This document shows, piece after piece, positions 1 to 58,681 of a stretch of 58,681 nt of DNA. The translations under genes were made by a program, and so were the position numbers. Below the pieces are notes generated by a model that ran no database searches, was not told the DNA's origin, and saw only the letters and a program-made list of their open reading frames with translations. Numbering within the stretch: position 1 is the first letter of the stretch; every line of letters begins with the position of its first letter. The stretch covers positions 1 to 58,681 of the forward strand of contig JALTWS010000019.1 in assembly GCA_027048495.1 (NCBI GenBank), given 5' to 3'. Origin of the DNA: Candidatus Azambacteria bacterium. GTDB lineage: Bacteria > Patescibacteriota > Minisyncoccia > GWC2-36-17 > M10-OD1-4.

Positions 1-30
1 GTGGAGTTTACAAGCAACAATTAAAAAATT

Positions 31-57
31 AAACGGCGCAAACGCGCCGTTTTTGCT
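31..57 (+). terminator. Rho-independent terminator of an upstream gene outside the window
   Basis: AAACGGCGC-aaac-GCGCCGTTT followed by T-rich tract. Confidence 0.75.
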
Positions 58-75
58 TATTTTTTGTTTTTTAAG

Positions 76-723
76 TTAACATTTTTTTATTCTCAAAGAT
101 AAAACGTAAGTCCAGCGCAACATAACAGCTCCTATTATCAAAGATAAAATAGGATCTATTAGATTAAAGCCGGTTGTCATTATCAAAACTCCGCCAATAA
201 CAACAGCAATGCTTTGTAAAAGATCTGATAATACATGAAACTTAACAGATTCATGGGTTATATTTTCATCATGCATGTGATCTAAAATTTTGTGTTGTAT
301 GTAATTGCCAACGGTTCCTAAAATTGCAATTGATATCATAATCCAGCTGTTTATCTCTCTTGGCTCAAATATTCTTGCGATAGCCTCATATATTATCCAC
401 AAAGAGACGGCAAGAAGCAGACCGGCGTTTATGTATCCGCTTGTTTTTCTTAGCTTTTTTTCGTTTAATCCTTTTGAGATGTAGTAAGACACAACAATTG
501 CAACAAAAACAGAAGATGCGTCAATTAACACATGCCAAGCATCGGCAAGCAAAGCCAAGCTGTTTGATATTATTCCGCCGACAAGCTCAATTAAAAAAAC
601 AGAAAAAGCAATAAAAAACACCAAGCTGAATTTTTTTAGCTCACAAAGACAATTATGTCTTAAGTCGCATTTATCAAAATGTTTTTTTATTTTTTTGTGT
701 TGTGTGTGACAATTTGCGCTCAT
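76..723 (-). CDS. Cation diffusion facilitator family transporter
   Basis: ORF; CDF-type motifs (LIGGIISNSLALLADAWHVLIDASS; HVLSDLLQS), multiple TM segments, His-rich N-terminus. Confidence 0.85.
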   Translation of the reverse strand: MSANCHTQHKKIKKHFDKCDLRHNCLCELKKFSLVFFIAFSVFLIELVGGIISNSLALLADAWHVLIDASSVFVAIVVSYYISKGLNEKKLRKTSGYINAGLLLAVSLWIIYEAIARIFEPREINSWIMISIAILGTVGNYIQHKILDHMHDENITHESVKFHVLSDLLQSIAVVIGGVLIMTTGFNLIDPILSLIIGAVMLRWTYVLSLRIKKC

Positions 724-914
724 AATTTTTGTATTAATTTATAACATAGTTTATTTAATAAAAAAAGAAAAAGCATAAAAAATACTAAAAAACTTTTCCA
801 CAACAAAAATTTGCAAAAACTCAAAAAAAAAAAAAAGATATAGTAGTTTTGTTACCAGGATAATCTTGATAACATTTTGTTCTTTTTATCAACAACCTAA
901 GTGGAGGGTGAAGG

Positions 915-1337
915 ATGAAATTGCTCAAAAGCGCAGTTTTTGGTATGATGCTGGCATTGCCGATGTTTGTTTTTTCTGGGAGTTCTCAGGCTAATGGTGC
1001 CTATGCATTTTCTGTGGATAGGTTTCAGTTTCCTGAGGATGATGAAGAAGATTGGAGAATAATATTTCATCTTTATACTAATTATTCTCCAGATCCAAAT
1101 CAATTCATTATTTATGGATGGACTGCATTTGGCAACTGGAGGGATATAACACAAGATGTGATAGGGCAATCCCCTGCATGGTATGAATGCAAGGCGGATT
1201 TTGTGAGTATAACATTTAATCCTTCTTATCCCAGATATGAGGTTGTTTATAGAATGGGAGACAGAATGTCATATTGGTCACCAGCCTGTCTTGGCTTATC
1301 TAATCCACAATATTATAATTTTTATTTGGATTATTAA
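915..1337 (+). CDS. Small secreted protein of unknown function
   Basis: RBS-like gtggagggtgaagg before ATG; N-terminal signal peptide (MKLLKSAVFGMMLALPMFVFSGSSQANG); own terminator follows. Confidence 0.65.
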   Translation: MKLLKSAVFGMMLALPMFVFSGSSQANGAYAFSVDRFQFPEDDEEDWRIIFHLYTNYSPDPNQFIIYGWTAFGNWRDITQDVIGQSPAWYECKADFVSITFNPSYPRYEVVYRMGDRMSYWSPACLGLSNPQYYNFYLDY

Positions 1338-1344
1338 TTTTTAT

Positions 1345-1380
1345 TAGGGTTGGTAGATGTTTCTACCAACCCTACTTTTT
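1345..1380 (+). terminator. Rho-independent terminator
   Basis: TAGGGTTGGTAGA-tgtt-TCTACCAACCCTA then TTTTT. Confidence 0.8.
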
Positions 1381-1396
1381 TGAAATAATAAAAAAT

Positions 1397-1723
1397 ATGT
1401 TTAAGAATAAAACTTCAAAATTTTTAATGAATAATTATGTTTTGGGGGTCTCTATTATATTTTTTGCTTTTATTTTTATAAATTACCAGTTCTCTTTTAA
1501 CTTTTTTAAATATACAGGTCCTATTTTGGGTGTTTTTATTGAGTGGTTATTCTTTCTTGTACCGATTTATTGGGCTTTTCGTATAATGTTTTATTTTAAA
1601 AAAAATAAGTTAATCTTAGTTTTATTTTTTATATTTTCATTTTTGTATTTTCTTGCTCTGATTTATTCTGGTGTTTTTTCTTATGGCTTTGAAGTTATTT
1701 TAAAAGAAGGATTAAGCAATTAA
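1397..1723 (+). CDS. Small multi-TM membrane protein, unknown
   Basis: ORF, hydrophobic throughout. Confidence 0.5.
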   Translation: MFKNKTSKFLMNNYVLGVSIIFFAFIFINYQFSFNFFKYTGPILGVFIEWLFFLVPIYWAFRIMFYFKKNKLILVLFFIFSFLYFLALIYSGVFSYGFEVILKEGLSN

Positions 1724-1825
1724 ACTTAATCATTCAATCATTATTCTTGTTATTGGGAGGTATAATTGGATATTTTATATCAACGAGATAGTTAATATAG
1801 TTATAAAATAAATTTTTTAAAAAAT

Positions 1826-2296
1826 ATGGATAAATTAAAGTTTAATTTACAAAAAAGTATAAAATTAATTTTGGGAGTTTTATTTTTGTTTGCTACTTAT
1901 TTTATGCTTTTCTATTAACTTTTGGCGCTTACAGAAATGCTTTTTGTTCCATGGAATACTATAGATGTTAAATTAAGGCCAGAAGTCGGTAGTTGGGAAA
2001 TATCTTTAAATGATTTTTTTTGAATCAGGAATTGGAGCAAAGCTTTTTTCAATTTTATTTGTTGGTTTTAGTTTAGTTGCTTTATTTTTAAGAGAGGAGG
2101 CTTATATTACAAAATATTATATTTTTTTGGAATTTTAAATTTAATCTTTTTATTTTTTGCTATTTTAATTTTATTTTTAAGTAATTTTATAAATAGTATT
2201 ATTTTTGGAAATAATGTCATAGGATATGAAAAAAATATTATACCAATACTATTTTTAGCGATTTTTAAACTAAAGTTTAAAAGATTTAATTTTTAA
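1826..2296 (+). pseudogene. Decayed (or mis-sequenced) small membrane protein gene
   Basis: ATG frame MDKLKFNLQKSIKLILGVLFLFATYFMLFY, in-frame TAA (1916), continues LLALTEMLFVPWNTIDVKLRPEVGSWEISLNDFF, shifts at a poly-T run into ESGIGAKLFSILFVGFSLVALFLREEAYITKYY, shifts again at a second poly-T run into FFGILNLIFLFFAILILFLSNFINS...KFKRFNF*. Confidence 0.55.
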
Positions 2297-4295
2297 CTCT
2301 CTCAATCGCCTGATTAAGTATCTCACAGTACAAGTTTAGTCCGATTTGGTTTACCGCTCCGGTTTGGTTTTTCCCTAAAATGTTTCCCGCTCCGCGTATT
2401 TGCAAATCCTGCATAGCAAGCTCGTATCCGGCGCCAAGCTGTGAGTATTTTTCAAGCGCTTCCAATCTTTTTTTGGCGTTTTCTGTGAGTGATTTTTCTT
2501 TGAACATAAAATAAGCGTAGGCTTCTTTTGTGTGTCTGCCTATTCTTCCTCTTATCTGATGCGCCTGTGAAAGCCCTAAAATCTCTGCGCAATCTATTAT
2601 CAATGTATTTACATTTTTAATATCAAGCCCGTTTTCTATTATCGTTGTTGAGACTAAGACATCAAACTCTTTGTTTTTGAATTTTAGCATTGTGTCTCGG
2701 AGTTCTTTTTCTGAGAGTCTGCCGTGGATTTCTCTAAACCTTGCTTCGGGGACCAGTTTTTTTAGGTCTAAAAGAGTTTTTTGTATTGTTTCAATTTTGT
2801 TGTGTAAAAAATAAACCTGCCCGCCTCTTTTAAGCTCATTTTCTATTGCGCTTTTTACTTCTGTTTCATTGTAAGGTATAACTTTTGTGTGTATTGGCAT
2901 TCTGCCAAGCGGGGGAGTATTTATTTGGCTTATGCTTCTTATACCAGACAAAGAAAGATAAAGTGTTCGCGGTATTGGAGTTGCCGACATGCTTAAGATA
3001 TCTATATTTTCTTTTAATTTTTTCAGTTTTTCTTTTTGTTTTACTCCAAAGCGTTGTTCTTCGTCTATTATCAAAAGTCCCAGCTTTTTAAACTCAATAT
3101 CAGAAGAGAGTATCCTGTGAGTTCCTATTATGATATCCACTTTTCCTTCTTTTATGTTTTTTATAGTTTCTTTTTGTTTTTTTGGATTTTCAAATCTGTT
3201 TAGAACCGCAATATTTACCGGAAACTTTTTAAACCTTTCTTTAAAATTTTCAAAATGTTGGTCGGAAAGTATGGTAGTAGGGCAAAGCACTGCAACCTGA
3301 AAACCTGAGTTTACGGCTTTGAAAGCCGCGCGCATAGCAACTTCCGTTTTTCCAAAGCCAACATCTCCGCATAAAAGCCTGTCCATTGGGGTATCAGATT
3401 CCATATCTTTTTTAATTTCTTCTATTGCTTTTTTTTGGTCGGGGGTTTCCGGATGAGGGAACGCATCTTCAAATTCTTTTTGAGAAGAGTCGTCTTTTTG
3501 GCAGGGCGTCTTTTTTGCAACTGATCTTTTTGCGTAAAGCTCCAAAAGTTCTTTTGCAAGTTTCTCTGCATCTTCGGATGCTTTTTTTAGAGTGTTTTGC
3601 CACAAACTTCCGGAAAGTCTGTGAATTTTTGGTTTCTCAAACCCAAGATACAAAGAAAGGTTTTGGGCTTTTTCTTCTGGAACAAAAAGTTTGTCTGGAT
3701 CAGCTCCTTTTTTTGGCGGGGCGTATTCTAAAAGATAGTATTCTTTTTCGTTTAATTTGACTTTTCCTTTGTAAATGCCAATGCCATGGTCTTTGTGAAC
3801 CAAAAAATCTCCCTCTGATATATTTTTTAAATGATGGGCGTCTTGCGCTTTAAACCTCTTTTTTAAGATTTTATCTCTTTTGCCTTCGTCAAAAGTTATA
3901 TCTTTTAACTTTTTTATGCTTTCTATTTGGTTTCCCAAAAAATCCAAAAGCACGGCGCAATTTGAGTTTATCGGAAAAACAACGACCGATCCTCCTCTTT
4001 GTGAAAATTCCCCCGGTAGGGATACAGTCATAACTTTCTGGTAATTTAAATCATCAAGCTTTCTTAAAAGTTCAGATAGTTTTATATTTTGGTCTTTTTC
4101 AAACAAAACAGCATGGTTTTGCCAAAAACTGTCCATTTTCAAAAGCCGTTTTATCTTTTTTTCGTTTTCTGAGAACCACAAAAGCTCCCTTTCCGCCAAA
4201 TGGGGGGTAAGGGATACTATTAAAATTTCTTTTAAATTTTCTGATTCTTTTTTCGGCACATTCAAAAAGGTACTAAAATAAAGATAAAAAGTCAA
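2286..4295 (-). CDS. mfd: Mini transcription-repair coupling factor (Mfd-like): RID/CarD-like domain plus RecG-like translocase
   Basis: FLVHKDHGIGIYKG (RID), GDVGFGKTEVAMRAAF (Walker A), IIDEEQRFGVKQKE (DEEQ), TRG-like C-terminal motifs; 669 aa, much shorter than canonical Mfd (~1150 aa). Confidence 0.85.
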   Translation of the reverse strand: MTFYLYFSTFLNVPKKESENLKEILIVSLTPHLAERELLWFSENEKKIKRLLKMDSFWQNHAVLFEKDQNIKLSELLRKLDDLNYQKVMTVSLPGEFSQRGGSVVVFPINSNCAVLLDFLGNQIESIKKLKDITFDEGKRDKILKKRFKAQDAHHLKNISEGDFLVHKDHGIGIYKGKVKLNEKEYYLLEYAPPKKGADPDKLFVPEEKAQNLSLYLGFEKPKIHRLSGSLWQNTLKKASEDAEKLAKELLELYAKRSVAKKTPCQKDDSSQKEFEDAFPHPETPDQKKAIEEIKKDMESDTPMDRLLCGDVGFGKTEVAMRAAFKAVNSGFQVAVLCPTTILSDQHFENFKERFKKFPVNIAVLNRFENPKKQKETIKNIKEGKVDIIIGTHRILSSDIEFKKLGLLIIDEEQRFGVKQKEKLKKLKENIDILSMSATPIPRTLYLSLSGIRSISQINTPPLGRMPIHTKVIPYNETEVKSAIENELKRGGQVYFLHNKIETIQKTLLDLKKLVPEARFREIHGRLSEKELRDTMLKFKNKEFDVLVSTTIIENGLDIKNVNTLIIDCAEILGLSQAHQIRGRIGRHTKEAYAYFMFKEKSLTENAKKRLEALEKYSQLGAGYELAMQDLQIRGAGNILGKNQTGAVNQIGLNLYCEILNQAIERVKN

Positions 4296-4319
4296 AAATC
4301 AATTAAGCTTTCTACATAT

Positions 4320-4382
4320 CTTTTTGCGGTCCTTCCAAAACAAGCGCAAAGCAAAGCTTCGTTTATTGCTTTTTTAAGTTTT
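4320..4382 (-). repeat. Duplicated 3' fragment of pth (relic copy)
   Basis: CTTTTTGCGGTCCTTCCAAAACAAGCGCAAAGCAAAGCTTCGTTTATTGCTTTTTTAAG is nearly identical to 5002..5063 inside pth; one 1-bp indel. Confidence 0.85.
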
Positions 4383-4621
4383 TATTTTAGGTTCTTGTAA
4401 GTCTTTTCATTTCTTAGCCTTATGTCGTCTATGATGACTTCTTTGTTTTCGTAATGAAAAATAATACGAAAGTTTTTGTTTCTGACTTTATAAAATTTAG
4501 TATCTTTTATTTTTGAAATTTTAATAGTGTTTTTGCCAGAAATCAAAGAAAGGATTATATTTTCCAATATAGCTCTTTGTTTTTTTGATATTTTTCGCAA
4601 GAGTTTCTCTATTTTATCCAT
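4382..4621 (-). CDS. RelE/ParE-like type II toxin
   Basis: 79 aa; ...DTKFYKVRNKNFRIIFHYENKEVIIDDIRLRNEKTYKNL is a RelE-type core; overlaps the upstream antitoxin. Confidence 0.7.
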   Translation of the reverse strand: MDKIEKLLRKISKKQRAILENIILSLISGKNTIKISKIKDTKFYKVRNKNFRIIFHYENKEVIIDDIRLRNEKTYKNLK

Positions 4622-4871
4622 CTATTTTTTTAATGGCTTTTAGAAAATCTTTTGCGGAAATTCCTTTGCCCTTGTTGTCCCTTGCAGAATTAAATATTAT
4701 CTTTGAATCTTTATTTGAAGACTTGCCTAAAATATCATCAAGCTTTAGTGGTTTTACTTTAAGCACATCACCCTCAAAGCTTACCAGAAATCTATCTGTT
4801 TTAAATTTCTTTCTCCATTTGGAAGGGAGTGTTATTTGACCTTTTGTTGTTGCTTTTAATATGGTGTTCAT
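4614..4871 (-). CDS. AbrB/MazE (SpoVT)-type antitoxin
   Basis: ATTKGQITLPSKWRKKFKTDRFLVSFEGDVLKVKPL is a swapped-hairpin AbrB motif; overlaps the toxin start. Confidence 0.8.
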   Translation of the reverse strand: MNTILKATTKGQITLPSKWRKKFKTDRFLVSFEGDVLKVKPLKLDDILGKSSNKDSKIIFNSARDNKGKGISAKDFLKAIKKIDG

Positions 4872-4892
4872 TTTTATAGAAATTTTAATTAT

Positions 4893-4947
4893 AAAAAGTA
4901 AGAAATTCTTACTTTTTAAGTATAGGTTTTATTTTGTTTAAAGTCAA
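4893..4947 (-). promoter_or_regulatory. Promoter and operator-like palindrome of the TA operon
   Basis: Minus strand TTGACT-17 nt-TATACT followed by the 25-bp palindrome AAAAAGTAAGAAATTCTTACTTTTT (4893..4917). Confidence 0.65.
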
Positions 4948-4978
4948 ATTATATTTCTTACTGATAATCGTTTGCTAT

Positions 4979-5548
4979 TTATTGATTGTAAAGTTCCATC
5001 GCTTTTTGCGGTCCTTCCAAAACAGCGCAAAGCAAAGCTTCGTTTATTGCTTTTTTGAGTTTTCTTAAAGTTGATTCATCTTTTTTTGTAAATTTTTTAA
5101 GGACAATGTCTGCCGCATCTTTTTTCTTTTTGGTTGGGTTAATGCCCACCCTTATTCTCCAAAATCCTTTTGTTTTTAATTTTTTTATAACACTTTCTAT
5201 GCCTTTATGTCCTCCCGAGTTTTTATTAAAAGATATTTTTATTGATCCAAAAGGCAAGTCAATATCATCTTGTACCACAAAAATATTTTCCGGTTTTGTT
5301 TTAAAGTATTTTGCTCCGGCAGAAACAGCATCTCCTGAAAGATTCATATAAGTTTCAGGGAGCATAAGCACAGTTTTATGTTTTTTTAATTTTCCTTCTG
5401 AAATCAAAGATTTTAATTTTTTGTTTTCTGAAAACTCTGGAAAGTTATTTTTTTTGGCAAAATAAAAAACCGTATCGCGTCCGATATTGTGCCTTGTGTT
5501 TTTGTATTCTTCTCCGGGATTTCCCAGACCCACTATTAAATGTGTCAT
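4979..5548 (-). CDS. pth: Peptidyl-tRNA hydrolase
   Basis: LIVGLGNPGEEYKNTRHNIGRDTV..., MLPETYMNLSG, VQDDIDLPFG. Confidence 0.97.
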   Translation of the reverse strand: MTHLIVGLGNPGEEYKNTRHNIGRDTVFYFAKKNNFPEFSENKKLKSLISEGKLKKHKTVLMLPETYMNLSGDAVSAGAKYFKTKPENIFVVQDDIDLPFGSIKISFNKNSGGHKGIESVIKKLKTKGFWRIRVGINPTKKKKDAADIVLKKFTKKDESTLRKLKKAINEALLCAVLEGPQKAMELYNQ

Positions 5549-5552
5549 ATCA

Positions 5553-6587
5553 TTATTTCAAGTCAAAAATATTTTCTGCCAATGTTTTAATTTCAGAATA
5601 GTCAAAGTCTCCTGCTTTTGGCTTCAAAACAAAACCTCTTTGCGAGCCAAACATAAATGTATCTGCAATCAAAAGAGAGTCTTTTTTTCCTGCATCAAGT
5701 GATTTGCTTATGACATTATCATAGCTTATATTTCTTAAAACTTCAAAAAAGCTTTTTATTTCGTTTTCCGCTATATTGGTTTGAATATTGTCTTTTGTTG
5801 CTTTGTAAATTGAAATTAAAGTGGGAAAGTCAACCAAAAGGTTAAGTCCGAATATCTTTTTTCTTAACGCTTCAATAACAGCCTGTTGTTGCTCTATCCT
5901 GTCAAAATCTCCATTTGGAGAATATCTTGTTCTTAAATATTTCTGAACTGTTTCCCCGTCAAAGTATCGCCAGCCTTTTTTTACCTCAAAAACTTCCGTT
6001 CCAAATCCGGGTGTTGGAAATTGGGGATCATAAATATCTTTTTTTACAAACACATTAATTCCTCCCAGAGCGTCAACTATTTTTTGGACTGCTGTGATAT
6101 CAAGCGCAACATAATAATACACATCTTGTCCGGTCATCTCTTTTATTTTTTCAGTTAAAAGTTCTGGATTTCTTTCGTTTTCTGCAAAAAGGGAATTTAT
6201 CTTTGCGTATCTTTTTTCTTTTTTTATATAAACCAAAAGATCGCGAGGAATAGAAAGCAGCGCAAGCTGGTTTGTGCTTGGCTTTATGCTGGCAAGAATT
6301 ATAGAGTCGGTAAGGTCGGGCGCGCTGTTGCCTTTTCCGGGAAGTCCCAAAAATAGTATATTTACTCTGTCATTTTCTTCTCCTTTTAAGGTTAGCTCCT
6401 CATCCTTTAAAAAAGAAAAAGCGGTTTTTACCAGAGCTTTTGAGTTTATATCTGTTTTTGGAGGCTTTGAAAGTTCAGGGGTGTTATAAAAAAATAAAAA
6501 AGGCAAAAAAAACAATATTCCCGCCACTCTTAAAATCCATAAAGCAAAAGGAGATATTTTTTTTTGTTCTGTTTGGTTTTTTTGCAT
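5553..6587 (-). CDS. LytR-CpsA-Psr (LCP) family protein
   Basis: NILFLGLPGKGN...LTDSIILASIKPSTNQLALLSIPRDLLVYI, YLRTRYSPNGDFDRIEQQQAV; ATG at 6587 preferred over 6635. Confidence 0.9.
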   Translation of the reverse strand: MQKNQTEQKKISPFALWILRVAGILFFLPFLFFYNTPELSKPPKTDINSKALVKTAFSFLKDEELTLKGEENDRVNILFLGLPGKGNSAPDLTDSIILASIKPSTNQLALLSIPRDLLVYIKKEKRYAKINSLFAENERNPELLTEKIKEMTGQDVYYYVALDITAVQKIVDALGGINVFVKKDIYDPQFPTPGFGTEVFEVKKGWRYFDGETVQKYLRTRYSPNGDFDRIEQQQAVIEALRKKIFGLNLLVDFPTLISIYKATKDNIQTNIAENEIKSFFEVLRNISYDNVISKSLDAGKKDSLLIADTFMFGSQRGFVLKPKAGDFDYSEIKTLAENIFDLK

Positions 6588-6678
6588 ATTTATATAATAC
6601 CATAAAAAATGTAGTTTTGCGTGAACAAAATCCAAGCTTTTCTTGTATCGGATGCATTTTTATGGTATAGTCTTTATT

Positions 6679-7227
6679 ATGTTAAAGAGCATTTTATCTT
6701 TTTTATGGGAAACGGCAAAGCTAGTTATCGTAGCGCTTATTATTATAGTTCCTTTAAGGTACTATGTGGTTCAGCCGTTTTTTGTTTTGGGGGCTTCTAT
6801 GGAGCCTAATTTTGAAAATGGCGATTATCTTATAATAGATGAAATATCTTATAAATTTTCAAGCCCAAAAAGAGGAGATGTTGTGGTATTTAAATATCCA
6901 TTTAATCCAAAAGAATACTATATAAAAAGGATAATAGGTCTGCCCGGAGAGACCATTAGCTTCAGAAACGGAAAAGTTTTTATCAAAAATAAAGAAAATC
7001 CCGAAGGTTTCTTTTTAGATGAAAAAGAGTATATGCTGGACGGCAAGGAAACTTACGGATCAGGAGAAGTAAAACTTGGGGTTGATGAGTATTTTGTCTT
7101 GGGAGACAACAGAAGTGCTTCTTCTGATTCAAGAAGATGGGGGCCATTAAAAGAGGAATTTATAGTTGGTAAAGTTCTTTTAAGAGTTTTTCCATTTGAT
7201 TCTGCTAAGTTATATTTAAGCAAATAA
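6679..7227 (+). CDS. lepB: Signal peptidase I
   Basis: GASMEPNFENGDYLIIDEISY, KRGDVVVFKYP..YIKRIIGLPGE, VLGDNRSASSDSRRWG. Confidence 0.95.
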   Translation: MLKSILSFLWETAKLVIVALIIIVPLRYYVVQPFFVLGASMEPNFENGDYLIIDEISYKFSSPKRGDVVVFKYPFNPKEYYIKRIIGLPGETISFRNGKVFIKNKENPEGFFLDEKEYMLDGKETYGSGEVKLGVDEYFVLGDNRSASSDSRRWGPLKEEFIVGKVLLRVFPFDSAKLYLSK

Positions 7228-7231
7228 CTAT

Positions 7232-8548
7232 ATGCCAAAAAAGCCAAAAAAAACATTCCAAACTTTAAAAGGAACTTATGATGTTTTGCCGCAAGACCAA
7301 AAGTATTGGGAAAAAATAAAGGCTGTTCTTAAAAATTTGTCTTTGCATTATGGGTTTTCAAGGATAGATACTCCCGTTATTGAATATGCAGATCTTTATA
7401 CTTCTTCTGTTGGAGAGGCTACAGATGTAGTTCAAAAACAGATGTATATTTTCAAAACAAAAGGGAAAGATACAGTCGCTTTAAGACCAGAAGGCACGGC
7501 AGGAATAGCAAGAGCATATATTGAACATGGAATGATAAACTTGCCTCAGCCGGTTAAGTTATACTACATAGGCCCTATGTTTAGATATGAACAGCCACAA
7601 GCAGGAAGATTCAGGCAGTTTTATCAGGCTGGTTTTGAGGTTATCGGAGATAAAGATGCGTCTTATGATGCTCAAGTTATTAACTTGTTTATTAAAATCT
7701 GTTATGGTATAGGATTGAAAAATTTAAGCGTTAAAATAAACAGCATCGGATGCAAGCAGTGCAGGTCAGGATACAGAAGCCAGCTTTTGAGATATTATAG
7801 GTCAAGAATAAAAGGGCTATGTTCTGACTGTAAAAAAAGAGTCAAAATAAATCCATTAAGGCTTCTTGATTGCAAAGAAGAAAAGTGCCAGCCTGCAAAA
7901 ATAAATGCTCCTAATATAATAGACAGTTTATGCAAAGAGTGCCATGATCACTTTAAACTTGTTTTAGAGTTTTTAGACGAGCTTGAAATACCGTATTGTC
8001 TGGACCAATTTTTAGTGCGAGGATTTGATTACTATACAAAAACAGTGTTTGAGGTGTTTTTGGAAGATGAGCATATAGAAGGGGGAAGCGAGAAAACTCA
8101 TAAAAGGTCAAGTCTTGCAATTGGCGGAGGAGGAAGGTATGATTATCTTATTAAGATGCTTGGAGGTAAAGATGTGTCTGCTGTTGGTGCTGCTTTGGGA
8201 ATTGAAAGAGTCTTGGACGCTATGAAACAACAAAACGCAAGAGTGTCAGATTTGCAAAAGTCACAGGTGTTTTTGGTTCAGGTGGGTGAGTTAGGCAAGA
8301 AAAAAAGCATGAAGCTTTTTGATGAGCTTTCTTCTGCTGGAATATATGCTATGGAGGCTTTTGGAAGAAACAGCATATCTTCTCAACTTAAAATAGCAGA
8401 CAGAATGGGAGCTAAAATAAGTTTAATAACAGGACAAAAAGAAGCAATAGATGGAGATGTTATATTGCGGGATATGGAAACAGGAGCGCAAGAGATAATA
8501 CCTGTGGAGAAAATAGTAAAAGTTGTTAAAGAAAGGTTAAAAAAATAA
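7232..8548 (+). CDS. hisS: Histidyl-tRNA synthetase
   Basis: GTYDVLPQD, LRPEGTAGIARAYIEHG, GPMFRYEQPQAGRFRQFYQ, RGFDYYTKTVFEV. Confidence 0.97.
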   Translation: MPKKPKKTFQTLKGTYDVLPQDQKYWEKIKAVLKNLSLHYGFSRIDTPVIEYADLYTSSVGEATDVVQKQMYIFKTKGKDTVALRPEGTAGIARAYIEHGMINLPQPVKLYYIGPMFRYEQPQAGRFRQFYQAGFEVIGDKDASYDAQVINLFIKICYGIGLKNLSVKINSIGCKQCRSGYRSQLLRYYRSRIKGLCSDCKKRVKINPLRLLDCKEEKCQPAKINAPNIIDSLCKECHDHFKLVLEFLDELEIPYCLDQFLVRGFDYYTKTVFEVFLEDEHIEGGSEKTHKRSSLAIGGGGRYDYLIKMLGGKDVSAVGAALGIERVLDAMKQQNARVSDLQKSQVFLVQVGELGKKKSMKLFDELSSAGIYAMEAFGRNSISSQLKIADRMGAKISLITGQKEAIDGDVILRDMETGAQEIIPVEKIVKVVKERLKK

Positions 8549-8549
8549 A

Positions 8550-8885
8550 ATGGATTGTTTATTTTGCAAAATCACAAATAGAGAATTAAATTCAGATATC
8601 ATTTTAGAAAATGACAAGTTTTTGGTTTTTAAAGATATTCATCCAAAAGCGGATGTGCATGTTTTGATAGTGCCAAAAAAGCATATAGATTCTGTTGATC
8701 ACATAACAGAAGAAGATGCTAAGTTTTTGGGTGATATATTTTTGACAGCCAAAGAGGCGGCAAAAAAGCTGGGAGTTTCCCAAGCTTATAAGCTTGCCAT
8801 AAATGTCGGAAAAGATGGTGGTCAGGAAATAGACCATCTTCACATGCATCTTTTGGCTGAAAGAAAGGAGGTGTCAGACACATGA
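8550..8885 (+). CDS. HIT family (histidine triad) hydrolase
   Basis: CLFCKITNRE...; GQEIDHLHMHLLAE triad. Confidence 0.95.
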   Translation: MDCLFCKITNRELNSDIILENDKFLVFKDIHPKADVHVLIVPKKHIDSVDHITEEDAKFLGDIFLTAKEAAKKLGVSQAYKLAINVGKDGGQEIDHLHMHLLAERKEVSDT

Positions 8886-9121
8886 TAGAAGCAAAAAGAA
8901 AAGAAGGAGAATCAACTGGAGCTTTTTTAAGGAGATTTACAAGAAAAATTCAGCAAAGCCATATATTACAAAAAGCAAGAAAAGCAAGATTTTTGGAAAG
9001 AAAAAAATCAAAAAGGCAGATAAGAGAATCAGCTATAAGAAGAGCAAAAATAGCTCAGGAAAAAGAAAGATTATATAAATTAGGTAAAATAAGCGAAAAT
9101 GAGTATAAAAAAGGAAATTAA
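8882..9121 (+). CDS. rpsU: 30S ribosomal protein S21
   Basis: EAKRKEGESTGAFLRRFTRKIQQSHILQKARKARFLERKKSKRQIRESAIRR; ATGA overlap with the HIT gene. Confidence 0.85.
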   Translation: MIEAKRKEGESTGAFLRRFTRKIQQSHILQKARKARFLERKKSKRQIRESAIRRAKIAQEKERLYKLGKISENEYKKGN

Positions 9122-9545
9122 TGATGATTTCAAAGAGGCTTTCAAGTCAAAAGATGATCTTAAAAAAACTGTCCTTGCTTCTTTGAAATCAGAAATAAAA
9201 AACAAAGAGATAGACAACAAAGGTCAGGAGCTTTCTGATGAGCAGATAATTAGCTTGATTTCTTCTGAAATTAAAAAAAGAAGGGAGTCAGCAAAACAAT
9301 ACAAAGAGGGCGGAAGAGATGATCTTGCGCAAAACGAAGAAAAAGAAGCTGAAATATTGCAAAAATATTTGCCAGAACAGCTTTCTGACCAAGAGCTGGA
9401 TGATATGATAGATGATGCCATATCTCAAACTCAAGCAAAAGAAGCGTCTGACATGGGAAAGGTGATGTCTTTTCTGAAGGATAAAATAAAAGGCAGGGCA
9501 GACGGAGCAAAAGTAGCTTCTCTGGTAAAAAATAAATTGTCTTAG
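9099..9545 (+). CDS. GatB/YqeY domain protein
   Basis: KTVLASLKSEIKNKEID...LSDEQIISLISSEIKKRRESAKQYKEGGRDDLAQNEEKEAEILQKYLPEQLS. Confidence 0.93.
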   Translation: MSIKKEINDDFKEAFKSKDDLKKTVLASLKSEIKNKEIDNKGQELSDEQIISLISSEIKKRRESAKQYKEGGRDDLAQNEEKEAEILQKYLPEQLSDQELDDMIDDAISQTQAKEASDMGKVMSFLKDKIKGRADGAKVASLVKNKLS

Positions 9546-9550
9546 TGAGA

Positions 9551-9592
9551 CTTAACGCCAGTTTTGCAAAACTGGCGTTAAGTTGTTATAAT
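9551..9592 (+). promoter_or_regulatory. 32-bp perfect palindrome overlapping a promoter (TTGCAA-17-TATAAT) for ybeY-ftsA-ftsZ
   Basis: CTTAACGCCAGTTTTGCAAAACTGGCGTTAAG at 9551..9582; -35 at 9564..9569, -10 TATAAT at 9587..9592. Confidence 0.6.
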
Positions 9593-9610
9593 TCAAACAA
9601 AAGAAAGATC

Positions 9611-10066
9611 ATGCTTGATCTGGACATTGGTGTTTCAAACAAAACAAAAAAAAAGATAGATTTAAATTGCTTAAAAAAAGCTGCACTTTTAACAACAAAA
9701 GAGCTTTATTGCGGTAAAAAGCAAGTAGAAATAAGTTTGGTTTTTGTCGGAGAAAAAAAAATTAGAGAGTTAAATAAAAAATACAGAAAAAAGAATAAGA
9801 TAACAGATGTTTTGTCATTTAGCTTCTTTGAGAGCGGAGACAACTTTTTATCTGATAAGTTAAATTTGGGAGAGATATTTGTGTGTGTTTCTTATGCTGA
9901 GAAAAATGCCAGAAAAAAGGGTGTTAGTTTAAAAAAGGAATTGGCTTTGCTTGTTGTTCATGGAGTTGTACATCTTTTTGGTATAGACCATGAAAGATCA
10001 GAGAAAGAATATAAAAAGACGGAAAAGATACAAAACAAGATTTTAAGTTTATTATTTAAAAAATAA
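9611..10066 (+). CDS. ybeY: Endoribonuclease YbeY
   Basis: RELNKKYRKKNKITDVLSF...GEIFVC...HGVVHLFGIDHE; start moved to ATG 9611, downstream of the promoter. Confidence 0.92.
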   Translation: MLDLDIGVSNKTKKKIDLNCLKKAALLTTKELYCGKKQVEISLVFVGEKKIRELNKKYRKKNKITDVLSFSFFESGDNFLSDKLNLGEIFVCVSYAEKNARKKGVSLKKELALLVVHGVVHLFGIDHERSEKEYKKTEKIQNKILSLLFKK

Positions 10067-10071
10067 AAACA

Positions 10072-11298
10072 GTGGCAAAAGAACATATAATATGTGGCTT
10101 GGACATAGGGACTGCCAAAACAAGGGCAGTAGTTTTGCAATATAAAAAAGGGGCAGAAAAGCTTTCTGTTGTTGGCGTTGGAGAGGTTTTATCATCTGGA
10201 GTAAGAAGGGGGGTTGTTTCTGATATGAATGAAGTTTCAAATGCTATTTCTGAGGCTGTTGGTTTGGCAGAAAAAACCTCCGGTAGAGAAATAAATTCAG
10301 TTTTTGTAAATCTCTCTGGATCTCATATAGGATCCAGAGTTTCAAAAGGAGTGGTTGCTGTTTCAAGGGCAGATCAGGAGATATCTCAAGAAGATGTAAA
10401 CAGGGTTCTTCAGACAACAGAAGCTGTATCAATTCCTCCAAACAGAAAAATAGTTCATGTTATTCCAAAAGAATTTATGATAGACGGCGAAGGGGGAGTG
10501 GTTGATCCTTTGGGAATGAAGGGCATAAGACTAGAAGTAAATGCTTTGGTTGTTGATTGTTCTGTGCCTGTTATAAACAATGTAACAAAAGCTGTGTCTG
10601 ATGCAGGACTTGATTTGGAAGAACTTGTTGTTTCTCCGCTTGCTTCTTCTAAATCTGTGCTTTCAAAAAGACAAAAAGAGCTTGGCGTTATGGTGCTTGA
10701 TATGGGCGCTGGAACAACAAGCATGTCTATTTACGAAGATGGAAGTATTTCTCATGTTGCTGTTTTGCCAATAGGCGCATCTCATATAACAAATGATATA
10801 GCAATAGGATTAAGGACAGAAGTTGATGTTGCAGAAAAGATAAAACTGGAGCATGGAACAGCAGATGTAAAAAGTGTAAACAAAAAAGAAATGCTTAGCT
10901 TAGCTGAGTTTGGGCTTGAAGATGGCGGCTCTGTTTCCAAAAGACATGTTGCAGAGATAATAAGAGCAAGACTTGATGAAACATTTGAGCTTATTTATAA
11001 AGAATTAAAAAAGGTTTCAAAGCAGGGGCTTTTGCCGGGAGGGGTTGTGCTTGTTGGCGGAGGAGCAAAAATGCCTTATATAGTTGAGTTAGCAAAAGAA
11101 AAGCTAAAGCTTCCTGTTCAGATAGGATTTCCAAATTCTGATATAGATGGAATTTTAGATAATATAGCAGATCCTGAATACGCTTCTGTTTTGGGACTTG
11201 GGCTTTTTGGCTTTGACGAAGTTGAAAGAGATTATTTTTCTTCTTCTGACGGCGCTTTTGGAAAAATAAAAAAATTTTTCAAGACATTCATGCCTTAA
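10072..11298 (+). CDS. ftsA: Cell division protein FtsA
   Basis: ICGLDIGTAKTRAVV, SHIGSRVSKGVVAVSR, VLDMGAGTTSMSIY; GTG start; C-terminal amphipathic GKIKKFFKTFMP. Confidence 0.95.
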   Translation: MAKEHIICGLDIGTAKTRAVVLQYKKGAEKLSVVGVGEVLSSGVRRGVVSDMNEVSNAISEAVGLAEKTSGREINSVFVNLSGSHIGSRVSKGVVAVSRADQEISQEDVNRVLQTTEAVSIPPNRKIVHVIPKEFMIDGEGGVVDPLGMKGIRLEVNALVVDCSVPVINNVTKAVSDAGLDLEELVVSPLASSKSVLSKRQKELGVMVLDMGAGTTSMSIYEDGSISHVAVLPIGASHITNDIAIGLRTEVDVAEKIKLEHGTADVKSVNKKEMLSLAEFGLEDGGSVSKRHVAEIIRARLDETFELIYKELKKVSKQGLLPGGVVLVGGGAKMPYIVELAKEKLKLPVQIGFPNSDIDGILDNIADPEYASVLGLGLFGFDEVERDYFSSSDGAFGKIKKFFKTFMP

Positions 11299-11356
11299 TT
11301 TGCAAAATATTTTTGTTTGTATTAAAGTATGTAGGTAATTAATATAATTTAAAAAT

Positions 11357-12589
11357 ATGAGTCAAGTAAAACCAGATATAGAAACATTTGCAAGAATAAA
11401 AGTTGTTGGAATAGGCGGTGGAGGAGGAAACGCTGTCAGCCGTATGGTAGAATCAAAAATAAAAGGAGTTGATTTCATAACGATAAACACAGATGCGCAA
11501 GATCTTCATCATTCTGCCGCAAAGACAAAAATTCATATTGGAAAAAGCACTACAAGAGGGCTGGGAGCTGGTATGAATCCAGATGTTGGAAGGCAGGCTG
11601 CAGAAGAGTCAAGAGAAGAGATACAAGAGGCTTTAAAAGGAGCTGATCTTGTTTTTGTAACTTGTGGTATGGGTGGAGGAACAGGAACAGGAGGGTCTCC
11701 TGTTGTTGCAGAAATTGCAAAAAATATAGGAGCTTTAACTATTGGCGTTGTTACAAAGCCTTTTTCTTTTGAAGGCATACAAAGGGCTCGCCTTGCAGAA
11801 GAAGGGCTTGAAAATTTAAAAGAAAAAGTTGACGCTTTAGTTACAATACCAAACGACAGGATTTTTAACATCATAGAGAAAAAAACTTCGGTTATGGGAT
11901 CTTTTGCTTTGGTTGATGCTATATTGCAACAAGCCGTTCAAGGCATCTCAGACCTTATAACTTTACCCGGAATTATAAATGTAGATTTTGCAGACATTAA
12001 AGCGATAATGCAAAATACTGGATCTGCCTTGATGGGAATAGGGGTAGCTTCTGGAGAAGATAGAGCTGTTGAAGCGGCAAAAGCGGCTATTAACTCTCCT
12101 TTGCTTGAAGTGTCTATTGAGGGTGCAAGAGGAGTGCTGTTTTCTGTGGCGGGAGGCCAAGATATGAGTATGATGGAGATAAACGATGCCGCAAAGGTTA
12201 TTTCAGAATATGTTGATCCTGATGCAAGAATAATATTTGGAGCGCTAAATGATCCAAGAATTAAAAAAGGAGAAATTAAAATAACGGTTATAGCAACAGG
12301 ATTTGGAGATGAAGCCATAAAAAAAGATGAAGAAAAAATAACCGTTCCTGATTTTGACAGTTTCAAAAAAGAAAAAGAAGATGCAAAAAATTTAGATTTA
12401 AGCAACAATGATGCTGAATTTAAAGAAGGAATAGTAAGGGTAAAATCAAAACAAAACGAAGATAATTCTGAGAAAAGTTCTATTCAAAACGAGGAAAAAA
12501 CAAGCCTTAAAAAAAGATTGTTTTCTTCTGTTGATGATGATGACTCTTCTGAGTGGGATATACCTGCATTTATAAGAAGAAAAAAATAA
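11357..12589 (+). CDS. ftsZ: Cell division protein FtsZ
   Basis: GGGGNAVSRMV, TNTDAQDL-like, GMGGGTGTGGSPVVAEIAK, C-terminal DIPAFIRRKK. Confidence 0.98.
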   Translation: MSQVKPDIETFARIKVVGIGGGGGNAVSRMVESKIKGVDFITINTDAQDLHHSAAKTKIHIGKSTTRGLGAGMNPDVGRQAAEESREEIQEALKGADLVFVTCGMGGGTGTGGSPVVAEIAKNIGALTIGVVTKPFSFEGIQRARLAEEGLENLKEKVDALVTIPNDRIFNIIEKKTSVMGSFALVDAILQQAVQGISDLITLPGIINVDFADIKAIMQNTGSALMGIGVASGEDRAVEAAKAAINSPLLEVSIEGARGVLFSVAGGQDMSMMEINDAAKVISEYVDPDARIIFGALNDPRIKKGEIKITVIATGFGDEAIKKDEEKITVPDFDSFKKEKEDAKNLDLSNNDAEFKEGIVRVKSKQNEDNSEKSSIQNEEKTSLKKRLFSSVDDDDSSEWDIPAFIRRKK

Positions 12590-12728
12590 AATTTTCAGAA
12601 CTTCTATTTTTGGCGCGTTTTTTCGTTCTAATTTAAAATTCTTATCAGTTGTGTATTGAGTACAACTGGCTTCAAATTAAATTTTAACTTACACTTCAAA
12701 TCGCATTTAATATATGTAATAACAAAAC

Positions 12729-12765
12729 AAAAACCTGTCAAAATAGGCGGGTTTTTTATTTGTAA
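12729..12765 (+). terminator. Probable terminator downstream of ftsZ
   Basis: AAAACCTGTC-aaaata-GGCGGGTTTT + TTTA; imperfect stem with G-U pairs. Confidence 0.5.
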
Positions 12766-12797
12766 TAAAGTTCACGAACATGTATAATTTCAATATT

Positions 12798-13316
12798 ATG
12801 AAAAATATAAAATGGGTTTCTGTTGGGGGTGGCAGAAAGATAAATCAAAAAATAAAAGATGATATAAAAAAGGCAGTTTCTGAAAAAATGAAACAGGGTT
12901 TTGGGTTGGTTTCTGGTGGTGCTCCGGGAGTTGATTTTTATGCAACAAAAGTGGCTTTGGAGTTTGATAAAAATGCAGAAAGAATAAAAATTTTTTTGCC
13001 AACGAGTTTAGATATTTATTTTAAATATTTTAAACCGAGAATTGAAAGCGGAAAAATTTCAGAAAGTGAATTTTTAGAATTAAAAAATCAATTAGAGTAT
13101 ATAAAAAGCAAAAATCCTAATGCTTTGGTGGAAAATGATGAAAAAGAGGTAAATAAAGATTCTTTTCACAAAAGAAATGCTCAAATTGTTGATTTTGCAG
13201 ATGAGCTTTTGTCTTTTTGGGTAAATAAAGATTCAGGCACATGGTTTGCAATTGAATATGCAAAACAAAAAGGTGTTCCAGTAAAAATTTATGAATATAA
13301 AATTGATTTTAATTAA
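12798..13316 (+). CDS. SLOG/Rossmann-like nucleotide-binding protein
   Basis: KWVSVGGGRKIN...GFGLVSGGAPGVDFYATKVALEF; ADELLSFWVNKDSGTWFAIEYAKQKGVPVKIY resembles DprA/LOG-type folds. Confidence 0.6.
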   Translation: MKNIKWVSVGGGRKINQKIKDDIKKAVSEKMKQGFGLVSGGAPGVDFYATKVALEFDKNAERIKIFLPTSLDIYFKYFKPRIESGKISESEFLELKNQLEYIKSKNPNALVENDEKEVNKDSFHKRNAQIVDFADELLSFWVNKDSGTWFAIEYAKQKGVPVKIYEYKIDFN

Positions 13317-13336
13317 GTTATTTAAATATAAAGTAT

Positions 13337-13783
13337 ATGAAGCACAGCAAAAAAATTAAATTAGTTTTAGATCTTTTAAAAGATGAAGTTAAAGGAGATA
13401 CTAAGTCTGCTTTGAAAAAAATTACAAAAGACTATACTATGACTTGGGTATATAAATCAAAAGATGGATTATTTCCAACGGAAAAAGTTAAATCAGAAAA
13501 TGATATAAAAGATATTTATAATATAAAAAGAAGAAAGTATGAAATAAAAAATATCGCAGAAGGAAAAGATGTTGTGATGATTGAAATGATAGAAAGCTAT
13601 CCCGATCCAAAAACAAAAAAGGTATTTAAAACTCCATTAGTGATCGTGCTTGAATTTAAAAACGGGAAAGTTAGAACAGGTAGACATTATTGTGATCCGA
13701 GAATTTCTTTTATGAATTTGAGCAAAAGGGAAATAAGCAAAATATATAAAAATAATAATGAAAAAAGAATTATTATAAAATAA
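13337..13783 (+). CDS. Hypothetical protein, possibly NTF2/SnoaL-like
   Basis: ORF; short alpha/beta protein (DPKTKKVFKTPLVIVLEFKNGKVRTGRHYCDPRISF). Confidence 0.5.
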   Translation: MKHSKKIKLVLDLLKDEVKGDTKSALKKITKDYTMTWVYKSKDGLFPTEKVKSENDIKDIYNIKRRKYEIKNIAEGKDVVMIEMIESYPDPKTKKVFKTPLVIVLEFKNGKVRTGRHYCDPRISFMNLSKREISKIYKNNNEKRIIIK

Positions 13784-13822
13784 TTAACTCTATAATTAAT
13801 TATAGAGTTAATTATAGAGTTA
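13780..13822. promoter_or_regulatory. 36-bp perfect palindrome plus a third half-site upstream of the AbrB-like gene
   Basis: ATAATTAACTCTATAATTAATTATAGAGTTAATTAT (13780..13815), followed by overlapping AATTATAGAGTTA. Confidence 0.75.
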
Positions 13823-13837
13823 TGATATAATTATTTT

Positions 13838-14017
13838 ATGGCAAGAAGAAAATTAGAAGAAAGAAACATAAGAAAGCTAACCCGCACAGGTAGGGGAAGG
13901 AGCATATTGGTGACTTTACCGATAGAGCTTGTGCGTGAGCTTGGCTGGAGAGAAAAGCAGAAAGTAACAGTCAGAAAAATCGGGAAAAAGCTTATAATAG
14001 AAGATTGGAAAAAATAA
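13838..14017 (+). CDS. AbrB/SpoVT-like DNA-binding protein (59 aa, below ORF-track cut-off)
   Basis: MARRKLEERNIRKLTRTGRGRSILVTLPIELVRELGWREKQKVTVRKIGKKLIIEDWKK*. Confidence 0.75.
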   Translation: MARRKLEERNIRKLTRTGRGRSILVTLPIELVRELGWREKQKVTVRKIGKKLIIEDWKK

Positions 14018-14030
14018 TTTGTGGTTTTAA

Positions 14031-15386
14031 ATGCTCTCAAAATCTAAAACATTTTTATGTCTGATGCTTTCTTTTTTGGGAGGCGTTTTTTATTTTACCT
14101 TTTTTGGTTTTGAGCTGTTTGGTATTTTGTTCTCTTTTTCTTTGTTTTTGGTTTTTTTGTTCTCTTTTTTTGAAAAAAGAGATTTTTTTATTTTGGGGAT
14201 TTTCTTTTTGGTGTTTTTGTTTGGCGGATTTTGGTATCAAAATTCAATTCCAAAAAATTTGGATCTTAAAAAATATGTTGGCAAAAATCTGCAAATAGAA
14301 GCAAATATAATATCTGAGCCGGAGTTTAAAGGAAATAAGCAAAAGTTCGTTGTAAGAACAAAGCAAAAAGAGAAAATTCTAATAAATACAACAAGATATC
14401 CAGAATATCAATATGGAGATGTTGTATTTATAAAAGGCAAGTTAAAAGAACCGGAAAATTTTTCTGGATTTAACTACAAAGCCTATCTTGCAAAAGATGA
14501 TATATATTTTTTGATGCAAAGGCCTAAAATTGAGATTAAAAAAACAGGAGAGGGAAATAAACTTGTTTTGGCTTTGTTTGCTTTAAAAAAGAATTTTTCC
14601 CAAAACATAAAAGAACTTTTGCCTTCTCCAGAAGCGGACTTTATTGTCGGGATACTTTTTGGTTCAAAATCAGAAATTCCTCCCAAGCTTTATGATGATT
14701 TTATAAAGACCGGAACTGCGCATATTATAGCTTTGTCAGGTTTTAACATTACCATTATTGTTATGTTTTTGGCGTGGATTTTTAGTCATTTTTTAAAAAG
14801 CCAAAAAGTAGTTGTAATATCAGCAATAGTTGTAATTACTCTTTTTGTTATTATGACTGGCGCTTCCTCTTCTGTTGTGCGAGCGGCTTTGATGGGATCT
14901 GTTTTGCTTTTAGCAAGGTATTACGGAAGGGCAAAACATTCTTTGAATGCTCTTGTTTTTGCCGCTTTGCTTATGGTTCTATTCAATCCGAAAATTTTAG
15001 TTTTTGATGTTTCTTTTCAGCTTTCTTTTTTAGCAACTTTGGGACTTTTGTATATTTATCCTTATTTTAAAAATAAATTCACTAAAATTCCGGATTTTTT
15101 CTCATTAAGAGATACAGTATCGGCTACATTATCTGCTCAAATCGCTGTGTTGCCTATTTTGCTTTACAATTTTAAGCAGGTATCTTTGATTGCCCCCGTT
15201 GTAAATGTCTTAATATTGCCTTTAATACCACCAGCTATGCTTTTGGGTTTTTTGGCGGGGCTTATTGGATTTTTTTCCATAGCACTTGCAAAGTTGTTTG
15301 TATTTCCGCTTTGGATGATTTTGTTTTATCAAATAAAAACTATAGAGTTTTTTGGCGGCTTGTCTTTTTCATCAATAGCCTTCTAA
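14031..15386 (+). CDS. comEC: ComEC/Rec2-like N-terminal part (DUF4131 plus competence TM domain)
   Basis: FIVGILFGSKSEIPPKLYDDFIKTGTAHIIALSGFNITIIV...GASSSVVRAALMG; ends before the metallo-beta-lactamase domain. Confidence 0.85.
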   Translation: MLSKSKTFLCLMLSFLGGVFYFTFFGFELFGILFSFSLFLVFLFSFFEKRDFFILGIFFLVFLFGGFWYQNSIPKNLDLKKYVGKNLQIEANIISEPEFKGNKQKFVVRTKQKEKILINTTRYPEYQYGDVVFIKGKLKEPENFSGFNYKAYLAKDDIYFLMQRPKIEIKKTGEGNKLVLALFALKKNFSQNIKELLPSPEADFIVGILFGSKSEIPPKLYDDFIKTGTAHIIALSGFNITIIVMFLAWIFSHFLKSQKVVVISAIVVITLFVIMTGASSSVVRAALMGSVLLLARYYGRAKHSLNALVFAALLMVLFNPKILVFDVSFQLSFLATLGLLYIYPYFKNKFTKIPDFFSLRDTVSATLSAQIAVLPILLYNFKQVSLIAPVVNVLILPLIPPAMLLGFLAGLIGFFSIALAKLFVFPLWMILFYQIKTIEFFGGLSFSSIAF

Positions 15387-15425
15387 TCTCTTAATTATCC
15401 AACCGCTAAAATTCTAATGTAGTAA

Positions 15426-15474
15426 TGTAGAGGTTCAACCTCTATAAAAAAGTTGTAGAGGTTGAACCTCTACA
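15426..15474. repeat. REP-like palindrome pair (BIME-like), left flank of RAYT
   Basis: TGTAGAGGTTcAACCTCTA-taaaaaagt-TGTAGAGGTTgAACCTCTACA; two palindromic units in inverted orientation (central C vs G). Confidence 0.85.
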
Positions 15475-15497
15475 GATATTATTGGTATAATTTTGTT

Positions 15498-16190
15498 ATG
15501 GGAAATAGAAAAATAAAATTTGTAAATGGAGAATTTTACCACGTTTATAATCGGGGAGTTGATAAGCGTGATATTTTTTTAGATAAGTATGACATAGATA
15601 GATTTTTACAAAGTATGATTGAATTTAATAGAGTAAGCCCAACAGGAGGTATGTACATAATTAGCAGACTTAAACAAAATAGAGGTTCAACCTCTACGAT
15701 TTTAAAAAGTAAACTTGTAGAAGATGAAGCTAAGTTAGTGAATGTTATAGCATATTGTCTTAATCCTAATCATTATCATTTTATTTTAGAACAAGTTACT
15801 GATGGCGGTATAAGTGAATTTATGAAAAGATTAAATGGCGGATATACATATTATTTTAACGAAAAAAATGAACGCTCAGGTTCTTTGTTTCAGGGGAGAT
15901 TTAAAGCTGTTCATATAAATTCCAATGAATATTTATTGTATTTGAGTTCTTATGTTAATTTAAATTATAAAGTCCACCAACTTAGCGGTCCGACCGCTAA
16001 GTTGGTGGTTTCAAGTTGGAATGAGTATGTTAAAGATACGGATTTTGAAGTTTGTGACAAAAATATAATATTGAGTCAATTTAGCAACAAAAAGGATTAT
16101 GCAAAATTTGCTGAAAAATCTTTGAAGTCTATTTTAGAAAGGGGGGAGAAAGATTCTAATTTAAATAAAATTTTATTTGATAAGAATTAA
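15498..16190 (+). CDS. REP-associated tyrosine transposase (Y1_Tnp / RAYT family)
   Basis: EFYHVYNRGVDKRDIFLDKYDIDRFLQ..., AYCLNPNHYHFILEQVTDGGISEFMKRLNGGYTYYFNEKNERSGSLFQGRFKAVHI. Confidence 0.93.
   Translation: MGNRKIKFVNGEFYHVYNRGVDKRDIFLDKYDIDRFLQSMIEFNRVSPTGGMYIISRLKQNRGSTSTILKSKLVEDEAKLVNVIAYCLNPNHYHFILEQVTDGGISEFMKRLNGGYTYYFNEKNERSGSLFQGRFKAVHINSNEYLLYLSSYVNLNYKVHQLSGPTAKLVVSSWNEYVKDTDFEVCDKNIILSQFSNKKDYAKFAEKSLKSILERGEKDSNLNKILFDKN
15680..15696. repeat. REP-like unit inside the RAYT coding sequence, in frame
   Basis: TAGAGGTTCAACCTCTA encoding part of QNRGSTST. Confidence 0.85.
15974..16008. repeat. Second, unrelated 35-bp palindrome inside the RAYT coding sequence, in frame
   Basis: CCACCAACTTAGCGGT-ccg-ACCGCTAAGTTGGTGG, encoding HQLSGPTAKLVV. 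Confidence 0.85.
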
Positions 16191-16192
16191 AT

Positions 16193-16238
16193 CTGTAGAG
16201 GTTCAACCTCTAAATTTGTAGAGGTTGAACCTCTACAG
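16193..16238. repeat. REP-like palindrome pair, right flank of RAYT
   Basis: CTGTAGAGGTTcAACCTCTA-aat-TTGTAGAGGTTgAACCTCTACAG. Confidence 0.85.
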
Positions 16239-16255
16239 GATGTTTTTGTTGTTAG

Positions 16256-17122
16256 GTGGAATTAAATAATAAATCAGGAATTTATTTTTGGGTTTTTATT
16301 TTTTGTTTTACGATCATTGTATGGTCTTCTGTTTTTTTGTATGGTTTTGACGGAAAGTTAAAGGTCTATTTTTTAAATGTTGGGCAGGGAGATGCGATTT
16401 TTATTGAGACTCCAGATAAGTTTCAGGTTTTGGTAGACGGAGGTCCGGACAATTCCATTTTGTCTGAACTTTCTTCTGTCATGCCTTTTTATGATAAAAG
16501 CATAGATCTTTTGGTCTTAACTCATCCGCAAAAGGATCATATATTTGGACTTATTGATGTTTTAAAAAGATATGAAGTAAAAAATGTTTTGTTTTCAAGT
16601 ATCCAATATAAAAGCAATATTTATGATGAGTTTAAAAAAATAATCAAGGAAAAAAATATAAACTTTATAGAAGCAAAGGCGGGCAAAAGTTTAGTTTTGG
16701 GAGATTTAGTTAAAATGGATTTAATATATCCTTTTTTTGACGCTTCTTCAAAAAAGGTCAAAAATCCAAATGATATTTCCTTAGCTTTTGTATTGACTTT
16801 TTTGGAAAAGAAATTTCTTTTTGCCGGAGATGCAGAGCTAAAAGAGGAGATTGATTTGGTAAATTCTGGCATTGATATTGATGTAGATGTTTTAAAACTT
16901 AATCATCATGGATCAAATACATCAAATTCTGAGTTATTTTTGGAAAAGACATCTCCAGATATTGCTGTGATATCTGTTGGAAAAGATAATCCATACAAAC
17001 ACCCTTCAAAGGAAGTTTTAGAAAGGATAAAGGATATAAAAATTTTAAGGACAGACATTAACGGAAAAATAATTATAAAAACGGATGGATTTAAGTTAAA
17101 GTATCAAACAGAGTTTAACTAG
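16256..17122 (+). CDS. ComEC-type metallo-beta-lactamase domain protein (C-terminal part of ComEC)
   Basis: LKVYFLNVGQGDAIFIETPDKFQVLVDGGPDN, LTHPQKDHIFGLIDVL, LKLNHHGSNTSNSE; GTG start; N-terminal TM helix. Confidence 0.88.
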   Translation: MELNNKSGIYFWVFIFCFTIIVWSSVFLYGFDGKLKVYFLNVGQGDAIFIETPDKFQVLVDGGPDNSILSELSSVMPFYDKSIDLLVLTHPQKDHIFGLIDVLKRYEVKNVLFSSIQYKSNIYDEFKKIIKEKNINFIEAKAGKSLVLGDLVKMDLIYPFFDASSKKVKNPNDISLAFVLTFLEKKFLFAGDAELKEEIDLVNSGIDIDVDVLKLNHHGSNTSNSELFLEKTSPDIAVISVGKDNPYKHPSKEVLERIKDIKILRTDINGKIIIKTDGFKLKYQTEFN

Positions 17123-17189
17123 TTTTAATTGACATTTTTTTGTGTTTGGGTTAGCTTGTTTATGTTTTTAATAAAAAAGGAGGTTTGTA

Positions 17190-17381
17190 ATGAAGGTTTC
17201 TCAGATTAGGTTGGTTGTTGATTTTTTGGAAGATGAGAAAAAAGTTTTTGAGCTCTTTATTGTTCCTGAAAATGATGCAGACCAAAACAAAATAAAAGAA
17301 CTTGCAAAACAAAAAGTTGGCAGGATGCTTACTGATGAAATAGGCAAGGTGATGTATCTTATGATAAAAATAGAAGTTTGA
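17190..17381 (+). CDS. Small conserved-looking protein, unknown
   Basis: aaaaaggagg RBS, TTGACA promoter-like element upstream, own terminator. Confidence 0.6.
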   Translation: MKVSQIRLVVDFLEDEKKVFELFIVPENDADQNKIKELAKQKVGRMLTDEIGKVMYLMIKIEV

Positions 17382-17387
17382 GCCTTT

Positions 17388-17415
17388 AAAGCCCGATAAA
17401 TTTGTCGGGCTTTTT
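17388..17415 (+). terminator. Rho-independent terminator
   Basis: AAAGCCCGA-taaatttg-TCGGGCTTTTT. Confidence 0.9.
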
Positions 17416-17484
17416 CTTTGCAATTTTGTTTTTTTATGATAAATTATTTTTTGTTGGTAATAAGTAATTGTTTATTGTAATAAC

Positions 17485-17958
17485 ATGTCAAAAGCAAAAG
17501 AAAAAACTTTAATAATATTAAAACCAGATGCTGTTCAAAGGGGGCTTTTGGGTGATATTATATCAAGGTTTGAAAAAAAAGGATTAAAAATAGTCGGATT
17601 AAAAATGGCCCATCTTGATGATGTTATTTTAACTGAGCATTATATTCATCACAAAGACAAGCCTTTTTTTGATGATCTGAAAAAATTTATGAGCCAATCT
17701 CCGGTTGTGCTTGCTTGCCTTGAGGGGGTTGAGGCCATAAAGGTTGTAAGGGCAATGTGCGGTCCAACATCGGGAAGGGAAGCTCCTGCAGGAACGATAA
17801 GGGGAGATTTTTCAATATCTGTATCTTCAAATATAATTCATTCGTCTGATTCTGAAGAAACTGCAGAAAAAGAGATAAAAAGGTTTTTCAAAGAAGAAGA
17901 GCTGTTCTCTTATGACAGGTGTGACTTCTCTGTTATTTACTCAAAAGATGAATTGTAA
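17485..17958 (+). CDS. ndk: Nucleoside diphosphate kinase
   Basis: EKTLIILKPDAVQRGLLGDIISRFEKKGLKIVGLKM; MCGPTSGREAPAGTIRGDFSISVSSNIIHSSDSEETAEKEI. Confidence 0.96.
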   Translation: MSKAKEKTLIILKPDAVQRGLLGDIISRFEKKGLKIVGLKMAHLDDVILTEHYIHHKDKPFFDDLKKFMSQSPVVLACLEGVEAIKVVRAMCGPTSGREAPAGTIRGDFSISVSSNIIHSSDSEETAEKEIKRFFKEEELFSYDRCDFSVIYSKDEL

Positions 17959-18001
17959 ATTTTAAATATTTGTATTATATTTAAAGCGTGGGTTCTTTAA
18001 C

Positions 18002-18439
18002 ATGAGGGCTGGTCCGATGCTTAAGCTTGGTTTTGCGATTTTTTCACTGTTTTTTTCTTTTTTTGCCTTTGCTGAGAATGATGGTTTTGTTTACAAAGAA
18101 GAAGTTCTTTTAAAAAGAAGCATAATGCACCAAAAAGACATAAATGAGCTTGCAATTGCAAGCATTGATCTTTACTTTGAAGTTTTTGATAGATATTTTT
18201 CTGAAAAAGTGTCTTTTGAAATGAAAAAGAATCTAAGCGTAGCGCTTTATTATCATAGTGAAAGCATAAGAAAAGCAGAAGAGCTTTTAAATAAAGGCTA
18301 CAAAAGTTTGGCTTTGTTTCAAATTGGTTTAAATGATGCGGTAACTTTGAAGTTAATTGAAATTGACAGCAAAATAATGAACATTGTTGTTTTTGGAATA
18401 CAAAGCGAAGATGAAAGTTATAAAGGTGTTTTTATGTAA
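18002..18439 (+). CDS. Hypothetical secreted protein
   Basis: N-terminal signal peptide (LKLGFAIFSLFFSFFAFAEND), helical remainder. Confidence 0.5.
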   Translation: MRAGPMLKLGFAIFSLFFSFFAFAENDGFVYKEEVLLKRSIMHQKDINELAIASIDLYFEVFDRYFSEKVSFEMKKNLSVALYYHSESIRKAEELLNKGYKSLALFQIGLNDAVTLKLIEIDSKIMNIVVFGIQSEDESYKGVFM

Positions 18440-18470
18440 TTTTTTGTTGATTTATGATACTATAAAAGTA

Positions 18471-18650
18471 TCCCCGCCCGGCGTTAATGAACCAAGGTCA
18501 ACTATGTCTTTTTGGGATCCTTACATTGCTTTAGTTCGCTGGTTCGTCCGGGGGCTAAAGTTGCGGGAACCCACTTGGACGTTTGCTTGCGTTCATCAAT
18601 GTTGAGGCGGGGAATAAAAATACTCCGGATTTGTATCCGGAGTATTTTTA
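18471..18650 (+). ncRNA. Structured non-coding RNA candidate (long hairpin; 6S-like possible) with terminator
   Basis: CCCCGCC(18472..18478)/GGCGGGG(18606..18612), then CGGCGUUAAUGAAC pairing with GUUCAUCAAUGUUG; terminator AAAAATACTCCGGAT-ttgt-ATCCGGAGTATTTTT at 18616..18649; TATAAA about 10 nt before the 5' end. Confidence 0.6.
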
Positions 18651-18836
18651 TTTGTCTTGTTTGTGAATGCTTCTTATACATTTGGTGCAGGCTTTTATTC
18701 TTTTTTTGCCTATTGTTACCCATTGTAAGTTTGGAAATTTCCTTCTTTTTGTGGTTGGATTGTAGTTTCCGCGAAGCTTCACCAAAACTGTATTTACTTT
18801 TGAAGTTTTTTCACAAATTGGGCAAATTCTTGACAT
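18648..18836 (-). CDS. rpmB: 50S ribosomal protein L28
   Basis: MSRICPICEKTSKVNT...NYNPTTKRRKFPNLQWVTIGKKRIKACTKCIRSI. Confidence 0.88.
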   Translation of the reverse strand: MSRICPICEKTSKVNTVLVKLRGNYNPTTKRRKFPNLQWVTIGKKRIKACTKCIRSIHKQDK

Positions 18837-18938
18837 AGGTTTTTTTTAACGATTTATGGGCTAAATTTAACATGGCTTTTAAAAAAAATCAAGTTTTGAT
18901 ATACTTAATTGGCAGAAAAACAATTAATTTTTTAAAAT

Positions 18939-19595
18939 ATGCTTTTGTTTCAATTGTTTCAAAATAATCCAGCGCTTATAATACCTTGGCTTTTTGCTTT
19001 GCTTATTGCAATAACTGTCCACGAGTTTTCTCATGGGTATGCGGCATACAAGCTAGGAGATGATACAGCAGAAAGCGCAGGAAGATTAACTTTAAATCCA
19101 CTGAAGCATTTGGATCTTTTTGGCTCTTTGTTTTTGCTTTTGGTTGGCTTTGGTTGGGCAAAGCCGGTTCCTGTTAATTTATTTAAGATAAAAAAAGGCA
19201 ATCTTGGCCAGTTTATTGTTTCTGTTGCTGGAATATTTGCTAATTTGGTTATGGCAATTATAAGTATAATTTTTGTAAAGTTTCTTATATCTTCAGGATT
19301 TTCTGAGCTTAATTTTGCGGTTAAGTTTTTTGCTTTTTTGATTTATATAAATTTGGCTTTGTTTATTTTTAATTTGCTTCCTATAGCTCCTCTTGATGGA
19401 TACAGAATGTTTGAGGCTTTTGCTCCAAGGGCATTTTCCAGATTTGCTCCTTTTATGGAACAGTGGGGGTTTGTTATATTAATTGCTCTTGTATTTTTGA
19501 CAAATATAATAGGAATGCTTATAGGGGTTTTTATTTACTTTTTTTCTTTGGTATTTAATTTGCCTATATTCTCTTTGGCATTTGGTGGTCTTTAG
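18939..19595 (+). CDS. Site-2 protease family (M50) membrane metalloprotease
   Basis: ITVHEFSHGYAAYKLGDDTAESAGRLTLNPLKHLDLFG; NLLPIAPLDGYRMFEA. Confidence 0.93.
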   Translation: MLLFQLFQNNPALIIPWLFALLIAITVHEFSHGYAAYKLGDDTAESAGRLTLNPLKHLDLFGSLFLLLVGFGWAKPVPVNLFKIKKGNLGQFIVSVAGIFANLVMAIISIIFVKFLISSGFSELNFAVKFFAFLIYINLALFIFNLLPIAPLDGYRMFEAFAPRAFSRFAPFMEQWGFVILIALVFLTNIIGMLIGVFIYFFSLVFNLPIFSLAFGGL

Positions 19596-19705
19596 AAATT
19601 TAACAAGCACATTTAAAAATAAGTTTGTCGTGTTTTAACTTAATAAGAATAAGGATTGTATATAATATAAAACAAAAAATAAACTTTTGTCTGCTATTTT
19701 TACCT

Positions 19706-19741
19706 CACTCACCCAACTCACGATCGTGAGTTGGGTGAGTG
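19706..19741. repeat. 36-bp perfect palindrome
   Basis: CACTCACCCAACTCACGATCGTGAGTTGGGTGAGTG. Confidence 0.85.
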
Positions 19742-19761
19742 TTTGTTCTTAAAAGTTTTTT

Positions 19762-19795
19762 ACTCATTTGGCTTACGATCGCAAGTTAAATGAGT
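19762..19795. repeat. 34-bp imperfect palindrome related to 19706..19741
   Basis: ACTCATTTGGCTTACGATCGCAAGTTAAATGAGT; one mismatch and two G-U pairs. Confidence 0.75.
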
Positions 19796-19892
19796 GAAAG
19801 ATATTCTTGTTTTTGGTGGACTTATGATATTGACATAGGAATTTTTATTTTATAGTCTTTTTTTGGTACTTTTAACTTGTTGGAGGTGTGCT

Positions 19893-20102
19893 ATGGCAAA
19901 AGAATATGAGCTGTTGGGCCAGGTTATCTCAAGCGTTCACAAAGAAAAAGATGAGGCAGGAAATATTCAGGAAGTTGTTTTGGGATTTAATGGAGGAGGA
20001 GTTTTGTCTATCAAAAGATCTGACTCGGCAGTTGTTGACAACACGATAACAAGCGCTGTTGAGATTGCGTTTAACAATGAGATTATCGCAGTTATTTTTT
20101 GA
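19893..20102 (+). CDS. Small protein of unknown function (69 aa)
   Basis: MAKEYELLGQVISSVHKEKDEAGNIQEVVLGFNGGGVLSIKRSDS...; RBS ggaggtgtgct; TTGACA-17-TAGTCT promoter upstream; own terminator. Confidence 0.65.
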   Translation: MAKEYELLGQVISSVHKEKDEAGNIQEVVLGFNGGGVLSIKRSDSAVVDNTITSAVEIAFNNEIIAVIF

Positions 20103-20108
20103 AAAGTA

Positions 20109-20138
20109 GCGCCTGCAAAATTTTTGCAGGCGCATTTG
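20109..20138 (+). terminator. Rho-independent terminator
   Basis: GCGCCTGCAAAA-TTTTTGCAGGCGC. Confidence 0.7.
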
Positions 20139-20139
20139 C

Positions 20140-20168
20140 TTGACTTTATCTGTTTTTTTTGATAAATT
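20140..20168 (+). promoter_or_regulatory. Promoter candidate for rpsL-rpsG-fusA
   Basis: TTGACT-17 nt-TAAATT; followed by leader hairpin AAAGCGC-aag-GCGCTTT (20180..20196). Confidence 0.55.
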
Positions 20169-20232
20169 TAAGTCCACTTAAAGCGCAAGGCGCTTTTGTA
20201 TTTTTTTAAGTAATTTTTTATTTATTATTTTT

Positions 20233-20649
20233 ATGCCAACAATAAATCAATTAGTAAGAAAAAATAGAAAAAAACAAAAGAAAAAGTCAAAATCTCCTGC
20301 TATGCAAAGGGGCTTTAATAGTTTAAAAAACAAGCCAGTATTTTATCCTTCTCCTTTCAAAAGAGGGGTTTGTACCAAGGTTGCTACAACAACTCCAAAA
20401 AAACCAAACTCTGCCTTAAGAAAGATTGCAAGAGTTAGGTTAACAAACGGCATGGAAGTTACAGCATATATCCCGGGAGAAGGACATACTTTGCAGGAAC
20501 ACTCAGTTGTTATGATAAGAGGAGGAAGAGTGAAAGACCTGCCGGGAGTTAGGTATCATATAGTAAGAGGAGTTTTAGATGCTACTGGAGTTGAGGGAAG
20601 AAAACAAGAAAGGTCTAAGTACGGAACTAAAAAGCCTAAGTCTGAGTAA
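20233..20649 (+). CDS. rpsL: 30S ribosomal protein S12
   Basis: [15 protein letters not shown]...[30 protein letters not shown]. Confidence 0.98.
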
Positions 20650-20659
20650 TTTTTAGATT

Positions 20660-21127
20660 ATGAGAAAAAAGCAAAAGTTTAAAAAAGATATAGCTCCAGA
20701 TAGAAAATACAACCATGTTGTTGTTGCAAAGCTTATAAAAACTATAATGTTGCACGGCAAGCTTACTGTTGCTGAAAAGATAGTTTATGATGCCCTAAAA
20801 GAGGTTGAGGAGATTACAAAATCAGATCCAATAGAGACTTTTGATCTTGCAATAAGGAATGTTTCTCCCGTTCTTGAAATAAAGTCAAAAAGGATAGGAG
20901 GGGCAAACTATCAAGTGCCAAGAGAAGTGAGAGGAGACAGAAAAATAACCCTTGCTTTAAGGTGGATAATATCTGCGGCAAAAGCAAAAAAAGGAAGCTC
21001 AATGGCGCACAGGCTTGCAGATGAGATTATTTTAGCTTCAAAAGGTGAGGGAGCTGCAATGAAAAAAAGAAATGATACTCAAAAAATGGCAGAGGCAAAC
21101 AAAGCGTTTGCTCACTTTGCTTGGTAG
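20660..21127 (+). CDS. rpsG: 30S ribosomal protein S7
   Basis: VEIKSKRIGGANYQVPREV-type motif; ALRWIISAAK; MAHRLADEI. Confidence 0.97.
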   Translation: MRKKQKFKKDIAPDRKYNHVVVAKLIKTIMLHGKLTVAEKIVYDALKEVEEITKSDPIETFDLAIRNVSPVLEIKSKRIGGANYQVPREVRGDRKITLALRWIISAAKAKKGSSMAHRLADEIILASKGEGAAMKKRNDTQKMAEANKAFAHFAW

Positions 21128-21163
21128 AATTTATTTAAAATTAACTTAATTTTTTTAAAAAAC

Positions 21164-23266
21164 ATGGCAAGAAGTTATCCTTTGGAAAGAACAAGAGATA
21201 TAGGTATTATTGCTCATATTGATGCTGGAAAAACAACAGTAACAGAAAGAATTTTATTTTATACTGGAGTGTCTCATAAGATAGGAGAAGTCCATGAAGG
21301 GGAGGCAATTATGGACTGGATGGAGCAAGAAAGAGAAAGGGGTATTACCATAACCTCTGCTGCTACAACATGTTTTTGGATTCCAACGTATGAATCCGGA
21401 GATAAGTCAAAAGAGTACAGATTTAATATCATAGATACTCCCGGACACGTTGACTTTACTGTTGAGGTAGAGCGTTCTTTGCGTGTTTTGGATGGTGGGA
21501 TTGTTGTTTTTGATGGAGTAGCTGGAGTTGAACCTCAATCAGAAACTGTATGGCACCAAGCTGATAAATACAATGTTCCAAGGATTTGTTTTATAAACAA
21601 GTTAGACAGGACAGGAGCAGATTGGAAAAAAGACTTAGATTCCATTCGTGAAAGATTAAATAAAAAAGCAATTCCTGTTCAAATACCTGTTGGCGCAGAA
21701 GCTGATTTTGAGGGTGTTATTGATCTTATAACTCAAAAAAAGATTACATTTTCTGGAGAAATGGGAGAAAAGTTAGAAGTTTCTGAAATACCAGACAATT
21801 TAAAAGAAGAGGCTGAAAAATGGAGAGAAGAAATGATAGATATGATAGCTTCCGAAGATGATGAGCTTGCAGAAAAATATCTTTCTGGTGAGGAGCTTTC
21901 AGTTCAGGACATTAAAAAAGCGCTAAGAAAAGCAACTCTAACAGGAGAGGTTAATCCGGTTTTGTGTGGAACCGCTTTGAAAAATAAGGGAGTTCAGTTG
22001 CTTTTGGACGCTGTGATTGACTATCTTCCTTCTCCTTTGGATATTCCTGCCATAGAAGGAGAGAATCCAAAAACAGGACAAAAAGAAACAAGGGAAGCAA
22101 GCGATGAGGCTCCTTTTGCTGCTTTGGCTTTTAAAATTGCAAATGATCCTTTTGTTGGTTCTTTAGCATTTTTTAGAGTTTATTCTGGAAAGCTTTCAAA
22201 AGGTTCTTATGTTTACAACTCAACAAAAGGCAAAAAAGAAAGGATAGGAAGGATATTAAGAATGCACTCAAATGAAAGAGAAGAAGTAGATGAAGTTTAT
22301 GCTGGAGAAATAGCGGCGGCAGTTGGCTTAAAAGAAACAACAACGGGAGATACTTTGTGTGATGAGAACAACCCAATAATACTTGAGCAGATAACATTTC
22401 CTGAACCTGTTATATCTTTGAGAATTGAACCAAAAACAAAAGCCGATCAAGAAAAAATGGGAATTGCTTTAAGAAGGTTAGCGGAGGAGGATCCTACTTT
22501 TAAAGTAAGAGTTGACCAAGAGACAGGAGAAACCATAATTTCTGGAATGGGAGAGCTTCATCTTGAAGTTTTGGTGGACAGGATGTTAAGAGAATTTAAA
22601 GTTGATGCTTCAATAGGAGCTCCTCAGGTAGCTTACAAAGAAACCATAAAAGGAACCGCAGAAGCAGAAGAAAAATATATTAAGCAGTCCGGAGGAAGAG
22701 GACAATACGGGCATGTTAAAATTAGAGTTGAACCCGCCGAAAAAAATGCCGGTTTTGTATTTATAAATGAAATTAAAGGAGGTGTTATCCCTCAAGAGTT
22801 TATACCCGCAGTTGAAAAAGGAGTAAAAGAGGCATTAGAAAAAGGTATTATTGCTGGTTATCCAATGCAGGATGTTAAAGTAACCTTGTTTGATGGGTCT
22901 TTTCATGAAGTTGATTCTTCTGAGGCGGCATTTAAAATTGCTGGTTCTATGGCGCTTAAATCTGCTGCGTCTTTGGCTAATCCGGTTTTGCTTGAGCCAA
23001 TTATGAAAGTCTCTGTTATAACTCCACCTGACTTTTTAGGAGATGTTACTGGAGATTTGAACTCAAGAAGAGGAAGGATAGAAAGTATGGAAGATAGAGG
23101 AAATATAAAAGTTGTAACAGCGCTTGTGCCTTTGGCAAATATGTTTGGTTATTCAACTCAGTTAAGGTCAATGACAGAAGGAAGAGCTTCTTACAGCATG
23201 GAATTTTCAAGTTATGAAGAAGCTCCTAAAAATGTTGCTGATGAGATTATAGCAGGTAAAAAATAA
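21164..23266 (+). CDS. fusA: Elongation factor G
   Basis: [46 protein letters not shown]. Confidence 0.98.
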
Positions 23267-23294
23267 TTAATAATTTTCTTTGGATTTTTTGCTT

Positions 23295-23603
23295 ATGTTA
23301 GATGATATAAAAAAAATACTAGAAGTTTCAAAAAGAGGGATAGTGGTTATGGAAAATGGAAAACCTGCTTATGTGGTCGTTCCTTTTGATGAGTACATAG
23401 GCGCAATTGAAGCAAGTAAAACTTATAACACAGCAGAGGAAATTGCCGGAAAAGAAATTGGCATAGCAGATGAAGTATTGAATGTTTACAAAAGAAAAGA
23501 AGAAAATGAATTGACGGAAAAAGATAGAAACATTTCTTTTGGAAGGGGAAACTATACGCAAAAAGACTTTGAAGAAATAGGAATAGAAGACCTTCCTTTT
23601 TAA
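23295..23603 (+). CDS. Phd/YefM-like antitoxin-fold protein, solitary
   Basis: EVSKRGIVVMENGKPAYVVVPFDEYIGAIE is reminiscent of Phd/YefM N-terminus; no toxin ORF adjacent. Confidence 0.55.
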   Translation: MLDDIKKILEVSKRGIVVMENGKPAYVVVPFDEYIGAIEASKTYNTAEEIAGKEIGIADEVLNVYKRKEENELTEKDRNISFGRGNYTQKDFEEIGIEDLPF

Positions 23604-23698
23604 AATACGGGGTTGACTTTGTTTTGTTTTTAGATTAAAATACTGAAATATTTTAAATAATAATAATAATTAAGTTAACAAATTTTTAAAGAGTTTGG

Positions 23699-23765
23699 TT
23701 TAACAGTTGGCTTTAAGTTACTGGAATGCTGATGGACCCTAGTAATTTCAAGCTTAATTGTTAAA
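23699..23765 (+). promoter_or_regulatory. Long hairpin in the tuf leader
   Basis: UUUAACAGUUGG (23699..23710) pairs with UUAAUUGUUAAA (23754..23765); inner UUACUGG/CCUAGUAA stem; ends 22 nt before tuf ATG. Confidence 0.65.
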
Positions 23766-23787
23766 TCGCTCTGAAAATTTTAAAAAT

Positions 23788-24981
23788 ATGGCAGAAAAAT
23801 TTGAAAGAACAAAGCCGCATGTTAACATAGGTACAATTGGCCATGTTGATCACGGCAAAACAACAACAACAGCTGCAATTTTGCATGCTTTGAATCTTGC
23901 TGGAAAAAAAGCAAGAGTTGAGACTGTGGATCAAATAGACACAGCTCCAGAAGAAAGAGAAAGAGGTATTACCATTGCATTACATCACTCTGAGTATGAG
24001 ACAGACAAAAGGCACTATGCTCACATTGATGCTCCAGGACACGCTGATTACATCAAAAACATGATTACAGGTGCTGCTCAGATGGACGGGGCAATTTTGG
24101 TTGTTGCCGCTCCGGATGGTCCTATGCCACAAACAAGAGAGCACATCCTTCTTGCAAAGCAAGTTGGTGTTCCTGCAATGGTTGTTTATTTAAACAAGAT
24201 GGACTTGGCAGAGGATCCAGAACTTGTTGATTTGGTTGAAGAAGAAATAAGAGAGCTTTTAACAAAATATGGTTACGATGGAGAAAATACTCCATTTATA
24301 AGAGGTTCATCAGTAAAAGCTCTTGAAGCTAACGATGTAAATGATGAAAATGTGCAAAAGATACTTGAGCTTATGAAAGCTGTAGATGAGTGGATTCCTG
24401 ATCCTGTAAGAGAAACAGACAAGCCTTTCTTGATGCCTATTGAAGATATATTCTCAATTGAAGGTAGAGGAACTGTGGTTACAGGAAGAGTTGAGAGAGG
24501 AGAAATAAAAGTTAACGATGAAGTTGAAATAGTTGGAATAAGAGAAACTCAAAAAACAGTTGTTACAGGAATTGAGATGTTCAATAAGAGTTTGGATTCT
24601 GCTATTGCAGGAGACAATGCAGGTCTTTTGTTAAGAGGAATGAAAAAAGAAGATGTTGAAAGAGGACAAGTACTTGCAAAGCCTGGAACTGTTACTCCAC
24701 ATACTGAGTTTGAAGCAGAAATTTATGTTTTGACAAAAGAAGAAGGTGGAAGACACTCTCCATTCTTTAACGGATACAAACCTCAGTTTTACATAAGGAC
24801 AACTGATGTTACTGGAGAGATAACTCTTCCTGAAGGAACAGAGATGGTTATGCCAGGAGACACTGTTAATGTTAAAGTTAAGTTAATAACTCCTATTGCT
24901 CTTGAAGAGAAACAAAGATTTGCTATTAGGGAAGGAGGAAAGACAGTTGGAGCTGGAGTTGTGTTGAAGATTATTGCATAA
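23788..24981 (+). CDS. tuf: Elongation factor Tu
   Basis: [40 protein letters not shown]; start at 23788. Confidence 0.98.
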
Positions 24982-24986
24982 TTGTA

Positions 24987-25028
24987 AGCTAAAGCACTCC
25001 GCATTTTTTATGCGGAGTGCTTTAAGCT
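24987..25028 (+). terminator. Terminator between tuf and rpsJ
   Basis: AAAGCACTCCGCAT-ttttt-ATGCGGAGTGCTTT. Confidence 0.75.
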
Positions 25029-25051
25029 AAAATTGTATTTTGTTTAATAAA

Positions 25052-25375
25052 ATGGCAAAAGAAGAACAGATTCAAAAGTTAAGGATAAAAATAAGGGCCT
25101 ATGATAATAAGATCATAGACAACAGTGCGCGCCAAATAGTAGAAGCTGCCCAAAGGCAGGGAAATGGCGTAACAGGCCCTGTTCCTTTGCCAACAGAAAT
25201 AAGAAGGTACGCTGTTGGAAGGTCTACTTTTGTGCACAGAAGCGCAGGAGACCATTATGAGATGAGGATTCACAAAAGAATAATTGATATAGAAAATCCA
25301 AGCGCAAAAACTATAGATGCGCTTACAAATCTTAGTTTGCCTGCTGGAGTTGACATAGAAATAAAAATGATATAG
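25052..25375 (+). CDS. rpsJ: 30S ribosomal protein S10
   Basis: [29 protein letters not shown]...GPVPLPT. Confidence 0.97.
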
Positions 25376-25381
25376 ATTGCA

Positions 25382-25417
25382 GATAATTCTGCAAAATGAA
25401 TTTTTGCAGAATTATTT
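25382..25417 (+). terminator. Terminator-like hairpin after rpsJ
   Basis: GATAATTCTGCAAAAT-ga-ATTTTTGCAGAATTATT. Confidence 0.6.
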
Positions 25418-25481
25418 GTAATTTAATGAGATTAAAAAAAGTTACAATTTATTAGATTTAAGCTTAAAAACAAAGCTTGAA

Positions 25482-25508
25482 AAAATATGAGCTTTGCTCA
25501 TATTTTTG
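25482..25508 (+). promoter_or_regulatory. Hairpin immediately upstream of rplC
   Basis: AAAAAATATGAGC-ttt-GCTCATATTTTTG, about 10 nt before the ATG at 25518. Confidence 0.55.
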
Positions 25509-25517
25509 TTTAAAAAA

Positions 25518-26117
25518 ATGAAATTTATTTTGGGAAAAAAATTAAATATGACGCAGATTTTTGACAAAGATGGAAATGTTGTTCCGGTAACTTTAGTTGA
25601 GGTTGATGACTGTACAGTTGTGCAGAAAAAAACAAATGAAAAGGACGGGTATGATGCTGTTCAAGTTGGATTTGGATACAAAAAAAGATTAAACAAACCA
25701 GAAAAAGGGCACATGAAAGATCTGGGGCAATTTGCTGTTTTGAAGGAGTTTAAAGGTGTTTTTGATTATAATGTTGGAGATAAAATAGGTATATCTACTT
25801 TTGAAGAGGGTGATGTAGTTAATGTAACAGGAACATCAAAAGGTAAAGGATTTCAGGGGGTTGTTAAAAGATATAATTTTGCTGGTGGACCTGCAAGCCA
25901 TGGACAGAAGCACAATTTAAGAACTCCCGGATCTATTGGGGCATTGGGCCCTCAAAAAGTATTTAAAGGTAAAAAAATGCCGGGAAGAATGGGATCAAAC
26001 AGAGTTTTTGTTAAAAATTTAAGAATAGTTAAGATTGATAAGGACAATAAAATTTTTGCCATATCTGGTGCTGTTCCCGGAAAAAGAGGAACAATATTAG
26101 AAATAGTTCAAAAATAA
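25518..26117 (+). CDS. rplC: 50S ribosomal protein L3
   Basis: FILGKKLNMTQIFDKDGNVVPVTLVE; KGKGFQGVVKRYNFAGGPASHG. Confidence 0.97.
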   Translation: MKFILGKKLNMTQIFDKDGNVVPVTLVEVDDCTVVQKKTNEKDGYDAVQVGFGYKKRLNKPEKGHMKDLGQFAVLKEFKGVFDYNVGDKIGISTFEEGDVVNVTGTSKGKGFQGVVKRYNFAGGPASHGQKHNLRTPGSIGALGPQKVFKGKKMPGRMGSNRVFVKNLRIVKIDKDNKIFAISGAVPGKRGTILEIVQK

Positions 26118-26119
26118 TT

Positions 26120-26776
26120 ATGGTAAATGTTGATTTGTACAACCAAAAAGGAGAAAAAATAGGTAGTGCTGACTTGCCGAAAAATATTTTTTCTGTTAAG
26201 CTAAATCCCGATTTAGTTAAGCAGGCTTATGTTGCTCAGATGGCAAACGCAAGGGTGGCTATTGCGCATACAAAAACAAGAGGAGAGGTAAGAGGAGGAG
26301 GAATTAAGCCTTGGAGACAAAAAGGAACTGGTAGAGCAAGACACGGATCAATTAGATCTCCTTTGTGGATTGGCGGAGGAGTAACTTTTGGTCCATCAAA
26401 AGAAAGAAATTTTTCCAAAAAGATAAACAAAAAACAAAAACAAAAAGCTTTGTTTATGGTTTTATCTTCAAAGCTAAATGACAAAGAATTAGTTTTGGTT
26501 GACAAATTGGAGTTTGGAGAGATAAAAACCAAAAAAGCAAAAGAGTTTACGGACACTTTGTTGTCAAAGGTTTTGAAAGTAGATTATGGAAAAATGCTTG
26601 TTGTGTTGCCATCAGACAACAAAGAGTTGGTTTTATCGTTAAGGAACATACCTTATGTTAAAATTGCGTATGCAAACAGTTTAAATATTGCTGATCTTTT
26701 GCATTATAGATACATAGTTTTATTGAAAGATTCAATTGATGTTATAAAAAATACATTTGTTAAGTTAAGCAAATAG
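26120..26776 (+). CDS. rplD: 50S ribosomal protein L4
   Basis: TRGEVRGGGIKPWRQKGTGRARHGSIRSPLWIGGGVTFGP. Confidence 0.97.
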   Translation: MVNVDLYNQKGEKIGSADLPKNIFSVKLNPDLVKQAYVAQMANARVAIAHTKTRGEVRGGGIKPWRQKGTGRARHGSIRSPLWIGGGVTFGPSKERNFSKKINKKQKQKALFMVLSSKLNDKELVLVDKLEFGEIKTKKAKEFTDTLLSKVLKVDYGKMLVVLPSDNKELVLSLRNIPYVKIAYANSLNIADLLHYRYIVLLKDSIDVIKNTFVKLSK

Positions 26777-26782
26777 AGAAGT

Positions 26783-27199
26783 ATGGCAATTTTAGATAAG
26801 ATTAAAAAAACAGTAAAAAGAGAAGAAAAAAAGGAAGATAAAAAGCCTGTTGTTTCTGGTGCTGGAAGCAAAAAAAGTGATTTGGCAAAAAAGAGCAAAA
26901 ATACTGCTGATAAAAAAAATAGCTTGTATTATAACATAATATTAAGACCTTATATTACAGAGAAAACTTCTATGATGGGACAGGAAAATAAGTATGTTTT
27001 TGTTGTTTCAAAAGATGCAAGCAAGGTTGATATTAAAAATGCTATTGAGAATATATTTTCCGTTTCTGTTTTGAAGGTTTCTGTTGTTAATGTTCCATCA
27101 AAAAAAGTCAGACTTGGTATGCATGAAGGCAAAAAACCTGGATTTAAAAAAGCGATTGTTAAATTAAAAGAAGGAGATAAGATAGATATAGGCATATAA
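26783..27199 (+). CDS. rplW: 50S ribosomal protein L23 with Lys-rich N-terminal extension
   Basis: ILRPYITEKTSMMGQENKYVFVVSKDASKVDIKNAIENIF; about 45-aa extra N-terminus. Confidence 0.94.
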   Translation: MAILDKIKKTVKREEKKEDKKPVVSGAGSKKSDLAKKSKNTADKKNSLYYNIILRPYITEKTSMMGQENKYVFVVSKDASKVDIKNAIENIFSVSVLKVSVVNVPSKKVRLGMHEGKKPGFKKAIVKLKEGDKIDIGI

Positions 27200-27210
27200 G
27201 ATAAAACAAT

Positions 27211-28047
27211 ATGTTAAAAAGATACAAACCAACAACACCAGGACAAAGAGGTAAAACAGTAGTTGACTACTCTGTTTTAACAGCGTCCGAACCTGAAAAA
27301 TCCCTTACCAAAGGCTTTAAAAGAAGAAAGGGGAGAGCAACATCTGGAAGAATAACCACAAGACATAAAGGTGGAGGAAACAAAAGGCTTTACAGGTTTG
27401 TTGATTTTAAGCAAGATAAATTTGATATTGAAGCTAAAGTTCTTTCTTTGGAGTATGATCCAAACAGGTCTGCTTTTATTGCGCTTGTCTGCTATGCAGA
27501 TGGAGAAAAAAGATACATTATAGCAGAAAAAAACATGAAGGTTGGAGACAAGATAATAACTTCAGAAAACGCTCCGTTAAAAGAAGGAAACAGGCTTCCT
27601 TTGTCTAAAATTCCGGTTGGGTTTTTTGTTTACAATGTTGAGCTTCAACCAAATAAAGGAGGGCAAATTGTAAGGTCAGCAGGATCTTCTGCGCAGGTTA
27701 TGGCACAAGAAGGGGGTTATACTCATCTTCTTATGCCTTCAAAAGAAATAAGAAAGGTGCAAAGCAATTGTTTGGCAAGTATTGGAGTTGTTTCAAATCA
27801 AGAGCATTCTTTGGTAAATTACGGAAAAGCAGGAAGGTCAAGGTGGTTAGGGAGAAGGCCTGCTGTTCGTGGATCAGCCATGAATCCGGTTGATCATCCT
27901 CATGGAGGAGGAGAAGGAAGGCAAGGAGTTGGATTGAAATATCCTAAAACTCCTTGGGGAAAACATGCTCTTGGTAAAAAAACAAGAAAAAAGAATAAAT
28001 ATTCCGATAAATTGATTTTAAGAAGAAGAAACAGCAACAAAAAATAA
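27211..28047 (+). CDS. rplB: 50S ribosomal protein L2
   Basis: KRRKGRATSGRITTRHKGGGNKRLYR; GSAMNPVDHPHGGGEGR. Confidence 0.98.
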   Translation: MLKRYKPTTPGQRGKTVVDYSVLTASEPEKSLTKGFKRRKGRATSGRITTRHKGGGNKRLYRFVDFKQDKFDIEAKVLSLEYDPNRSAFIALVCYADGEKRYIIAEKNMKVGDKIITSENAPLKEGNRLPLSKIPVGFFVYNVELQPNKGGQIVRSAGSSAQVMAQEGGYTHLLMPSKEIRKVQSNCLASIGVVSNQEHSLVNYGKAGRSRWLGRRPAVRGSAMNPVDHPHGGGEGRQGVGLKYPKTPWGKHALGKKTRKKNKYSDKLILRRRNSNKK

Positions 28048-28066
28048 TTTTAAATAATCAAAAGAT

Positions 28067-28348
28067 ATGTCAAGAAGTTTAAAAAAAGGACCATATGTAG
28101 ATGAAAAGCTCTTAAAGAAGGTTGCCAAAGCAAAACCGGGGGAGGTTATTAAAACATGGGCAAGAGCTTCTATGATATCACCCGAAATGGTAGGGCATAC
28201 TTTTGGTGTTCATAATGGAAAACAACATATAGAGGTTTTTGTTACTGAAGATATGGTTGGGCACAGGCTTGGAGAATTTGCCCCAACTAAAAAATTTATC
28301 AAGCATGGAGGAAAAATCCAAAAAGCATTAGAACAGCAGAAAAAATAG
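28067..28348 (+). CDS. rpsS: 30S ribosomal protein S19
   Basis: [28 protein letters not shown]. Confidence 0.97.
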
Positions 28349-28357
28349 CAAACATCT

Positions 28358-28810
28358 ATGAAGGTAAAAGCAAAATTAAACAATTTAAGAATTTCACCAA
28401 GAAAGGTTAGGCTGGTTGCAGACTTAATAAGAGGACTTGATGTTTCTGATGCAAAAACTCAGCTTAACTTTTTGGTAAAGAAATCTTCAAAACCGATTTT
28501 GAAGCTTTTAGATTCTGCTTTGGCAAATGCAAGCAATAATTTTAAGTTGGATAAGGATAATTTGTACATTTCAGAAATATTTGTAAATGAAGGACCAACA
28601 TTAAAAAGAATAATGCCAAGAGCGATGGGAAGGGCTTTTTATATAAGAAAAAGGACTTCTCATATAACTTTGGTTCTTCAAGAAAAAGAAAAACCAACAA
28701 AAACACAAAGCAAAATTCCTGAAAAGAAAGACAAAGAAAAAAAAGAAGAAAAAAAAGACAAGACAGAAAAAAAGGTTGAAAAAAAAGAAGTAAAAAATAA
28801 GAGCAAATAA
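28358..28810 (+). CDS. rplV: 50S ribosomal protein L22 with Lys/Glu-rich C-terminal tail
   Basis: [41 protein letters not shown]. Confidence 0.96.
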
Positions 28811-28815
28811 ATTTT

Positions 28816-29493
28816 ATGGGAAAGAAAGTTCATCCATTTTTGTTTAGAATAGGACAAACAACAAGCTGGAGGTCAAAATGGTTTGATTTAAAAAGATACC
28901 AAGGCTTTTTAAGGGAGGATTATCTTTTAAGAAAGTATCTGACAGATAAATTAAAGAGTCAGGGTCTTAGCCATGTTGAGATAGAAAGGTCAGAAAATGA
29001 GCTTAAGGTTTCAATATTTACTTCAAGACCTGGATTGATAATAGGTAAAGGCGGAACTGGAATAGATAATTTAAAAAAGGAATTAGAAAATTTTTATAAA
29101 AAAATAAAAACGGACAAATCTTCAAAAACAGAGATAAAGCTTCAGATAGAAGAAGTTTTAAAGCCGGAAATGAATGCTCAAATAGTAGGACAGCAGATAG
29201 CTGATCAAATAGAAAAAAGGGTTCCTTTCAGGAGGGTTTTGAAGCAGTCAATTGACAAAGTGATGCAAAACAAAGATGTCAAAGGAGTTAAAATTATGAT
29301 TTCAGGAAGGCTTGATGGTGTTGAAATGGCAAGGACAGAATGGCTTGTCAAAGGAAACATTCCGCTTCAGACATTAAGAGCAGATATTGATTATGCACAA
29401 GTTAATGCATATTGTAGGTATGGTGTTATAGGCATAAAGGTCTGGATATACAAAGGAGATGTCTTTGAAGACAAAAACACAAAGCAAAAATAA
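28816..29493 (+). CDS. rpsC: 30S ribosomal protein S3
   Basis: MGKKVHPFLFRIG; RPGLIIGKGGTGIDNL; SGRLDGVEMARTEW. Confidence 0.97.
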   Translation: MGKKVHPFLFRIGQTTSWRSKWFDLKRYQGFLREDYLLRKYLTDKLKSQGLSHVEIERSENELKVSIFTSRPGLIIGKGGTGIDNLKKELENFYKKIKTDKSSKTEIKLQIEEVLKPEMNAQIVGQQIADQIEKRVPFRRVLKQSIDKVMQNKDVKGVKIMISGRLDGVEMARTEWLVKGNIPLQTLRADIDYAQVNAYCRYGVIGIKVWIYKGDVFEDKNTKQK

Positions 29494-29529
29494 ATTCATA
29501 ATTTATAATTTATAGTTCATCATTAAGTT

Positions 29530-29940
29530 ATGTTATTACCAAACAAAGTAAAACATAGAAAATGGCAAAAAGGTAGAAAGAGAAAAACTGGTGTAGAAAC
29601 CAGAGGAACTACTTTGAGTTTTGGAAATTATGGAATGAAATCAGAAGGAAGAGCATGGATAGATTCAAGGCAGATTGAGGCTGCAAGGAGAGTTATAACA
29701 AGAACCGTCCAAAAAGGAGGAAAGATATGGATAAGGATTTTTCCTGATAAGCCAGTTACCAAAAAGGGAGCAGAGACTCCTATGGGAGGGGGAAAAGGTT
29801 CTGTTGATAAATATGTTGTTCCTATAAAGCCGGGAAGAATATTGTTTGAGATGGACGGAGTGCCAGAAGAAAAGGCAAGGGAAGCATTCAGAAAAGCTTC
29901 TTATAAGCTTCCTGTTAAAACTAAATTTGTTAAAAGATAA
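29530..29940 (+). CDS. rplP: 50S ribosomal protein L16
   Basis: [43 protein letters not shown]. Confidence 0.98.
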
Positions 29941-29946
29941 AATAAG

Positions 29947-30132
29947 ATGATGAAGAAAAAGGAGTTAAAAACAAAATCAAAAGATGAATTAAGAAAAATT
30001 TTAAAAGAAGATTATGAAAGTCTTCATAAGCTTAGGTTTGATTTGGCTTTTTCCAGACTAAAAGATACAAATAGTATAAAAAAATTAAAAAGAGAAATAG
30101 CAAGGATTAAAACTTTACTAAATCAAAAATAA
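29947..30132 (+). CDS. rpmC: 50S ribosomal protein L29
   Basis: Position in operon; ELRKILKEDYESLHKLRFDLAFSRLKDTNSIKKLKREIARIKTLL. Confidence 0.92.
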   Translation: MMKKKELKTKSKDELRKILKEDYESLHKLRFDLAFSRLKDTNSIKKLKREIARIKTLLNQK

Positions 30133-30153
30133 ATGATATAAACCTTTATTGTT

Positions 30154-30399
30154 ATGAAAAAAACACAGACAAACAAAAGAATACTGCAAGGGGAAGTTGT
30201 GTCTGATAAAATGGACAAGACTGTTGTTGTTTTGGTTTCTAAATATAAAAAGCATCCTATTTACCAAAAATATCACAAAGTTACAAAAAGGTATAAAGCA
30301 CATGATGAAAAAAATCAGTTTAAAGTTGGTGATATTGTAAGGATAATAGAATCAAGGCCGATTTCAAAAGAAAAAAGATGGAAAGTATTGTATAAATAA
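30154..30399 (+). CDS. rpsQ: 30S ribosomal protein S17
   Basis: [40 protein letters not shown]. Confidence 0.96.
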
Positions 30400-30403
30400 A
30401 AAT

Positions 30404-30769
30404 ATGATTCAGGTTCAATCAATGTTAAAAGTAGCAGATAATTCTGGAGCTAAAAAAATTCAATGCATAAAGGTTCTAGGAGGCTCCAAAAGAAGATATG
30501 CCCAAATAGGGGATGTTATTGTTGCTGCTGTAAAAGTTGCTGAACCAAGAAAACAGGTTAAAAAGTCTGATGTTGTCAGAGCTGTAATTGTAAGACAAAA
30601 AAAAGCATTTAGAAGAAAAGACGGTTCGTACATTAGATTTGATGAAAATGCCGCAGTTATATTGGAAGGGCAAGATATTAAAGGAGGTCGTGTTTTTGGT
30701 CCTATTCCAAGAGAGATAAAAGAAAGAGGTTATTCAAAGTTAGCGTCGCTGGCGCCAGAAGTTATTTAA
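30404..30769 (+). CDS. rplN: 50S ribosomal protein L14
   Basis: [33 protein letters not shown]. Confidence 0.98.
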
Positions 30770-30776
30770 TACAATT

Positions 30777-31082
30777 ATGAAAATAAAAAAAGATGACAAT
30801 GTAATAGTTTTGTCAGGGAAGGATAAAGGAAAGTCCGGTAAGGTCCTGCAGGCTATGCCAAAAGTTGATAAGGTTGTGGTCAAAGGTGTAAACATAAGAA
30901 AAAGGCATATAAGGCCAAGAAAACAAGGAGAAAAAGGGCAAATAATAGAAATGGAAGCGCCAATTCATGTTTCAAATGTTATGATTGTATGTTCAAAATG
31001 CAAAAAACCTTCAAGGATTGGGTATGAGATAAATAAGGAAGGAAAAAGAAGGATTTGCAAAAAATGCAAAGCAGTATTATAA
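30777..31082 (+). CDS. rplX: 50S ribosomal protein L24
   Basis: KKDDNVIVLSGKDKGKSGKVLQ; VSNVMIVCSKCKKPSRIGY. Confidence 0.96.
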   Translation: MKIKKDDNVIVLSGKDKGKSGKVLQAMPKVDKVVVKGVNIRKRHIRPRKQGEKGQIIEMEAPIHVSNVMIVCSKCKKPSRIGYEINKEGKRRICKKCKAVL

Positions 31083-31101
31083 TAGGCTTTTAATTTTAAT
31101 T

Positions 31102-31650
31102 ATGAGCAGGTTAAGAGAAAAATATAACAAACAAATAATTCCAGAAATGAAAAAAGAATTTGGCTTAAAAAACGATATGGAAGTGCCAAAGGTGGTTAAG
31201 GTTGTCTTAAATACTGGAATTGGCAGAGTAGCAAAAGATGCGGCTTTGGTTGAAGCTATACAAAATGATATGACAACTATAGCAGGACAAAAAGCAACAA
31301 AAACAAAAGCAAAAAAATCAATAGCTGCATTTAAGGTTAGAACGGGTATGAATATAGGGATAAAAGTAACTTTAAGAGGAAATAGAATGTATGATTTTAT
31401 AGATAGACTGGTATCTTTAAGCATACCAAGAACAAGAGACTTCAGAGGTATTGATTTAAAAAGCATTGATAATGATGGGAATTTGACTGTTGGAATAAAA
31501 GAGCATATAGTATTTCCTGAGATAAATCAAGAAAATACAAAAGGAATATTTGGGTTTGAAGTTACAGTTGTCACAAACAAAAAAGATAGAAAACAAGCAG
31601 AGAAGCTTTTTAGATTATTAGGATTTCCATTAAAAAAAGAAAGTAATTAA
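31102..31650 (+). CDS. rplE: 50S ribosomal protein L5
   Basis: [36 protein letters not shown]-type; [10 protein letters not shown]-type. Confidence 0.97.
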
Positions 31651-31652
31651 TT

Positions 31653-31838
31653 ATGGCAAAGCAATCAGTTATAGCAAGATCAAAGAAAAAACCAAAGTTT
31701 TCTACCAGAGAAGTTAGAAGATGTTTTAGGTGTGGCAGAAAGCATGGTTATATGAGGGATTTTGATCTTTGCAGAATTTGTTTTAGAGAAATGGCAAATA
31801 GAGGAGAAATACCTGGAGTTAAAAGATCAAGTTGGTAA
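31653..31838 (+). CDS. rpsN: 30S ribosomal protein S14 type Z
   Basis: [61 protein letters not shown]; four Cys (C+ type). Confidence 0.97.
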
Positions 31839-31871
31839 TATAGTTTAAATGTAGTTAAATTTTTAAATTTT

Positions 31872-32264
31872 ATGACAGATCCAATAGCAGACATGTTAAC
31901 AAGAATAAGAAATGCAAAGGCAGTTAAAAAAGAAACTGTTAGCGTTCCATATTCTAAAATAAAAATGGCAATAGCAAACACTTTAAAAAAAGAAGGGTTT
32001 ATTGAGGATTGTGAAAAAAAAGGAAAAAAAGTCAGAAAAGTTATAGAAATAAAATTAAAATACAAGCAAAACGGAGATTCTTTTATTATGGATCTTAAAA
32101 GGATTTCAAAACCGGGACAAAGGATATACAAAGGATACAAAGATATGTTTGCTGTAAAGCAGGGGCTTGGTATTGCTGTTGTTTCAACTCCGCAGGGGAT
32201 TATGAGCAACAAAGAAGCAAAAAGGAAAAAAGTTGGAGGAGAGGTTTTGTGTGAGGTATGGTAA
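31872..32264 (+). CDS. rpsH: 30S ribosomal protein S8
   Basis: MTDPIADMLTRIRNA; GLGIAVVSTPQGIMSNKEA. Confidence 0.97.
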   Translation: MTDPIADMLTRIRNAKAVKKETVSVPYSKIKMAIANTLKKEGFIEDCEKKGKKVRKVIEIKLKYKQNGDSFIMDLKRISKPGQRIYKGYKDMFAVKQGLGIAVVSTPQGIMSNKEAKRKKVGGEVLCEVW

Positions 32265-32286
32265 AAAGTAAAAAAGCAAAAATATT

Positions 32287-32829
32287 ATGAGCAGAATAGG
32301 TAAAAATCCAATAAAAATACCAGATAAAGTTGAAGTATCCGTAAATGGAGATGAAGTTGTTGTAAAAGGTCCAAAAGGCGAACTTTCTATTAAAAAAAAC
32401 CCAGCATTGGATGTTAGGGTAGATGACGGAAGTGTTGTTGTTTCTTTAAAAGAAGATTCAAGGCAAAACAGGGCTTTTTGGGGACTTACAAGATCCTTAA
32501 TAGCAAATATGGTAGAAGGAGTGCTTAATGGACATCAAAAGAGCTTGGAAGTTGAAGGAGTTGGTTATAAGGTTGAATTAAAAGGTAATAAACTTGTTAT
32601 GGCTTTGGGGTTTTCTCATCCGGTAGAATTTGAAGCTCCAGAAGGCATAACTTTTTCTGTTGAGAAAAATAAGATAACAGTTTCTGGAATTGACAAGGCG
32701 CTTGTTGGCCAGACTGCGGCAAATATAAGAAAATTGAAAAAACCAGAGCCATACAAAGGAAAAGGGATAAGATATGAGGGAGAAGTAATAAGAAGAAAAG
32801 CAGGTAAAAAGGCAGGAGCTGCAGCATAA
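32287..32829 (+). CDS. rplF: 50S ribosomal protein L6
   Basis: MSRIGKNPIKIPDKVEV; PEPYKGKGIRYEGEVIRRKAGKKAG. Confidence 0.98.
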   Translation: MSRIGKNPIKIPDKVEVSVNGDEVVVKGPKGELSIKKNPALDVRVDDGSVVVSLKEDSRQNRAFWGLTRSLIANMVEGVLNGHQKSLEVEGVGYKVELKGNKLVMALGFSHPVEFEAPEGITFSVEKNKITVSGIDKALVGQTAANIRKLKKPEPYKGKGIRYEGEVIRRKAGKKAGAAA

Positions 32830-32854
32830 TAACTTAATATAAAAAGTAAATTTT

Positions 32855-33190
32855 ATGGCAAACAGACACACAAGACACAAAAGAATAAGAGCAAAAGTTA
32901 TAGGAACTGCCCAAAGGCCAAGACTTTCTGTTTTTAGGTCTTGTGCGCATATTTATGCTCAGATAATAGATGATCAGACTGGAAGAACTATTGTTAGCGC
33001 TTCTGATTTGAAAATGAAAAAAGACAAAAACACAAAAAGCGATTTGGCAAAAAAAGTTGGCATTGAAATAGCAAAAAAAGCAAAAGAAAAAAATATTACA
33101 AAAGTTGTATTTGACAGAGGAGGGCATAAATTTCATGGTCGTGTGAAATTATTAGCAGAAGGAGCCAAAGAAGGCGGTTTAGAATTTTAA
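32855..33190 (+). CDS. rplR: 50S ribosomal protein L18
   Basis: [48 protein letters not shown]. Confidence 0.97.
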
Positions 33191-33194
33191 TAGT

Positions 33195-33737
33195 ATGGAA
33201 AAAGTTAAAATAAAATCAAAAAGAAAAATATTAAAAGAAAAGCCGGAGTTTGACCAAAAGATACTGGATATAGCAAGGGTTACTCGTGTTATGGCGGGAG
33301 GAAGAAGGTTTAGCTTCAGAGTTACTGCTGTGGTTGGAAACAGAAACGGAAAAGTTGGAGTTGGGGTTGGCAAAGGAGCAGATGTTGCTTTGGCTATGGA
33401 AAAAGCAGTAAATGATGCAAAAAAGAAAATGATAAATGTTAATATAGTTGACGGAACAATACCTCATGAGATTGATATAAAACACAAAAGCGCAAGATTG
33501 CTTCTTAAGCCTGCAAAACAAGGAAGGGGAGTTATAGCAGGAGGAGCGGTAAGAATAGTCTGTGAGTTTGCAGGAATACATAACATAACTGCAAAGATGC
33601 TTTCAAAGAGTAAAAATAAAATAAACAATGCAAGAGCAACGGTGGAGGCGCTAAGGTTGCTAAGGCCAAATCCGGCATTGAAAAAAGTAAAAAAGGAAGA
33701 GAATCAAAAAGAAGAAAATAATAGTAAAAATAATTAA
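33195..33737 (+). CDS. rpsE: 30S ribosomal protein S5
   Basis: VTRVMAGGRRFSFRVTAVVGNRNGKVGVGVGKGADVALAMEKA. Confidence 0.97.
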   Translation: MEKVKIKSKRKILKEKPEFDQKILDIARVTRVMAGGRRFSFRVTAVVGNRNGKVGVGVGKGADVALAMEKAVNDAKKKMINVNIVDGTIPHEIDIKHKSARLLLKPAKQGRGVIAGGAVRIVCEFAGIHNITAKMLSKSKNKINNARATVEALRLLRPNPALKKVKKEENQKEENNSKNN

Positions 33738-33741
33738 ATTT

Positions 33742-34170
33742 ATGCAATTGGCAGACCTAAAATTTAAAAAAACAAAATCAGCAAAAAGAGTTGGCAGGGG
33801 AGGCAAAAGAGGAAAAACATCAGGAAGAGGAATGAACGGCCAAAAATCAAGATCTGGGGCAAGTATAAGGCCAGCAGAGAGGGATTTTATCAAAAAAATT
33901 CCTAAGCTAAGAGGATATAATTTCAACAGCATAAGAAAAAAACCAAGTTCTGTTAATCTTTCTGATATTGATAGGCTGTTTTCTGATGGAGAAGAAATTA
34001 ATCCTGAAACTCTTTTTAAAAAAGGGCTTGTAAGAAAAGTTTCAGGAAAGCTTCCTTCTGTTAAAATATTAGGATCTGGCAATGTAACAAAAAAATTGGT
34101 TTTTTCTGGTTGTTTGTTTTCAAAAACAGCAGAAGAAAAAGTAAAATCTGCCAAAGGAGAAATAAAGTAA
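33742..34170 (+). CDS. rplO: 50S ribosomal protein L15
   Basis: KRVGRGGKRGKTSGRGMNGQKSRSG. Confidence 0.94.
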   Translation: MQLADLKFKKTKSAKRVGRGGKRGKTSGRGMNGQKSRSGASIRPAERDFIKKIPKLRGYNFNSIRKKPSSVNLSDIDRLFSDGEEINPETLFKKGLVRKVSGKLPSVKILGSGNVTKKLVFSGCLFSKTAEEKVKSAKGEIK

Positions 34171-34176
34171 AATACT

Positions 34177-35451
34177 ATGTTTTCAAAAGTAGTAGAAGTA
34201 TTTAAAATAAAGGATCTAAGGAAAAAGATATTTTTTGTGCTTGCTCTTTTGGTTGTTTTTAGAATTGCTGCTTCTGTTCCTATTCCAGGCATTGACCCTG
34301 AAAGGTTAAAGAGTTTTTTTGCGGCAAATCAATTTTTTGGACTTTTGAATATATTTTCAGGAGGCGCTTTAAGCAACATGTCTATAGTTATGCTTGGGGT
34401 GGGTCCTTATATTACTGCGCTTATTATAATGCAACTTCTTACTGTTGTTTTTCCAAAGATAAAAGAGCTATATCAAGAATCTGGGGAAGCTGGGAGGCAA
34501 AAGTTTAACCAATACACGAGACTTCTTACTGTTCCTTTGGCATTTTTGCAAGGATATGGGCTTTTGGCGCTATTACAAAACCAAAATGTTGTTGACAGGT
34601 TGGAAACATTTGAGCTTATAACCAGCCTAATAGTTGTTACAGCAGGAACTATATTTTTGATGTGGCTTGGAGAGATAATAACCGAAAAAAAGATAGGCAA
34701 CGGAATATCTTTACTTATTTTTGCCGGAATTATAGCTGGACTTCCAACTTCAATCAGGCAATTTTATGCAAATTTTGATCCTTCTATGATACCAACAACA
34801 ATAGGGTTTTTGGTAGCATCAGTATTTGTAATAGCAGGTATTGTTTATATGAACGAAAGCGCAAGAAACATTCCTGTCTCTTATGCAAAAAGAGTAAGGG
34901 GTGTAAAAATGTACGGAGGAGTTTCTACTTATTTGCCACTTAAAGTAAACCAAGCGGGAGTTATACCTATAATATTTGCTATATCAATAATGCTGTTTCC
35001 GGAAATGTTGGCAAACATAGCAAAATTTTCAAATATTGTCTGGTTAAGTAACGCTTCTGATGCTTTTTTGAGAGTGTTTAATCAAGGAAGCTGGCTTTAT
35101 CCTACAATTTATTTTCTTTTGGTAGTTGCGTTTACATATTTTTATACAGCTATAACTTTTGATCCTAAACAGATTTCAGAAAACTTGCAAAAACAAGGAG
35201 GTTTTATTCCGGGAATAAGGCCGGGAAGGCATACTATGGAATTTTTGCACAAGATAATGAATAGAATAACCCTTTTTGGAGCGGTTTCTTTAGGTCTTAT
35301 AGCTATTTTACCTTACATATTCAGATATTTTACTGGTATTGCCACTCTTACTATAGGAGGAACTGCGCTTTTGATTGTTGTTGCTGTTGTTATTGATGTT
35401 ATAAAGCAAATCCAAGCCCAAATGGTAATGCACGAGTACGATAAGTACTAA
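34177..35451 (+). CDS. secY: Protein translocase subunit SecY
   Basis: FRIAASVPIPGIDPERL; GVGPYITALIIMQLL; QGGFIPGIRPGRHT. Confidence 0.98.
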   Translation: MFSKVVEVFKIKDLRKKIFFVLALLVVFRIAASVPIPGIDPERLKSFFAANQFFGLLNIFSGGALSNMSIVMLGVGPYITALIIMQLLTVVFPKIKELYQESGEAGRQKFNQYTRLLTVPLAFLQGYGLLALLQNQNVVDRLETFELITSLIVVTAGTIFLMWLGEIITEKKIGNGISLLIFAGIIAGLPTSIRQFYANFDPSMIPTTIGFLVASVFVIAGIVYMNESARNIPVSYAKRVRGVKMYGGVSTYLPLKVNQAGVIPIIFAISIMLFPEMLANIAKFSNIVWLSNASDAFLRVFNQGSWLYPTIYFLLVVAFTYFYTAITFDPKQISENLQKQGGFIPGIRPGRHTMEFLHKIMNRITLFGAVSLGLIAILPYIFRYFTGIATLTIGGTALLIVVAVVIDVIKQIQAQMVMHEYDKY

Positions 35452-35543
35452 ATATTTTTTAAAATTTCTGTTTGCGAAAGAGAACTCAAAAAGGGTCTCT
35501 TTTTTGTTTTTGTAATAATTAAAAATTAAAGTATAATAATAAA

Positions 35544-36224
35544 ATGCAAAATAAAAATCCTTTAAATATAATATTGTTGGGAATTTCTGGTTCTGGAAAA
35601 GGAACTCAGGCAAAGTTTTTATGCCAAAGATATGGTTTAGAATACATAGGAACCGGAGATCTTTTAAGGACTTTTGCAAAAAAAGACAATCCAGCTTCAA
35701 GAAAATTAAAAAAGGACCTATCGGAAGGAAAACTTGCTCCTACTTGGCTTCCTTTTTATTTGTGGATGGATAAGCTTGTTGAAGTTGATGAAAAAAAGGG
35801 AATTTTATTTGATGGAAGTCCAAGAAAGATACATGAAGCGGAGCTTTTGGACGAAGTTTTAGATTGGTATGACAGAAAGAATATAAAAGTTATTTTAATT
35901 GATGTTTCAGAAAAAGAAGTTTTCAAAAGGCTTATTAACAGAAGAACTTGCCAAAGCTGTAAAAAGAGCGCTTATGTAAGCCAAAATCAAGGAGACTCAA
36001 TATGTGAATACTGCGGAGGAGTTATGCATACAAGACCAGAAGATAATCCAGATGCTATCAAAAAAAGAATAGAATGGTTTAAAAAAGAGGTTTCTCAGGT
36101 TATAGATTTTTATAAAAAAAAGGGGATGCTAATAAAAGTAAACGGAGATCAGCCCAAAGAAAAAGTTTTTGAAGACATTATAAATGCAATAGAAAAAAAT
36201 GATAACGATAAAAACACAAGATGA
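35544..36224 (+). CDS. adk: Adenylate kinase (lid with Cys motifs)
   Basis: ILLGISGSGKGTQAKFL; DGSPRKIHEAELLD; CQSCKK...CEYCGG. Confidence 0.92.
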   Translation: MQNKNPLNIILLGISGSGKGTQAKFLCQRYGLEYIGTGDLLRTFAKKDNPASRKLKKDLSEGKLAPTWLPFYLWMDKLVEVDEKKGILFDGSPRKIHEAELLDEVLDWYDRKNIKVILIDVSEKEVFKRLINRRTCQSCKKSAYVSQNQGDSICEYCGGVMHTRPEDNPDAIKKRIEWFKKEVSQVIDFYKKKGMLIKVNGDQPKEKVFEDIINAIEKNDNDKNTR

Positions 36225-36963
36225 GATAAAAATTTTAAAAGAAGGAGGACAAAAGCTATCTGAAGTTTTAGATGAGGTCCAAAAAAATGTAGAAGAAGGA
36301 ATAACAACAAAAGAACTGGATAAATTGGCTTATGATCTTATTGTGAAAAAAGGAGCAAAACCGTCTTTTTTAAATTACAAGCCAAGCGGAGCAAATAGGC
36401 CATATCCTGCTACAATGTGCACTTGTGTAAACGATGAAGTTGTTCATGCTGTGCCAAGCAAAAGAAAGTTAAAAAAAGGAGATCTTTTTTCTTTTGATTT
36501 GGGTTTGTGGTGGAAAGGGCTGTGCGTTGATTCTGCAAGATCGGTTTTGGTGGGAGGAGTTGGTTCAGATGTGGCAAAAAAACTAATAGCTGTCACAGAA
36601 GCGTCTTTGTATGAAGGAATATCAGCTATGATGCCTGGCGCTCGTCTTGGTGATATAGGATACAAAATACAATCTTATGTTGAAAAAAATAGTAATTTTG
36701 GAATAGTAAGAGACCTTTCCGGGCACGGTGTTGGCTATGAGGTTCATGAGGAGCCGTATGTTTTAAATTATGGTAAAAAGGGCACAGGAGAACTGTTAAG
36801 AGAAGGAATGGTTTTTGCTCTTGAACCTATGATAACAGAAGGTGATTTTAATGTTAAATATGCAGATGATGGGTGGGGAATAAAGACAAAAGATGGGAGT
36901 CTTTCTGCTCATTTTGAGCATACTGTTGCAGTAACAAAAGATGGCTATAAAATATTAACATAA
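36199..36963 (+). CDS. map: Methionine aminopeptidase type I
   Basis: ICTCVNDEVVHAVPS-type motif, FSFDLGLWWKGLCVDSARS, LSGHGVGYEVHEEPYV. Confidence 0.97.
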   Translation: MITIKTQDEIKILKEGGQKLSEVLDEVQKNVEEGITTKELDKLAYDLIVKKGAKPSFLNYKPSGANRPYPATMCTCVNDEVVHAVPSKRKLKKGDLFSFDLGLWWKGLCVDSARSVLVGGVGSDVAKKLIAVTEASLYEGISAMMPGARLGDIGYKIQSYVEKNSNFGIVRDLSGHGVGYEVHEEPYVLNYGKKGTGELLREGMVFALEPMITEGDFNVKYADDGWGIKTKDGSLSAHFEHTVAVTKDGYKILT

Positions 36964-36967
36964 AAAA

Positions 36968-37357
36968 ATGCGCTATCTTGGAATTGACTATGGAGACAAA
37001 AAAGTCGGGCTTGCTTTGTCTGATCAAGAGGGCATATTAGGCATGCCTTACAAAACAATAAGAAATGAAAATTTATTAAAAAAGATCAAAGAAATTATAA
37101 AAAATGAAAATGTTGAGTTTGTTGTTTTAGGTCTACCTTTAAATTTAAAGATGCAAGAGACAGAACAGACAAAAAAAGTATATTCTTTTTTAAATAAGCT
37201 TAAAAAGCATATAAAAGTTCCAATAGTTTTGGAAAATGAGTTTTTAACGTCCTCTCAAGCAAAAAAATCTGGAGCAAAAGGAGAAGATGTTGATTCTTCT
37301 TCTGCTGCTTTAATACTTCAAAGCTATTTAGATTATATACAAAAAAATGAAAGATGA
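36968..37357 (+). CDS. ruvX: Holliday junction resolvase-like RuvX/YqgF
   Basis: MRYLGIDYGDKKVGLALSDQ; VVLGLPLNL; EDVDSSSAALILQSYLD. Confidence 0.9.
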   Translation: MRYLGIDYGDKKVGLALSDQEGILGMPYKTIRNENLLKKIKEIIKNENVEFVVLGLPLNLKMQETEQTKKVYSFLNKLKKHIKVPIVLENEFLTSSQAKKSGAKGEDVDSSSAALILQSYLDYIQKNER

Positions 37358-38078
37358 AGTTTTTTTGTCAGTAATAATACCAGCATACAACGAAGAAAAA
37401 AGAATTCAAAAAACTCTTTGTGATCTTTTTTCTTATTTTTCAAAACACAAAGATAAAAAATATGAAATATTAGTTGTAGATGATGGGTCTTCTGACAGAA
37501 CAGAAGATGCGATAAAAAAATACAAAGATCAGCTTGATATAAAAATTATAAAAAATAATAAAAATTATGGAAAAGGCTTTTCTGTAAGAAAAGGAATGTT
37601 TGAAAGTCGTGGAAAATACAAATTGTTTATGGATGCTGACGGTTCCGTTTCTATATTTCAAATCGGAAGCTTTTTTTCTGCTTTAGATGACGGTTATGAT
37701 ATTGCTATAGCTTCTATTGAAAAGGAAGGTTCAAAGATTTTAGAAAAATCAAGTTGGCATAAAAAAGTTTTAGGGAAGCTTTCAAAGTTTATTATAAAAA
37801 AAACGGTTTTGCCCAATATTTCAGACAGCCAGAGAGGGTTTAAATTGTTTTCTGAAAAATCTGCCCATGATATTTTTAAAAGACAGACCTTAGATGGTTG
37901 GGGATTTGATATAGAAATACTGGTTATTGCCAATGATTTGGGGTACAAAATAAAGGAGATACCTGTGGTGTGGGACAATCCATCTGGTTCAAAAGTTAAG
38001 TTTTTTGATTACATAAAAACTTTAAAAGACCTTTTTGTTATTAAAAAGAATAAAATTTTCCAAAAGTATAAGATGTGA
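37347..38078 (+). CDS. Family 2 glycosyltransferase, DPM1/dolichyl-phosphate glucosyltransferase-like
   Basis: LSVIIPAYNEEKRI; ILVVDDGSSDRTED; KLFMDADGSVSI. Confidence 0.92.
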   Translation: MKDEVFLSVIIPAYNEEKRIQKTLCDLFSYFSKHKDKKYEILVVDDGSSDRTEDAIKKYKDQLDIKIIKNNKNYGKGFSVRKGMFESRGKYKLFMDADGSVSIFQIGSFFSALDDGYDIAIASIEKEGSKILEKSSWHKKVLGKLSKFIIKKTVLPNISDSQRGFKLFSEKSAHDIFKRQTLDGWGFDIEILVIANDLGYKIKEIPVVWDNPSGSKVKFFDYIKTLKDLFVIKKNKIFQKYKM

Positions 38079-38090
38079 TATAATTTAAAA

Positions 38091-39098
38091 ATGAGAGAAA
38101 AAAAAGACAAATCAGAACTAAGACAAGATCTTGCAAGCGGTAAGTGGGTTATAATATCAACCGCAAGAGGAAAAAGGCCTCATGCTTTTTTTGGGGCTCC
38201 TGCAAGCATAAAACAGCCAAAATCAAAATGTCCATTTGAAAATCCGTTTGCTGAGGCAGAGCCAAAAGAGGTTTACCTAAAAGAAGGGGGAAAAAATGAA
38301 AAAAAAGATTGGTCTTTGGTGGTTTTGCCAAATAAGTTTCCCGCAGTTTTTCCAGATATTTTAAAAAAAGAAACAAAAGAAGGTATTTATAGGAAAATTT
38401 CAGGTTTTGGGTTTCATGAGCTTTTTGTGGCAAGGGATCATGATAAATTTATACCAGATCTTTCAAAAAAAGAAGCAATAGAACTAGTATCTTCTTATAA
38501 AAAAAGATACGAAAAGTTGTCTGAAAATAAAAATATAGAATATATTATTATAATTCATAACCATGGAAAAGATGCCGGGGCATCTTTAAGGCATCTTCAT
38601 AGTCAGCTTATAGCTTCTCCTGTTGTTCCAGATGAAATTGCTTTGAGCATGCAAAAAGCAGGGGAATATTTTAAAAAACACAAAAGCTGTGTTTATTGTG
38701 ATGTTTTAAAATATGAAACAAAAGCTAAAAAAAGGATAGTCTATCAAAATAAAAAGTTTGTTGTGTTTGTTCCTTTTGCCGCTTCTATTGCTTTTGAGAT
38801 GAAAATATTTCCAAAAGAACATCAGGCAAGTTTTTCTGAAGCCAGAAAAGAAGATCTTGAGTATTTTGCAGACGCTTTACAAGAGTCGCTTGGCAAGCTG
38901 AGAACGGCTTTAAATGATCCGGCTTTTAATTTTTTTGTGCATTCAACTCCAACAAAGAAAAAACAAAAACATTATCATTGGCATTTGGAAATATTGCCAA
39001 AAACATCAGTTTGGGCAGGTTATGAACTGGGATCGGGAATGAAAATATCTGCAGTGTACCCTGAAGATGCGGCAAAGTTTTTAAGGAATGCCAAGTAA
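38091..39098 (+). CDS. GalT-like nucleotidyltransferase (HIT superfamily)
   Basis: ELRQDLASGKWVIISTARGKRP; IHNHGKDAGASLRHLHSQLIASP; HYHWHLEILP. Confidence 0.88.
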   Translation: MREKKDKSELRQDLASGKWVIISTARGKRPHAFFGAPASIKQPKSKCPFENPFAEAEPKEVYLKEGGKNEKKDWSLVVLPNKFPAVFPDILKKETKEGIYRKISGFGFHELFVARDHDKFIPDLSKKEAIELVSSYKKRYEKLSENKNIEYIIIIHNHGKDAGASLRHLHSQLIASPVVPDEIALSMQKAGEYFKKHKSCVYCDVLKYETKAKKRIVYQNKKFVVFVPFAASIAFEMKIFPKEHQASFSEARKEDLEYFADALQESLGKLRTALNDPAFNFFVHSTPTKKKQKHYHWHLEILPKTSVWAGYELGSGMKISAVYPEDAAKFLRNAK

Positions 39099-39108
39099 AA
39101 ATTAAATT

Positions 39109-39846
39109 ATGAAATATTTAATAGCAAACTGGAAATCATATATAACAGACAGAAAGGAGGCAAACTCTCTTTTTTTGGGCGTCAAAAAAACAATTCAAAA
39201 AAACAGTGGTTGCAAAGTTATTATTTGTCCGCCTTATCCTTTTTTGTCAGATGCTTCTGAATCTAATTTAACAATAGGCGCTCAAGATGTTTTTTGGGAA
39301 AAAAACGGAGCATATACCGGAGAAGTAACGCTTGATATGCTCAAAAACTTAAATGTTGAATATGTAATTTTGGGACATTCAGAAAGAAGGGCTTATCTTG
39401 GAGAAACAGATGATATCATAAACAAAAAATTAAAAGCTGCACTAAAGGCTGGATTTAAGGTTGTTTTGTGTGTTGGAGAAAAGCAAAGAAAAGAGCCAAA
39501 TGTTATACCAAGTGTAGTTGCAGATCAGGTAAAAGCTGCTTTTTTGGACATTCCAAAAAGTAAAGTTTGCAATGTAGTGGTGGCATACGAACCTATTTGG
39601 GCAATAGGAACAGGACTGTCTGATACCCCTGATAACGCGTATCAAGCTGCGCTTTATATTAAAAAGACCATAGGCAAAATATACAATCCAAAAATAGGCA
39701 CAAACATTAAATTTCTTTATGGAGGTTCTGTTAACTCAAAAAATATTTTAGATTTTATTTCTCATCATGGAATAGATGGAGTTTTGGTGGGCTCTGCTTC
39801 AACAAAAAAAGAAGAGTTTGCAAAAATGATAAAGTTAGTCGGATAA
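39109..39846 (+). CDS. tpiA: Triosephosphate isomerase
   Basis: LIANWKSY; YVILGHSERRAYLGE; VVAYEPIWAIGTG; LYGGSVNSKN. Confidence 0.97.
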   Translation: MKYLIANWKSYITDRKEANSLFLGVKKTIQKNSGCKVIICPPYPFLSDASESNLTIGAQDVFWEKNGAYTGEVTLDMLKNLNVEYVILGHSERRAYLGETDDIINKKLKAALKAGFKVVLCVGEKQRKEPNVIPSVVADQVKAAFLDIPKSKVCNVVVAYEPIWAIGTGLSDTPDNAYQAALYIKKTIGKIYNPKIGTNIKFLYGGSVNSKNILDFISHHGIDGVLVGSASTKKEEFAKMIKLVG

Positions 39847-39854
39847 GAAAACTT

Positions 39855-39940
39855 AAATTTGGAGGTTCAACCTCCACACAACCTCCAATATTAAATTTGG
39901 AGGTTCAACCTCTACACAACCTCCACACAACCTCCAATAT
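39855..39940. repeat. Tandem REP-like variant repeats between convergent tpiA and NDH-2
   Basis: Two copies of aaatttGGAGGTTcAACCTC(C/T)acacaacctccaatatt; core palindrome is a variant of the RAYT-flanking unit. Confidence 0.8.
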
Positions 39941-39955
39941 TGTATTTGTTTGTAA

Positions 39956-41278
39956 TTAGTCATTTTTTGAGAAAATTCTAATTCCTTTTAGCCATACAAA
40001 AAGTACGCTTGGCTTTTGAGTTATTGACCAAAGATAATAAAGCTCTATAAATTGTTTTGCTATCCAACCAAAAAATCCCGAAAAAACAAAAGGACCCCAT
40101 TTTGTTATTGCGTGTTTTCCTCCCACAGGGATAGAAAAAGAATAGTCTTTGTATTTGTATAATTTTTTTGGCTTTTTTAGTATTGAGTTTGCTATATTTT
40201 CTGCTGCTATTTTTGCTTGCTTTATTGCTACTTTTGCTGTTTGTGGAACAGGCTTTGATGTTTCAGGATTTAAAAAACAACTGTTGTCTCCTATTGCAAA
40301 AACATTGTTTTTTATATCAAGATGCTGATCTGGAAGGTAACACTTCATTAGCGGGTCGGTTTCTGCTCTTTGCCTTTTTTCTTTTGGTATGTTTAGGTTT
40401 TCCAACAGCTTATTTGCTCTTACTCCGCCTGACCATATTAATATATCATAATTTAATGTTTTTTTTGTTGGAGTAAAATTTTCTTCTGGTTGGTTTGGCA
40501 GGGGGAGCTGCTTTATATAAACTTTAAATTCATCAACTCCTTCTATAACAAAATTATTTATTGTTTTTATATTTAGTTTTTTTATTCTTTTTTGTGCTCT
40601 TTTAACTATGGTATGTTCAAATCCCGGAAGAATGTGGGGAGCTCCGTCAATTAGTGTTATGTCTTGTTTTACATTTTTTTTGTGTATTTTGTTAAGCTGT
40701 CTTATATAGCCTGAAAGTTCTGAGGCAAATTCAACGCCGTTTGGTCCAGATCCGCCAACTATTATTTTTAGTGTGCCGTTGTTGTCTTTAAGCAGGAACT
40801 CTTGCCTTATTTTGTTTCTTATTTTTATTGCGTCCGAAAGCCATTTTAGTGGGTAAGAGTATTTTTTTAATCCTTCTATGCCAAAATATTCCGGTTCTGC
40901 TCCTAAAGCTAAAACTAAATATTCAAAATCTAAGCTGGTGTTGTCGGTGAAGTATATTTTTTTGTTTTTTAAATCTATTTTTTCTACTTCTCCTTGAATA
41001 AACTTAATATATGTTTTTTTTATAATATCTTCTATTTTTGTAGTTATTACTTTTTTTAGCACTACTCCTGAAGCGTCTGCTTTTGCTGTTGTTGCAACTT
41101 CATACAATGACGGAGTATAAAGATGGTAGTTGTTTTTATCTACCAGCACTATATTGAAATCTTTTATTATTTTTTTGTTTATTTTTGCAATTTTGTTAAG
41201 ATGCAGGGCGCATTTTATACCTCCAAATCCAGAACCTAGTACAACTATGTTTTTTTTAATTTTTTTTGAGATTTTCAT
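39956..41278 (-). CDS. NAD(P)/FAD-dependent oxidoreductase, type II NADH dehydrogenase-like
   Basis: NIVVLGSGFGGIKCALHL; IVGGSGPNGVEFASEL; VFAIGDNSCF. Confidence 0.92.
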   Translation of the reverse strand: MKISKKIKKNIVVLGSGFGGIKCALHLNKIAKINKKIIKDFNIVLVDKNNYHLYTPSLYEVATTAKADASGVVLKKVITTKIEDIIKKTYIKFIQGEVEKIDLKNKKIYFTDNTSLDFEYLVLALGAEPEYFGIEGLKKYSYPLKWLSDAIKIRNKIRQEFLLKDNNGTLKIIVGGSGPNGVEFASELSGYIRQLNKIHKKNVKQDITLIDGAPHILPGFEHTIVKRAQKRIKKLNIKTINNFVIEGVDEFKVYIKQLPLPNQPEENFTPTKKTLNYDILIWSGGVRANKLLENLNIPKEKRQRAETDPLMKCYLPDQHLDIKNNVFAIGDNSCFLNPETSKPVPQTAKVAIKQAKIAAENIANSILKKPKKLYKYKDYSFSIPVGGKHAITKWGPFVFSGFFGWIAKQFIELYYLWSITQKPSVLFVWLKGIRIFSKND

Positions 41279-41356
41279 ATCAAAAACTAAGTTGTTAACA
41301 AGTAAATTTTAGCATTATTTGATTAAAAGTTGAAGTATGATAAAATTTATTACATC

Positions 41357-42523
41357 ATGAAGCTAAAAGAAGTAAAAGATGTTGATGTAAACAACAAGCG
41401 CGTTTTTTTACGGGTTGATTTTAATGTTTCAGTAAAAGATGGAAAGATTGAGGATGGGTTTAGAATAGAAAAAACTCTTCCGACAATAAATTATCTTTTG
41501 GATAACAATGCAAAACTAATAATAGCAGGACATCTTGGCAGGCCAAAAGGAAAAAAAGATAAAAGCCTTAGCATGAAAATTTTGGCAGATAAGCTCAAAG
41601 AGTACCTTAAAAAAGATGTTAAATTTTTTCCTGATTGTATTGGCGAGCTTGTTAAAAAAGAAGTTTCTTCTTTGAGTCCTGGAGAAGTTTTGATGCTTGA
41701 AAATTTAAGATTTTATCCGGGTGAAGAAGAAGATGACGATGATTTTGCAAAGGAGCTTGCGTCACTTGCAGAGGTTTATATAAACGATGCTTTTTCTGTT
41801 TCTCACAGAAAACATGCGTCTGTTCATAAAATAGCAAAATATTTACCATCTTATGCCGGATTTTTGATGCAAAAAGAGGTGGAAACTTTGCATAAAGTTT
41901 ATTTTGATCCTAAAAAACCTTTGGTTTTGGTTATGGGAGGGGCAAAAGCCCCAACGAAAGTTAAGCTTGTAAAAAGGTTTCTTTCAATTGCAGACCATAT
42001 TCTTTTGGGGGGGATAGTGTCAAATGTTATTTTAGATGCAAAAGGTATTTCAATAGGAAAATCTAAAGTAAGTGAGGAGATAAAAAAATGTACCAATGGG
42101 CTTGATCTGACTTCTCCAAAGCTTCATTTGCCGATAGATGTTGTTGTGGCAAACGATATTGACAATCCAAAAAAAGCAGATGTTGTTGCTGTTGGTTCTG
42201 TTGACGATAACCATATAATACTTGATGTTGGCCCAGAAACGGTGAAGCTTTTTTCTGATATTGTAAAAAATGCCAAAATGGTAGTATGGAACGGACCTTT
42301 GGGGTATTATGAATATGAAGAGTTTGCCAAAGGAACAGATGATTTTGCAGAGGCCTTGTGTAAAAGCAAAGCTTACAAAATTGTAGGCGGAGGAGAGTCA
42401 ATAGCGGCTTTGGATAAAATTGGAGATTTGGATAAAATTGATTTTGTGTCAACTGGAGGCGGAGCAATGCTTGAATTTTTGGCAGGAGAAGAAATGCCGG
42501 GAGTTGAGATATTAAAAGCTTAA
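41357..42523 (+). CDS. pgk: Phosphoglycerate kinase
   Basis: KRVFLRVDFNVSVKDGKI; GHLGRPKGKKD; VVWNGPLGYYEYEEFAKGT; GGGESIAAL. Confidence 0.97.
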   Translation: MKLKEVKDVDVNNKRVFLRVDFNVSVKDGKIEDGFRIEKTLPTINYLLDNNAKLIIAGHLGRPKGKKDKSLSMKILADKLKEYLKKDVKFFPDCIGELVKKEVSSLSPGEVLMLENLRFYPGEEEDDDDFAKELASLAEVYINDAFSVSHRKHASVHKIAKYLPSYAGFLMQKEVETLHKVYFDPKKPLVLVMGGAKAPTKVKLVKRFLSIADHILLGGIVSNVILDAKGISIGKSKVSEEIKKCTNGLDLTSPKLHLPIDVVVANDIDNPKKADVVAVGSVDDNHIILDVGPETVKLFSDIVKNAKMVVWNGPLGYYEYEEFAKGTDDFAEALCKSKAYKIVGGGESIAALDKIGDLDKIDFVSTGGGAMLEFLAGEEMPGVEILKA

Positions 42524-42534
42524 ATTTTAAAAAT

Positions 42535-43530
42535 ATGGAAATATTTAATAACTATTTAGAACAAGCAAAAAACAAAGAAGCATCAGACATATATTTGGTG
42601 GCAGGCCAAAGACCGATGGCAAAAATCCATGGAACTTTAGAGCCTTTGGATAACAAAGAAGTTGACCAAGATTTACTTGCGGAGTTTGTGTTTAATATTT
42701 TACCGACAGATGAAGCAAGAGAAAAAGTAGCTCAGGGGTATGAGTTTGATGTAATTTATACCTTAAAAGACACAAGATACAGAACAAATATACACCTTCA
42801 GCAAGGTATGTTTGCCTTGTCTATCCGTATTATTGCAACCGAGATTCCAACTCCAGAGTTTTTAGGATTTCCTCCAGTTATCCATAAATTTGCCCAGCTT
42901 AAAAAGGGCTTAATATTGCTTACTGGATCTACCGCTTCTGGTAAATCTTCTGTTATTGCTGCTATTATAAATATGATAAACTCTGAAAAAAGGGCGCATA
43001 TTATAACAATTGAAGACCCAATAGAGTTTATATATCCCAAAAAACAAAGCATAATAGAACAAAGGCAAATCGGGCTTGACAGTCATTCTTTTTACGATGC
43101 TTTGCGAGCGTCTTTTAGGCAGGACCCTGATGTTATAATGATAGGAGAGTTAAGAGATTTGGAGACAATAGAAACTGCGCTGATGGCGGCAGAAACAGGG
43201 CATTTAGTTTTGGCAACCATTCACAGTTCTTCAACAGTTGAGGCTATTGGAAGAATAGTTAATATGTTTCCTGCTGTGCAGGCAAACCAAATTTTAAATC
43301 AGCTTGCAAGCAATTTAATTGCTGTTGTTTCAAGGGAGCTTTTGAAGAAAAAAGGAGGCGGAAGAATAGCGGCTTATGAGATTATGATAAACACACCTGC
43401 TGTATCTTCTTTGATAAGAGAGCATCGTCTTGCAAATATTTTTTCTGTTATGCAAATGGGAGCAAAAGACGGAATGATAACTATGGCGCAGTCAAAGGCA
43501 GAATTAAGATCGAAAAATTTAATAGAATAG
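42535..43530 (+). CDS. pilT: Twitching motility ATPase PilT
   Basis: ILLTGSTASGKSSVIAAIINMIN; ITIEDPIEFIY; IGELRDLETIETALMAAETGHLVLATIHSSS. Confidence 0.96.
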   Translation: MEIFNNYLEQAKNKEASDIYLVAGQRPMAKIHGTLEPLDNKEVDQDLLAEFVFNILPTDEAREKVAQGYEFDVIYTLKDTRYRTNIHLQQGMFALSIRIIATEIPTPEFLGFPPVIHKFAQLKKGLILLTGSTASGKSSVIAAIINMINSEKRAHIITIEDPIEFIYPKKQSIIEQRQIGLDSHSFYDALRASFRQDPDVIMIGELRDLETIETALMAAETGHLVLATIHSSSTVEAIGRIVNMFPAVQANQILNQLASNLIAVVSRELLKKKGGGRIAAYEIMINTPAVSSLIREHRLANIFSVMQMGAKDGMITMAQSKAELRSKNLIE

Positions 43531-43536
43531 CCTAAA

Positions 43537-45318
43537 ATGCAAAATAACAAAACAGCAACAGGAAAGTTATGGAGGATTGAAAAAAGCGCTCCGGAAAGTA
43601 TTTTTGATGTTTTGGACCAATATCCTAAAGTTATAGCACAGCTTTTGTACAACAGAGGCATAAAAACAAAAAAAGAAGCGGAGCAGTTTTTCAATCCTGA
43701 TTATGACAAGGATCTTTTAGATCCTTTTTTGATTTATGATTTGAAAAAAGCAACAGAAAGAATAATAAAAGCGGCAGAAAACAAAGAAAGGATAGTTATA
43801 TATCATGACTATGATGCGGACGGAGTTTGCGGTTCGGTAATTTTGGCATCAACCTTAAAAGAGTTAGGTGTAAGCTTCAAAACTTATACTCCCGACAGGC
43901 AAAAAGAAGGATACGGACTTAACAAATCCGCTATTTTGGATTTAGTAAAAAACGGAGTTGATCTTTTAATAACAGTTGATTGCGGAATTACCAATGCGCA
44001 AGAAGTTGATATTTTAAATGATAACAATGTTGATGTAATAATAGTTGACCATCATATTCAGTCAGATGTTTTGCCAAAAGCTTTTGCTGTTGTAAATCCA
44101 AAACAAAAAGCTTGCGGATATGAGTTCAAAGATTTGTGCGCGGCCGCTGTTGTTTTTAAGCTGTGCTCTGCTCTTTTACATTCTGATTTTGGCAAAAAAA
44201 GAGGAATTAAAAATGGGTTTGAAAAATGGCTTTTGGATTTGGTTGCAACAGCCACCATTGCTGATATGATGCCTCTTTTGGGAGAGAACAGAACGCTTGT
44301 AAAATACGGGCTTTTGGTTGTAAAAAAGACAAAAAGGCCCGGGCTTAAAAAGCTCATTTTAGAATCTGAAAAATTTAAAAACGGAGTTGATTCAACTTTT
44401 TTGGCATTTCAAGTTGCTCCAAAAATAAATGCAACTTCAAGAATGACCCATGCTTCTGTCTCTTATGAGCTTTTGTCAACAGAAAGTGAAAAAAAAGCAG
44501 AAGAGCTTTTTTTGTTGGTAAAAAAAGCAAATGACGACAGGAGGAAATTTGTTGAAGAAGCAACAAAAGAAGCTATTTTTTGGATAGAAAAGGATGCAGA
44601 AAGAAAGGGAAAGTTAGACGACGTGATAGTGATAGGAGATGACAAATGGACTCCGGGTATAGTAGGTCTTGTGGCAAGCAAAATTACAGAAAAATATGCA
44701 AGGCCGTCTTTTGTTTACGGAAGGGTTGGAAATGTATTTAAAGGCTCCTGCAGGGGTGTGGATGGATTTGATATAGTAAACGCAATGTCAGAGTGCGCCA
44801 AAAAAGACAAAAGCATATTCAAAGCGTTTGGAGGACACAAAGGAGCGGGAGGATTTTCCATTTATGAAAAAAAGATAGATGATTTCAAAAAACTGATTAT
44901 TGAAGTTTCAGAGCCAAAGCTTAGAAGTTTGAAGCTTGAACCAACTTTGAAAATAGAAGCTAAAGTTTTGCCAGAAGATATAAACTGGGAAACCTTGGAT
45001 TTTTTGCTTAAATTTGAGCCTTTTGGGCAAAAAAATCCAAAGCCTTTGCTTTTTTCTGAGGGTCTTGAGATTTCTGACATTAAAATTGTTGGGAATGGGA
45101 GCAAGCATTTGAAATTAAAGTTAAAAGCAAAAACACAAGATAGAAAGTTAAAATTTTTTGATGCGGTTGGTTTTGGGCTGGGAGACTTTTATGAAAAAAT
45201 TAAGAAGGGTGATAAAATGGATATTGTGTTTGAGATGGACGCAAACGAGTGGCAGGGAAGAAAGGAGCTTCAGTTAAATATAAGAGATTTAAGGTTAACA
45301 TATAATGATATAAATTAA
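43537..45318 (+). CDS. recJ: Single-stranded-DNA-specific exonuclease RecJ
   Basis: IVIYHDYDADGVCGSVIL; ITVDCGITN; DHHIQSD; GHKGAGGFSI. Confidence 0.96.
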   Translation: MQNNKTATGKLWRIEKSAPESIFDVLDQYPKVIAQLLYNRGIKTKKEAEQFFNPDYDKDLLDPFLIYDLKKATERIIKAAENKERIVIYHDYDADGVCGSVILASTLKELGVSFKTYTPDRQKEGYGLNKSAILDLVKNGVDLLITVDCGITNAQEVDILNDNNVDVIIVDHHIQSDVLPKAFAVVNPKQKACGYEFKDLCAAAVVFKLCSALLHSDFGKKRGIKNGFEKWLLDLVATATIADMMPLLGENRTLVKYGLLVVKKTKRPGLKKLILESEKFKNGVDSTFLAFQVAPKINATSRMTHASVSYELLSTESEKKAEELFLLVKKANDDRRKFVEEATKEAIFWIEKDAERKGKLDDVIVIGDDKWTPGIVGLVASKITEKYARPSFVYGRVGNVFKGSCRGVDGFDIVNAMSECAKKDKSIFKAFGGHKGAGGFSIYEKKIDDFKKLIIEVSEPKLRSLKLEPTLKIEAKVLPEDINWETLDFLLKFEPFGQKNPKPLLFSEGLEISDIKIVGNGSKHLKLKLKAKTQDRKLKFFDAVGFGLGDFYEKIKKGDKMDIVFEMDANEWQGRKELQLNIRDLRLTYNDIN

Positions 45319-45380
45319 ACTTTCTGTTAAAATAACATTTTTTAACTTGCTTTTCATTGCCTGTGCAAAAAACGGTAAAT

Positions 45381-45480
45381 TCTTTTTTTAAAATCGTTTA
45401 CTCTATGATGCGCTCACTGCCTTGAATTTTTCAAGGTCTGCGATTCCGTTAACACGTCGTAAACGATTTTAGAAAAAAGA
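45381..45480. other. 100-nt long inverted-repeat/hairpin element
   Basis: TCTTTTTTTAAAATCGTTTAC (45381..45401) pairs with GTAAACGATTTTAGAAAAAAGA (45459..45480), 21 bp with one bulge; inner hairpin CCTTGAA-ttt-TTCAAGG. Confidence 0.75.
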
Positions 45481-45528
45481 GATTCAATATTATTTTAAAT
45501 TCAAATTTAATTTATTAATACAAATAAA

Positions 45529-45945
45529 ATGAATAAATTAATAATATATACAGACGGCGGGTCCAGAGGAAATCCGGGTCCCTCTGCCATAGGGGTGGTT
45601 ATAAAAGATGAAAAAGAAAACACCATAAAAACTTATGGTGAAAAGATCGGTACAGCAACAAACAATGAAGCGGAATACAAAGCAATAATATTTGCTTTGC
45701 AAAAAGCAAAACTGCTTTTGGGCAAAAAAAAGGCAAAAGAGACGGAAGTTCATGTCAAGATGGATTCAGAGCTTGCTTTTAAACAATTAACAGGGGAGTA
45801 CAAGCTGACAAACGAAAATATTCAAAAGTTTTTTATAGAGATTCACAACCTAAAAACAGAATTTAAAAAAGTTACATTTGAACATATAAAAAGAGAATAC
45901 AACAAAGAGGCAGATGCCGCACTAAACAAAGCTCTAGACAGTTAA
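45529..45945 (+). CDS. rnhA: Ribonuclease HI-like protein
   Basis: IIYTDGGSRGNPGPSAIGVV; NNEAEYKAIIFALQKA; HIKREYNKEADAALNKAL. Confidence 0.94.
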   Translation: MNKLIIYTDGGSRGNPGPSAIGVVIKDEKENTIKTYGEKIGTATNNEAEYKAIIFALQKAKLLLGKKKAKETEVHVKMDSELAFKQLTGEYKLTNENIQKFFIEIHNLKTEFKKVTFEHIKREYNKEADAALNKALDS

Positions 45946-45975
45946 TTTTTATTTGTTTATTTTATTTGTTAAAAA

Positions 45976-46166
45976 TGAAAAGGCGACCACAGATGTGGGT
46001 CGCCTTGGTTATAAAAGGATTTTTGTAATTTTCCCCCGTCAGGGGGCATCTCGGGCATTGTAGCCCATGTTCACCTCCTTGCCCCTCTGGGGCGTAGTTG
46101 CCCCCGCTTGGTTTATTCCCCGGGGGCGGACGTTAACTCATATTCCCCAGGCCCATCCTGAAGAAC
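45976..46166 (-). ncRNA. Minus-strand small transcript with strong RBS and 9-codon ORF, divergent from rnpB
   Basis: Minus promoter TTGACA-17-TAAGGT; several G/C-rich hairpins; AAGGAGGTGAAC-ATG GGC TAC AAT GCC CGA GAT GCC CCC TGA; terminator AAGGCGACCCACATCTGTGGTCGCCTTTTC. Confidence 0.6.
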
Positions 46167-46194
46167 ACTTTTACCTTATCATGTTTTAAAATAC

Positions 46195-46223
46195 TTGTCA
46201 AGTATTTTTTTGTGTGGTATAAT
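46195..46223 (+). promoter_or_regulatory. rnpB promoter
   Basis: TTGTCA-17 nt-TATAAT. Confidence 0.8.
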
Positions 46224-46238
46224 AAGTCCAGCTTTTTG

Positions 46239-46650
46239 AAAACAGATCAAGGCAAAAAGCGCAATCGCCTGAGCTTTTTTAAAAAAGCAGGGGAGGAAAG
46301 TCCGGACACCTATTTTCGCTTTTTGCGAAATAAACGCAGCGGCTAACGGCCGTCGCACTAGCAGTCAGGCACTAGTTGCTGGTTGCTGGTGTAGAGGTGC
46401 GAACAGAGACGCCACGAGCCGAAAGGCAAGTGGGCTCCAACTTGGAGTAGTCCTTGTGGCAACACAAGGGGTGAAACGGCTAAATCCTTGCGGGGTGCAA
46501 GACAGTATCCTGGCGCCTTTTGTTTTTACAAAAAAGGTGCTGGGGGTGGTCGCATGAGCTTGCCAGTAATGGCAAGCCAAGATAAATGATTGCGGCTTTG
46601 CGTCAGCAAAGTACAGAATCCGGCTTACATTTTTGTCTTGATCTGTTTTG
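46239..46650 (+). ncRNA. rnpB: RNase P RNA
   Basis: gGAGGAAAGTCCGGACacc and ACAGAATCCGGCTTACA (P4 core); terminal P1 helix AAAACAGATCAAGgcaa / TTGTCTTGATCTGTTTT. Confidence 0.96.
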
Positions 46651-46652
46651 AT

Positions 46653-46692
46653 GCAAAAAACAGGGGTTATGCTCCTGTTTTTTGCTTTTTTT
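46653..46692 (+). terminator. rnpB terminator
   Basis: GCAAAAAACAGG-ggttatgct-CCTGTTTTTTGC TTTTTTT. Confidence 0.88.
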
Positions 46693-46749
46693 GGCACTTT
46701 TCTTTTTTTGAAAAATTCTATATGATAGCTATATATTAATTTTTTGCTT

Positions 46750-48135
46750 ATGAAAAAATCACAGTTGTTTTTTACTGTTATTTTGGTTCCGCTTGATTTT
46801 TTAATGCTTGTTTTGGCGGCTGTATCTGCTTATGCTTTAAGGACAAGCGAGTTTGTTTCCAACTTGCGTCCGGTTTTGTTTTTTGAGCATTTGCCTTTTG
46901 AGAGATATATGTCTTTGTCTTTGGAAGTTGCTCCTTTTTGGATTTTAATATTTGCTTTGCTTGGGCTTTATAAAGTAAACAGAAAAAAGATGCTGGAAGA
47001 ATTTTTTCAGATAATTTCTGCGGTTTCTTTGGCTATGATGGCTGTTATCGTTTATATATTTTTGCAAAGCGAACAGTTTGATTCCAGATTTATAATTTTA
47101 GCGGTTTGGTTTTTTTCCATATTGTACCTTACTTTGGGAAGGCTTTTGGTTAGAAAAATACAAAAATATCTTATGGTTAAGTTTGATATTGGAGCTTACA
47201 AAGCTATTGTTATCGGATCTGACAAGATATCAGAGATGCTGGCAAGGCAAATGAAGCAAAAGCCTGCTTTGGGCTTTAGGGTTGTCAATAAGATTTCAAA
47301 TTTTGACTTAAATTACATAAAAAAAATTGTTCTTGAAAAAGGAATAGACACTGTTGTTGTTGGCCAGTCAGATTATCCGGCTTATGATATGGTTGATCTG
47401 GCTGAGTTTTGCCAAGAAAACAGGGTAAATTTTAGGTTTGCCCCCACATTGTTTCAATCTTTGACTACAAACATAAATGTTGATACTCTTTCTGGAATTC
47501 AGCTTATGGAATTAAAATATACTCCTTTGGACGGATGGGGCAGAGTTATAAAAAGGACAGTTGATATTTTTGGTTCTGTTTTTGGCATTGTTGTTTTGTT
47601 TCCGTTTTTTGTTGTTCTGGGGATTATAATAAAGCTTGACTCAAAAGGGCCTGTGTTTGTCAGGTTAAAAAGAGTTACCCAAGGCAAGGAGTTTTATCTA
47701 TATAAATTCAGATCAATGGTGGACGGGGCAGAAAAGATGAAAAAAGATCTTATAAAAAACAACGAAAGAAAAGACGGACCGTTATTTAAAATAAAAAATG
47801 ATCCTCGTATAACAAGAGTTGGCAGGTTTATAAGAAAAACAAGAATAGACGAGCTTCCTCAACTTTTTAATGTTTTTTTGGGCCAGATGAGTCTTGTTGG
47901 TCCAAGGCCTCATCAACCAGATGAAGTTGCCCAATACGAAAGGCGCCACAAAAAAGTTCTTGCCATTAAGGCAGGAATGACAGGTATGGCTCAGGTTTCC
48001 GGATCTTCCGATTTGCCTTTTGAAGAAGAGATAAAACTGGATTTGTATTATATAGAAAACTGGTCTTTGTTTTTGGATATAAAGATTCTGTTAAGGACAT
48101 TTTTAATTTTATTTAAGGACAAATCGGCTTGTTAA
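46750..48135 (+). CDS. Polyprenyl glycosylphosphotransferase (bacterial sugar transferase)
   Basis: N-terminal TM region; KRTVDIFGSVFGIVVLFPFF...KLDSKGPVFVRLKRVTQGKEFYLYKFRSM...RFIRKTRIDELPQLFNVFLGQMSLVGPRP. Confidence 0.95.
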   Translation: MKKSQLFFTVILVPLDFLMLVLAAVSAYALRTSEFVSNLRPVLFFEHLPFERYMSLSLEVAPFWILIFALLGLYKVNRKKMLEEFFQIISAVSLAMMAVIVYIFLQSEQFDSRFIILAVWFFSILYLTLGRLLVRKIQKYLMVKFDIGAYKAIVIGSDKISEMLARQMKQKPALGFRVVNKISNFDLNYIKKIVLEKGIDTVVVGQSDYPAYDMVDLAEFCQENRVNFRFAPTLFQSLTTNINVDTLSGIQLMELKYTPLDGWGRVIKRTVDIFGSVFGIVVLFPFFVVLGIIIKLDSKGPVFVRLKRVTQGKEFYLYKFRSMVDGAEKMKKDLIKNNERKDGPLFKIKNDPRITRVGRFIRKTRIDELPQLFNVFLGQMSLVGPRPHQPDEVAQYERRHKKVLAIKAGMTGMAQVSGSSDLPFEEEIKLDLYYIENWSLFLDIKILLRTFLILFKDKSAC

Positions 48136-48149
48136 ACATAAATTAAAAT

Positions 48150-49235
48150 ATGAAAGTTGCATTGGTACATGACTATTTAACCCAATACGGAGGAGCAGAA
48201 AGGGTGCTTGAGGCGCTTTGTGAGATATTTCCCAAAGCTCCGATATATACTTTGATTTACGACAAAAAGCTTATTGACAGAAAATTTCCCAAAAGAAAAA
48301 TTTACTCTTCCTTTTTGCAAAAAGTACCTTTTGCAAAAAAACATCACAGAAGCTTTTTGGTCCTTATGCCTTTTGCTATTGAGCAGTTTGACCTTTCTGG
48401 TTATGATTTGGTTATTTCCGATTCTGCTTCATACGCAAAGGGAGTAATAACTACTCCAAATACCAAGCATATTTGCTATTGTCATACTCCTACCCGTTAT
48501 GCTTGGGATGATTCTCATAAGTATATAAGAGATTTTCCTTTTCCAGAATTTGTAAAAAAGCTTATACCTTATTTTATGACTTACATAAGAACTTGGGATT
48601 TTCAGGCTTCCCAAAGGCCTGATTTTTACATAGCAAACTCTAACTTTGTTGCAAAAAGGATAAAAAAATACTACAAAAAAAAAGCAGTTGTTGTCCATCC
48701 GCCGGTTGATATTGATAAATTTTCTTTATCTTCTGAGAAAGGAGAATATTTTTTGATGGTAGGGAGACTTTTGTCTTATAAAAGGTTTGACCTTGGGGTT
48801 TTGGCTTTTTCTGAGCTTGGACTGCCTCTTAAAATTGTCGGAGACGGTCCAGAAAGAAAAAAATTACAAAAAATAGCTTCAAAAAACATAGAATTTTTAG
48901 GAGCTTTGAATGACAAAGAGCTAAAAAAATGCTACCAAAAAGCAAAGGCGTTAATTTTTCCCCAAGAAGAGGATTTTGGCATAGTTCCTTTGGAAGCTAT
49001 GGCATGCGGGAAGCCGGTTTTAGCATACAAAAAAGGGGGAGCAAAAGAAACGGTTATTGAAGATATAACAGGAATGTTTTTTGAAAAACAAACGACAAAA
49101 GATTTAATAGATGTGGTAAACAGGTTTGAAAACAAAAAATTTGATCCAAAAAAAATAAGGCAACATGCAGAAAAATTTAACAAAAGCATTTTTAAAGAAA
49201 AAATAATAAAAACAATAAATGAAAATAGGATTTGA
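48150..49235 (+). CDS. Family 4 glycosyltransferase
   Basis: [64 protein letters not shown]. Confidence 0.93.
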   Translation: MKVALVHDYLTQYGGAERVLEALCEIFPKAPIYTLIYDKKLIDRKFPKRKIYSSFLQKVPFAKKHHRSFLVLMPFAIEQFDLSGYDLVISDSASYAKGVITTPNTKHICYCHTPTRYAWDDSHKYIRDFPFPEFVKKLIPYFMTYIRTWDFQASQRPDFYIANSNFVAKRIKKYYKKKAVVVHPPVDIDKFSLSSEKGEYFLMVGRLLSYKRFDLGVLAFSELGLPLKIVGDGPERKKLQKIASKNIEFLGALNDKELKKCYQKAKALIFPQEEDFGIVPLEAMACGKPVLAYKKGGAKETVIEDITGMFFEKQTTKDLIDVVNRFENKKFDPKKIRQHAEKFNKSIFKEKIIKTINENRI

Positions 49236-50340
49236 TTTAAGAACAATAGCAAAAGGAAGGCGCACAGGCATTGAGGAGTATACACTAAATATTTTACAAG
49301 AACTTTTAAAGTCAAAAGAGGACGAGTTCTTGCTTTTTTATAATGCTTTTTTAAAAAGCCAAGTTCCAAAATTTATTTTAAAAAGAAAAAATGCAAAACT
49401 GTTTGATTTTAATGTTCCAGATAAGTTGGTTGGATTTTTTTCTTTTTTTTCTCAGCCTAAAGTAGATGACATTTTGGGAGGGACAGATGTATTTTTCTCT
49501 CCTCATTTTATGTCTTCTTATGTGAAAAAGAGCAAAAAGGTGGTGGTTTTTCATGATCTTTCTTTTTTGTATTATCCTGAGTTTTTTTCTTTTAAGAAAA
49601 GATATTGGCATTTTTTACAAAACCCAAAAAAACAGGCAAAAAACGCTGATATGATAATAACTGTATCAGAATCTACCAAGTTTGATATTGTAGAATTTTA
49701 TAAAATAGAAGAGAAGAAAATTAAGGTTATATATCCGGGAGTAAACAGGAATTTTAAGCCTCTTTTTAAAAATGAAATTTTGGAAAGTGTCAGGAAAAAA
49801 TATGATCTTCCAGAAAGGTTTATTTTGTATTTTGGAACAATAGAGCCAAGAAAAAATATAGAAGGAATAATATCTGCGTTTGAAAAGGTAAGAGAAAAGG
49901 AAAAAATAAGCTTGGTTTTGGCAGGGACATTTGGTTGGCTTTTTGATGATATTTTAAACAAGGCAAAAAATTCAAAATTCAAAAACGATATTGTTTTTAC
50001 AGGATTTGTAAATCAAAATGACAAAGTACATATTTATAATATGGCAGAGTTGTTTTTATATCCGAGCTTTTTTGAGGGTTTTGGAATGCCTCCGCTTGAG
50101 GCTATGGCGTGTGGTGTTCCTGCAATAGTTTCAAACTGTTCCTCTATGCCGGAAGTTGTAGGAGACTCTGCTGTTTTGGTAAATCCTTACAACGAAAATG
50201 AAATAGCCCAAGCAATTCTTGCCATTTTAAAAGATGAAAAATTAAAAAAAACATTTAAAGAAAAGGGAATCTTAAGATCAAAAAAATTCAGTTGGGAAAA
50301 AGCAGGAAAAGAAACTTTAAAGGTTTTAAAAAGCGTTTAG
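49219..50340 (+). CDS. Family 4 glycosyltransferase
   Basis: [65 protein letters not shown]. Confidence 0.93.
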
Positions 50341-50359
50341 CTTTTGTTATAATCAACTT

Positions 50360-51475
50360 ATGAAAATAGGCATAGATGCCCGAATGTTGGGGGAAGAACA
50401 AACAGGGATAGGGCTTTATATAAAAAACTTAATAGAAAATATTGCAAAAGTTGATGATAAAAATCAGTATGTGTTGTTTTTAAGAAAAAATAATTTTGAT
50501 TATAAGTTGCCTTCTGAAAATTTTAAGAAAGTTTTGGCAGACTGTAGTTGGTATTCTTTTTGCGAGCAGACAAAATTTTTGTTTCAAATCAAAAAAGAGA
50601 AATTGGATTTAATGCACTTTCCCCATTTTAATGCTCCAATTTTTTATTTTAAAAATAGAATAACAACAATACATGATCTTACTCCGAAGTATTTTCCGGG
50701 ACACAAAATGAATTCTTTTTTTAGAAAAAAAGCATTTTGGTTGGTTTTTAATGCAAGTTTGAAATTTAGCAAAAATATAATTGCTGTTTCAGAATACACA
50801 AAAAATGAAATTGTTTCTTTTTCTAAAAAAACCAAGGATAAAATTCATGTTGTTTATCAAGGGATACCTTACAGAAAAAAAGATGGCTGGTTGCCAAAAG
50901 AAAAAAGCGAATTTAAAAGAGAGTTTAATATAAAAAAGCCTTACATATTTTACAGCGGAGTTTGGAGAAGCCATAAAAATCTTGTCGGGTTGGTTAAAGC
51001 CCTTTTTATTTTAAGAAAAAAATATAAAAAAGACATTTGTCTGGTTCTTGGAGGAAAAGAGGATAAGCTATATCCTGAAGTAAGAAAAACTTGGGAAAAA
51101 TTGAGGCTTTCAAAATATATAATAACACCAGGATTTATAGATCCAAAGGACATGGGGGATTTTTTGAAAAATGCAGAGGTGTTTGTTTTACCTTCATTTT
51201 TAGAAGGTTTTGGATTTGGTCCTTTGGAAGCTTTAAGTTATCAAACTCCGTGTGCCGTTTCTGAGACAGGAGCTTTAAAAGAATCTCTTGGTAATGCGGC
51301 TTTGTTTTTTGATCCTCAAAATCCGGAAGATATAGCAAAAAAAGTAAATATTTTGTTGGAAAACAAAAAAATAAGAGAAAAATTGATACAAAATGGAAAG
51401 GAAGTTTTAAAAAAATATTCATGGGAAGAATGCGCAAAAAAAACGCAAAAACTTTACCTTGATTCTGTTACATAA
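50360..51475 (+). CDS. Family 4 glycosyltransferase
   Basis: IGIDARMLGEEQTGIGLYIKNLI; LPSFLEGFGFGPLEALSYQTPCAVSETGALKE. Confidence 0.93.
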   Translation: MKIGIDARMLGEEQTGIGLYIKNLIENIAKVDDKNQYVLFLRKNNFDYKLPSENFKKVLADCSWYSFCEQTKFLFQIKKEKLDLMHFPHFNAPIFYFKNRITTIHDLTPKYFPGHKMNSFFRKKAFWLVFNASLKFSKNIIAVSEYTKNEIVSFSKKTKDKIHVVYQGIPYRKKDGWLPKEKSEFKREFNIKKPYIFYSGVWRSHKNLVGLVKALFILRKKYKKDICLVLGGKEDKLYPEVRKTWEKLRLSKYIITPGFIDPKDMGDFLKNAEVFVLPSFLEGFGFGPLEALSYQTPCAVSETGALKESLGNAALFFDPQNPEDIAKKVNILLENKKIREKLIQNGKEVLKKYSWEECAKKTQKLYLDSVT

Positions 51476-51503
51476 AAAAATATTTTATGATATAATTTAC
51501 TTT

Positions 51504-53759
51504 ATGAAAGATCCAAGATTTAATATTGATAAAAAATTATACGATATAAAGCCTCCGCAAAACAACAGGCCAAAAAGTGATTTTTTGGCTAGACCCGCTT
51601 CTTTTCCTTCTGCTGAAAAGACAAAAATAACTTTTGCTAAAAGCTCTGTTTCTCAAAGAGATGTTGATTATGATTTTTCTTCATTAAAAAGCAAAAAACA
51701 GCAAAAACAAAAGCCTGATATTACTTCAAAAAAGCAAGAACCAGACAGCAAAAATATTGTGTACAAAAAAAAGCCAAAGATTAGAAAAAGCTTTTTAATA
51801 AAAAATATTGTTTTTTCTGCTTTGGTTGTAATTTTATTTTTTGCGGTTTTGTATTTTGCTTTCTTTTTTGGAAGTAAAAATGTAAAGGAGCTTGTTTTGC
51901 AAAACAGCATTGATGCATACAAAAGCGTAAAGGAAGCTCAAGAAAGAATGCTGGATTTTGATTTTGAAGGCGCTGGCTTTGCTTTTAGTGAGGCTTATCA
52001 AAAATTTTCTTATGCGCAGAAAATGGCAAATAATATGGGGGCATCTTTGATAGATGCTTTTTCTTGGATTCCGTTTCTTGAAAGCATATCTTCTAAAGTA
52101 AATATGCTTGATGTTGCTGTAAACTTGTCTTATGTGGGAAAGATAGTATCAGAAGCTGCCGATCCGATAATTAAAATGTCAGCAGAAGATATATTTAAAG
52201 TTTCTTCAGACAAAAATGATGTATATGTTTCTGATAATAGTTTTGGCAACGCTTTGCAAAATGCATATTTTAAGTTAAATTTAGCAAAAAATTACATAGA
52301 TAAAGCGGAAAGTGACTTAAAAAAAATAAATCCGTATGATTTTGATCAAGATGTATCAGAACAAATTTTTAATTTAAAAAAAGATTTTCCTAAAATAAAA
52401 AAGAATATAGAAAAAGTTTCTGAATATTTAGAGTTTTCTTTGTGGTTTTTGGGGCAGGAAAACCCAAGACATTTTCTTGTTGTAGCCCAAAATACAGCAG
52501 AGGCAAGAGCAACAGGAGGGTTTATTGGTTCTTATGGTGCAATAGAAACAGAGTTTGGCTACATAAAAGATATTTTTATGGATAATGTTTATAATTTAGA
52601 TGGTCAGCTTTATTACAAAGTTGTTCCTCCTTATCCTATTCAAAAAATATCTACTGCGTGGAGCCTTCATGATTCAAACTGGTTTTTAGATTTTCCAACA
52701 TCTGCAAAAAAAATGATGTTTTTTTATGAAAAAGCTGGCGCTCCTACTCCAGACGGTATAATAGCTATAAATGAAAAATTTATAGAAAGACTGCTTGAGA
52801 TTACAGGTCCGATTGAGCTTCCAGAATATGGCGTTGTTCTGACAAAAGATGATTTTTATGATATTGTTCAATTTCAGGTTGAAGAAAATTATGACAAAGA
52901 AGAAAACAAGCCAAAAAAGATATTAAACGACATTGTTCCGGTTATTTTAAGTAAATTGTCTGGCATTTCAAATGACGATCTTTTAAGCTTGCTTTATCTT
53001 GTTGCAGATGAGTTTAAAAACAAAAACATAATGTTTTATGCTAATCATCCAAAATACCAAGATATTATTTTAAAAAACGGCTGGGGAGGAGAGATTTTAA
53101 AAAATAATGATGCAGATTATTTGGCGGTTGTTGCAAGTAATATAAATGGTTACAAAACTGATAGAGTCACAAAAAGAAGCATGACCAAAGTATCAGAAAT
53201 TCAAAAAGACGGTTCTATAATAAATACTTTAAACATTACTATAAAAAACGAAGGCAAAAACAGTCCGTATGATTGGCAAAATCAGGTTAATTCTTCTTAT
53301 TTGAGAATTTATGTTCCTTTTGGTTCTGAACTTATTGAAGCAAGCGGATTTACTAAGGAAAAATATGAAGCGCCAATAGATTACAAAAAAGCGGGATTTG
53401 TTCAAGACGAAGATGTAAAAAATTCAATAAACTCTGCTATTTTCAGGCAGGATTTTGGGATTGATGAATTTTCAGAATCTTCAAAAACTGTTTTTGCCGG
53501 GTGGGTATACACAAGTCCGGGCGAAAAAACTGAAATAACTTTAAAGTATAAGCTCCCTTTTTCTCTTGATACAACAAAAAAAGGAGACGACATTGATTTT
53601 GTGTTTGAAAAACAGCCGGGACAGGATTTGTATGTTGATTTTAAAGTTAAATTGCCAGATAGCTGGAGTTTTATATATTCTTTGCCGGAAGGGTCATGGG
53701 GAGAGTATAGCGGATATCTTAAGTCAGATATGATTTTGAGTGTTGGTATAAATTTTTAA
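51504..53759 (+). CDS. DUF4012 domain-containing membrane-anchored protein
   Basis: FLVVAQNTAEARATGGFIGSYGAIE; cytosolic K-rich N-terminus, one TM, large outside domain. Confidence 0.88.
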   Translation: MKDPRFNIDKKLYDIKPPQNNRPKSDFLARPASFPSAEKTKITFAKSSVSQRDVDYDFSSLKSKKQQKQKPDITSKKQEPDSKNIVYKKKPKIRKSFLIKNIVFSALVVILFFAVLYFAFFFGSKNVKELVLQNSIDAYKSVKEAQERMLDFDFEGAGFAFSEAYQKFSYAQKMANNMGASLIDAFSWIPFLESISSKVNMLDVAVNLSYVGKIVSEAADPIIKMSAEDIFKVSSDKNDVYVSDNSFGNALQNAYFKLNLAKNYIDKAESDLKKINPYDFDQDVSEQIFNLKKDFPKIKKNIEKVSEYLEFSLWFLGQENPRHFLVVAQNTAEARATGGFIGSYGAIETEFGYIKDIFMDNVYNLDGQLYYKVVPPYPIQKISTAWSLHDSNWFLDFPTSAKKMMFFYEKAGAPTPDGIIAINEKFIERLLEITGPIELPEYGVVLTKDDFYDIVQFQVEENYDKEENKPKKILNDIVPVILSKLSGISNDDLLSLLYLVADEFKNKNIMFYANHPKYQDIILKNGWGGEILKNNDADYLAVVASNINGYKTDRVTKRSMTKVSEIQKDGSIINTLNITIKNEGKNSPYDWQNQVNSSYLRIYVPFGSELIEASGFTKEKYEAPIDYKKAGFVQDEDVKNSINSAIFRQDFGIDEFSESSKTVFAGWVYTSPGEKTEITLKYKLPFSLDTTKKGDDIDFVFEKQPGQDLYVDFKVKLPDSWSFIYSLPEGSWGEYSGYLKSDMILSVGINF

Positions 53760-53800
53760 ATTGATGTATTATTTGTGCATTAAAATTAGCAAATGTTTTT

Positions 53801-55489
53801 GTGATTAGAAATTTCTTAAACAAAGAATATAAATTTGTTATATCAGCCGCTTTGATGATCGGCTTTTTTTCTTTGCTTTCCAGAGTGCTTGGGCTTTTAA
53901 GAAATAGAATCTTTGCTGATAAGTTTGGAGCTGGTGAGGAAATGGATATGTATTTTGCCGCGTTTAGACTGCCTGATTTTGTATATAACATATTTGTAGT
54001 TGGTTTGGTAACAATAGTTTTTATACCTGTTTTTTTAAAATACAAACAAAGATCTGAAAAAGAGGCTCTTTATCTTACTAATTTGGTTTTGAATGTATTT
54101 TTTGGATTAGTGGTTTTGGTGTGTGCTTTAATGTTTGTTTTTGCTTCAAAAATTATTCCTTTTTTTGTGTTTGGGTTTTCTGAGCAGAACATACAAACTA
54201 CTATAACATTGACCAGAATTATGCTTTTAAGCCCGATAATTTTAGGTGCATCAAGCATATTAATAAGCTTTCTGCAAGCAAACAAAAGATTTATGTCGTT
54301 TGCTCTTGCTCCTGTTCTTTACAATATTGGTATAATTTTTGGCGCTTTGTTTTTTGTTGATAAATTTGGAGTTTTGGGGCTTGCTTTTGGAGTGGTTTTG
54401 GGAGCTTTTTTGCATTTTTTGATCCAAATTCCTCCAACAATAAAGTTAGGATTTAAATACAGTCCAAAATTTGATATTTCCCATCCTGCATTAAAAGAGA
54501 TGTTTTTTTTAGCTCTGCCAAGGCTAATAGGGATTTTTGCTTATCAGGCTAATTTTATTGTTATAACAGCAATAGGATCGTCGCTTGCTTCAGGAAGCAT
54601 ATCTGTGTTTAATTATGCAAATGACCTGCAGTATATCCCCATAGGGATATTTGCCATATCTTTTGTAACAGCAGTTTTTCCTGCTCTATCAGAAAGTTAT
54701 GCCAAAAAAGATATAAAAGGATTTTTGGATAAATTTTACACAACTACAAATCAGATATTATTTTTGGTTATTCCAATGTCTGTGTTTTTAATTTTAGAAA
54801 GAGCGCAAATTGTTCGTGTTGTTTTGGGAACAGGGGAGTTTGGTTGGGTTGATACTCGTCTTACTGCCGCCGCTTTGGGACTTTTTGCTTTATCTATTTT
54901 TTCTCAAAGTTTGGTTCCGCTTTTTTCAAGGGCGTTTTTTGCCATGGGAAACTCAAAGACTCCAGTTTTTATAAATGTATCTTCTTTGGTTTTGAATATA
55001 TTTTTAAGTTTTTATTTTGTAAATCTTTTGAAAAGTGGAGGATGGTTTGCGGCTAATTTTGCTGAAGTTCTAAAGGTCGCTGATATTCCTGACATTTCTG
55101 TTTTGGGGCTTCCTCTGGCATTTTCAGTAGCTTCCATTATAAATCTTTTGTGGCTTTATTTTGCTTTATCAAACAAGATAGAAGAGTTTTCTTCAAGCAA
55201 AATATTGTTTTCTGTCAATAGAATAAATATAGCTGTTTTAGCTATGGGTGCTGCAATTTATCCTATGCTTTATTTTATGGCAAATACAGTTAATATGCAT
55301 ACTTTTTGGGGAATATTTTTGCAGGGAGCGGTTGCGTTTTTTGTTGGATTTTTTGTTTACCTTTTTGTAGCTTATCTTTTAAAAATTCCAGCATTTTTTG
55401 CTTTTTGGGAGGCGCTTACTTTGCCAATAAAAAAGATGTTTCTTTCAAAAACATATTCAGCAGAAGTTAATGGGTCGGATAAATTATGA
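53801..55489 (+). CDS. murJ: Lipid II flippase MurJ/MviN family
   Basis: AALMIGFFSLLSRVLGLLRNRIFADKFGAGEEMDMYFAAFRLPDFVYNIFVVG; GTG start. Confidence 0.94.
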   Translation: MIRNFLNKEYKFVISAALMIGFFSLLSRVLGLLRNRIFADKFGAGEEMDMYFAAFRLPDFVYNIFVVGLVTIVFIPVFLKYKQRSEKEALYLTNLVLNVFFGLVVLVCALMFVFASKIIPFFVFGFSEQNIQTTITLTRIMLLSPIILGASSILISFLQANKRFMSFALAPVLYNIGIIFGALFFVDKFGVLGLAFGVVLGAFLHFLIQIPPTIKLGFKYSPKFDISHPALKEMFFLALPRLIGIFAYQANFIVITAIGSSLASGSISVFNYANDLQYIPIGIFAISFVTAVFPALSESYAKKDIKGFLDKFYTTTNQILFLVIPMSVFLILERAQIVRVVLGTGEFGWVDTRLTAAALGLFALSIFSQSLVPLFSRAFFAMGNSKTPVFINVSSLVLNIFLSFYFVNLLKSGGWFAANFAEVLKVADIPDISVLGLPLAFSVASIINLLWLYFALSNKIEEFSSSKILFSVNRINIAVLAMGAAIYPMLYFMANTVNMHTFWGIFLQGAVAFFVGFFVYLFVAYLLKIPAFFAFWEALTLPIKKMFLSKTYSAEVNGSDKL

Positions 55490-55555
55490 TATTAGAAAAT
55501 TTAATATCTAAGATTTAATTAAATTTAATTTTTATTTTATTATTTTTTACAAAAG

Positions 55556-55593
55556 TTACTTAACTTTCTCACGATCGTGAGAAAGTTAAGTAA
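55556..55593. repeat. 38-bp perfect palindrome, related core to 19706..19741
   Basis: TTACTTAACTTTCTCACGATCGTGAGAAAGTTAAGTAA. Confidence 0.85.
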
Positions 55594-55683
55594 AAGTTGG
55601 TTTGTGTAATGGTATAATTGACTTTGCTTTGAAAAAGTGCTTTTATTTTTATGGTTTTGCTCATTTACAAAAAGGAGGAGTTT

Positions 55684-56175
55684 ATGTTTTTTTCTATTGA
55701 TAGTTGGTTGGTTAACATGCATGAGAGGCTTGCATCTGAGTTTCAGGCAAAAACAAAAAAAGACTGCTTTTTTTTGGCTAGATTTTGCTTGTTGTTTTCG
55801 TTGGTTTGCTTTTTTGTTTCAATGGTTTATCTTAGCGGTTCTTTTTTGAAAGCTTTAATATATTCTTTGTTTGTTATGTTTATTGGACTTTCTGCTTGGA
55901 ATGATGTTTCTCGCTCAGAAAAACAGGCAAAACAAGAGATTGGGTATATGAACAAAAACAAAAAAGATTTGTTTTTTGCAAGAGTCTTTTTGCTTTGTTT
56001 TTTTGCATACGTGTCAGTTGTTCTTTATCTTTTTTCGGAGCTTGAAGTTTTTTTGGTTTTGTGCTTTTTTATGTATATTTCCAGCATATATTTTGCATCT
56101 TGTGATATGTTTCCTCCAAAGCAAAAAAAGCAAGCAAAAATTCAGTATTTTGCTTTCAAAACAACAACCGTATAA
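55684..56175 (+). CDS. Small membrane protein, unknown (about four TM)
   Basis: aaaggaggagttt RBS before ATG 55684; hydrophobic segments. Confidence 0.6.
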   Translation: MFFSIDSWLVNMHERLASEFQAKTKKDCFFLARFCLLFSLVCFFVSMVYLSGSFLKALIYSLFVMFIGLSAWNDVSRSEKQAKQEIGYMNKNKKDLFFARVFLLCFFAYVSVVLYLFSELEVFLVLCFFMYISSIYFASCDMFPPKQKKQAKIQYFAFKTTTV

Positions 56176-56180
56176 TAAAA

Positions 56181-56215
56181 CCCCCAAAGCCTGTTGGCTT
56201 TGGGGGAGTTTTTTA
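56181..56215. terminator. Bidirectional terminator between the membrane protein gene and csrA
   Basis: CCCCCAAAGCC-tgtt-GGCTTTGGGGG followed by T tract; A tract on the other side. Confidence 0.88.
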
Positions 56216-56392
56216 CTTTTTTTCTTTGTCCTTTATTTCTTCTCTTACTATTTTTACATTGGGGGGAGCTTTTATTGATATTCTTGCGCTGTTTTTTTGA
56301 ATTTTTACCACTGTTACTATGATTTCATTTTCTCCTTCTCCAATGATGATGCTTTCACCCGGTCTTCTTGTAAGAACTAAAAATCCACTCAT
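56213..56392 (-). CDS. csrA: Carbon storage regulator CsrA (59 aa, below ORF-track cut-off)
   Basis: MSGFLVLTRRPGESIIIGEGENEIIVTVVKIQKNSARISIKAPPNVKIVREEIKDKEKK*; canonical LTRRxGES and IxAPxxVxIxREEI motifs; RBS aaggagga. Confidence 0.93.
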   Translation of the reverse strand: MSGFLVLTRRPGESIIIGEGENEIIVTVVKIQKNSARISIKAPPNVKIVREEIKDKEKK

Positions 56393-56442
56393 TGGATTTA
56401 TCCTCCTTGGATTTGATTTGCCACATTAGATTATAATAGCAA

Positions 56443-56487
56443 AACATTAGTGTTAATGTTGACATATTTTGTTTTTTATGTTAGAAA
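56443..56487. promoter_or_regulatory. Divergent promoter region csrA / structured RNA with inverted repeat
   Basis: AACATTA-gtgt-TAATGTT (56443..56460); plus-strand TTGACA-17-TAGAAA with TG extension; minus-strand TATAAT for csrA. Confidence 0.55.
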
Positions 56488-56493
56488 AATTTA

Positions 56494-56745
56494 AGTTGTT
56501 CATTTCTCGGAAAGGTGATGCTGGCAGTTTTTGCAGGACGGATGCAGGATGCGAGTATGTCTGTTTTTGCGAGCTCTTAGGCTTGCATAAGAGAGCAATT
56601 ATTAATCCTCTTATTTTAAAGACCAGGGGCTAAAATCCCTGGCTGCTCTCCGGACAGAGGCGCCTGCAGGCGCTGTAAGAACAAAAGCATTGCCTTTCCG
56701 AACCAAATTTCAAAACCTCGCTTGCTAAAGAAGCGGGGTTTTTCT
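56494..56745 (+). ncRNA. Structured non-coding RNA, about 250 nt including terminator
   Basis: 15-bp closing stem CGGAAAGGUGAUGCU (56508..56522) / AGCAUUGCCUUUCCG (56686..56700); internal hairpins; terminator AAACCTCGCTT-gctaaag-AAGCGGGGTTTTT; no good ORF. Confidence 0.72.
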
Positions 56746-56794
56746 TTTTTTGGTCTTTGTTTTTTGTAAAATTTATGTATAATCAATCATAAAT

Positions 56795-58600
56795 ATGAAC
56801 GAAAAAGACAAGCAAAATTTAATAAGAAACTTTTGTATTATAGCTCACATTGATCACGGAAAATCTACGCTTTCTGACAGATTGCTTGAGGAGACAAAAA
56901 CGATTGAAAAAAGAAAGATGCAGGATCAGCTTTTGGATACCATGAGTTTGGAAAGGGAAAGGGGGATAACAATAAAAATGCAGCCGGTGGTTATGAATTA
57001 CAAGCACAAAGATGGCAAAGAATACATTTTAAATTTAATAGACACCCCCGGGCATGTTGATTTTTCTTATGAGGTTTCCCGTTCGCTTGCGGCAGTTGAA
57101 GGAGCAGTTTTGCTTGTTGATGCAACCAAAGGTATGCAGGCGCAAACCCTTGCGGTGCTTGAGCAGGCGCAAAAGCAAAACTTAAAGATACTTCCTGCTG
57201 TAAACAAAATTGACTTGCCAAATGCAATGCCAGAAAAAGTAAAAGAAGAGATAGCAAATTTTCTTAATATAGATAAAAATGATGTTTTGGAAATATCGGG
57301 AAAAACTGGAAAAGGAGTGCCTTTGCTTTTAGAAAAAATAATAAGCGAGATTCCAGCTCCCAAAGGCAATCCAAATTCTCCGCTTAAAGCGCTTATTTTT
57401 GACTCTGTTTTTGATTCTTTTAAGGGTGTAATAGCAAATGTTAGGATAGTGGACGGTTTTGTAAAAAGGCATGATAAAATAAAGTCTATGATTTTAAAGT
57501 CAGAAGCCGAAGTTTTAGAGTGTGGAGTATTTAAGCCAGATTTAATTGAAAAGCCAGAACTTTTAACAGGGCAGATAGGGTATATTGCAACTGGACTTAA
57601 AGAAATAGACAAGGTAAGGGTGGGAGATACTATAACACTAAAAAACAATCCGGCAGAAAAAAACCTTCCCGGATATAAAGAAGTTCAACCTGTTGTTTTT
57701 GCTTCTTTTTTTCCGCAGGATGCTGACGATTATGATCTTTTAAGAGACGGTCTTTTGAAGCTTAGGCTGAATGACTCTTCTTTGTCTTTTGAGCCGGAAC
57801 AGTCCGAAGCTTTTGGCAGGGGTTTTCGTTGTGGTTTTTTGGGCATGTTGCATATGGACATTGTAAGAGAAAGATTAAAAAGAGAACATAACATAGAACC
57901 GCTAATAACTATACCCTCAGTATCTTACAGTATATTGCTAAAAAATGGAGAAGAGAGGCTGGTTTATTCTCCGTCTCAGATGCCTGATCCTGCAAATATA
58001 AAAGAAAGCAGGGAGCCTTATGTAAAGCTTGAGATAATGACAAAAAGCGAATATCTGGGGTCTATTATGACTCTTTTGGATAAAGTTCGCGGAGTTTATA
58101 AAGACACACAATATTTAACTGAAGAAAAAGTTTTGCTTGTTTATGAAGCTCCTTTGTCTGAGATTATCGTTGATTTTTTTGATGATTTAAAGTCGGTAAC
58201 CTCAGGATACGCTTCTTTAAATTATGAGCTTTTAGGTTTTAAGCCTGCTGAGCTTGTAAAAATGGATATACTGGTCGCAGGGGAAAGAGTGGAGGCGCTT
58301 TCAAGGATTGTAGTAAAAAGCAAGGCTCAAGAGATTGGAAGAATGATGGTGTCAAAACTAAAAGATATAATACCAAGGCAGCTTTTTGCTGTGTCTTTGC
58401 AGGCTGCGGTTGGATCAAAAATACTGGCAAGAGAAGATATATCTGCCCTAAGAAAAGATGTAACTGGATATCTTTATGGTGGAGATGTAACCAGAAAAAA
58501 GAAGCTTTTGGAAAAGCAAAAAAAAGGAAAAAAGAAAATGAAACAAAGAGGAAAAGTAAATATTCCACCAGAAGTTTATTTTAAGGTTTTGAAAAAATAA
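56795..58600 (+). CDS. lepA: Elongation factor 4 (LepA)
   Basis: [53 protein letters not shown]-terminal KKMKQRGKVNIPPEVYFKVLK. Confidence 0.97.
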   Translation: MNEKDKQNLIRNFCIIAHIDHGKSTLSDRLLEETKTIEKRKMQDQLLDTMSLERERGITIKMQPVVMNYKHKDGKEYILNLIDTPGHVDFSYEVSRSLAAVEGAVLLVDATKGMQAQTLAVLEQAQKQNLKILPAVNKIDLPNAMPEKVKEEIANFLNIDKNDVLEISGKTGKGVPLLLEKIISEIPAPKGNPNSPLKALIFDSVFDSFKGVIANVRIVDGFVKRHDKIKSMILKSEAEVLECGVFKPDLIEKPELLTGQIGYIATGLKEIDKVRVGDTITLKNNPAEKNLPGYKEVQPVVFASFFPQDADDYDLLRDGLLKLRLNDSSLSFEPEQSEAFGRGFRCGFLGMLHMDIVRERLKREHNIEPLITIPSVSYSILLKNGEERLVYSPSQMPDPANIKESREPYVKLEIMTKSEYLGSIMTLLDKVRGVYKDTQYLTEEKVLLVYEAPLSEIIVDFFDDLKSVTSGYASLNYELLGFKPAELVKMDILVAGERVEALSRIVVKSKAQEIGRMMVSKLKDIIPRQLFAVSLQAAVGSKILAREDISALRKDVTGYLYGGDVTRKKKLLEKQKKGKKKMKQRGKVNIPPEVYFKVLKK

Positions 58601-58681
58601 TTAAAATAAAAACGGAATTATTGTAAATCCGATAAGTGATATTATAACTAAAATTACAATAGTTTTGTAAATATATTGTGT
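58601..58681 (-). CDS. 3' end of a membrane protein gene running off the window
   Basis: Minus strand ...TQYIYKTIVILVIISLIGFTIIPFLF*; open to the window edge. Confidence 0.4.
   Translation of the reverse strand, partial: TQYIYKTIVILVIISLIGFTIIPFLF

Follow-up and report, generated by a model that had tools for sequence, protein, structure and literature searches.

We find that an intergenic interval of the window (the whole stretch of DNA analysed here, 58,681 nucleotides in length) probably holds an autonomous, lineage-specific gene for a structured small RNA, most likely one that acts in trans. The gene lies between csrA and lepA and has its own promoter and terminator motifs around a strongly folded body. 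From its sequence, the host appears to be a Candidatus Azambacteria-like genome of the Paceibacteria (Patescibacteria), with an assembly of 803 kb that is 98.6% complete. The best matches of the MurJ protein encoded in the window are to Parcubacteria group bacterium M6-OD1-1 (70%) and to several Candidatus Azambacteria (53 to 73%). The window also carries a divergent 6S RNA, and the Paceibacteria 6S family to which it belongs is the more valuable result of this work.

Promoter, terminator, and neighboring genes

The RNA locus has the signals of a separate transcription unit. As the earlier note had claimed, a TTGACA hexamer (56459–56464) is followed, after a 17-nt spacer, by TAGAAA (56482–56487). 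The latter is an extended −10 element, with TG one base 5′ of it, and the predicted RNA start is at about 56494. TAGAAA agrees with the consensus at four of six positions and is weak at the last, which is why this promoter is absent from the list produced by the automated promoter scan. The intrinsic terminator, likewise claimed before, is also present, and its stem is followed by a run of T residues. The GC content of the locus is 0.49, against 0.33 for the whole window. There is no convincing reading frame in the locus; the longest on the plus strand spans 54 amino acids from a TTG codon and crosses the promoter region. The features of an autonomous intergenic small RNA (its own promoter, a structured body, an intrinsic terminator, and no coding frame) are thus all found here, albeit with an imperfect −10 hexamer. 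Promoter, fold, and terminator together support the earlier description of an autonomous structured RNA gene adjoining csrA.

Upstream of the RNA and csrA are a membrane-type open reading frame (ORF) without a name and then murJ. The csrA gene is present in this genome and undetected in the eight other genomes of the order. It is rare throughout the class, being found in 25 of 387 genomes at an E value of 0.001 and in 14 of the 387 above the Pfam cut-off. A perfect inverted repeat, AACATTAGTGTTAATGTT (56443–56460), lies between the divergent promoters of csrA and the RNA and might be an operator. As an operator common to both genes it was rejected: this is the sole perfect copy in the window, and matches with up to two mismatches occur at chance frequency.

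Table 1. Features discussed in the text. Positions refer to the window unless a contig or locus is named.
Feature	Position	Strand	Basis
Divergent 6S RNA of this genome	18469–18614	+	Class model R2, 38 bits
RNase P RNA	46249–46643		Rfam
csrA, divergent neighbor of the RNA	56216–56392	−	Pfam PF02599, 64.3 bits
Putative RNA promoter: TTGACA, 17-nt spacer, TAGAAA with upstream TG	56459–56487	+	Read from sequence
Gene of the structured RNA, about 215 nt without the terminator	56494–56745	+	Fold z, window fold scan, Rfam-negative
Closing stem, 16 bp, 5′ arm	56507–56522	+	Predicted fold
Three GGA motifs (56536, 56540, 56547), in stem or internal loop	56536–56549	+	Cluster P 0.05 (picked post hoc)
Apical hairpin, arms UGCGAGCU and GGCUUGCA	56568–56587	+	Minimum-energy fold
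Apical hairpin, arms CCAGGGG and UCCCUGG	56623–56642	+	Minimum-energy fold
Closing stem, 16 bp, 3′ arm	56686–56701	+	Predicted fold
RNA terminator, intrinsic (12-bp stem and T run)	56712–56742	+	Terminator scan
lepA, downstream neighbor, same strand as the RNA	56795–58600	+	ORF; 84% identity to relative
tmRNA of this genome (RF00023)	G000:C18:3431–3818		171 bits
Rod-like RNA between murJ and lepA, G002 (family-level relative)	L035:1009–1290		z −5.1
Rod-like RNA between murJ and lepA, G004 (same order)	L052:1195–1430		z −4.6

Strength and shape of the fold

The interval 56492–56745 folds at −108 kcal/mol (z −6.6), and the closed domain within it (56506–56703) at −91.8 kcal/mol (z −7.5). Because the boundaries of the closed domain had been chosen by eye, we scanned the whole window without bias, using 198-nt windows on both strands in 6-base steps with a correction for composition. 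The RNA locus (56506) ranks fourth among non-overlapping places, behind 18458, 16064 (minus strand), and 19616 and directly ahead of RNase P RNA (46496). It is folded about as strongly as the known structured RNAs of the window. Two loci in the window have stems of 14 bp or more with the span of the closing stem, compared with 0.25 hits per shuffled window.

The minimum-energy fold is a rod with a branched tip above a long closing stem. The closing stem described in the earlier note (15 bp) is present, with 16 bp in the predicted fold. Three internal hairpins had also been described, of which CCAGGG/CCCUGG recurs in the minimum-energy fold and the other two do not. The place of CUCUUA/UAAGAG is taken by UGCGAGC/GCUUGCA, while the strand of GCGCCUGCAGGCGC pairs preferentially with the GCAGGAUGC side of the longer rod, and a fold forced to contain the GCGCC hairpin is 7.7 kcal/mol less stable.

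Among the other strong folds of the scan, the second (16064, minus strand) and third (19616, plus strand) are two more intervals with strong structure, and the 19616 interval covers palindromic intergenic hairpins. An ORF that resembles, as judged by eye, a REP-associated (Y1-type) transposase lies at 15462–16190 on the plus strand, and a long inverted repeat (15451–15701) overlaps its 5′ end.

A divergent 6S RNA family in Paceibacteria

Judging from sequence comparison, Paceibacteria carry a divergent, covariation-supported 6S family that is mostly missed by Rfam. The Rfam 6S model, RF00013, has no match in this genome at an E value of 0.001, and the 6S RNA of the window is missed by Rfam even at E values up to 1. 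Across 191 class genomes, RF00013 matches above the cut-off in one and weakly in seven more. The eight matching sequences have in common GGGAG(Y)CU...UGCGGRCACCCACYUGG, with small departures. A covariance model built from these eight Paceibacteria sequences, R2, was run over 289 class genomes and matches 150 of them at E values of 1 or less; the weakest of these matches are uncertain.

The elements GGGA and ACCCAC are invariant in 31 class sequences, that of the window included. In an alignment of 31 sequences fitted to the R2 structure, 89.7% of cells pair, and both-side changes number 211, against 69 in shuffles. This pairing signal is destroyed when the partners are slid by one column. A consensus fold of the 31 sequences predicted without the R2 structure has nearly the same helices. 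The 6S RNA of the window folds with a z of −7.5, covers the first-ranked place of the fold scan (18458), and has a terminator just 3′ of it, at about 18620–18655.

In a partial literature search, we found nothing that joins 6S RNA with Patescibacteria apart from a paper on the signal recognition particle (SRP), in which the word 6S is used for SRP RNA (PMC8321541); the family may therefore already be published. It matters for the annotation of transcription control in Paceibacteria.

Search for relatives of the RNA

An Rfam scan had been named in the earlier note as a check. At both gathering and permissive thresholds it gives nothing credible at 56494–56745, and neither 6S nor any other family is assigned to the locus. 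A single-sequence covariance model, R1, run over 289 class genomes, finds only itself. Covariation across relatives, also named as a check, therefore lends the fold no support, because R1 finds no homologue in the 288 other genomes. DNA similarity to 95 relatives is confined to AT-rich fragments. On a contig of Parcubacteria group bacterium M6-OD1-1, DUF3800-V RNA (RF02964) is matched at 75.6 bits (L086:1296–1391, minus strand).

Two other genomes of the order also have a rod-like RNA in the murJ-lepA interval (Table 1). The order in the family-level relative G002 (L035, L092) is murJ, a perfect TTGACA-17-TATAAT promoter, the rod RNA, a terminator, and lepA. Sequence similarity between the window RNA and the rod RNAs of G002 and G004 is at chance level. 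R1 scores 16.9 bits on the G002 RNA (with an E value of 1.2e-4 when only that short stretch is searched) and 3.3 bits on that of G004. Since an unrelated plain hairpin in the G002 locus scores equally, at 17 to 18 bits, we do not count the G002 score as homology. Structural homology to these two RNAs was rejected on these grounds, and homology of the window RNA to the G002 rod RNA is unproven.

It is very doubtful that the RNA is the first member of a new family of structured RNAs in the Azambacteria group, retained in the murJ-lepA interval almost without sequence conservation. In its strongest form, this proposal would have the RNA fill in for a housekeeping RNA that otherwise goes undetected in these reduced genomes; in this genome, SRP RNA was not found. 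The bacterial small SRP RNA model (RF00169) has no match at E values up to 1 in this 98.6% complete genome, and it matches 13 of 14 control genomes. The missing match may stem from a divergent SRP RNA at another locus, from a gap in the assembly, or from a lineage trait.

Interpretation and alternatives

We infer that the RNA is transcribed and acts in trans. Transcription from the RNA's own sigma-70-type promoter would begin near 56494 and stop at the terminator, and the transcript of about 215 nt would fold as a long, stable rod whose tip is branched. This rod might protect the RNA from decay, and the exposed tip and 5′ leader (AGUUGUUCAUUUC, AUUAUUAAUCC) would be the candidate sites of contact with target mRNAs or a protein. 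Such an RNA would be specific to its lineage, or would evolve too fast to be recognized in relatives. If expressed, it would be an uncatalogued regulatory RNA in the Patescibacteria, for which little RNA regulation has been described, and would be among the few regulatory RNAs in its class that adjoin csrA.

A role in cis, in which the RNA would be a lepA leader or attenuator that uses the terminator as its switch, is unlikely. The RNA does lie directly upstream of lepA on the same strand, and G002 and G004 likewise have structured RNAs ahead of lepA. However, it is not simply a lepA leader, because lepA has a separate TATAAT directly before it, as it also does in a relative without the RNA (L034/L086). 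Furthermore, lepA has another upstream neighbor, or abuts murJ directly, in most class members viewed. It is quite unlikely that, instead of an RNA gene, the locus holds a chance inverted repeat or a decayed mobile element. Its near-palindromic character, with the antisense strand also scoring 30.7 bits against R1, would fit such an origin, as would its location within an interval that varies between relatives. Yet the sense strand is far better folded than the antisense (rank 32 versus 671 among 19498 windows), and the promoter and terminator are correctly placed around the RNA. It is also single copy in its genome, short AT-rich matches apart; phage records contain no match to it, and plasmid records contain one short, marginal match confined to the terminator region.

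The earlier note had proposed a CsrB-like RNA that sequesters the neighboring CsrA through GGA motifs, which now seems quite improbable. The divergent arrangement with csrA favors this proposal, as does the presence of three GGA motifs within 14 nt, AGGAU among them (a cluster picked post hoc, P 0.05). The family-level relative G001 has murJ, a small ORF, a terminator, and lepA (L086), with neither csrA nor the RNA at the corresponding site. This evidence is circumstantial, since a single comparison cannot separate joint gain, joint loss, or coincidence. Against a CsrB-like function, GGA is not enriched (5 versus 3.5 expected, P 0.27), in agreement with the earlier remark that a count of about five is not strongly raised. 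None of the five motifs lies in an apical loop of the predicted fold; all are in stems or internal loops. A survey of csrA neighborhoods elsewhere in the class, made by fold energies and GGA counts rather than as a homology test, revealed no obvious partner RNA in the intergenic regions viewed, and a csrA-RNA partnership beyond this genome was rejected. Moreover, G002 has its rod RNA even though no csrA is detected in that genome. The exposed CCUCUU was considered as a pairing partner of the csrA ribosome-binding site and likewise rejected, as that site is not favored (rank 39 of 66 genes).

The RNA is not the 6S RNA of this genome, the other identity that the earlier note had considered. Some bacteria have two 6S RNAs, and the rod shape, long closing stem, and closed domain of about 195 nt would suit a second, highly divergent RNA of this type that binds RNA polymerase. 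That a second, unrecognizable 6S RNA is encoded here is nonetheless highly unlikely. The genome already has a clear 6S RNA at 18469–18614, and RF00013 has no match at the RNA locus at E values up to 5. The class model R2 gives at most 6 bits on the RNA with all filters off. The class-invariant GGGA and ACCCAC elements of the central bubble are missing from 56494–56745, whose minimum-energy fold also lacks a large central bubble.

Comparison with known RNA classes

An autonomous, lineage-specific small RNA, as we interpret the locus, shares general traits with several known RNAs. Like tmRNA, it would be a structured stable RNA. The tmRNA identity was rejected, as ARAGORN finds none in the window and the tmRNA of the genome is on another contig. 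It resembles the bacterial small SRP RNA (RF00169) in being a rod-shaped, presumably stable RNA, and differs in that SRP families have no match at 56380–56800 at E values up to 5. We do not assign it an SRP role because it is without a recognizable GGAA-tetraloop Ffh-binding hairpin.

CsrB/CsrC/RsmZ-type RNAs carry many GGA loops. The RNA described here is similarly intergenic, ends at an intrinsic terminator, adjoins csrA, and has a few GGA motifs, although these are neither enriched nor placed in hairpin loops. It differs from 6S RNA (RF00013 and the Paceibacteria family R2) by its lack of the GGGA/ACCCAC elements and large bubble, while having in common with it a rod of about 200 nt, a long closing stem, and its own promoter and terminator.
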